Shown: positions 1 to 33,287 of the stretch, one piece after another | Layout of the letters: each line of letters begins with the position of its first letter | Position numbering within the stretch: the first letter of the stretch is position 1 | Source of the DNA: Eubacteriales bacterium | GTDB lineage: Bacteria; Bacillota_A; Clostridia; Lachnospirales; Lachnospiraceae | Length of the DNA: 33,287 nt | Assembly (NCBI GenBank): GCA_030533315.1 | Contig: JAUNJL010000025.1 | Coordinates: 1-33,287 of the forward strand | Direction: 5' to 3' | Notes under the pieces: model-generated | Told to the model about the DNA's origin: nothing | Seen by the model: only the letters and a program-made list of their open reading frames with translations | Databases searched by the model: none | Made by a program: the position numbers and the translations under genes

Positions 1-48
1 ACTGGCTTTGCGACCACTTTTTGCCTATTTCATCTGCAAAAGTCAGGA

Positions 49-233
49 TATAATACTTTTCGATGGATTGCAAGCTTTTTTTGTAAAAAAGAGAAATTTT
101 TTGATGGGGCCCCCACTTATAGACTGTATTTATAAACCTTGCCTTGCCGGGTATCAGCAGTCAGTGGGAAAAAATCGAATAACAAAAAGTCCGGTTTCCG
201 TTTGGTCAGTGCCAGCGGGAGCCGGGCTTTTTT
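49..233 (+). ncRNA. possible short structured transcript ending at an intrinsic terminator
   Basis: A TATAAT box at 49-54 is followed by a region that can fold. CCCACT at 112-117 and GACTG at 122-126 pair with CAGTC at 158-162 and AGTGGG at 163-168, leaving a 4-nt bulge, and a strong terminator follows at 184-233. No protein gene lies inside. It could be a small RNA, a leader/attenuator of the parE-parC unit, or the 3' end of an upstream gene outside the window. No good -35 box is visible for the TATAAT, so the 5' end is uncertain, and I recognise no riboswitch class. Confidence 0.3.
184..233 (+). terminator. intrinsic terminator upstream of parE
   Basis: An A-run at 184-188 precedes a hairpin. 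The left arm begins GTCCGG at 189 and the right arm ends GCCGGGC at 227, with CCG/CGG and TTTGG/CCAG pairing inside and a few G-U pairs. Six T residues (228-233) follow. It ends transcription coming from the left and separates it from the parE promoter. Confidence 0.75.
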
Positions 234-313
234 CGCAGTGGATCAGATGGATGAATTGTCAGGAAAAGGGGGCAAAAAGGAGGTACGTTTGGGCGATGGA
301 AATGGATTTCGGC

Positions 314-342
314 TTGCAAAATCGAGAAAAGTTGGGTATGAT
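314..342 (+). promoter_or_regulatory. sigma-A type promoter for parE-parC
   Basis: TTGCAA at 314-319, a 17-bp spacer and TATGAT at 337-342 make a good vegetative promoter. The start point would be near 349, giving a leader of about 70 nt before the ATG at 422. Confidence 0.6.
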
Positions 343-421
343 ATAGAACGAATGTTTGATGAAAGGACGGTGCTGGAGAGGACAGCGCTGGGATGATGAG
401 CAGAAAGGAAATGAAGCAGTC

Positions 422-2347
422 ATGGCAAAAAAAGATAGGTATGATGCCGGGAGTATTTCGGTTCTGGAGGGTCTGGAGGCCGTGCGGAAACGGCCGGGTA
501 TGTACATCGGCAGTGTTTCCAGAAAAGGACTGAATCACCTGATCTATGAGATCGTGGACAATGCGGTGGACGAGCACCTGGCGGGCTTTTGCAGCCTGAT
601 CCATGTGGTTCTGGAAAAGGACGGCTCCTGCACGGTCACGGATAATGGACGGGGGATCCCGGTGGATATGCACGAGAAAGGGGTGTCGGCGGAGAGGCTT
701 GTTTTTACGACCCTTCATGCAGGCGGTAAGTTTGACAACTCCGCTTACAAGACAAGCGGCGGTCTTCATGGCGTAGGCTCCTCGGTGGTCAATGCCCTTT
801 CCACCTATCTGGATATTAGGATCAGCCGTGACGGCTATGTGCATCACGACCATTATGAGAGAGGCGTTCCCACCGTGGAGCTGGAGGAGGGGCTTCTTCC
901 AAGGCTTGGCAGGACAAAGGAGACAGGTACCTGCGTCAATTTTCTTCCCGATCCGGAGATTTTTGAGAAGACCCGTTTCTCCGCCACGGAGGTGAAAAGC
1001 CGTCTTCATGAGACGGCCTACCTAAATCCGGAGCTGACCATCCGCTTCGAGGACAGGCGTCTGGAGGAGCCGGAGGACATCACCTACCATGAGCCGGAGG
1101 GGATCGTGGGCTTTATCCGGGATTTGAACCAAAAGGCGGAGGCGCTCCACGAGCCGGTTTACCTAAAGGGGGAGTCCGAGGGCATCCAGGTGGAGGCCGC
1201 CTTTCAGTTTACCAATGAATTTCGGGAAAATGTCCTGGGGTTTTGCAACAACATCTACAATGCGGAGGGGGGAACCCACCTGACCGGCTTTAAGACCACC
1301 TTCACCACGGTGATGAACAATTATGCCAGGGAGATCGGCGTTTTGAAGGAGAAGGACGCCAATTTCACGGGGGCGGATATTCGGAACGGTATGACGGCCG
1401 TGGTGTCCATCAAGCACCCGGAGCCCCGCTTCGAGGGCCAGACAAAGACGAAGCTGGACAATCAGGATGCCTCCAGGGCGACGGGAAAGGTGCTGGGAGA
1501 GCAGCTGGTTCTGTATTTTGACCGAAACCTGGAAAATCTTAAGACCATCTTGTCCTGTGCGGAGAAGGCTGCCAAGATCCGAAAGACGGAGGAGCGGGCA
1601 AAGACCAACCTGCTCACCAAGCAGAAGTATTCCTTTGACTCCAATGGAAAGCTGGCAAACTGTGAGAAAAAGGACCCCGCCCTCTGTGAGATCTTCATTG
1701 TGGAGGGAGATTCTGCCGGCGGTTCCGCAAAAACGGCCAGAGATCGAAATTACCAGGCCATTCTCCCGATCCGGGGAAAGATCCTGAACGTGGAGAAGGC
1801 CACCATTGACAAGGTGCTGGCAAATGCGGAGATCAAGACCATGATCAACGCCTTCGGCTGCGGTTTTTCCGAGGGATTCGGAAATGACTTTGACATCACG
1901 AAGCTTCGTTACGACAAGATTGTGATCATGGCGGATGCGGACGTGGACGGGGCCCATATTTCCACCCTTCTGCTCACTTTGTTTTACCGTTTCATGCCCG
2001 AGCTGATCTACGAGGGCCATGTGTACATTGCCATGCCGCCTCTTTACAAGGCGATGCCCAAGAAGGGGGCGGAGGAGTATCTTTATGATGACAAGGCCCT
2101 GGAGAGGTATCGGCGTACTCATAAGCCGGGCACCTTCAGCCTCCAAAGGTACAAGGGCTTGGGGGAGATGGATCCGGAGCAGCTTTGGGAGACGACCATG
2201 GATCCTGAGACCAGGAGGATGAAGCGGGTGGAGATCGAGGATGCCCGCCTGGCCTCCAACGTGACGGAGATCCTGATGGGAAGCGACGTGCCGCCTCGAA
2301 AAGCCTTTATCTACCAGCACGCCGCCGATGCGGAGCTGGACGTATAA
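422..2347 (+). CDS. parE: type IIA DNA topoisomerase, ATPase subunit B (topoisomerase IV ParE-like)
   Basis: This 641-residue protein is the ATPase and TOPRIM subunit of a gyrase/topoisomerase IV heterotetramer that passes one DNA duplex through another. The GHKL ATPase shows Glu43 and Asn47 in the EIVDNAVDE block, DNGRGIP at 74-80 and the lid GGLHGVGSS near 113-121. The TOPRIM domain has EGDSAGGSA from residue 428 and DADVDGAH from 505. The C-terminal block RYKGLGEM is present. I chose the ATG at 422 (MAKKDRYD) over an in-frame ATG at 356 because family homology starts there and an AAGGAA lies upstream. The next gene, its A subunit, begins 25 bp downstream. GyrB and ParE are hard to separate by sequence; I assign ParE because the partner lacks a GyrA box. 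Confidence 0.9.
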   Translation: MAKKDRYDAGSISVLEGLEAVRKRPGMYIGSVSRKGLNHLIYEIVDNAVDEHLAGFCSLIHVVLEKDGSCTVTDNGRGIPVDMHEKGVSAERLVFTTLHAGGKFDNSAYKTSGGLHGVGSSVVNALSTYLDIRISRDGYVHHDHYERGVPTVELEEGLLPRLGRTKETGTCVNFLPDPEIFEKTRFSATEVKSRLHETAYLNPELTIRFEDRRLEEPEDITYHEPEGIVGFIRDLNQKAEALHEPVYLKGESEGIQVEAAFQFTNEFRENVLGFCNNIYNAEGGTHLTGFKTTFTTVMNNYAREIGVLKEKDANFTGADIRNGMTAVVSIKHPEPRFEGQTKTKLDNQDASRATGKVLGEQLVLYFDRNLENLKTILSCAEKAAKIRKTEERAKTNLLTKQKYSFDSNGKLANCEKKDPALCEIFIVEGDSAGGSAKTARDRNYQAILPIRGKILNVEKATIDKVLANAEIKTMINAFGCGFSEGFGNDFDITKLRYDKIVIMADADVDGAHISTLLLTLFYRFMPELIYEGHVYIAMPPLYKAMPKKGAEEYLYDDKALERYRRTHKPGTFSLQRYKGLGEMDPEQLWETTMDPETRRMKRVEIEDARLASNVTEILMGSDVPPRKAFIYQHAADAELDV

Positions 2348-2372
2348 GGGGACAGAAAAGAGGGAATTATTT

Positions 2373-4619
2373 ATGGAAACGAAGCAGGAGAATGTGATCG
2401 CTGCCGACTATTCGGAGGTGATGCAGAAATCTTATATTGATTATGCCATGAGCGTCATTGTCTCGAGGGCGCTCCCGGATGTGCGGGATGGCTTGAAGCC
2501 GGTGCAGAGAAGGACGCTTTATGATATGTACGAGCTGGGGATCCGGTACGACAGACCCTACCGGAAATGCGCCCGTATCGTGGGAGATACCATGGGTAAG
2601 TACCATCCCCACGGAGACAGCTCCATTTATGAGGCTCTGGTGGTTATGGCCCAGGACTTCAAGAAAGGAAGGACCCTGGTGGACGGCCACGGGAACTTCG
2701 GTTCCATTGAGGGGGACGGGGCGGCCGCCATGCGATACACGGAGGCCAGGCTGGAAAAACTGACTCAGGACGTGTTCCTGGCAGATCTGGACAAGGACGT
2801 GGTGGATTTTGTGCCAAATTTTGACGAGACGGAAAGGGAACCCTCCGTCCTGCCGGTGCGTATTCCCAACCTTTTGGTAAACGGGGCGGACGGCATCGCC
2901 GTGGGGATGGCCACCAGCATTCCGCCCCACAACCTGGGTGAGGTGGTGGACGCCGTCAAAGCCTACATGAAAAACAATTCCATCAGCGTCAAGGGCCTGA
3001 TGCGGTACCTGAAGGGGCCGGATTTTCCCACAGGCGGGATCGTGGTCAACAAGGATGAGCTCCTGCAGATTTATGAGACCGGCACGGGCAAGATCCGCCT
3101 GCGGGGCAGGGTGGAGACGGAAAAGCTGAAGGGAGGACGCCAGCAGCTGGTGATCACCCAGATCCCCTACACCATGCTGGGGGCAAACATCGGAAAATTT
3201 TTGAACGACGTGGCCTCTCTGGTGGAGACGAAAAAGACCACGGATATCGTGGACATTTCCAACCAGTCCTCCAAGGAAGGCATCCGTATCGTCCTGGAGC
3301 TGAAAAAGGATGCGGACGTGGAGAACCTCACCAACATGCTTTATAAGAAAACAAGGCTGGAGGACACCTTTGGGGTCAATATGCTGGCGGTGGCAAAGGG
3401 GCGCCCGGAGACTTTGAGCCTGAAGCAGCTGGTGGAGTACCATGTGGATTTTCTCTTTGAGATCACCAATCGGAAGTACACCACCCTGCTGAACAAGGAG
3501 CTGGAAAAAAAGGAGATCCAGGAGGGGCTGATCAAGGCCTGCGACGTCATTGACCTGATCATTGAGATCCTGAGAGGCAGCAAAAGCCGCGAGCAGGTGA
3601 AAAGGTGCCTGGTGGAGGGAGCGGCCGAGGGCATCCGGTTTAAGTCAAGAGCCAGCGTAAAGGCGGCAAAGGAGCTTCATTTCAGCGAAAAGCAGGCAAA
3701 CGCCATTCTGGAAATGCGCCTGTATAAGCTGATCGGCCTGGAGCTGGAGGCTTTGGAGGCGGAATACCAGCAGACCATGAAGAACATTTCCCGTTACCAG
3801 GACATCCTGAACCATTATGATTCCATGGCGGAGGTGATCATGGAGGACCTGGACGCCATCAAGAAGGAGTATTCGGTGAAGAGGCGAACCTCCATCGAAA
3901 ACGCGGAGGAAGCCGTGTACGAGGAAAAGAAGATGGAGGAAATGGAGGTCTGCTTCTTGATGGACCGCTTCGGTTATATGAAGCTGATCGATAAAAATAC
4001 GTATGAGCGGAACAGGGAAGCGGCTCACGGGGAGAACAAGTACGTGTTCTCCTGCCTGAACACGGATAAGATCTGCATTTTTACCGACCTGGGGCGGATG
4101 CACACCGTGAAGGTGGCGGACATCCCTCTGGTGCGCTTCCGGGACAAGGGAACCCCGGCGGACAATCTGGGAAATTATGACAGCGCAAAGGAGCGGATGC
4201 TTTATGTGGCTCCCATGTCCCAGGTGAAGACCTCCACCCTGCTGTTTGTGACGGCCGCCTCCATGTGTAAGCTGGTGGACGGGGCGGAGTTCGATGTCTC
4301 CAAGCGTACCATTGTATCCACAAAGCTGAACGAGGAGGACAGCCTGATCTTCGTGGGGGCCTCCGATGAGATGGAGCAGGTGGTCCTTGCCAGCAGCGGC
4401 GGTTCCTTCCTGCGCTTCCTGAAGCAGGAAATATCATCCATGAAGAAAACCGCCGTGGGTGTGCGGGGGATGAAGCTGGGCGAGGGGGAGACGGTGACGG
4501 GGGCGTACCTGCTGGAATCCCGCCAGGAGTACACCATCACCCACAACGGAAAGCCGTTTTCACTGAACAAGGTACGCCTTTCCAAACGAGATACCAAGGG
4601 CGTGAGGCCAAGAGGCTGA
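2373..4619 (+). CDS. parC: type IIA DNA topoisomerase, cleavage subunit A (topoisomerase IV ParC-like)
   Basis: This 748-residue protein is the DNA-cleaving partner of the preceding subunit. The winged-helix core has the active-site Tyr122 in AAMRYTE, matching E. coli GyrA numbering, and the quinolone region reads [10 protein letters not shown], with Ser83 and Glu87 at the usual positions. A coiled-coil tower and a C-terminal beta-pinwheel follow. The core is GyrA-like (GNFGSIEGD), but the place where the GyrA box QRRGGRG should sit, just after [12 protein letters not shown], reads [10 protein letters not shown]. Without that box, wrapping and negative supercoiling are not expected (family knowledge), so a decatenase role is likely. 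The start at 2373 has AGAGGGA seven bases upstream. A second, true gyrase pair is presumably elsewhere in the genome. Confidence 0.88.
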
Positions 4620-4658
4620 AAAAAAGCGGCTGCCCACAGCATTTCTGTGGACAGCCGC
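4619..4658 (-). terminator. intrinsic terminator for marR (distal)
   Basis: A 14-bp hairpin with one mismatch runs from GCGGCTG at 4626 to CAGCCGC ending at 4658, with a 5-nt loop. Read on the - strand it is followed by seven T residues (4625-4619), a classic terminator. On the + strand the same hairpin is followed by A residues, so it is not a canonical end for parC. Confidence 0.7.
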
Positions 4659-4720
4659 AAAAAGTGAAGACCGGTACGCAGGAGCCTCAAATGAGGGAGG
4701 GGGCTCCGGTACCGGTCTTC
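4659..4720 (-). terminator. second hairpin terminator for marR (proximal)
   Basis: A perfect 12-bp stem, GAAGACCGGTAC at 4666-4677 with GTACCGGTCTTC at 4709-4720, encloses a second stem GGAGCC/GGCTCC at 4681-4686 and 4702-4707. Read on the - strand it runs into AC and then five T residues at 4663-4659. With the next hairpin it forms a tandem terminator downstream of marR. It may also help stabilise the parC 3' end. Confidence 0.5.
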
Positions 4721-4899
4721 TTCCCTATGGGAAGGAAAATGAATATGTATAAGATGTAAGGCAGCCAGTTCCTCTGGCACCAAATGGCTTGCGCCGGCCA
4801 AAGGGTCGTCTGCCCTTCATCTCCAAGGTTGTGCTTCCCTTGGGGATAGACCCGGGGAAAGCTCTCGAATGGAGAAGTGGATCACTTTATTATGGAAGC

Positions 4900-5331
4900 T
4901 CAAAGCTTCGGAAAAATCTTCAGCGCACCCTGGGAAGCCTTGTCAAGGAGAGCAAGAAGCGTCTCCTTCTCCTGAGGGGTGAGAGAAGAAAATGCCAGAT
5001 CGTCCCACTGGTAAAAGAGCTGATGGCTCTTGTCGTAGACCGCACGCCCTTTGGGGGTGAGGGTCAGGACGTTGGCTCGTCTGTCCTTTTCGTTTTTTCG
5101 CCGCTTTAGGAAGCCATTTTCCGAAAGCTTGGCGATGGTACGGTTCAGATATCCGGGGTCCATGTCAAGGGCATGGGCCAACTCTTTCGGAGCACAGCTT
5201 TCGTACTTCCCCAGATAAATCAGCACGAAGATCTGTCCGTAGGTTACGCCCATCCGAGCCAGCTCCTCTGTGCAGTACCTTGTAAAACATTTCCGAAGAA
5301 TGGAAATATGGAAGGCCAGAGAATCTTTCAT
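4900..5331 (-). CDS. MarR-family transcriptional regulator
   Basis: This 143-residue protein has the MarR winged-helix layout: an N-terminal dimerisation helix, a helix-turn-helix around residues 45-75 (ELAHALDMDPGYLNRTIAKL), the wing (KDRRANVLTLTPKG) and a C-terminal helix. MarR proteins are dimeric DNA-binding repressors or activators whose binding is relieved by small ligands or oxidation. The start at 5331 has AAAGGGG about 11 bases upstream. The gene stands alone on the - strand between two + strand operons, with its own consensus promoter, an overlapping palindrome and two terminators. No efflux or enzyme gene is next to it, so autoregulation is inferred and other targets are unknown. 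Confidence 0.88.
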   Translation of the reverse strand: MKDSLAFHISILRKCFTRYCTEELARMGVTYGQIFVLIYLGKYESCAPKELAHALDMDPGYLNRTIAKLSENGFLKRRKNEKDRRANVLTLTPKGRAVYDKSHQLFYQWDDLAFSSLTPQEKETLLALLDKASQGALKIFPKL

Positions 5332-5352
5332 GAAACAGGACCCCTTTGTTAG

Positions 5353-5365
5353 TTGACTGAGTCAA
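5353..5365. promoter_or_regulatory. palindromic operator candidate for MarR
   Basis: TTGACTGAGTCAA is a perfect 6-1-6 palindrome. It abuts the -10 box of the marR promoter (5365-5370) and covers the expected start site, a classic position for a repressor. Binding by the adjacent MarR protein is inferred. Confidence 0.6.
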
Positions 5366-5393
5366 ATATATACCCCCCGCCGGGGAATGTCAA
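5365..5393 (-). promoter_or_regulatory. consensus promoter of marR
   Basis: On the - strand, TTGACA (5393-5388) is followed by a 17-bp spacer and TATATT (5370-5365). This is the strongest sigma-A match in the window and it drives marR. Confidence 0.75.
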
Positions 5394-5566
5394 GGGAATT
5401 ACAGACCTGAATTTGTGGACGAATGAAGGAGAGGCGGCCGCTTCAGGAGGAGAGCTGGATCCTGGCTGCCTTAATGGATTGGACGGCTCATTTTCAGCAA
5501 GTGGAAATGACAGGTGTGAACTGTAAGGGCAGATCCGCCCTTTCACCGAAAAGTTTGCAAAAACTA

Positions 5567-5595
5567 TTGCAATTACAAGGGAAAGGTGTTACACT
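5567..5595 (+). promoter_or_regulatory. promoter of the rimP-nusA-infB operon
   Basis: TTGCAA at 5567-5572, a 17-bp spacer and TACACT at 5590-5595. The start would be near 5602, leaving about 88 nt of leader before rimP. The leader contains the hairpin at 5624-5649. Between marR and this promoter (5394-5566) I see only a small hairpin, AAGGGC/GCCCTT near 5525-5543, and no gene. Confidence 0.6.
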
Positions 5596-5623
5596 GTAGC
5601 AAGAAACTAAGAACCTGTTGGCG

Positions 5624-5649
5624 TAGGAGTGGGCTTTGGCCCACTCCTA
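5624..5649 (+). promoter_or_regulatory. perfect 11-bp leader hairpin ahead of rimP
   Basis: TAGGAGTGGGC pairs perfectly with GCCCACTCCTA across a TTTG loop, followed by a short T-rich stretch. It sits in the transcribed leader of the rimP operon. Similar GAGTGGG/CCCACTC hairpins ahead of rimP in other Firmicutes come to mind from memory. The role is unknown: a weak terminator/attenuator or a binding site for an operon product. Confidence 0.55.
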
Positions 5650-5689
5650 TTTGCTGATATGGGCACAGGCAGAAAGGCAGGTGGGAAGT

Positions 5690-6154
5690 ATGAGAAGACG
5701 GGAGGAATACGAGCAAAAGGCCCTGAAGCTCCTGGAGCCGATCGTGGAAGGGTTTGGTTTTGAGCTTGTGGACGTGGAGTACGTGAAGGAGGCGGGCAAC
5801 TGGTACCTTCGGGGCTACATTGACAAGCCGGGGGGGATCACCGTGAATGACTGTGAGGCGGTGAGCCGGATCTTCGGCGACAAGCTGGATGAGGATGATT
5901 TTATCCAGGAAAGCTACATCATGGAGATCAGCTCCCCGGGACTGGACAGACCCCTGAAGAAAGAGAAGGACTTTGCCCGGAGCATGGGCAAGCTGGTGGA
6001 GATCCGCACCTACCGGCCGATCGAAAAACAAAAAGAGTTTTACGGCGTCCTGACCGCATATGATAGTAACGGTGTGACGATCGAGGAGGAGGGGAAGGAG
6101 AGAGTGTTCGATAAGAAGGACATTGCCCTCATCCGGCTGGCTATCGTGTTTTAG
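5690..6154 (+). CDS. rimP: ribosome maturation factor RimP
   Basis: RimP helps assemble the head of the 30S ribosomal subunit. The 154-residue protein has the N-terminal alpha/beta domain (GFELVDVEYVKEAGNWYLRGYID, residues about 22-44, in which DVEY and YID are family signatures), a central block (DCEAVSRIFGDKLDE, then EISSPGLDRPL) and a C-terminal small beta barrel (EFYGVLTAYDSNGVTIEEE). I took the ATG at 5690 rather than the upstream in-frame ATG at 5636, because 5636 lies inside the leader hairpin and AGGTGGG precedes 5690. It is the first gene of the conserved rimP-nusA-infB operon, and nusA follows after 68 bp. Confidence 0.95.
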   Translation: MRRREEYEQKALKLLEPIVEGFGFELVDVEYVKEAGNWYLRGYIDKPGGITVNDCEAVSRIFGDKLDEDDFIQESYIMEISSPGLDRPLKKEKDFARSMGKLVEIRTYRPIEKQKEFYGVLTAYDSNGVTIEEEGKERVFDKKDIALIRLAIVF

Positions 6155-6222
6155 GCACCCGTTCCGGTGAATGAACGGCTGCGATCTTAGAGGAGTTGAA
6201 TCATCAGGAGGAAAAGAGCAAA

Positions 6223-7428
6223 ATGAACAGAGAGTTAATGGAGGCACTGGATACTCTGGAAAAAGAGAAAAACATCAGCAAAGAGACGCTGTTGGAGGCG
6301 ATTGAACAGTCCCTGATCCAGGCCTGCAAGAACCATTTTGGCAAGGCAGACAACGTACACGTGACCATAGATCATGAAACCTGTGACTTCAGTGTGTATG
6401 CGGACCGGACCGTGGTGGAGTACGTGGAGGACCCAGTGGAGGAGATCTCCCTGGCGGAGGCCCAGAAGATCAACACCAATGCGGAGATCGGTGATACCGT
6501 CAAGGTGCAGATCCAATCGGACAAATTTGGACGCATTGCCACGCAGAATGCAAAAAACGTGATCCTGCAGAAGATCCGGGAGGAGGAGCGAAAGGTTCTC
6601 TACGACCAGTATTACGGCATCGAAAAAGAGGTGGTGACCGGTATCGTCCAGAGGATCATGGGGCGGAACGTGAGCATCAACCTGGGAAAGGCGGATGCCA
6701 TACTCAGTGAGAACGAGCAGGTGAAGGGCGAGAGCTTCCAGCCCACGGAGCGCATCAAGGTCTACATCCTGGAGGTGAAGGATACGCCGAAGGGTCCCAG
6801 GATCCTTGTTTCCCGCACCCATCCCGGCCTTGTAAAGAGGCTTTTCGAGTCGGAGGTGGCCGAGGTGAAGGACGGCACGGTGGAGATCAGGAGCATTGCC
6901 AGAGAGGCGGGCTCCCGCACGAAGATCGCGGTTTCCAGCAACGATCCCGACGTGGATCCGGTGGGCGCCTGCGTCGGCGTCAATGGCTCCAGGGTCAGCG
7001 CCGTTGTCAACGAGCTGAGAGGAGAAAAGATCGACATCATCAACTGGGATGACAACCCGGCGATCCTCATAGAAAATTCCCTGAGTCCGGCCAAGGTCAT
7101 CGCCGTGATGGCGGATCCGGACGAGAAGACGGCCCTGGTGGTGGTTCCCGACTACCAGCTTTCCCTGGCCATCGGCAAGGAGGGGCAGAACGCCCGCCTG
7201 GCCGCCCGTCTCACCGGCTTCAAGATCGACATCAAGAGCGAGACACAGGCGAAGGAAGCCGGGGACTTCTATGACTACGAGGACGACGATGAGTATTATG
7301 AGGACGACGAGTACGAGGAAGATCTGGAGGAGCTGGAGAGTCTTTCGGAAGAGGAGGAGTACCTGCCGGAGGATGAGGATTTAGAGGAGATCCTTCCAGA
7401 TGGGGAGGACTATGAGGATGAGGAGTAA
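6223..7428 (+). CDS. nusA: transcription termination/antitermination factor NusA
   Basis: NusA binds RNA polymerase and nascent RNA to control pausing, termination and antitermination. The 401-residue protein has the N-terminal polymerase-binding domain (about 1-125), an S1 domain (about 130-200) and two KH domains (about 200-345, with [18 protein letters not shown] in KH2). It then ends in a very acidic tail of about 50 residues rich in Asp, Glu and Tyr, in place of the AR repeats of proteobacterial NusA. The ATG at 6223 has AGGAGG 11 bases upstream; an in-frame TTG at 6196 is less likely. The 3' end overlaps the ylxR start, which suggests translational coupling. Confidence 0.96.
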
Positions 7429-7681
7429 GCCTCCCATGCGCCAGTGTACGGGCTGCAGGGAAATGAAAAACAAAAAAGAGATGATCCGGGTGATCCGGAC
7501 GGCGGAGGGGGAGATCCAGCTGGATGCCACCGGCAAGAAGAACGGCCGGGGAGCCTACCTTTGCTTTTCCCGGGAATGCCTGGAAAAGGCCAGGAAGAAC
7601 CGGGGGCTGGAGAGGGCCTTGAAGGTCCCTATCCCGGAGGAGGTTTACGGGAAGCTGGAAAAGGAGTTTGAGGAAAATTGA
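7418..7681 (+). CDS. ylxR: YlxR/RnpM family RNA-binding protein (DUF448)
   Basis: This small basic protein of 87 residues has the family signature MRQCTGCREMKNKKEMIRVI near the N-terminus and the block NGRGAYLCFSRECLEKA in the middle. In Bacillus relatives YlxR (RnpM) has been reported to bind RNase P RNA and modulate it. The gene overlaps the nusA stop. Two in-frame ATG codons compete, at 7412 and 7418; I prefer 7418 because GGGGAGG at 7402-7408 is then nine bases away. The end overlaps the TTG start of the next gene. Confidence 0.9.
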   Translation: MRSKPPMRQCTGCREMKNKKEMIRVIRTAEGEIQLDATGKKNGRGAYLCFSRECLEKARKNRGLERALKVPIPEEVYGKLEKEFEEN

Positions 7682-7992
7682 CAGATCATCGTAAGGTACG
7701 GGCCCTGATCGGCCTGGCCACAAAGGCAGGAAAGGTCGTCAGCGGGGAATTTTCCACAGAAAAGTCCGTGAAAACGGGAAAGGGACAGCTGGTGATCGTG
7801 GCGGAGGACGCCTCCGGGAACACGAAGAAGAAATTTCGGAACATGTGTGAGTTTTACCAGGTTCCCATCTACTTTTTGCTGGATAAGGAGAGCCTTGGAA
7901 AAGCCATAGGAAAGGAATTTCGGGCCAGCCTGGCCGTGCAGGACGAGAACTTCGCCAAGGCCATCCAAAAGGAACTGGCGAACATGGGATAA
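7678..7992 (+). CDS. ylxQ: L7Ae/L30e/S12e-family RNA-binding protein YlxQ
   Basis: This 104-residue protein has the L7Ae-like fold sequence: IGLATKAGKVVSGEF near the N-terminus, LVIVAEDASGNTKKKF in the middle and VPIYFLLDKESLGKAIGKE after it. Bacterial YlxQ proteins bind kink-turn RNAs in vitro; their target in the cell is not settled. The most likely start is the TTG at 7678, which overlaps the ylxR stop as TTGA, with AAGGAG about 12 bases upstream. No ATG exists near the conserved N-terminus, so the TTG start is forced. It sits between ylxR and infB, as in other Firmicutes. Confidence 0.88.
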   Translation: MTDHRKVRALIGLATKAGKVVSGEFSTEKSVKTGKGQLVIVAEDASGNTKKKFRNMCEFYQVPIYFLLDKESLGKAIGKEFRASLAVQDENFAKAIQKELANMG

Positions 7993-8045
7993 AGAAAACG
8001 GAACAGCCGTTTTCCAGGTGAATTTGGTAAGAAGGAGGGAGCTTG

Positions 8046-10898
8046 ATGTCCAAAATCAGAGTGCACGAGCTTGCCAAAGAGCTTGGACGACAGAATCGGG
8101 AAGTGATAGAGCTATTAAAAGCCGAAGGGATTGATGTCAAAAGTCATATGAGCAATGTTGAAGAACCACAGGCAGCTATGGTAAGAGAAAAGATCAAGAA
8201 TACGGGAAAGGGGAAAAAGATAGAATTGGAAACTCCTAAGACAGAAGAAAAGGTATTAACGGCGGGAACAGAGGCTCCGAAGGCCGAGACGCCGAAAAAG
8301 AAAAAGAATATCATCCGGGTGTATCATGCCCAGAATGCCAGCGACGGCGGGAAGAGCAGGAAGAGACCGGCAGGAGAGAAGAGGCAGCGGCCCCAGGGCG
8401 GGCGTTCTGGAGCGCAGAGGACCCAGCAGGCGAAATCCGGGGCAAGGGGGCAGGAATCCCCCAAGGCTGCGGAGGCTGCAAGGGAGAATCGTCCCAGATC
8501 CCAGGAGGTGAAGGGGACGGCCCAGGAAAAGGCAAGGACCCAGGAGGCTCCCAGGACAGGGGAGCAGACAGCCTCCCGTCAGGGGGAGCGCGGCTCGGCG
8601 CCTGCAAGAGAGGGCCGTTCCTTCGAGAGGAGAAATGACCGCTCCCAGGGCCGTCAGGGCCGGAACGGAGAGGGTTCCTCCCGGGGTCCCAGAGGAGAGG
8701 GGAACCGCCAGTCCAGATCCTTTGAGGGAGGCCGTTCCTCCCGCCAGGGAGAGGGACGTCCGTCTCAGAACCGTCAGGGTGATCGTACCGGCTCAAGGTT
8801 TGGCCAAGGCGCAGGCCGGGGCCAGGGCAGGGCTGAGGGCGGCCGCCAGGAAGGCAGGGGCGATGGACGCTTTGGCGGCCAGAACCGTCAGGGCTCTCAG
8901 CGCCAGGGCGCAAGGAGAAGCGGAGGCGGAAGTGATTCCGTGTTCGCACCGGAGCTGACCAAGACCTCCAAGGACAGCAAGAGAGAGCGGGATCGGGAGA
9001 ACAAAAACAAAAAGAAGGATTTCGACAAGACACAGCAGGGAGGCCGCAGACCGAATCAGGGAGGCCGCAGGGTGGCGTCCAGGCTGCCGAAGGCTCTCCA
9101 GAAGATTGTTCCCCAGCAGAAGCAGGAGGAGAAAAAGCAGCCTGAGGTGAAGGAGATCACCCTTCCCGAGAAGATGACCATCCGGGAGCTGGCGGAAGCC
9201 ATGAAGCTGCAGCCTTCCGTGATCGTGAAGAAGCTCTTTATGCAGGGGCAGATGGTGACGGTGAATCACGAGATCGACTTTGAGCAGGCGGCGGAGATCG
9301 CCATGGAGTTTGACATCATCGCCGAGCAGGAGGAGAAGGTGGACGTGATCGAGGAGCTCTTAAGGGAAGAGGAGGAGGACGCCTCCACCATGGTTCCCAG
9401 ACCACCCGTTGTCTGCGTCATGGGTCACGTAGACCATGGAAAGACCTCTCTTTTGGACGCCATCCGAAACACCAACGTGACCAGGGGCGAGGCCGGCGGC
9501 ATCACCCAGCACATTGGAGCCTACGTGGTGGATATCAACGGCCAGAGGATCACCTTCCTGGATACGCCGGGACACGAGGCGTTCACGGCCATGCGTATGC
9601 GCGGGGCGAACGCCACGGATATCGCGGTGCTGGTGGTTGCGGCCGACGACGGCGTGATGCCCCAGACCGTGGAGGCCATCAGCCATGCCAAGGCTGCCGG
9701 GGTGGAGATCATTGTTGCCATCAACAAGATCGACAAGCCCAGTGCGAACATTGAGCGTGTGAAGCAGGAGCTTTCCGAATATGAGCTCATACCCGAGGAC
9801 TGGGGCGGAAGCACGGCCTTTGTTCCCGTTTCCGCAAAGAGCGGGGAGGGCATTGAGGATCTGCTGGAGATGATCCTTTTGACCGCGGAGGTATGCGAGC
9901 TGAAGGCAAATCCGAACCGTTTTGCCAGAGGTCTTGTGATCGAGGCCAAGCTGGACAAAGGAAAAGGAACGGTGGCCACCATCCTGGTACAGAAGGGTAC
10001 GCTCCATGTGGGCGATTTCATTGCGGCAGGTGCCTGCAGCGGCAAGGTCCGGGCCATGATGGACGACAAGGGCCGGAGGGTCAAGGAGGCAGGACCTTCC
10101 ACTCCCGTGGAGATCCTGGGTCTTGGGGACGTGCCGAACGCTGGAGAGGTGCTCATGTCCTTTGACAACGACAAGGAAGCCAAGAACTTTGCAGGGGCCT
10201 TCGTCTCTGAGAGCAAGAACCGTCTTCTGGAGGAGACCAAGGGCAAGCTGTCCCTGGATAATCTCTTTGACCAGATCCAGGCAAGCGATCTGAAGGAGCT
10301 GCCCATCGTGGTGAAGGCGGACGTACAGGGCTCCGTGGAGGCCGTGAAGCAGAGTCTTCTGAAGCTTTCCAACGAAGAGGTGGTGGTGAGAGTCATCCAT
10401 GGCGGTGTTGGTGCGGTCAATGAGTCTGACGTAAGCCTGGCAGCCACCTCCAACGCCATCATCATCGGCTTTAACGTTCGCCCCGATGCGACGGCCAAGC
10501 AGCTTGCGGAGCAGGAGGGCGTGGATCTCCGTCTCTACAAGGTGATTTATCAGGCCATCGAGGACGTGGAGTCAGCCATGAAGGGTATGCTGGATCCTAT
10601 CTACGAGGAGAAGGTGATCGGCCATGCGGAGGTGCGCCAGACCTTCAAGGCGTCCGGCGTGGGAACCATCGCCGGCGGCTACGTTCTGGACGGCTTCTTC
10701 CAGAGAAACTGCAAGATCCGTATCTTCAGAGAGGAGGAGCAGATCTACGAGGGAGAGCTTGCTTCCCTGAAGAGGTTCAAGGACGACGTGAAGGAGGTCA
10801 AGGCAGGCTACGAGTGCGGTCTTGTGTTTGCAGACTTCAACGACATCAAGGAGGAGGACCGGGTAGAGGCTTATATCATGGTAGAGGTTCCAAGATAG
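8046..10898 (+). CDS. infB: translation initiation factor IF-2
   Basis: IF2 is the GTPase that brings initiator fMet-tRNA to the 30S subunit and promotes subunit joining. The 950-residue protein has an IF2_N domain (about 3-55), then a long low-complexity linker (about 95-345) dominated by Arg, Gly, Gln, Ser and Glu. A second IF2_N-like domain ([20 protein letters not shown]) follows, then the G domain with GHVDHGKT near residue 460, DTPGH, NKID and SAKSGEG. Domains II, III and the tRNA-binding C-terminal domain ([13 protein letters not shown]) complete it. The ATG at 8046 has AAGGAGGG about seven bases upstream. The linker is longer than in many bacteria but typical of gut Clostridia (memory). 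Confidence 0.97.
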
Positions 10899-10914
10899 GA
10901 GTGACTTTCAGAAT

Positions 10915-11307
10915 ATGAGGAAAAACAGTATCAAGAACACGCGGATCAATGGCGAGGTGCAAAAGGAGCTCAGCGCCATTATCCGAGGAGAGATCAAGGA
11001 TCCCCGCATCCACCCCATGACCTCGGTGATGGCGGTGGAGGTGGCCCCGGATCTGAAGACCTGCAAGGTTTACGTCAGCGTCCTGGGGGACGAGAATGCC
11101 AAGAAGGATACCATATCGGGGCTGAAAAGCGCCGAGGGGTACATCCGGCGGGAGCTTGCCAGAAGCCTGAATCTGAGAAACACGCCGGAGCTTCGGTTTA
11201 TTCTGGACGAGTCCATTGAGTATGGCGTCCGTATGTCCAAGAGGATCGACGACATCATGGGCAGGACGAAGACACAGGATTCCCTGGATCAGGGGATGCA
11301 GGAATGA
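10915..11307 (+). CDS. rbfA: 30S ribosome-binding factor RbfA
   Basis: RbfA is a KH-like cold-shock and maturation factor that binds the 30S subunit near helix 1 of 16S rRNA. The 130-residue protein shows the family pattern: RINGEVQKELSAIIRGEIKD at the start, CKVYVSVLGDE in the middle, and RSLNLRNTPELRFILDESIE followed by IDDIM at the end. The start lies 16 bp after infB with AGGAGTG upstream. Its stop overlaps the next ATG as ATGA. Confidence 0.95.
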   Translation: MRKNSIKNTRINGEVQKELSAIIRGEIKDPRIHPMTSVMAVEVAPDLKTCKVYVSVLGDENAKKDTISGLKSAEGYIRRELARSLNLRNTPELRFILDESIEYGVRMSKRIDDIMGRTKTQDSLDQGMQE

Positions 11308-12287
11308 GGTGTTTAGATAAAATGGAAAGATTAGATGAAATACTGGAAGGGGTTTCCACCATGGGGATCGGGGGACATATCCGCCCGGATGGAGACTGCA
11401 TCGGTTCCTGTATGGGTCTGTATCTGTACATCAGGAAAAATTATCCCCAGATCAAGGTGGACGTTTATCTGGATCATCCGAAGCCTGCCTTTGGGCACAT
11501 CCGGTGTCTGGACGAGGTGAAGGTGGAGGCGGAGGGTGACCAGGTCTATGACCTGTTTGTCACCTGTGACGTGAGCGCCAGGGATCGTCTGGCCCTTGTG
11601 GGGGAGCTCTTTGACAATGCCAGACAGAGTCTTTGCATCGATCACCACGTGAGCAATCCAGGCTTTGCCAAGGTGAACCATATCCGGGGCAGCATCAGCT
11701 CGGCCTGTGAGGTTCTCTATGGGCTTTTGGATCGGGACAAGATTGACAAGGACGTTGCCGCCGCCATCTATACCGGCATGGCCCATGACACGGGCGTGTT
11801 CCAGTATTCCTCCACCACCCCTGAGACCATGCGGATTGCGGGAAGCCTGATGGAGACCGGCTTTGACTTCAGCAAGATCATCGACGAGTCCTTTTTCCAA
11901 AAAAGCTACATCCAAAATCAGGTCATGGGGCGTGTCCTGACGGAGAGCATCCTGCTTTTGGACGGAAAGTGCGTTGTGGGCTATCTGAAAAAGCGGGACA
12001 TGGATTTTTACGGCGTGGACGGGTCGGATCTGGATGGGATCGTCAGCCAGCTCCGTCTGACCCGGGGCGTGGAGGTGGCCATGTTCCTTTACGAGATCGA
12101 GACGCAGGTGTTCAAGGTATCCCTGCGCTCCAACGGGGCCGTGAACGTGAGCAAGATCGCTTTGTTTTTCGGCGGCGGCGGCCATATGCGGGCTGCCGGG
12201 TGCGACATGTCCGGCTCCATGTATGACGTGATCAACAACGTTTCCGCACAGATCGAAAGACAGCTTCTGGGACTGGATTGCCAATGA
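11304..12287 (+). CDS. nrnA: DHH/DHHA1 phosphoesterase, NrnA-type nanoRNase/pAp phosphatase
   Basis: NrnA-type enzymes degrade oligoribonucleotides of a few bases and dephosphorylate pAp, using two metal ions. The 327-residue protein carries motif I (HIRPDGDCIGS near residues 25-35), the DHH motif (CIDHHVSN), the Asp motif (HDTGVFQYS) and the DHHA1 glycine block (GGGGHMRAAG near the C-terminus), so all expected metal ligands are present. The start is the ATG overlapping the rbfA stop; an ATG at 11322 is a possible alternative. Its end overlaps truB as ATGA. The position between rbfA and truB is conserved in Firmicutes. Confidence 0.93.
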   Translation: MRCLDKMERLDEILEGVSTMGIGGHIRPDGDCIGSCMGLYLYIRKNYPQIKVDVYLDHPKPAFGHIRCLDEVKVEAEGDQVYDLFVTCDVSARDRLALVGELFDNARQSLCIDHHVSNPGFAKVNHIRGSISSACEVLYGLLDRDKIDKDVAAAIYTGMAHDTGVFQYSSTTPETMRIAGSLMETGFDFSKIIDESFFQKSYIQNQVMGRVLTESILLLDGKCVVGYLKKRDMDFYGVDGSDLDGIVSQLRLTRGVEVAMFLYEIETQVFKVSLRSNGAVNVSKIALFFGGGGHMRAAGCDMSGSMYDVINNVSAQIERQLLGLDCQ

Positions 12288-13165
12288 ATGGGATCCTTGT
12301 AATCAACAAAGAAAAGGGATTTACCTCCCACGACGTGGTGGCGAAGCTGCGGGGAATCCTGCACATGAAAAAGATCGGCCACACCGGGACTCTGGACCCG
12401 GAGGCTGTGGGCGTGCTGCCTGTGGCCCTGGGCAAGGGCACCCGCCTGGTGGAGCTGCTCACGGAAAAGGAAAAGACCTATGAGGCCGTTCTGCGGCTGG
12501 GGGTCGTCACCGACACCCAGGATATGACGGGAAGCGTCCTGGAGGAAAGGCCGGTGGCGGTGACAAGGGAAGAGGTGGAGAAGGCTCTTCTGGGCTTTTT
12601 GGGAGACCAGATGCAGATCCCGCCCATGTATTCGGCTTTGAAGGTGGGGGGCAAAAAATTGTACGAGCTTGCCAGGGAGGGGAAGGTGGTGGAGCGAAAG
12701 CCCCGCCCTGTCCATTTTTATGAGATCCATCTGGAAGACATGGAGCTTCCCCGGGTGCGGTTTACGGTGACCTGCAGCAAGGGCACCTACATACGCACCC
12801 TGTGCCATGACCTGGGGGAGGCCCTGGGCTGCGGCGGCTGTATGGAAGAGTTGCTCAGGACAAGGGTGGGACGCTTTTCCATGGAGGACGCCTACACCTT
12901 ACAGGAGGTGGAGGAGGCAGTCTCAGAAAACCGGGTGGAGGAGCTGGTATACTCCATTGAGGAGGTTCTGTCGGAGTACCCGGCGGTGCGCTGCCTTCCA
13001 GAAGGGGACCGGCTTCTGAAAAATGGCAATCCCCTGCCGGAGGAGCTGCTGGAGCGGGGATGCCGGGAGGGGTGGATCCGGATGTACGACAGCGCCGGAG
13101 CCTTCATCGGCGTTTTTCAGTGGAGGGACGCCAGGGGATCCTACTATCCCATAAAAATGTTCTGA
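12284..13165 (+). CDS. truB: tRNA pseudouridine(55) synthase TruB
   Basis: TruB converts U55 of the T-loop of tRNAs to pseudouridine. The 293-residue protein has the opening GILVINKEKGFTSHDVV, the catalytic Asp38 in GHTGTLDPEA, the block PPMYSALKVGGKKLYELARE and GTYIRTLCHDLG. A PUA-like C-terminal part follows. The ATG at 12284 overlaps the nrnA stop codon, which implies coupled translation. The start is confirmed by the alignment of MNGILVINK with the family N-terminus. Confidence 0.96.
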   Translation: MNGILVINKEKGFTSHDVVAKLRGILHMKKIGHTGTLDPEAVGVLPVALGKGTRLVELLTEKEKTYEAVLRLGVVTDTQDMTGSVLEERPVAVTREEVEKALLGFLGDQMQIPPMYSALKVGGKKLYELAREGKVVERKPRPVHFYEIHLEDMELPRVRFTVTCSKGTYIRTLCHDLGEALGCGGCMEELLRTRVGRFSMEDAYTLQEVEEAVSENRVEELVYSIEEVLSEYPAVRCLPEGDRLLKNGNPLPEELLERGCREGWIRMYDSAGAFIGVFQWRDARGSYYPIKMF

Positions 13166-13175
13166 GGAGTGGAGT

Positions 13176-14081
13176 ATGGAGTATCGGAAGACAGAAGGTG
13201 AATTTCCCCTTCTTTCCAAAAGCGCCGTGACGCTGGGAAAGTTCGACGGGATCCACCGGGGACACCAGAAGCTGGTGGAGCGTGTTCTGGAACAAAAGGA
13301 AAAGGGTCTCCAGGCTGTGCTCCTGGCCTTCGACCTGCCGGGCAAACGGATACTTGCCAGGGAGGAAAGGAGAAGGCTTCTGGAAAAAATGGGAGTGGAT
13401 ATTCTTTTGGAATGTCCCCTCACCGATCATTTTAAGCACATGAGCCCGGAGACCTTCGCAAGGGAGATCCTGGCGGACGCCCTTCACGCCGCCTGCGTGG
13501 TGGTGGGGGAGGATTACCGCTTTGGTTTTCAGCGGAAGGGAACGCCGGGGCTTTTGAAAAAATTGGGAATGGAATACGGCTTTCAGGTGGAGGTTCTTCC
13601 CAAGGAGATGGCTATGGAGCGCAAGATCAGCAGCTCCTTTATCCGGGAGGAGCTAAAAAGAGGAAACATGGAAAAGGTCACGGCCCTGCTTGGCTGCGAT
13701 TATTTCGTGGAGGGAGAGATCCTTCACGGACGGGGGCTGGGACACAGAATGCTTCTTCCCACCACAAACATCCGTCCTCCTGAGGATAAGCTGATGCCCC
13801 CCAACGGCGTGTACATTACGGAGTCCCATTTCGAGAGGGGCACCTATCAGGGGATCACCAACGTAGGCTACAAGCCCACGGTGGGCGGCACCTTTATGGG
13901 GGTGGAGACTTATCTGTTCCATTGCGGCGAGGATCTGTACGGGGAGAGCTGCCAGGTGGATTTCAAGCATTTTTTGAGACCTGAGCAAAGGTTTTCCTCC
14001 CTGGAGGCTTTAAAATCACAGCTTCTTCGTGACGCAAAGTCGGGGGAGCAATATTTCCGGCGAAAGGGCGGAAATCCATGA
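13176..14081 (+). CDS. ribF: bifunctional riboflavin kinase/FAD synthetase
   Basis: RibF makes FMN from riboflavin and then FAD from FMN. The 301-residue protein has an N-terminal nucleotidyltransferase domain with GKFDGIHRGHQ near residues 21-31, VVGEDYRFGFQRKG and SSSFIREELKRG. The C-terminal kinase domain runs from GEILHGRGLGHRMLLPTTNI to the end. The usual kinase motif LGFPTANI is slightly changed here (HRMLLPTTNI), keeping the PTTN core. The ATG lies 11 bp after truB with GAGGAGTGGAG upstream. It closes the rimP operon. The next 175 bp contain a GGCAGA/TCTGCC hairpin at 14137-14152 but no recognisable FMN riboswitch or gene. Confidence 0.94.
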   Translation: MEYRKTEGEFPLLSKSAVTLGKFDGIHRGHQKLVERVLEQKEKGLQAVLLAFDLPGKRILAREERRRLLEKMGVDILLECPLTDHFKHMSPETFAREILADALHAACVVVGEDYRFGFQRKGTPGLLKKLGMEYGFQVEVLPKEMAMERKISSSFIREELKRGNMEKVTALLGCDYFVEGEILHGRGLGHRMLLPTTNIRPPEDKLMPPNGVYITESHFERGTYQGITNVGYKPTVGGTFMGVETYLFHCGEDLYGESCQVDFKHFLRPEQRFSSLEALKSQLLRDAKSGEQYFRRKGGNP

Positions 14082-14256
14082 CCGGTTCCTGTCAGGTCCG
14101 CACATAAGCGGCGCCGTCTGCGGCATACTGGTGTCAGGCAGAGAGATCTGCCGGGCAGGGCGCTCTCGTGGATGCTGGCAGGCGGCGGCCCGGCTGGATG
14201 GACTGCCGGCAAAAAAGCGATGAGTGATGTAAAATACGAGGGAGAGCATTGAAAAG

Positions 14257-15921
14257 ATGGCAGAGATAATTCTTGGTTTAATGGGAGGGCTAGGCCTTTT
14301 TCTGTATGGTATGAAGCTGATGAGCGACAGCCTGGAGAAGGCTGCCGGGGCCAAAATGCGCAGTATCCTGGAGTTTTTCACCAAAACCCCCTTGCGGGGA
14401 ATCCTGGTGGGCACCTTTTTTACCGCTATCATACAGTCCTCCAGCGCAGCGACGGTGATGGTGGTCAGCTTCGTAAATTCCGGGCTGATGAACCTGTACC
14501 AGGCGGCGGGAGTCATCATGGGGGCCAACATCGGCACCACGGTGACGTCCCAGCTCATATCCTTTAACCTGGCAGCCATGGCGCCGGCGATTGTCATGGC
14601 AGGTGTGGTTCTGCTCATGTTCTGCAAAAGGTCAGATCTGCAGAGCGCCGGGGAGGTCTGTCTTGGCTTCGGGATCCTGTTTCTGGGTCTGACCAACATG
14701 TCCGCCTCCATGTCCGTCCTAAGGGAGTCTCCCCAGGTGGTGGGAGTCATGAGCTCGCTGGACAATCATTTCCTGGCGGTGATCGTGGGAATCCTGGTGA
14801 CGGCCGTGCTCCAAAGCTCCTCCGCCACGGTGGGAATCGTCCTGCTTCTGGCAAATCAGGGGCTTTTGGATATTCGGATTTGCTTTTTTATCATTTTTGG
14901 CTGTAACATTGGATCCTGTGTTTCCGCTCTTCTGGCGGCCCTCAATGGAAAACGGGACGCAAAGAGGGCGGCGATGATCCACCTTCTCTTCAACATCATC
15001 GGCACGGCGGTGATGTACGTGATCCTGTCTTTGGCCCTGGAGCCTGTCACGGCCTTTATCCAGCTGATCTCCGGCAGCAACCCGGGACGGGAGGTGGCAA
15101 ACGCCCATACCCTGATCAAGGTGTCGGAGGTGCTTCTTCTGGCCCCCTTTATTCGCCAGATCGTCCGTCTTTCACAGTGGATGATCCGGGGGGAGGAAAA
15201 AAAGACGGAGGATATCTATCAGCTCCACTACATCGGGGAGAAATCCATCTTTTCGCCTACGACGGCTGTCTTTGACGCCACCAGGGAGATCGAGCGTATG
15301 GGGAACCTGGCCATTGAGAACCTGAAATGCGCCATGGACGGCCTCCTCACCCTGGAGGAGGAGAAGGTGGAGCAGGTCTATCAGGTAGAAAGACAGATCG
15401 ACTTTCTCAATCACGAGATCACCAGCTATCTGGTGAAGGTCAGCGATACCACCATTCCCAGCGACGATGCAAGAAGCCTGGGAGGTCTGTTCCACGTGGT
15501 GAACGACATCGAGCGCATCGGCGACCATGCGGAGAACATTGCGGATGCCGCAAGGGCCAGGATGGAGCGGGGAGTGGAGTTCAGCCTGCAGGCCAGCGAG
15601 GAGCTTCTTGCCATGCTGGACATGGTGCTGAGGATCACCTCCTACGCCCTGGACATGTTTTCCCACAACAACCAGGAGCACATGCTGGAGATCCTGGATC
15701 TGGAGGAGCTGGTGGATCAAAGGGAGAGGGATCTGCAGGAGTCCCACATCCAGCGGCTCACAAGAGGAGAGTGTACCGCCAGCGCCGGTATGATGTTCTC
15801 AGACATTATCTCCGGGCTGGAGCGAGTGGCCGACCATGCCACCAACATTGCATTCTCTCTTCTGGAGGAGGATCCCATCGAGCAGCAGAAGGGGTACCGC
15901 ACCGGCAGCTCAGGTATCTGA
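14257..15921 (+). CDS. Na+/phosphate cotransporter family protein with PhoU-like C-terminal domain
   Basis: This is a 554-residue NptA/PNaS-type protein. The membrane half has two inverted repeats, each with the hallmark QSSSA motif (Gln60 and Gln186), which form the substrate and sodium site in the SLC34-like family. About eight hydrophobic segments are visible up to roughly residue 320. The cytoplasmic half (about 335-545) is helical and PhoU-like, with two ERIGDHAENIAD/ERVADHATNIAF repeats typical of PhoU metal-binding helices. Family members import phosphate with Na+, and in several bacteria the PhoU part is thought to be regulatory. The start at 14257 has GAGGGAGAG upstream. Specificity for phosphate is inferred from the family. 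Confidence 0.9.
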   Translation: MAEIILGLMGGLGLFLYGMKLMSDSLEKAAGAKMRSILEFFTKTPLRGILVGTFFTAIIQSSSAATVMVVSFVNSGLMNLYQAAGVIMGANIGTTVTSQLISFNLAAMAPAIVMAGVVLLMFCKRSDLQSAGEVCLGFGILFLGLTNMSASMSVLRESPQVVGVMSSLDNHFLAVIVGILVTAVLQSSSATVGIVLLLANQGLLDIRICFFIIFGCNIGSCVSALLAALNGKRDAKRAAMIHLLFNIIGTAVMYVILSLALEPVTAFIQLISGSNPGREVANAHTLIKVSEVLLLAPFIRQIVRLSQWMIRGEEKKTEDIYQLHYIGEKSIFSPTTAVFDATREIERMGNLAIENLKCAMDGLLTLEEEKVEQVYQVERQIDFLNHEITSYLVKVSDTTIPSDDARSLGGLFHVVNDIERIGDHAENIADAARARMERGVEFSLQASEELLAMLDMVLRITSYALDMFSHNNQEHMLEILDLEELVDQRERDLQESHIQRLTRGECTASAGMMFSDIISGLERVADHATNIAFSLLEEDPIEQQKGYRTGSSGI

Positions 15922-15923
15922 GG

Positions 15924-15942
15924 GGCCGCGCCTGCGGCCTTT
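15924..15942 (+). terminator. weak hairpin terminator after the Na/Pi cotransporter
   Basis: GGCCGC/GCGGCC with a 4-nt GCCT loop lies directly behind the stop codon and is followed by only three T residues, so termination may be partial. Confidence 0.4.
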
Positions 15943-16026
15943 ACCTGCTGAGAATGGACAGGCCGGTGCGTCCGGGCTGAAAAATTCATGAAAATTCATA
16001 AAAAATCCACGAAAGAAAAAAAACAG

Positions 16027-16056
16027 TTTACAACCATATCTCAGGTATGATATACT
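16027..16056 (+). promoter_or_regulatory. promoter of rpsO
   Basis: TTTACA at 16027-16032, an 18-bp spacer and TATACT at 16051-16056 predict a start near 16063, about 128 nt before the rpsO ATG. Confidence 0.65.
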
Positions 16057-16062
16057 GGGAAA

Positions 16063-16190
16063 GGTGCGAAAATAGCCCATGTTCAGAGGTTGGAGGCTCC
16101 GACCGTCTCTTGATATGCGGCGTTTCCAGACAGCCGCCTGTTTGGCTGGCTGCAAAAAGAATATTTATTTGGTATAGGAGGAGATCGGAA
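16063..16190 (+). promoter_or_regulatory. structured rpsO leader, possible S15 autoregulatory site
   Basis: The predicted 128-nt leader can form GGTTGG/CCGACC around 16091-16107, and GCGGC/GCCGC or the competing CAGCC/GGCTG pair further down, just before the AGGAGGAG ribosome binding site. Known rpsO leaders in several phyla bind S15 and repress translation with unrelated folds; whether this one does is inference. Confidence 0.45.
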
Positions 16191-16457
16191 ATGATTTCAA
16201 AAGAAAAAAAAGCAGCGATCATGAAGGAGTATGCAAGAAGCGAGGGTGACACCGGTTCACCGGAGGTACAGGTAGCTGTCCTCACGGCCAGGATCCAGGA
16301 GCTCACCGCACATTTACAGAATAACCACAAGGATCACCATTCCAGACGCGGTCTGCTGAAGATGGTTGGTCAGAGACGTGGCCTGCTGGCTTACTTAAAG
16401 AAAACAGACATCGAAAGATACCGTACACTGATCGAGAGATTGGGCCTGAGAAAATAA
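16191..16457 (+). CDS. rpsO: 30S ribosomal protein S15
   Basis: S15 is a primary 16S rRNA binder that organises the central domain (platform) of the 30S subunit. The 88-residue protein shows the whole family signature: [20 protein letters not shown], then [19 protein letters not shown] and [17 protein letters not shown]. Its length equals the family norm. The ATG at 16191 is preceded by AGGAGGAG; an in-frame upstream ATG at 16047 lies in the promoter and leader and is not a start. rpsO and pnp are neighbours here, as in many bacteria, but a strong terminator separates them. Confidence 0.98.
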
Positions 16458-16472
16458 GAGGTGTACGCAGAG

Positions 16473-16505
16473 AAAGGGGACGGATGATCCATCCGTCCCC
16501 CTTTT
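16473..16505 (+). terminator. rpsO intrinsic terminator
   Basis: A perfect 11-bp stem GGGGACGGATG/CATCCGTCCCC (16476-16500) with a 3-nt loop, flanked by AAA on the left and CTTTT on the right. Confidence 0.85.
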
Positions 16506-16565
16506 GCAATCAGTGACAGAGGGGACATCCCCGGCGATGGGAGCAAAGGATGTTTTCCGAGACTG

Positions 16566-16598
16566 CTGAAAAGACCGTGTTTGACGCGGCTTTTTCAG
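16566..16598 (+). promoter_or_regulatory. hairpin in the pnp leader
   Basis: CTGAAAAGACCG pairs with CGGCTTTTTCAG with one mismatch, about 50 nt before the pnp start. I see no clear pnp promoter between the rpsO terminator and this hairpin, so pnp may rely on readthrough or a weak promoter. In other bacteria pnp leaders carry autoregulatory stem-loops; a role here is only inferred. Confidence 0.4.
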
Positions 16599-16645
16599 TT
16601 GTTTCGGGCTTTTGTTCCAGGAAAAAATGATAAAGGAGAAAAACT

Positions 16646-18742
16646 ATGTACAAAAGTTATTCCATGGATTTAGCTGGAAGAACCTTGACCGTGGACATCG
16701 GCCGCGTGGCAAAGCAGGCCAATGGGGCAGCTCTGATGCACTACGGGGACACCACCGTTCTTTCCACAGCAACGGCCTCCAAGGAGCCGAGAGAGGGGAT
16801 CGATTTCTTCCCCCTGAGTGTCGAGTATGAGGAAAAGATGTACGCCGTGGGGAAAATACCCGGCGGCTTCAATAAGAGGGAGGGAAAGGCCAGCGAGCAC
16901 GCCATCCTGACCTCCAGGGTCATCGACCGTCCCATGCGTCCTCTTTTCCCGAAGGATTACCGCAATGATGTGACCCTGGTGAACATGGTCATGTCCGTGG
17001 ATCCGGAGTGCAATCCAGAGGTTCCCGCCATGCTGGGGTCCTCCATTGCCACCTGCATTTCCGACATTCCCTTTGATGGCCCCTGTGCCACCACCCAGGT
17101 GGGCATGATCGACGGGGAGCTGATCATCAATCCTTCCCTGGGCCAGAAGGACGTGTCCGACCTGCAGCTCACCGTCGCCTCCACAAGGGACAAGGTGATC
17201 ATGATCGAGGCCGGGGCCAATGAGGTGCCGGAGGACCGCATGATCGAGGCGATCTACAAGGCTCATGAGGTAAACCAGGAGATCATCCGGTTTATCGACC
17301 GTATTGTGGAGGAGTGCGGAAGAGAGAAGCACACCTATGAGTCCTGCGCCGTTCCCCAGGAGCTTTTTGACGCCATCATGGAGATCGTTCCTCCCCAGGA
17401 GATGGAGGTGGCCGTATTTTCCGATGACAAGCAGACCAGAGAGAAAAATGTCAGTGCGTTGACGGAGAAGCTGAAGGAGGCCTTTGCGGATAAGGAGGAG
17501 TGGCTGGAGGTTCTCAGTGAGGCCGTTTACCAGTACCAGAAAAAGACGGTCCGCAAGATGATCCTGAAGGACCACAAGCGCCCCGATGGGCGGGCCATCG
17601 ACCAGATCCGCCCGCTGGCGGCGGAGGTGGATATCATCCCCCGCGTGCATGGCTCTGCCATGTTCACCAGAGGACAGACGCAGATCTGTACCGTGACCAC
17701 GCTGGCGCCTCTGTCTGAGGCACAGAGGCTGGACGGCCTGGATGAGTTTGAGACCTCCAAGAGATATATGCACCACTACAATTTCCCATCCTACTCCGTA
17801 GGTGAGACGAAGCCTTCCAGGGGACCGGGACGGAGGGAGATTGGACATGGCGCCCTGGCGGAGAGAGCTTTGATCCCGGTGCTTCCCACCGAGGAGGAGT
17901 TCCCCTATGCCATCCGTACCGTGTCGGAGACCTTTGAGTCCAACGGCTCCACCTCCCAGGCCAGCATCTGCGCCTCCACCATGTCCCTGGAGGCGGCTGG
18001 AGTGCCCATCCGCAAGCCGGTGGCCGGCATCTCCTGCGGCCTGGTGACGGGGGACACGGACGACGATTATATCGTTCTCACAGACATTCAGGGGCTGGAG
18101 GACTTCTTCGGGGATATGGACTTTAAGGTGGCAGGCACCCATGACGGCATCACCGCCATCCAGATGGACATCAAGATCCACGGACTGACGAGACAGATCG
18201 TGGAGGAGGCCATCCGCCGGACAAAGGAGGCCAGGGAGTATATCCTGACCGAGGTGATGGAAAAATGTATCGCCGGGCCTCGTCCCTCCGTTGGTAAATA
18301 TGCGCCGAAGATCATTCAGATCCAGATCGATCCTCAGAAGATCGGCGACGTGGTGGGACAGAGAGGCAAGACCATCAATACCATCATTGAGCGCACCGGC
18401 GTGAAGATCGACATCACCGATGACGGCGCAGTCTCCATCTGCGGCGTGGAGGATAAGAGTATGCAGGACGCCAAGCACATGGTGGAAATGATCGCCATGG
18501 ACTTTGAGGAAGGACAGATCCTCACAGGCCGGGTGGTGAGCATCAAGGAGTTTGGCGCCTTCATCGAGTTCGCACCGGGCAAGGAGGGAATGGTACACAT
18601 TTCCAAGATCTGCAAGGAGCGTATCGGCCGGGTGGAGGATGTGCTGACCCTGGGCGACAAGGTGACCGTGAAATGCCTTGGAAAGGACAAGATGGGAAGA
18701 TTGAGCTTCAGCATGAAGGATGTTCCCTCAAATAGAAGATAA
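16646..18742 (+). CDS. pnp: polyribonucleotide nucleotidyltransferase (PNPase)
   Basis: PNPase is a trimeric 3'-to-5' phosphorolytic exoribonuclease central to mRNA decay. The 698-residue protein has two RNase PH domains joined by a helical linker. The first contains ATASKEPREGIDFFPLSVEY; the second contains MFTRGQTQ, the RGPGRREIGHG block and the catalytic-region Asp residues in FGDMDFKVAGT. A KH domain (IDPQKIGDVVGQRGKTIN, from about residue 556) and an S1 domain (GRVVSIKEFGAFIEF, from about 630) close it. The start at 16646 follows AAAGGAGA. It is full length with all expected motifs. Confidence 0.97.
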   Translation: MYKSYSMDLAGRTLTVDIGRVAKQANGAALMHYGDTTVLSTATASKEPREGIDFFPLSVEYEEKMYAVGKIPGGFNKREGKASEHAILTSRVIDRPMRPLFPKDYRNDVTLVNMVMSVDPECNPEVPAMLGSSIATCISDIPFDGPCATTQVGMIDGELIINPSLGQKDVSDLQLTVASTRDKVIMIEAGANEVPEDRMIEAIYKAHEVNQEIIRFIDRIVEECGREKHTYESCAVPQELFDAIMEIVPPQEMEVAVFSDDKQTREKNVSALTEKLKEAFADKEEWLEVLSEAVYQYQKKTVRKMILKDHKRPDGRAIDQIRPLAAEVDIIPRVHGSAMFTRGQTQICTVTTLAPLSEAQRLDGLDEFETSKRYMHHYNFPSYSVGETKPSRGPGRREIGHGALAERALIPVLPTEEEFPYAIRTVSETFESNGSTSQASICASTMSLEAAGVPIRKPVAGISCGLVTGDTDDDYIVLTDIQGLEDFFGDMDFKVAGTHDGITAIQMDIKIHGLTRQIVEEAIRRTKEAREYILTEVMEKCIAGPRPSVGKYAPKIIQIQIDPQKIGDVVGQRGKTINTIIERTGVKIDITDDGAVSICGVEDKSMQDAKHMVEMIAMDFEEGQILTGRVVSIKEFGAFIEFAPGKEGMVHISKICKERIGRVEDVLTLGDKVTVKCLGKDKMGRLSFSMKDVPSNRR

Positions 18743-18770
18743 GCCGGAGGGCGGGAGTCTTTCGGCCTTG

Positions 18771-18838
18771 CAGCAGAAACGCCGGACCGTGAAAGCCCGG
18801 CGTTTCCGCTGTAAAAAAGGCAGATCCACCGCCTTTTT
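18771..18838 (+). terminator. pnp terminator region, two hairpins
   Basis: A long imperfect stem (CAGCAGAAACGCCGG from 18771 with CCGGCGTTTCCGCTG ending at 18811) is followed by AAAAAGGC/GCCTTTTT (18814-18821 and 18831-18838), whose right arm supplies the U-run. Confidence 0.6.
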
Positions 18839-18865
18839 GGAGACGAGAAAGAGAGGATGAGGAAG

Positions 18866-19378
18866 ATGAGACGGATCGGACAATTTCAAAAGGTGAGCTT
18901 TCCCCGGTTCCTGGAGGATTGGCAGGACACCTTTGGCCCTGGCAGGGAGGAGGAGATCAGGGAGCTCTATGAGGGTATCCTCCTTCCCAGGAGGGCTACG
19001 GCAGGCAGTGCGGGCTATGACTTTTTTACCCCTATCACCCTGGTGGTGGCTCCGGGAGAGACGGTGAAGATCCCCACGGGCATCCGGGTGCGGATGGAGC
19101 CGGGATGGGTGCTGAAGTGCTATCCCAGAAGCAGCCTTGGGTTTCGATACCGCCTGCAGATGAACAACACCGTGGGGATCATTGACAGCGATTATTACGC
19201 TTCGGACAATGAGGGGCATATTTTTGCCAAGCTGATCAATGACTCCAGGGAAGAGAAGACTGTGACGCTTCAGGCCGGGACAGGCTTTATGCAGGGGATT
19301 TTCGTGGAATACGGGATCACCCTGGATGATGAAGCCTCCCAGGTGCGAAACGGCGGCCTTGGCAGCACCACCGGATGA
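18866..19378 (+). CDS. dut: deoxyuridine 5'-triphosphate nucleotidohydrolase (dUTPase)
   Basis: dUTPase hydrolyses dUTP to dUMP and keeps uracil out of DNA. The 170-residue protein has all five trimeric dUTPase motifs: GSAGYDFF (47-54), PRSSLG (87-92), NTVGIIDSDY (101-110, with the catalytic Asp), the QGIF region (143-146) and GGLGSTTG (163-170). An N-terminal extension of about 38 residues precedes motif 1, longer than the classic E. coli enzyme. I prefer the ATG at 18866 (MRRIGQF) over 18857 because AGAGG then sits nine bases upstream. The gene follows the pnp terminators without an obvious promoter of its own and converges on the DUF1292 gene. Confidence 0.93.
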   Translation: MRRIGQFQKVSFPRFLEDWQDTFGPGREEEIRELYEGILLPRRATAGSAGYDFFTPITLVVAPGETVKIPTGIRVRMEPGWVLKCYPRSSLGFRYRLQMNNTVGIIDSDYYASDNEGHIFAKLINDSREEKTVTLQAGTGFMQGIFVEYGITLDDEASQVRNGGLGSTTG

Positions 19379-19383
19379 AGACC

Positions 19384-19441
19384 GCAAAAAAAGCCGCTTC
19401 CCCAGGACAGGATGACTGTCCCGGGGAAGCGGCTTTTTTGC
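19384..19441. terminator. bidirectional terminator between dut and the DUF1292 gene
   Basis: A very strong hairpin: GCCGCTTCCCC (19393-19403) pairs with GGGGAAGCGGC (19423-19433) around an inner GGACAG/CTGTCC stem. It has seven A residues on the left and six T residues on the right, so it works for both converging genes. Confidence 0.9.
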
Positions 19442-19519
19442 CGGCGGAGGCGCCCTTCTGGGCCTGGACGCAGGGAGAGCCAGGCGGCAGAAGGGAAGGT
19501 ATGAAGGTCCTTTTGGGGC

Positions 19520-19906
19520 CTACTCCAGAGGTTCCTTTGCCTCCTCGGCGGCCCTTGCATTTTGAAGGATGATGTCAAAGGCAGCGGCAGCCTTGCTGTA
19601 CTCCTCATCGTCCTCCACGTTGGACAGCACGGGATCTCCCTTTTCCGTGCGGGAAAAGACGTAGAGATAAACCTCCCCGTCCTCATTCTGTCCGTTCTCG
19701 TCCAGGGGAAGAAGGGCGATGTACTCCTTTTCGTCCACCGGGAAGATGGTCAGGATGGCGCACTCCACCTCCGTGTTGTCCTCCATGGTCAGGGTGATGG
19801 TGTGGTGTGCGTCGTCCGTCTTGCAGCCTCCCTGACAGGAGGCGCAGTCGCTGGCGGAGCAGGAAGCGGAGCTATTGCAGCTTTCTCGGTCAAATGTGTC
19901 GCTCAT
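19520..19906 (-). CDS. DUF1292 (YrzB-like) protein with Cys-rich N-terminus
   Basis: This 128-residue protein resembles DUF1292 proteins: a compact beta-rich, acidic domain with TITLTMEDNTEVECAILTIF and EKEYIALLPLDE, then EVYLYVFSRT and a C-terminal helix. The function of the domain is unknown. The first 30 residues carry five cysteines (10, 16, 21, 24, 28) in a Ser/Asp-rich stretch followed by His34-His35, which could bind a metal. The ATG at 19906 follows GAGGATT; the upstream in-frame ATG at 20002 lacks a ribosome binding site and adds a Gly/Ala-rich non-family stretch. The gene has its own - strand promoter and shares the terminator with dut. Confidence 0.8.
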   Translation of the reverse strand: MSDTFDRESCNSSASCSASDCASCQGGCKTDDAHHTITLTMEDNTEVECAILTIFPVDEKEYIALLPLDENGQNEDGEVYLYVFSRTEKGDPVLSNVEDDEEYSKAAAAFDIILQNARAAEEAKEPLE

Positions 19907-20034
19907 AAATAAATCCTCGCTTTTCTTAGATAGTGGATTCGCCGTGACAGCCAGGCCGCCTTCCCCGCCGGTGGCGGAGGCGGCGGGTCCATCGAGAACC
20001 ACCGCCCCGGAGGGCCTTCACGGAGCGTTCCTAA

Positions 20035-20058
20035 GGCATCCGGCTGGGCATCCGGCTG
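20035..20058. repeat. 12-bp perfect tandem duplication
   Basis: GGCATCCGGCTG occurs twice head to tail in the leader of the DUF1292 gene. The rest of 19907-20358 holds two divergent promoters and no gene. Confidence 0.8.
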
Positions 20059-20094
20059 CACCCTGTTGAAACGGCCGTCGTCGCAGCTATGGCT

Positions 20095-20123
20095 ATTCTA
20101 ACAGAAAGGACGGGGGAATGCAA
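20095..20123 (-). promoter_or_regulatory. promoter of the DUF1292 gene
   Basis: On the - strand, TTGCAT (20123-20118), a 17-bp spacer and TAGAAT (20100-20095). The start would be near 20088, giving a long leader of about 180 nt. Confidence 0.6.
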
Positions 20124-20208
20124 TACCGGTAAGCCATCAGGCCAGGCCAGGGCCATTTGGGAAGCCTGCCACAGGCCCCTGCCATGAGAAAACCATGTCA
20201 AAATGTAT

Positions 20209-20237
20209 TTGGTTGGAAAAGAAATCTATGTTATAAT
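20209..20237 (+). promoter_or_regulatory. promoter of xth
   Basis: TTGGTT at 20209-20214, a 17-bp spacer and a perfect TATAAT at 20232-20237. The leader of about 115 nt contains two CGGCCG palindromes (near 20245 and 20317) that could pair with each other. Confidence 0.65.
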
Positions 20238-20358
20238 AAAGCTGCGGCCGTGAGATTGGACTGTCTGTTGTTTGCCGTATCTTTTACGGGGCTCCGCAAA
20301 GGAAGCGGGGCGGATGCGGCCGTTGGAGCGTAGAAAAACAAAAGAAGAGGAGAGTTAT

Positions 20359-21138
20359 ATGAAGCTGATTTCATGGAATGTAAATGGGATAAGGGCCTGC
20401 GTGACAAAGGGCTTTTTGGACAGCTTTTCCCTTCTGGACGGGGATATCTTCTGCCTGCAGGAGACGAAGTGCCAGGAGAATCAGATACAGCTGGAGCTGC
20501 CCGGCTATTATCAATATTGGAACTATGCCAACCGGAAGGGGTATTCCGGTACCGCCGTGTTTACGAAAAAGGAGCCTCTGTCCGTGACCAGGGGGATCGG
20601 GATGGAGGAGCATGACCAGGAGGGCAGGGTCATCACCTTGGAATACCCGGGCTTTTACCTGGTCACCGTGTACACTCCCAATTCCCAGGGTGAGCTGAAG
20701 CGTCTCCCATACCGCATGGAGTGGGAGCGTGACTTTCTGGCCTATCTTTTGGGGCTTCAGGAGAAGAAGCCTGTGATCGTCTGCGGGGACCTTAATGTGG
20801 CGCACCGGGAGATCGATCTGAAAAATCCAAAGACCAACCGGATGAACGCCGGCTTTACCGACCAGGAGAGGGCTTGCTTTACCACGGTGCTGGAGAAGGG
20901 CTTTATCGACACCTTCCGCTATTTCTATCCAGACAAGGAGGGAATCTACTCCTGGTGGTCCTATCGATTTAAGGCCCGGGAAAAAAATGCGGGGTGGAGG
21001 ATCGACTACTTTTTGACCTCCGCTTCCCTGAAGGAGAAGCTGGAGGACGCAAAGATCCATACGGAAATCATGGGATCGGATCATTGCCCCGTGGAGCTGG
21101 ACATCAGCCTGGACTGGGACGCCAGGGCTTCGCTTTAG
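20359..21138 (+). CDS. xth: exodeoxyribonuclease III / AP endonuclease
   Basis: This is a base-excision repair enzyme that cuts DNA at abasic sites and trims 3' ends. The 259-residue protein is a full-length endonuclease/exonuclease/phosphatase-fold enzyme: ISWNVNGIRAC at the start, the metal-ligand Glu35 in LQETKCQ, the GDLNVAHREIDL block, YSWWSYRFKAREKNAGWRID and the terminal SDHCPVELDI with the catalytic His. The ATG at 20359 (MKLISWNVNG) fits the family start and has AGAGGAGAG upstream. It has its own promoter. The 148-bp gap after it holds a TTGTC/GACAA inverted repeat at 21206-21220 and a GCCCC/GGGGC hairpin near 21253-21265. Confidence 0.95.
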   Translation: MKLISWNVNGIRACVTKGFLDSFSLLDGDIFCLQETKCQENQIQLELPGYYQYWNYANRKGYSGTAVFTKKEPLSVTRGIGMEEHDQEGRVITLEYPGFYLVTVYTPNSQGELKRLPYRMEWERDFLAYLLGLQEKKPVIVCGDLNVAHREIDLKNPKTNRMNAGFTDQERACFTTVLEKGFIDTFRYFYPDKEGIYSWWSYRFKAREKNAGWRIDYFLTSASLKEKLEDAKIHTEIMGSDHCPVELDISLDWDARASL

Positions 21139-21286
21139 GGGGCGGGGCGCCGGGGCAGAGGGGCACAGGCTCCCGGCAGCGCCAGGACTATGGGAAAATG
21201 AAAAATTGTCACAGAGACAAGAAAGAAGGACAAAGGAATTTTGCGCAGATCGCCCCTGTGGGGCCAAAGTATGAGGAGGGCTTACG

Positions 21287-23329
21287 ATGGCTGCGAAAAG
21301 AAGGAACAACATTCAACCAGGACATCCCCTGTTTTTGGGGGCGAACCGCCTGGCAGAGGGCTACAATTTTGCGGTGGAGGCTCCGGAGGACGCGTCGGTC
21401 TCCCTGCTTCTGTACAGAGGGAGGGGAAAGGCGCCTGCGGAGGAGCTGCCGCTGACGAAGGAGTTTTGTACGGGAAGGATCTATTCGGTTCTGCTGAAGG
21501 GCTTTCGGCCGGAGGGCTTCCAGTATAATTTTCAGATCAATGGAAGGGTTCTGCCGGATCCCTGCGCATACCGCATCTTCGGCAGGGAGCGGTTCGGCGC
21601 ACCCATAGATCCGGATCCCCACAAGATCCGCTGCGGCTTTCTGCCGGAAAAGGAGTTTGACTGGGAGGGAGACCGGATGCCGGAGCTGACCTACGAGGAC
21701 ATGATCCTCTATAAGCTCCACGTGAGAGGCTATACCCGCCAGTGGAAGGGAACGGGGCCAAAAAAGGGCACCTTTGAAAGCCTGATCGGGATGATCCCCT
21801 ATTGGAAGGAGCTGGGGATCAACGCCATCGAGCTGATGCCCGCCTACGAGTTTCCCGAGGTTTCCCCCCATACGCCTCATACGGGGATGGTCACCAGCCG
21901 CAGGCCGGCAGGCCTTGTGAATTATTGGGGCTATCTTTCCGGGTTCTATTTTGCTCCAAAAAGCGCCTATGCGGCCACCAGCGATCCAGAGGAGGAGGTG
22001 TGCCGTCTGGTGCGGGCCCTCCACCAGGCGGGGATCGCCTGCATTATGGAAATGTATTTCCCCGCCGGGACGAACCGTTTTACGGCTCTTCGCGCCCTTC
22101 AGTTCTGGAGGGGCTATTACCACATAGACGGCTTTCACCTTGTGGGGGAGGGAGCGCCCCTCCATCTGGCCCTTCACGACGGGGTATTGTTTGGGACAAA
22201 GCTGTTTGCCCATGGCTATGACCTGGGAGCCATCCGCGAGGAGGCCATGCCCAAGGTGAAAAGCTTCGGGGAGTACAACGACGGCTTCTGCAGGGACATG
22301 CGCCGCTTCCTGAAAAGCGACGAGGGCATGGTGCTAAGCGCAAGATACCGAATGACCCGCAGCCATAAGGATCAGGGCGTGATCAACTACATGGCGTGCC
22401 AGGACGGCTTTACCCTGGGGGACATGGTGGCCTACAATTATAAGCACAACGAGGCGAACGGGGAGGACAATCAGGACGGGAGCTCCTACAATGATTCCTG
22501 GAACTGTGGGGCGGAAGGCCCCAGCCGCCGAACCCTGGTCCGTCAGCTGCGCATGAAACAGATGAAAAACGCGTTTGCCCTTCTGCTCCTCTCTCAGGGA
22601 ACGCCCATGATCTACGGGGGTGATGAGATCGCCAATTCCCAGGGGGGAAACAACAATGCCTACTGCCAGGACAATCCCATCGGCTGGGTGGATTGGAAGG
22701 GCTTGAAGAAAAACCAGGAGCTCCGCTCTTTCGTGAAGGAGCTGATCGCCTTTCGGAAGGCCCATCCCATCCTTCACGGAAGGAAGCCTCTTTTGGAGGC
22801 CGACTATGAGGCAAAGGGCTTTCCTGACGTGTCCTTCCACGGGGAGAGGGCCTGGTACTGCAGCTCCGAGAACACCAGCCGTATGCTGGGGATCATGTAC
22901 AACGGGGCCTACGAAAAAAATCAGGAGGGAGATCCTGACGACGCCATTTACATTGCCTGCAATTTTTATTGGGAGGAGAGGGTCTTTGCCCTGCCGAACC
23001 TGCCGGAGGGAATGCACTGGATCAAGGAGATCGACACGGCGGGGAGCTTTTCCCAGGAAGAGCGCTACAAAAAGGACATTGGGGTAGGGCCCAGATCCAT
23101 CGTGGTCCTCCTGGGAAGACGGGAAGAGCCAGGGGATGAGGAAAAGGAGCCATCCGGCCAGGAAGCAGCGGCCGGGGAGGAACTGCAGGAGAAAAAGCTG
23201 CCCGGCCGGGAAGAAACGGCCGGGAAGGAGCCAGGCGAGGAGAAAAAGAAGCTGCCCCTCCAGGAGGAGAAGGACGGGCAGGCGCAAGGATCGGAGGTAG
23301 AAAAGGATGCACCCGTGGCTGCACTTTAA
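21287..23329 (+). CDS. GH13 debranching-enzyme homologue lacking catalytic residues (probable pseudoenzyme)
   Basis: This 680-residue protein aligns with isoamylase/GlgX/pullulanase-type GH13 proteins: an N-terminal CBM48-like beta domain (about 12-90), a TIM-barrel part with YKLHVRGYT (142-150), YNYKHNEANGEDNQDG (383-398) and LLLSQGTPMIYGGDE (432-446), then a C-terminal beta domain to about 610. The active site is altered. Region I, normally DVVxNH, reads EMYFPA (255-260). Region II, normally DGFRFD, reads DGFHLV (281-286), so the nucleophile Asp is Val. Region III, normally AEPWD, reads AHGYD (308-312), so the acid/base Glu is His. Region IV keeps Asp373 but has Gln372 for His. Residues about 611-680 are a Glu/Lys/Pro/Gly-rich tail. 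The reading frame is intact. A glycan-binding or regulatory role is inference. GAGGAGGG precedes the ATG. Confidence 0.85.
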   Translation: MAAKRRNNIQPGHPLFLGANRLAEGYNFAVEAPEDASVSLLLYRGRGKAPAEELPLTKEFCTGRIYSVLLKGFRPEGFQYNFQINGRVLPDPCAYRIFGRERFGAPIDPDPHKIRCGFLPEKEFDWEGDRMPELTYEDMILYKLHVRGYTRQWKGTGPKKGTFESLIGMIPYWKELGINAIELMPAYEFPEVSPHTPHTGMVTSRRPAGLVNYWGYLSGFYFAPKSAYAATSDPEEEVCRLVRALHQAGIACIMEMYFPAGTNRFTALRALQFWRGYYHIDGFHLVGEGAPLHLALHDGVLFGTKLFAHGYDLGAIREEAMPKVKSFGEYNDGFCRDMRRFLKSDEGMVLSARYRMTRSHKDQGVINYMACQDGFTLGDMVAYNYKHNEANGEDNQDGSSYNDSWNCGAEGPSRRTLVRQLRMKQMKNAFALLLLSQGTPMIYGGDEIANSQGGNNNAYCQDNPIGWVDWKGLKKNQELRSFVKELIAFRKAHPILHGRKPLLEADYEAKGFPDVSFHGERAWYCSSENTSRMLGIMYNGAYEKNQEGDPDDAIYIACNFYWEERVFALPNLPEGMHWIKEIDTAGSFSQEERYKKDIGVGPRSIVVLLGRREEPGDEEKEPSGQEAAAGEELQEKKLPGREETAGKEPGEEKKKLPLQEEKDGQAQGSEVEKDAPVAAL

Positions 23330-23897
23330 AACGATCACAAAGCATAAGCTGATGGTCATGAAATATTGCTTTTCCGTGGGGCTGTATAAGCAGGGCCTGC
23401 TTCATGACCTGTCCAAATATGCTCCGTCGGAGTTTCTGGTGGGGTGCCGGTATTACCAGGGGGACAGAAGCCCCAACAACGCTGAGCGGGAGGAAACGGG
23501 GGTTTCCACCGCATGGCTCCACCACAAGGGGAGAAACAGGCACCATTACGAGCACTGGGTGGATTATGCCCTGGACGACGACCATGTGATCATGGGGGCG
23601 AGGATGCCCCGCAGATACGTGGCGGAGATGGTCATGGACCGGATCAGCGCCTCCCGGACCTACCTGGGGGCCGGCTACACCTGCCAGGCGCCTCTGCGGT
23701 ATTATCTGAAAAGCAAGGACAAGCTGTGGTTCGTCCATCCCCAGACCAAGAAGGAGCTGGAGGGTCTGCTTCGGATCCTCCACGATCACGGGGAGAAAAA
23801 GGCGCTGCGCTACATCCGCCGGGTGTACCTTGCCGGGGATCGAAAAAGGGGTCGCAGGAGATCTGGGGTGGCCAGGAAAAGTGGGGAAAAATCATAA
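23307..23897 (+). CDS. DUF5662-family protein (HD-like, unknown function)
   Basis: This 196-residue soluble protein resembles the DUF5662 family (named from memory). It has histidine-rich segments that look like a metal-dependent HD-type phosphohydrolase: LLHDLSKYAPSEF near residues 31-43 and AWLHHKGRNRHHYEHW near 69-84, followed by MPRRYVAEMVMDRISASRTY. The catalytic nature is inferred from the HD/HHxxxHxxHW pattern only. The C-terminus ends in a basic Arg/Lys-rich tail. The ATG overlaps the end of the GH13-like gene by 23 nt, with GGAGG about nine bases upstream, so the two are probably translated together. Confidence 0.75.
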   Translation: MHPWLHFKTITKHKLMVMKYCFSVGLYKQGLLHDLSKYAPSEFLVGCRYYQGDRSPNNAEREETGVSTAWLHHKGRNRHHYEHWVDYALDDDHVIMGARMPRRYVAEMVMDRISASRTYLGAGYTCQAPLRYYLKSKDKLWFVHPQTKKELEGLLRILHDHGEKKALRYIRRVYLAGDRKRGRRRSGVARKSGEKS

Positions 23898-23930
23898 AAA
23901 TAAAAGCTGGCCGCCTGCAGGCAGTATGGG

Positions 23931-23966
23931 AAAGGGTACTCTCTTCGATAGGGGGTACCTTTTTTT
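23931..23966 (+). terminator. intrinsic terminator after the DUF5662 gene
   Basis: An imperfect hairpin from AAAGGGTACTCT to GGGGTACC with a loop near CTTCGATA, followed by seven T residues (23960-23966). Confidence 0.6.
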
Positions 23967-23975
23967 CGTAAAGTT

Positions 23976-23984
23976 TGGTATACT
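23976..23984 (+). promoter_or_regulatory. extended -10 promoter of glf
   Basis: TGGTATACT is an extended -10 element (TGn plus TATACT) without a good -35 box. It lies about 30 bp before the glf start, right behind the terminator of the preceding unit. Confidence 0.55.
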
Positions 23985-24015
23985 ATAGGCTATGAGACAG
24001 AAAGGGGCGTTTCAA

Positions 24016-25134
24016 ATGAGAAAATATGATTATTTGATCGTTGGGGCCGGTTTGTTCGGCGCCGTTTTTGCACATGAGGCGAAAAAGAGGGGGAAGACCT
24101 GTCTTGTGATCGACAAGAGGGATCACATCGGAGGAAATATTTATACGGAGGAGATGGAGGGCATCCAGGTACACTGCTATGGGGCCCATATTTTTCATAC
24201 CTCCAAAAAAGAGATCTGGGAATACGTCAGCCAGTTTGCGGAATTTAACCATTTTGTCAATTCCCCGGTGGCCATTTACCAGGACGAGCTGTACAATCTG
24301 CCCTTCAATATGAACACCTTCCATCAGCTGTGGGGGGTGAAGACCCCGGCGGAGGCCAAGGCCAAGATCCAAGAGCAGATTTCCAGGATGCACATCACCC
24401 ATCCCCAGAACCTGGAGGAGCAGGCTCTCGCCCTTGTGGGACAGGACGTGTATGAGAAGCTGGTGGAGGGCTACACCAGGAAGCAGTGGGGCCGCTCCTG
24501 CCGGGAGCTTCCCGCCTTTATCATCAAGCGCCTTCCCCTGCGCTACACCTACGACAACAACTACTTCAAGGATCCCTACCAGGGGATTCCCAAGGGCGGC
24601 TACACCCGCATTGTCAAAAGACTTCTGGAGGGCATCCAGGTGTGCCTGAAGACGGACTTTTTCGCAAACCGGGAGGAGCTTTTGGCCCAGGCGGACAGGG
24701 TGCTTTTCACCGGCATGATCGATGAGTTTTATGATTATCGTTATGGGGCCTTGGAATACCGTTCCCTGCGCTTTGAGACGGAGGTCCTGGAGATGAGCAA
24801 TTACCAGGGAAATGCGGTGGTCAATTATACGGATTTCCAGGTTCCCTACACCAGGATCATCGAGCACAAGCATTTTGAGTTCGGCACCCAGCCAAAGACC
24901 GTGATCACGAGGGAATATCCTGCAAAGTGGGAGAAGGGGAAGGAGCCCTACTATCCCATCAACGATCAGAAGAACGACGAGCTTTTTGCCCAGTATGAGC
25001 GTCTGGCCCTGGAGGAAAAGAACGTTCTTTTCGGGGGACGCCTTGGAATGTACCGCTACATGGATATGGACAAGGTGATCGAGGAGGCTCTGAGCCTTGC
25101 CGAGACGGAGCTGGCCTACGCACAGGAAGCATAA
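24016..25134 (+). CDS. glf: UDP-galactopyranose mutase
   Basis: This FAD-dependent enzyme interconverts UDP-galactopyranose and UDP-galactofuranose, the donor of galactofuranose in surface polysaccharides. The 372-residue protein has the N-terminal FAD fold (DYLIVGAGLFGAVFA), the GGN motif (DHIGGNIYTE), YGAHIFHTSKKEIW, the substrate-loop region with GYTRKQWG, and the C-terminal GRLGMYRYMDMDKVI block, all typical. The ATG at 24016 (MRKYDYLIVG) has AAAGGGG eight bases upstream; the ATG at 23992 lies right at the predicted transcription start. No glycosyltransferase or capsule cluster is visible nearby, so the user of UDP-Galf lies outside the window. Confidence 0.95.
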   Translation: MRKYDYLIVGAGLFGAVFAHEAKKRGKTCLVIDKRDHIGGNIYTEEMEGIQVHCYGAHIFHTSKKEIWEYVSQFAEFNHFVNSPVAIYQDELYNLPFNMNTFHQLWGVKTPAEAKAKIQEQISRMHITHPQNLEEQALALVGQDVYEKLVEGYTRKQWGRSCRELPAFIIKRLPLRYTYDNNYFKDPYQGIPKGGYTRIVKRLLEGIQVCLKTDFFANREELLAQADRVLFTGMIDEFYDYRYGALEYRSLRFETEVLEMSNYQGNAVVNYTDFQVPYTRIIEHKHFEFGTQPKTVITREYPAKWEKGKEPYYPINDQKNDELFAQYERLALEEKNVLFGGRLGMYRYMDMDKVIEEALSLAETELAYAQEA

Positions 25135-25147
25135 GGAGGAAGGACGG

Positions 25148-25729
25148 ATGGATACACCCACCATTGCCCAGTATTACCGGGAGCACGATCCCATGAAGAG
25201 GAAGGCGCTTCTTGACAGATCCATGGAGGAGGGGGATTCGCCCCAGGAGGACCAGATCCGCAGGGAGCTGTGGGAGCTCCGTTACAAGGAACCCTCCCAG
25301 GTGGAAAAAAACAACCGGGCGGACGGGTTTCTTGCCCTGTGGATGGAAATGGAATTTAACAAGGACGCAGGCCACAGGCTTTTTGGCGGTCAGGGGGCCA
25401 GGAAGAATCTGAACCGGCGCCTGAAAAATCTGAAATTTGACGAATTTCAGGAGAAGGGCGGACTGTATCAGGAGCTTTTGTACCGGGAGTGCTGCCATCT
25501 TGTGAAGCTGTACATGGAGCTTTGCGAGACGGACCGCTCCTACGGCAGCGCCCTTTGCGGCCTGATCAACATCGGCCAGGACAAGCTGAAGGATAAAATC
25601 CAAAGCGATGTTTACAACACTGCCGTGGTTCTCCCCCAGGCTCTTGGCATGGAGGAGGAGCTGGGCATTCTCACCAGGGCGGCCAGGGAGATGTATGAGC
25701 TGCACTATCCAGGTGAGGGAGGGATCTGA
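25148..25729 (+). CDS. uncharacterised protein (DUF6553-like)
   Basis: This 193-residue, soluble, helical protein is rich in charged residues. It recalls a Lachnospiraceae-type family, DUF6553, from memory only. Features seen are an N-terminal YYREHDPMKRKALLDRSMEE helix, the conserved-looking block RRELWELRY, a central FLALWMEMEF segment and a Cys-containing stretch RECCHLVKLYMELCETD. No catalytic motif, signal peptide or membrane segment is seen. It starts 13 bp after glf with AAGGAGG upstream, so it is probably cotranscribed with glf. A function cannot be assigned. Confidence 0.65.
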   Translation: MDTPTIAQYYREHDPMKRKALLDRSMEEGDSPQEDQIRRELWELRYKEPSQVEKNNRADGFLALWMEMEFNKDAGHRLFGGQGARKNLNRRLKNLKFDEFQEKGGLYQELLYRECCHLVKLYMELCETDRSYGSALCGLINIGQDKLKDKIQSDVYNTAVVLPQALGMEEELGILTRAAREMYELHYPGEGGI

Positions 25730-25785
25730 CCCCGAAGGGGTGCAAGGCCCCGCAGACAATCCATATTTTGCAAATGGAGGCAGAA

Positions 25786-28710
25786 ATGAACAAAGACAAT
25801 ATACCGGCATACCAGCTGATCAAGGAGGAGGACCTGGCGGACATCCATTCCAAGGGGTACCTGCTCCGTCATAAAAAAACAGGGGCCAGGGTGGTCCTGG
25901 TGGAGAACGACGATGAAAACAAGGTCTTTTCCATAGCCTTTCGCACCCCGCCGAAAAACAGCACGGGGGTGCCTCATATTCTGGAACACAGCGTTCTTTG
26001 TGGTTCCAGGGAGTTTCCCCTGAAGGATCCCTTTGTGGAGCTGGTAAAGGGCTCCCTGAACACCTTTTTAAACGCCATGACCTATCCAGACAAAACCTGC
26101 TATCCCGTGGCCAGCTGCAACGACCAGGATTTCCAGAACCTGATGCACGTTTACCTGGACGCGGTGTTTTATCCCAACATTTACAAGCGGGAGGAGATCT
26201 TCCGTCAGGAGGGCTGGAATTACCATCTGGAAAGCGTCCAGGGGCCGCTGACCTACAACGGCGTGGTCTACAATGAAATGAAGGGGGCCTTCTCCTCTCC
26301 TGACGACGTGCTGGAGCGGGAGATCATGAACGCCCTTTTTCCCGACACCACCTACGGGGTGGAGTCCGGAGGGGCCCCGGAGAGCATTCCAGAGCTGACC
26401 TATGAGGAGTTTTTGGACTTCCACAGAACCTATTACCACCCCTCCAACAGCTATATTTATCTCTACGGGGACATGGACATGGAGGAGAAGCTGGCGTTTA
26501 TAGACCAGCACTATCTTTCTGATTTTCAGGCCCTGTCCGTGGATTCCCAGATCCGGTTCCAAAAGCCCTTCCAGGAGAGGAAAGAGCTGGTCAGGGAGTA
26601 TCCGGTGTCGGAGAACGAGGAGGAGAAGGACAACACCTATCTTTCCTACAACATGGTGACGGGGAACGGGGCGGATCTGAAGCGTACCCTGGCTTTCGAG
26701 GTGCTGGATTACGCCCTTCTCAGCGCTCCCGGTGCGCCCCTGAAGAAGGCTCTTCTGGACGCAGGGGTGGGGAAGGACATTTACGGCTCCTTTGAGGACG
26801 GGATCCTGCAGCCCTATTTTACCGTGGTGGCCAAGGGGGCCAACCAGGAGCAGAAGGAGGAGTTTGTCTCCATCATCCGAAGGGTCCTGACGGAGGCGGT
26901 CCAAAAGGGGGTGGACAGGAAGGCCTTGGAGGCCGGCATCAATTTCCTGGAGTTCCGTTATCGGGAGGCGGACTTCGCTTCCTATCCCAGAGGGCTGATG
27001 TACGGCCTGGATATCCTGGGTGCCTGGCTTTACCAGGAGGAGGAGCCCTTCGGGCCAGTGAAGCTGCTGCCCCTGTTTGAGGAGCTGAAAAGGGCGGTGC
27101 AGGAGGGGTATTTTGAGAAGCTGATCCGGGATCAATTGCTGGAAAATCCTCACGGGGCCATCCTCGTCCTGGTTCCCAAAAGGGGGCTGGCGGCAAAGAG
27201 GGATCAGGAGCTGGCCGACCGCCTGGAGAGATACAGGAGCAGCCTGTCCAGGGAGGAGCTGGAGCGCCTGGTGGCGGAGACGAAGGCTCTGGAGGCTTAT
27301 CAGGAGGAAGAGGAGAAGCCGGAGGATCTTCTTTGCATCCCCATGCTGAAGCGCTCTGACATCAGGCGGCAGGTCCAGGGGCTGTCCAACGAGGAGCTGT
27401 TTGTGGACGGAAGCCTGTTTTTGTACCATGAGGTCTGCACCAACGGCATCGGCTACCTGGATCTGATGTTTTCCTACGAGGACATGGATCTGGAGAAGAT
27501 CCACTACCTGGGCCTGCTGAAGTCCGTCCTGGGGTATGTGGACACGGAGAACTATACCTACGGGGAGCTGTTCAACGAGATCAACGGAGCCACGGGCGGC
27601 ATCCAGTGCGGCGTGGAGGTCTTTGACCGGGCCCAGGATCCCCAGGGCTTCCGGGCCATGTTTTCTGTGCGGGCCAAGGCCCTTTATCCTCAGATGGACT
27701 TCCTGTTCACCATGGTGGAGGAGATCCTGAACCGCTCCAGGCTTCAGGATGAGAAGCGTCTCCGGGAGATCATCGCCCAGACCAGGTCCAGAGGCCAGGC
27801 GTCCCTTGTGTCGGCCGGACACCAGAGCGCCGTGCTGAGAGGGGCTTCCTATGGCTCCCCCATGGCCCTGTTCCAGGACGAGATGGCCGGGATCGGATAC
27901 TTCCACTTCATCGAGAGGCTGGAGAAGGAGTTTGACCAGAGGAAGGATGAGGTGATCGGAAAGCTGGAGGAGGTTCTGGCACAGATCCTCCAGCCGGAGA
28001 ATTTCATGGCCAGCTACACCGGGGAGAGAGAATCCCTGCAAGAGGTGATGGAGCTGTCCCTTCGGCTGAAAAAGACCCTTTCCTCCCAGGGAGGCTGCCT
28101 TCCCAGAAGGCCTCTTTCCTGTGTAAAAAAGAACGAGGGCTTCAAGACCGCCGGCCAGGTGCAGTACGTGGCCAGGACGGGCAATTTCACAAAAAAAGGC
28201 TATGCTTACACAGGAGCGCTGGACATCCTGAAGGTGATCCTGAGCTACGATTACCTTTGGATGAACATCCGTGTCAAGGGCGGGGCCTACGGGTGCATGA
28301 GCGGGTTTAAGAGAAACGGAGAAAGCTTCCTGGTTTCCTACCGGGATCCCCATCTGCGCCGCACCCTGAAGGTTTATGAGGACATGCCGGACTACATCCG
28401 GGGATTCCAGGCGGATGAGAGGGAAATGACAAAGTATATCATCGGCACCATCAGCGGGAAGGACATCCCACGCACCCCCAAAACCCAGGGGCGTATTTCT
28501 GCCTCTGCCTATTTCCAGGGGATCACCCAGGAGCAGCTTCAGAGGGAGAGAGATCAGATCCTGGATGCGGAGGCGGAGGACATCCGCGCCCTGGCTCCCC
28601 TTGTGGAGGCGGTGCTTGAGGAGGACCAGCTCTGCGTGGTGGGAAGTGAGACCGCCGTGGAGAAGGCCCGGGATGTGTTCCTGGAGACGAAGCCGCTGGT
28701 CACCTGCTGA
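25786..28710 (+). CDS. M16C zinc metallopeptidase (presequence-protease/insulinase family)
   Basis: This 974-residue protein has the four-domain PreP-like layout. The inverted zinc motif HxxEH is seen as HILEH (His64, Glu67, His68), with the third ligand Glu164 in VVYNEMKGAF. The second half carries the non-catalytic M16 repeats and the Arg-Tyr-type substrate-end region (RVKGGAYGCMSGF near the C-terminus). PreP-type enzymes enclose and degrade unstructured peptides of tens of residues. No signal peptide is visible, so a cytosolic peptide-clearing role is inferred. The ATG at 25786 has GGAGG five bases upstream. era follows after 21 bp. Confidence 0.93.
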   Translation: MNKDNIPAYQLIKEEDLADIHSKGYLLRHKKTGARVVLVENDDENKVFSIAFRTPPKNSTGVPHILEHSVLCGSREFPLKDPFVELVKGSLNTFLNAMTYPDKTCYPVASCNDQDFQNLMHVYLDAVFYPNIYKREEIFRQEGWNYHLESVQGPLTYNGVVYNEMKGAFSSPDDVLEREIMNALFPDTTYGVESGGAPESIPELTYEEFLDFHRTYYHPSNSYIYLYGDMDMEEKLAFIDQHYLSDFQALSVDSQIRFQKPFQERKELVREYPVSENEEEKDNTYLSYNMVTGNGADLKRTLAFEVLDYALLSAPGAPLKKALLDAGVGKDIYGSFEDGILQPYFTVVAKGANQEQKEEFVSIIRRVLTEAVQKGVDRKALEAGINFLEFRYREADFASYPRGLMYGLDILGAWLYQEEEPFGPVKLLPLFEELKRAVQEGYFEKLIRDQLLENPHGAILVLVPKRGLAAKRDQELADRLERYRSSLSREELERLVAETKALEAYQEEEEKPEDLLCIPMLKRSDIRRQVQGLSNEELFVDGSLFLYHEVCTNGIGYLDLMFSYEDMDLEKIHYLGLLKSVLGYVDTENYTYGELFNEINGATGGIQCGVEVFDRAQDPQGFRAMFSVRAKALYPQMDFLFTMVEEILNRSRLQDEKRLREIIAQTRSRGQASLVSAGHQSAVLRGASYGSPMALFQDEMAGIGYFHFIERLEKEFDQRKDEVIGKLEEVLAQILQPENFMASYTGERESLQEVMELSLRLKKTLSSQGGCLPRRPLSCVKKNEGFKTAGQVQYVARTGNFTKKGYAYTGALDILKVILSYDYLWMNIRVKGGAYGCMSGFKRNGESFLVSYRDPHLRRTLKVYEDMPDYIRGFQADEREMTKYIIGTISGKDIPRTPKTQGRISASAYFQGITQEQLQRERDQILDAEAEDIRALAPLVEAVLEEDQLCVVGSETAVEKARDVFLETKPLVTC

Positions 28711-28731
28711 CCCTTTATTAGGAGAACGATT

Positions 28732-29646
28732 ATGAACGAACGTATGAAATCCGGGTTTGTGGCCATCATCGGGCGCCCCAACGTGGGAAAATCCACCCTG
28801 ATGAATCATCTGATCGGACAAAAGATCGCCATCACCTCCAAAAAGCCCCAGACCACCCGGAACCGGATCCAGACGGTCTACACGGATCAGCGGGGACAGA
28901 TCGTGTTTTTGGACACGCCGGGCATCCACAAGGCCAAGAACAAGCTGGGGGAGTATATGGTGGCGGTGGCGGAGCGCACCCTGAAGGAGGTGGACGCCAT
29001 TTTGTGGCTGGTGGAGCCCACCACCTTTGTGGGAGCGGGAGAGCAGCACATTGCCCAGCAGCTGAGGGAGGTGGGCGTTCCCCTTCTTCTGGTCATCAAC
29101 AAGATCGACATGGTAAAGAAGGAGGAGCTGCTGCCGGTGATCGACACCTACCGGAGGATCTGCGATTTTGCGGAGATCATCCCCTGCTCGGCTCTGCGCG
29201 GCCGGAACACGGAGGATATTCTGGACTGCCTTTTCCAGTACCTGCCCTACGGCCCCATGTACTATGACGAGGACACGGTGACGGACCAGCCCCAGAGACA
29301 GATTGCGGCGGAGATCATCCGGGAGAAGTCCCTTCACGCCCTGGATGCGGAGATTCCCCACGGGATCGCCGTGGCCATTGACCGGATGCAGGAGCGAAAG
29401 ACCAAGGGCCGTCCGCCCCTGTATGACATTGAGGCCACCATCGTCTGCGAGCGGGAGTCCCATAAGGGCATCATCATCGGGAAGGGAGGAGCCATGCTGA
29501 AAAAGATCGGCAGCAACGCCCGGTTTGAGCTGGAGAGGATGCTGGAGTCCAAAGTGAACCTAAAGCTTTGGGTCAAGGTAAAGAAGGACTGGCGGGACAG
29601 CGACTTCATGATGAAGAATTTTGGGTATGACAAAAAGGAAATCTGA
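28732..29646 (+). CDS. era: GTPase Era
   Basis: Era is an essential GTPase that binds the 3' end of 16S rRNA during 30S maturation. The 304-residue protein has the G1 motif GRPNVGKS, the Era-type switch SKKPQTTRNRI, DTPGIHK (G3), NKID (G4) and SALRGRN (G5). A C-terminal KH domain contains GIIIGKGGAMLKKIG. The ATG at 28732 has AGGAGA seven bases upstream; an ATG four codons later is an alternative. recO starts four bases after the stop, so the two are cotranscribed. Confidence 0.97.
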   Translation: MNERMKSGFVAIIGRPNVGKSTLMNHLIGQKIAITSKKPQTTRNRIQTVYTDQRGQIVFLDTPGIHKAKNKLGEYMVAVAERTLKEVDAILWLVEPTTFVGAGEQHIAQQLREVGVPLLLVINKIDMVKKEELLPVIDTYRRICDFAEIIPCSALRGRNTEDILDCLFQYLPYGPMYYDEDTVTDQPQRQIAAEIIREKSLHALDAEIPHGIAVAIDRMQERKTKGRPPLYDIEATIVCERESHKGIIIGKGGAMLKKIGSNARFELERMLESKVNLKLWVKVKKDWRDSDFMMKNFGYDKKEI

Positions 29647-29649
29647 TAT

Positions 29650-30402
29650 ATGAGCGATCTGATCACCGTCCAGGGGGTGGTGCTCTCAGCCATGCCTGCG
29701 GGAGAGTATGACAAGCGCATCGTCATCCTCACAAGGGAGAGGGGGAAGCTTTCGGTATTCGCCAAGGGGGCCAGACGCCAGAACAGCCCCCTGATCGCTG
29801 CGGCAAACCCCTTCGTGTTCGGAGAGTTTACCCTTTTTGAGGGGCGCAGCAGCTACAGCCTGAACCAGGTGAGCATTACCCATCATTTCGGCGACCTGGC
29901 CAGGCTGCAGCCGGAGGTCTACTATGGCTTTTATTTTCTGGAGCTGGCGGATTATTTTGGAAGGGAGGGGACGGACGAGAAGGAGATGATGAACCTTCTC
30001 TATGTCTCCATCCGGGCGCTGATGAATCCGCAGATCCCAAACCGTCTGATCCGCTGCGTCTTTGAGCTTCGCACCATGACGGAGCAGGGGATGATGCCCC
30101 AGGTTTTTTCCTGCCTTTGCTGTGGAAAAAGCCTGGAGGGGGAGGAGACCTTTTTCTCGCAGGAGGGCCATGGAGTTCTCTGCCGGGAGTGCGGAGAGCA
30201 GGCGGAGGACAGAAGAAGCCTTTCGGGGGCCGCGCTGTACGCCATGCAGTACATCACCTCCGCACCCATGGGAAGGCTGTACACCTTTACCTTGAAGGAG
30301 GAGGTTCTGTGGGAGCTGGAGAGGCACGTCCACGCCTACATGGATCAAAACACGGACAAAAGGTTCAAAAGCCTTCAGATCCTGAAGCTGATGGAGCCGT
30401 AG
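29650..30402 (+). CDS. recO: DNA repair protein RecO
   Basis: RecO helps load RecA onto SSB-coated single-stranded DNA and anneals strands in the RecFOR pathway. The 250-residue protein has the N-terminal OB fold (VQGVVLSAMPAGEYDKRIVI, then LSVFAKGARR), a helical middle and a zinc finger with CLCCG and CREC in the right order. Length matches the family. The era-recO pair is conserved in Firmicutes. Confidence 0.94.
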   Translation: MSDLITVQGVVLSAMPAGEYDKRIVILTRERGKLSVFAKGARRQNSPLIAAANPFVFGEFTLFEGRSSYSLNQVSITHHFGDLARLQPEVYYGFYFLELADYFGREGTDEKEMMNLLYVSIRALMNPQIPNRLIRCVFELRTMTEQGMMPQVFSCLCCGKSLEGEETFFSQEGHGVLCRECGEQAEDRRSLSGAALYAMQYITSAPMGRLYTFTLKEEVLWELERHVHAYMDQNTDKRFKSLQILKLMEP

Positions 30403-30440
30403 CCCTCAGACGGGGGGACCGTCTGCAGGGCTGCGGGCCT
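30401..30440 (+). terminator. long hairpin after recO, probable terminator
   Basis: AGCCCT-CAGACGG pairs with CCGTCTG-C-AGGGCT around a GGGGA loop (30401-30432), with a CCTTTT stretch a few bases later. The stem is very stable but the U-run is short and displaced. Confidence 0.5.
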
Positions 30441-30463
30441 TTTGGCAGGCGGGATTTTCGTGG

Positions 30464-30492
30464 TTGAAAAAAAGGGCTCCTGCGAGTATAAT
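30464..30492 (+). promoter_or_regulatory. promoter of glycyl-tRNA synthetase gene
   Basis: TTGAAA at 30464-30469, a 17-bp spacer and a perfect TATAAT at 30487-30492. The start would be near 30499, about 146 nt before the ATG. Confidence 0.7.
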
Positions 30493-30498
30493 AAAACC

Positions 30499-30640
30499 GT
30501 TGTGGACAGGCACTCCTGTTCGTAGGAGGATCGGCTGCCCGCCCTGCGGGCGCTGCCACACAGGTAGGCTTCCCCGGCCCCTTAGGTCATGGGGCGGAGC
30601 CTGCGCAATATAGAGAATGTATAGAGAATGAGGAGAAAGA
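30499..30640 (+). promoter_or_regulatory. structured leader of glyQS without T-box signature
   Basis: Three stems can form: CTCCT/AGGAG near 30513-30528, GCCCGC/GCGGGC near 30537-30551, and AGGCT...GCCCC with GGGGC...AGCCT near 30566-30601. I looked for the T-box sequence (GGGTGGNACCGCG-like) and did not find it, nor a terminator with a U-run. Function unknown. Confidence 0.4.
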
Positions 30641-30644
30641 TGTT

Positions 30645-32042
30645 ATGGAAAAAACAATGGATAAGATCGTTGCCCTGGCAAAGGCCAGAGGCTTTGTATA
30701 TCCCGGCTCCGAGATCTACGGCGGCCTGGCAAATACCTGGGATTACGGGAATCTGGGAGTGGAGCTGAAAAACAACGTAAAGCGGGCCTGGTGGCAGAAG
30801 TTTGTCCAGGAGTCTCCTTATAACGTGGGCGTGGACTGCGCCATTCTCATGAATCCCCAGACCTGGATCGCGTCCGGCCATCTGGGCGGTTTTTCCGATC
30901 CCCTGATGGACTGCCGGGAGTGCCACGAGCGTTTCCGCGCGGACAAGCTGATCGAGGATTATTGTCAGGAAAAGGGTATCCAGCTGGAGGGCGGCACCGT
31001 GGACGGATGGTCCCAGGAGGCCATGATGGATTTTATCCGGGAGCATTCCATTCCCTGCCCCACCTGCGGAAAGCATAATTTTACGGACATCCGCCAGTTT
31101 AACCTGATGTTCAAGACCTTCCAGGGCGTGACCGAGGACGCCAAGAACACGGTGTATCTCCGGCCTGAGACAGCCCAGGGTATTTTCGTAAACTTCAAAA
31201 ACGTGCAGAGAACCTCCCGCAAGAAGATTCCCTTCGGCATTGCCCAGGTGGGAAAGTCCTTCCGTAATGAGATCACGCCAGGAAACTTTACCTTCCGTAC
31301 CCGAGAGTTTGAGCAGATGGAGCTGGAGTTCTTCTGTGAGCCGGGGACGGATCTGGAGTGGTTCGCCTACTGGAAGCAGTTCTGCCTGGATTGGCTGAGC
31401 TCCCTTGGGCTGAAGGAGGATGAGGTGCGTTACCGGGATCACTCCCCCGAGGAGCTGAGTTTCTACAGCAAGGCCACCACGGACGTGGAATTTTTGTTCC
31501 CCTTCGGTTGGGGCGAGCTGTGGGGGATCGCAGACCGCACCGACTACGACCTGTCCCAGCACCAGAAGGTTTCCGGCCAGGATCTCAGCTACTTTGACGA
31601 TGAAAAGAAGGAAAAATACGTGCCTTACGTCATCGAGCCCTCCCTGGGGGCAGACCGTATGGTGTTGGCCTTCCTGTGCAGCGCTTACGACGAGGAGGTT
31701 CTGGATGCGGAGAAGAACGACGTGCGTACCGTCCTTCACTTCCATCCTGTGCTGGCGCCTGTGAAGGTGGGCGTTCTGCCCCTTTCCAAGAAGCTGGGCG
31801 AGGGTGCGGAGAAGATCTACCAGCAGCTGTCCAAAAAGTACAACTGCGAGTACGACGACAGAGGAAACATCGGCAAGCGCTACAGAAGGCAGGATGAGAT
31901 CGGAACGCCTTATTGTGTCACCTACGATTTTGAGTCCGAGACAGACGGCTGCGTCACGGTTCGGGATCGGGACACCATGGCCCAGGAGAGGGTGAAGATC
32001 CAGGATCTGGAGGCTTATTTTGCGGAGAGGATCACCTTTTAA
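30645..32042 (+). CDS. glyQS: glycyl-tRNA synthetase (single-chain, dimeric type)
   Basis: This class II synthetase attaches glycine to tRNA-Gly. The 465-residue protein is the homodimeric type, not the bacterial alpha2beta2 type. It has the opening block [19 protein letters not shown], two Cys pairs (CREC and CPTC) in an insertion, motif 2 region [16 protein letters not shown] followed by [10 protein letters not shown], and motif 3 near the [10 protein letters not shown] block. The anticodon-binding domain ([19 protein letters not shown]) closes it. The ATG at 30645 is preceded by AGGAGA. A GCGGCTCAG/CTGGGCCGC hairpin (32074-32095) lies between its stop and the next gene, without a U-run. 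Confidence 0.96.
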
Positions 32043-32116
32043 GAGCGTGAAAAAAGAGGAGCTTTTACACATGGCGGCTCAGCTGTCTGGGCCGCTCCGA
32101 AAGGGAAGGAGGCAGG

Positions 32117-33163
32117 ATGCGGGAACGGTGGGATACCCTTGATATTTTGAAGTGTCTCTGCGCCTTTGGCGTGGTCACGATCCACAGAGGGTTTCCGGGG
32201 CCCGCAGGAGTGCGCCTCCGGCTTCTGTTCCGGTTTGCCGTGCCGGTTTTCTTCATGATCACCGGATTTTTTTTCCGTGATACTCTGGAGAGGGGCAGGG
32301 AAAAGGGGCAGATCCGGAAGATCTTCCGCCTGATGGCGGGGGCCAACCTGTTCTTTTTCCTTTTGGGGCTTTTTCTGGTCCTCCAAAAGGGAAAGGGAGT
32401 GGAGGGTGTGGTTCTGCGGTGCACCCAGTATTTTTCCTGGGAGAAGCTGCGGGATTTTTTCCTGGCAAACGAGTCGCCCTTCAAAAGCCATCTCTGGTAT
32501 CTGGGTGCGATCCTGTACGTGCTGCTTCTGGCCTCCTACCTTGCCAAAAAGAAAAGGCTTTGGATCCTGGGGGCGCTCACTCCGCTTTTGCTGGCGGGTG
32601 ACCTGGCTTTCGGAAAGTATTCCCTTCTGCTTTGGAATCAGGAGATTTCGTATATCTACGTGAGAAATTACCTTTTTGTGGGGCTGCCCTTTTTCTACAT
32701 GGGTTACTGGCTGGGGTGCCGGAGGGAGTGGATCCAAAGGAAAATGAATCCCTTTCTCATGTTCCTTCTTTTTGTGGGGAGCCTTTTGTTCTTTGGAACC
32801 AGCCTGCTGGAAAAAAGGTATCTGGTGAGCAGGGGGCTCAACGCTTCCAGAGAGCAGTACATCAGCACCACCCTGATGGCGCTGTGCGTGTTCCTGTTTT
32901 TTGTGGGATGGAAGAAATACTATGGGGGAGGCTGGGTTTCCCGCTTTTTTGCCGCCATCGGCAGGAGGTATTCCACCTGGATCTACATCCTGCATCCCGG
33001 AGTGATCACGGCTTACAGCCTTATTTTTGCCAGGAAGGAGGGGGCTCTTTATGAGCTGTACTCCCGGTGTATGCCCCTTGTCCTCTTTGTGACGACCACG
33101 GTCCTTGCTGCTCTCATCCAGCTTTTCTTGGAGCTGTCCCGCCGGAGAGGGGCGGAGCCCTAA
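32117..33163 (+). CDS. acyltransferase family 3 membrane protein
   Basis: This 348-residue integral membrane protein has about ten hydrophobic segments. It opens with the Acyl_transf_3 signature RWDTLDILKCLCAFGVVTIH, in which His23 is the conserved histidine of the first helix, then FRFAVPVFFMITGFFF and HLWYLGAILYVLLLA. Family members O-acylate cell-surface sugars, lipids or peptidoglycan; the substrate here is unknown. RNYLFVGLPFFYMGYWLG is reminiscent of the membrane half of VanT-like proteins, but no racemase domain follows. The ATG at 32117 has AAGGAGG upstream. Confidence 0.85.
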   Translation: MRERWDTLDILKCLCAFGVVTIHRGFPGPAGVRLRLLFRFAVPVFFMITGFFFRDTLERGREKGQIRKIFRLMAGANLFFFLLGLFLVLQKGKGVEGVVLRCTQYFSWEKLRDFFLANESPFKSHLWYLGAILYVLLLASYLAKKKRLWILGALTPLLLAGDLAFGKYSLLLWNQEISYIYVRNYLFVGLPFFYMGYWLGCRREWIQRKMNPFLMFLLFVGSLLFFGTSLLEKRYLVSRGLNASREQYISTTLMALCVFLFFVGWKKYYGGGWVSRFFAAIGRRYSTWIYILHPGVITAYSLIFARKEGALYELYSRCMPLVLFVTTTVLAALIQLFLELSRRRGAEP

Positions 33164-33256
33164 TTCAAAGGCTTTGCCTGGGAGACGGAAGGGCAGGCTC
33201 AAGAGTCTTTTAGCTCAGATGGCTGCTTTTGGCGCTGCTTTGGAAAGCATTGCCTC

Positions 33257-33287
33257 AGAAAAGTCTGTTTTGGAAGAAAAGTCTGTT
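33257..33287. repeat. start of an 18-bp-period direct repeat at the window edge
   Basis: AGAAAAGTCTGTT occurs at 33257-33269 and again at 33275-33287, where the window ends. Between the acyltransferase stop and this point I see no gene. It may continue as a longer tandem array. Confidence 0.6.

Follow-up and report, generated by a model that had tools for sequence, protein, structure and literature searches.

The pGlgX locus

The window, that is, the whole stretch of DNA that was analyzed (33,287 nucleotides), carries a gene for a GlgX/isoamylase-like protein and, overlapping its end, a gene for a DUF5662 protein. The former is called pGlgX here, a label coined for the non-catalytic GlgX/isoamylase-like protein. 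The features of this region are listed below.

20359..21138, + strand: exonuclease III-like gene upstream of pGlgX (Pfam PF03372)
21274..21279, + strand: ribosome binding site AGGAGG, read from the sequence, 7 nt 5' of the pGlgX ATG
21287..23329, + strand: pGlgX, 680 aa
21335..21547, + strand: CBM48, pGlgX residues 17-87 (Pfam PF02922, 23.7 bits against a cut-off of 22.4)
22043..22078, + strand: degenerate region I (IMEMYFPAGTNR, residues 253-264), with a family-wide deletion of about 44 residues at or just past its end
22121..22150, + strand: degenerate region II (HIDGFHLVGE, residues 279-288), with Arg changed to His284 and the nucleophile absent, followed by a shared deletion of about 14 residues
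22199..22222, + strand: degenerate region III (KLFAHGYD, residues 305-312), with the acid/base Glu changed to His309
22385..22414, + strand: region IV (NYMACQDGFT, residues 367-376), with His changed to Gln372 and Asp373 kept in the window protein
22421..22696, + strand: retained block, residues 379-470 (KHNEANGE, DSWNCGAEG, YGGDE, GGNNNAYCQDN, W467, W470), carrying outer glucan contacts and residues of the border lobe
23126..23326, + strand: Glu/Lys/Gly-rich C-terminal tail, pGlgX residues 614-680 (pLDDT below 50 from residue 623)
23307..23897, + strand: DUF5662 protein (PF18907, 121.9 bits), whose start overlaps the pGlgX end by 23 nt

The pGlgX frame runs from the ATG at 21287 to the stop at 23327-23329. 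Its 680 codons contain no internal stop, and both the intact frame and the good ribosome binding site that had been described for this gene were confirmed. The C-terminal tail is predicted to be disordered; it is variable in length and is absent in many of the 24 aligned family rows. The downstream genes of the window at 23992-25134, 25768-28710, and 28732-29646 are ordinary: they encode a UDP-galactopyranose mutase, a PreP-like M16 peptidase, and an Era-like GTPase, respectively.

Homology and predicted structure

The curated GlgX model TIGR02100 matched the window protein with 335.6 bits (E 4.8e-100), and by this score the homology of pGlgX to GlgX is beyond chance. The cut-off of that model, 640.9, was not reached. 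The type I pullulanase model TIGR02104 gave 97.8 bits, which is under its cut-off of 504.5. A structure model of pGlgX built from 102 sequences had a pLDDT of 87; 24 sequences had given a poor one (pLDDT 66). In the predicted model the architecture of GH13_11 is present: a CBM48, a (β/α)8 barrel, and a C-terminal β domain. Its top structural match was GlgX of Streptomyces venezuelae.

GlgX and TreX are the bacterial and archaeal isoamylase-type debranching enzymes of GH13_11. In contrast to them, pGlgX lacks the nucleophile and the acid/base pair, has two shared loop deletions, and scores under the TIGR02100 cut-off. As judged from the triad and the curated cut-off, both of which fail, pGlgX does not belong to the active GlgX/isoamylase enzymes. 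The GlgX of S. venezuelae, the best structural match, is regulated by c-di-GMP, and the window protein does not have the arginines of its site. When the ExR(X)6R motif and Arg31 were looked for in the window protein, E53 was kept, whereas Arg31, Arg49, and Arg56 were replaced by S37, P55, and C61, respectively. With these three arginines replaced, a c-di-GMP sensor using the S. venezuelae site was rejected for the window protein at the sequence level.

Loss of the active site

Region I of the window protein reads IMEMYFPAGTN, in comparison with ILDVVFNHTAEGN in GlgX. The loss of Asn-His in favor of FPA, which was part of the original prediction, is evident from this segment, and the region I Asp is additionally changed to Glu255. 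Regions II, III, and IV read HIDGFHLVGEG, KLFAHGYD, and NYMACQDGFT, in comparison with HVDGFRFDLAS, KLIAEAWD, and NFVTCHDGFT in GlgX. The assignments of His309 to the acid/base position and of Gln372 to the region IV His, with Asp373 remaining, were correct; two of the three residues of the catalytic Asp/Glu/Asp triad are absent in the window protein. The alignment across the active site had been called firm. The motifs were indeed placed correctly and the homology is real, but the alignment is not ungapped, since about 44 and about 14 residues are missing. This affects the nucleophile, which had been equated with Val286: the assignment holds when residues of the strand are counted onward from Asp281, which is shared, but the alignment of 145 pGlgX and 59 GlgX proteins puts this position in a gap. 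Read by either placement, the nucleophile of the window protein is absent.

The same positions were read in 148 distinct family members (the window protein, those of 123 survey genomes, and those of 24 further genomes) by counting residues, without gaps, from Asp281 and Lys305; five GlgX proteins served as controls. Acids at both the nucleophile and the acid/base positions were found in none of the 148, whereas all five controls read D and E. Single acids were present: E in 19 and D in 18 at the acid/base position, and D in one at the nucleophile position. Close homologues that keep the triad had been named as the finding that would count against a selected non-hydrolytic role; neither the 120 best homologues (54-67% identity) nor the 148 members include one with both acids. 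In the window protein and these 120 homologues, each of the 121 has L, V, T, I, Q, M, or S where the nucleophile would be, and Gln takes the place of the region IV His in 116/121. The Asp373 position is N in 77 and D in 32 of a set of 145, obtained from the 148 by removing three contig-end fragments shorter than 540 aa.

The two loop deletions, of about 44 and about 14 residues, are common to all 148 members. The spacing between the region I and region II aspartates is 26 or 27 residues in 148/148 (71 in five aligned GlgX proteins), and that between Asp281 and Lys305 is 24 or 25 residues in 148/148 (39 in the same comparison). Since no member has both acids and all share the two deletions, the loss of the hydrolytic machinery is, on this comparison, a family trait and not a local decay. 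As far as these readings go, the assignment of pGlgX as a GlgX/isoamylase homologue without hydrolytic machinery is confirmed.

Origin and selection

In a tree with GlgX proteins, all 145 pGlgX proteins formed one clade with a local support of 0.88. The node joining this clade to the sister GlgX had a support of 1.0, and most of the first 20 sister tips were clostridial, at least one being from Bacilli. The best explanation of this topology seems to be a single origin of pGlgX from a debranching enzyme of the GlgX type. The clade evolves faster than GlgX, as the median root-to-tip distance was 3.7 for pGlgX and 2.6 for GlgX.

In 11 pairs of genes at 66-74% protein identity, pS was 0.67-0.83 and pN was 0.17-0.22. 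A check of dN/dS, which had been proposed, gave 0.079, 0.100, and 0.121 in the three unsaturated pairs; dS was saturated in the other eight. Purifying selection on pGlgX is visible in these values. The reading frame is open over at least 540 codons in 145/148 family members; the remaining three end where their contigs end. Recent decay was rejected, because the triad acids are missing family-wide and pS is far above pN; the same two results support the selected non-hydrolytic function that had been suggested for this gene.

A mobile origin was also considered and rejected. The segment 20359-23897 had no megablast match in plasmids; a protein search gave 503 records, and the 12 plasmid rows among the matches listed are annotated glgX.

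Retained glucan-contact residues

For a comparison by column, 145 pGlgX and 59 GlgX proteins were aligned; a filter for the motif FDL removed none of the latter 59. Columns identical in 95% or more of GlgX were taken as GlgX-invariant. In pGlgX, 55 of these 109 columns retain the GlgX residue in 80% or more of the proteins, 37 retain it in fewer than 20%, and 17 are intermediate. The lost columns are at 143, between 255 and 361 (together with the deleted loops), and at 368. Some columns within 254-361 stay in pGlgX, G282, K305, and R339 among them. The GlgX-invariant columns of 374-470 are mostly kept, and only L433 (72%), A458 (50%), and M441 (44%) fall below 80%. Constraint gained relative to GlgX was found, at the cut-offs used, in three columns only: K225, D506, and D514.

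The contacts of S. venezuelae GlgX with acarbose, as given in PMC9530166, were mapped on the alignment with a numbering shift of 3. The outer glucan contacts among them are kept: W214 in 145/145, Y216 as Y in 129 and F in 16, E393 in 143/145, N457 in 145/145, and Y459 as Y in 134 and W in 11. These five residues were the scope of the test; R212 of that paper sits in an unaligned loop and was left out. The contacts from the same source that are lost or variable in pGlgX are the region I His, the nucleophile, the acid/base residue, W380, and His449.

The border lobe of maize ISA1 was mapped by way of the ISA1 chain of Arabidopsis, offset throughout by 27, and identities were checked at N561, W578, and N628. 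The structure of ISA1 (Sim et al. 2014) was taken as related in PMC12510319 and PMC6243121. These three residues correspond to N388 (145/145), W405 (127/145), and N455 (145/145) of pGlgX; R504 falls one residue off the counterpart of R339. W578 is described in PMC12510319 as a direct glucan contact of SBS2.

Taken together, the retained residues favor binding of α-glucan by pGlgX, and the protein may act as does the half of GlgX that binds glucan. The block 374-470 may instead be kept for folding rather than for binding.

Distribution across genomes

The nearest pGlgX homologue found in a genome is that of G001, and 150 genomes from the family of this nearest relative, which we infer to be Lachnospiraceae, were sampled. 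pGlgX is present in 123, a count that includes one fragment (G145) and leaves out four genomes (G023, G058, G062, and G130) whose matches were judged to come from a GlgX-type protein only. DUF5662 is present in 130, GlgX in 43 (limit E 1e-100), GlgA in 149, type I pullulanase in 38 (E 1e-80), and GH133 in 27 (E 1e-20); many of the genomes are drafts or MAGs, so that absences are upper bounds. In a class-level sample, 7/196 genomes matched, six of them with a pGlgX-type protein, including G001 and G036 of the same family.

pGlgX and GlgX occur together in 40 genomes, pGlgX alone in 83, GlgX alone in 3, and neither in 24 (odds ratio 3.9, p 0.03). Co-occurrence of pGlgX with GlgA is uninformative because GlgA is nearly universal. 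GlgX, type I pullulanase, and GH133 are all missing in 58/123 genomes with pGlgX and in 18/27 genomes without it, in a count of debranchers that excludes type II or Gram-positive pullulanase, neopullulanase, and GH57. A replacement of missing debranchers by pGlgX is unsupported, as genomes without pGlgX miss them more often.

Gene neighborhood

pGlgX and DUF5662 are within 3 kb in 67 of the 108 genomes holding both and are not adjacent in the other 41. In 66 of the 67 close pairs, pGlgX is just upstream of DUF5662 on the same strand, a tight linkage that resembles an operon. The gaps cluster near 0-60 nt and near 700 nt, and a TraX gene (PF05857) is present in 13 of the 14 loci with the larger gap. 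The immediate neighbors were counted in 147 loci, which include loci cut by contig ends or with short flanks: DUF5662 in 46 and TraX in 37 on the downstream side, and ABC-F in 46, a small acidic protein in 24, a sugar-binding-type lipoprotein in 17, and exonuclease III in 14 on the upstream side. No glg genes were identified among the named neighbors of pGlgX, which were DUF5662, TraX, ABC-F, UvrD, exonuclease III, tRNA synthetases, and others. The presence of DUF5662 shows no significant association with that of pGlgX (108/123 genomes with and 22/27 without pGlgX, p 0.36). In one homologue (P0069), pGlgX and DUF5662 read as a single fused protein, a picture that an error of one base in the overlap would also produce.

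The TraX-family gene downstream of pGlgX often overlaps the pGlgX end (L011, L013, L017, L025, and others). The sugar-binding-type lipoprotein lies directly 5' of pGlgX in its 17 loci (L124, L136, L138, and 14 more), and the three examined have a conserved Cys, CKKNVGTPEDNA.

The invariant residues of the DUF5662 family are H13, H33-D34, H72-H73, H79-H80, E82, and D111. From this pattern the protein appears HD-like by eye and is probably metal-binding. A search by sequence against solved structures gave no significant relative (best E 0.14), and no other Pfam family reached its cut-off. Homologues of DUF5662 at 34-59% identity are present in nine phage records. The word DUF5662 was not found in the open-licence PMC papers searched.

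Possible function of pGlgX

The reading that we consider probable, with modest confidence, is that pGlgX is a selected non-hydrolytic pseudoenzyme that binds α-glucan and is coupled to DUF5662 or TraX. The CBM48, the barrel, and the C-terminal domain would have been kept, and the two loop deletions and the substitutions would have removed the catalytic chemistry. Most likely, pGlgX would still grip branched α-glucan (glycogen or maltodextrin) via the outer contacts and the border lobe. Glucan-bound pGlgX might bring the co-translated DUF5662 (or TraX) to the glucan, or might report glucan occupancy to this partner. Glucan binding, contact with a partner, a role in glycogen homeostasis, and a location in the cytosol, where pGlgX probably resides, are what we infer from the above. 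Several points are contrary to this reading. W405, whose ISA1 counterpart reportedly touches glucan, is conserved in no more than 127/145; the CBM48 of GH13_11 is described in PMC12510319 as having no glucan site; and the named neighbors include no identified glg genes, 41 cases are non-adjacent, and presence shows no significant association (p 0.36). A further extension is that pGlgX and DUF5662 form a near-core glucan-reading module of Lachnospiraceae, in which the ancient, disarmed debrancher holds glycogen and translational coupling positions the DUF5662 effector. Such a storage-polymer sensor, or two-part glucan-processing complex, would be unlike known glycogen regulators, and this extension is rather unlikely.

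Other explanations were weighed against the same data. pGlgX might bind a glycan other than storage α-glucan, or might form a scaffold for envelope or sugar sensing with TraX and the sugar-binding-type lipoprotein. The positions of these two genes directly next to pGlgX (37/147 and 17/147 loci) are consistent with this; nevertheless, each is found in a minority of loci, and the retained residues include α-glucan contacts reported for GlgX and ISA1, so that this possibility seems unlikely. We give little credence to the idea that pGlgX catalyzes a new chemistry, either by itself or with a metal centre contributed by DUF5662. The 58 carriers without the three debranchers, in a sample where GlgA is found in 149/150, and the many invariant His, Asp, and Glu residues of DUF5662 would suit such an enzyme, but K225, D506, and D514 do not obviously make up a new pair of acids in the pocket, and the greater share of genomes missing all three debranchers among those without pGlgX (18/27) gives no replacement pattern. 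A decaying gene is extremely improbable: the faster evolution is what decay would give, whereas the open frame in 145/148 members, the presence in 123/150 genomes, and pS far above pN all point the other way.

The remaining explanation is a bacterial counterpart of plant ISA2: a subunit without catalysis of its own that would join active GlgX in a complex and modulate its action. According to PMC12510319, ISA2 is a non-catalytic GH13_11 paralogue that has been kept for long with a raised substitution rate, and its continued selection is described there as not understood. pGlgX resembles it as a kept non-catalytic isoamylase that has lost catalytic residues, including the nucleophile, and evolves faster; the same protein family and the same kind of loss, together with the presence of pGlgX in 40 of the 43 GlgX-positive genomes, speak for such a subunit. 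However, GlgX was not found at E 1e-100 or better in 83/123 pGlgX genomes, G001 included, although many of these are drafts and some absences are possibly false, and among the 20 pGlgX genomes examined first, five had a full-length GlgX and a sixth a partial one. The active partner is often absent, unlike in the case of ISA2. PMC12510319 also describes ISA2 as having an extra N-terminal domain and as lacking the SBS2 sequence of ISA1, whereas pGlgX starts directly before the CBM48, with no additional N-terminal β-sandwich domain, and keeps N388, W405, and N455, the border-lobe residues that were compared. The origin of pGlgX seems to be separate from that of ISA2, as pGlgX groups with mostly clostridial GlgX in a tree that did not contain ISA2. 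An obligate subunit of GlgX is weakened by the 83 carriers, a dedicated one is unlikely in the majority of genomes, and the explanation as a whole appears improbable. The suggestion in the original prediction that pGlgX regulates true glycogen enzymes loses ground for GlgX itself for the same reason, at the cut-off used.

Should pGlgX prove to bind glycogen, bacteria would have a parallel to plant ISA2. No description of a bacterial non-catalytic GlgX was found in the titles and abstract openings of the open-licence PMC papers searched. Among 120 listed relatives of pGlgX, the four named entries are annotated as pullulanase PulA and related glycosidase. Annotation-based estimates of debranching enzymes or of starch-degrading capacity may therefore include the non-hydrolytic pGlgX. 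Two glgX homologues in Blautia obeum are reported in the survey of PMC10395257, which may be an instance of this.
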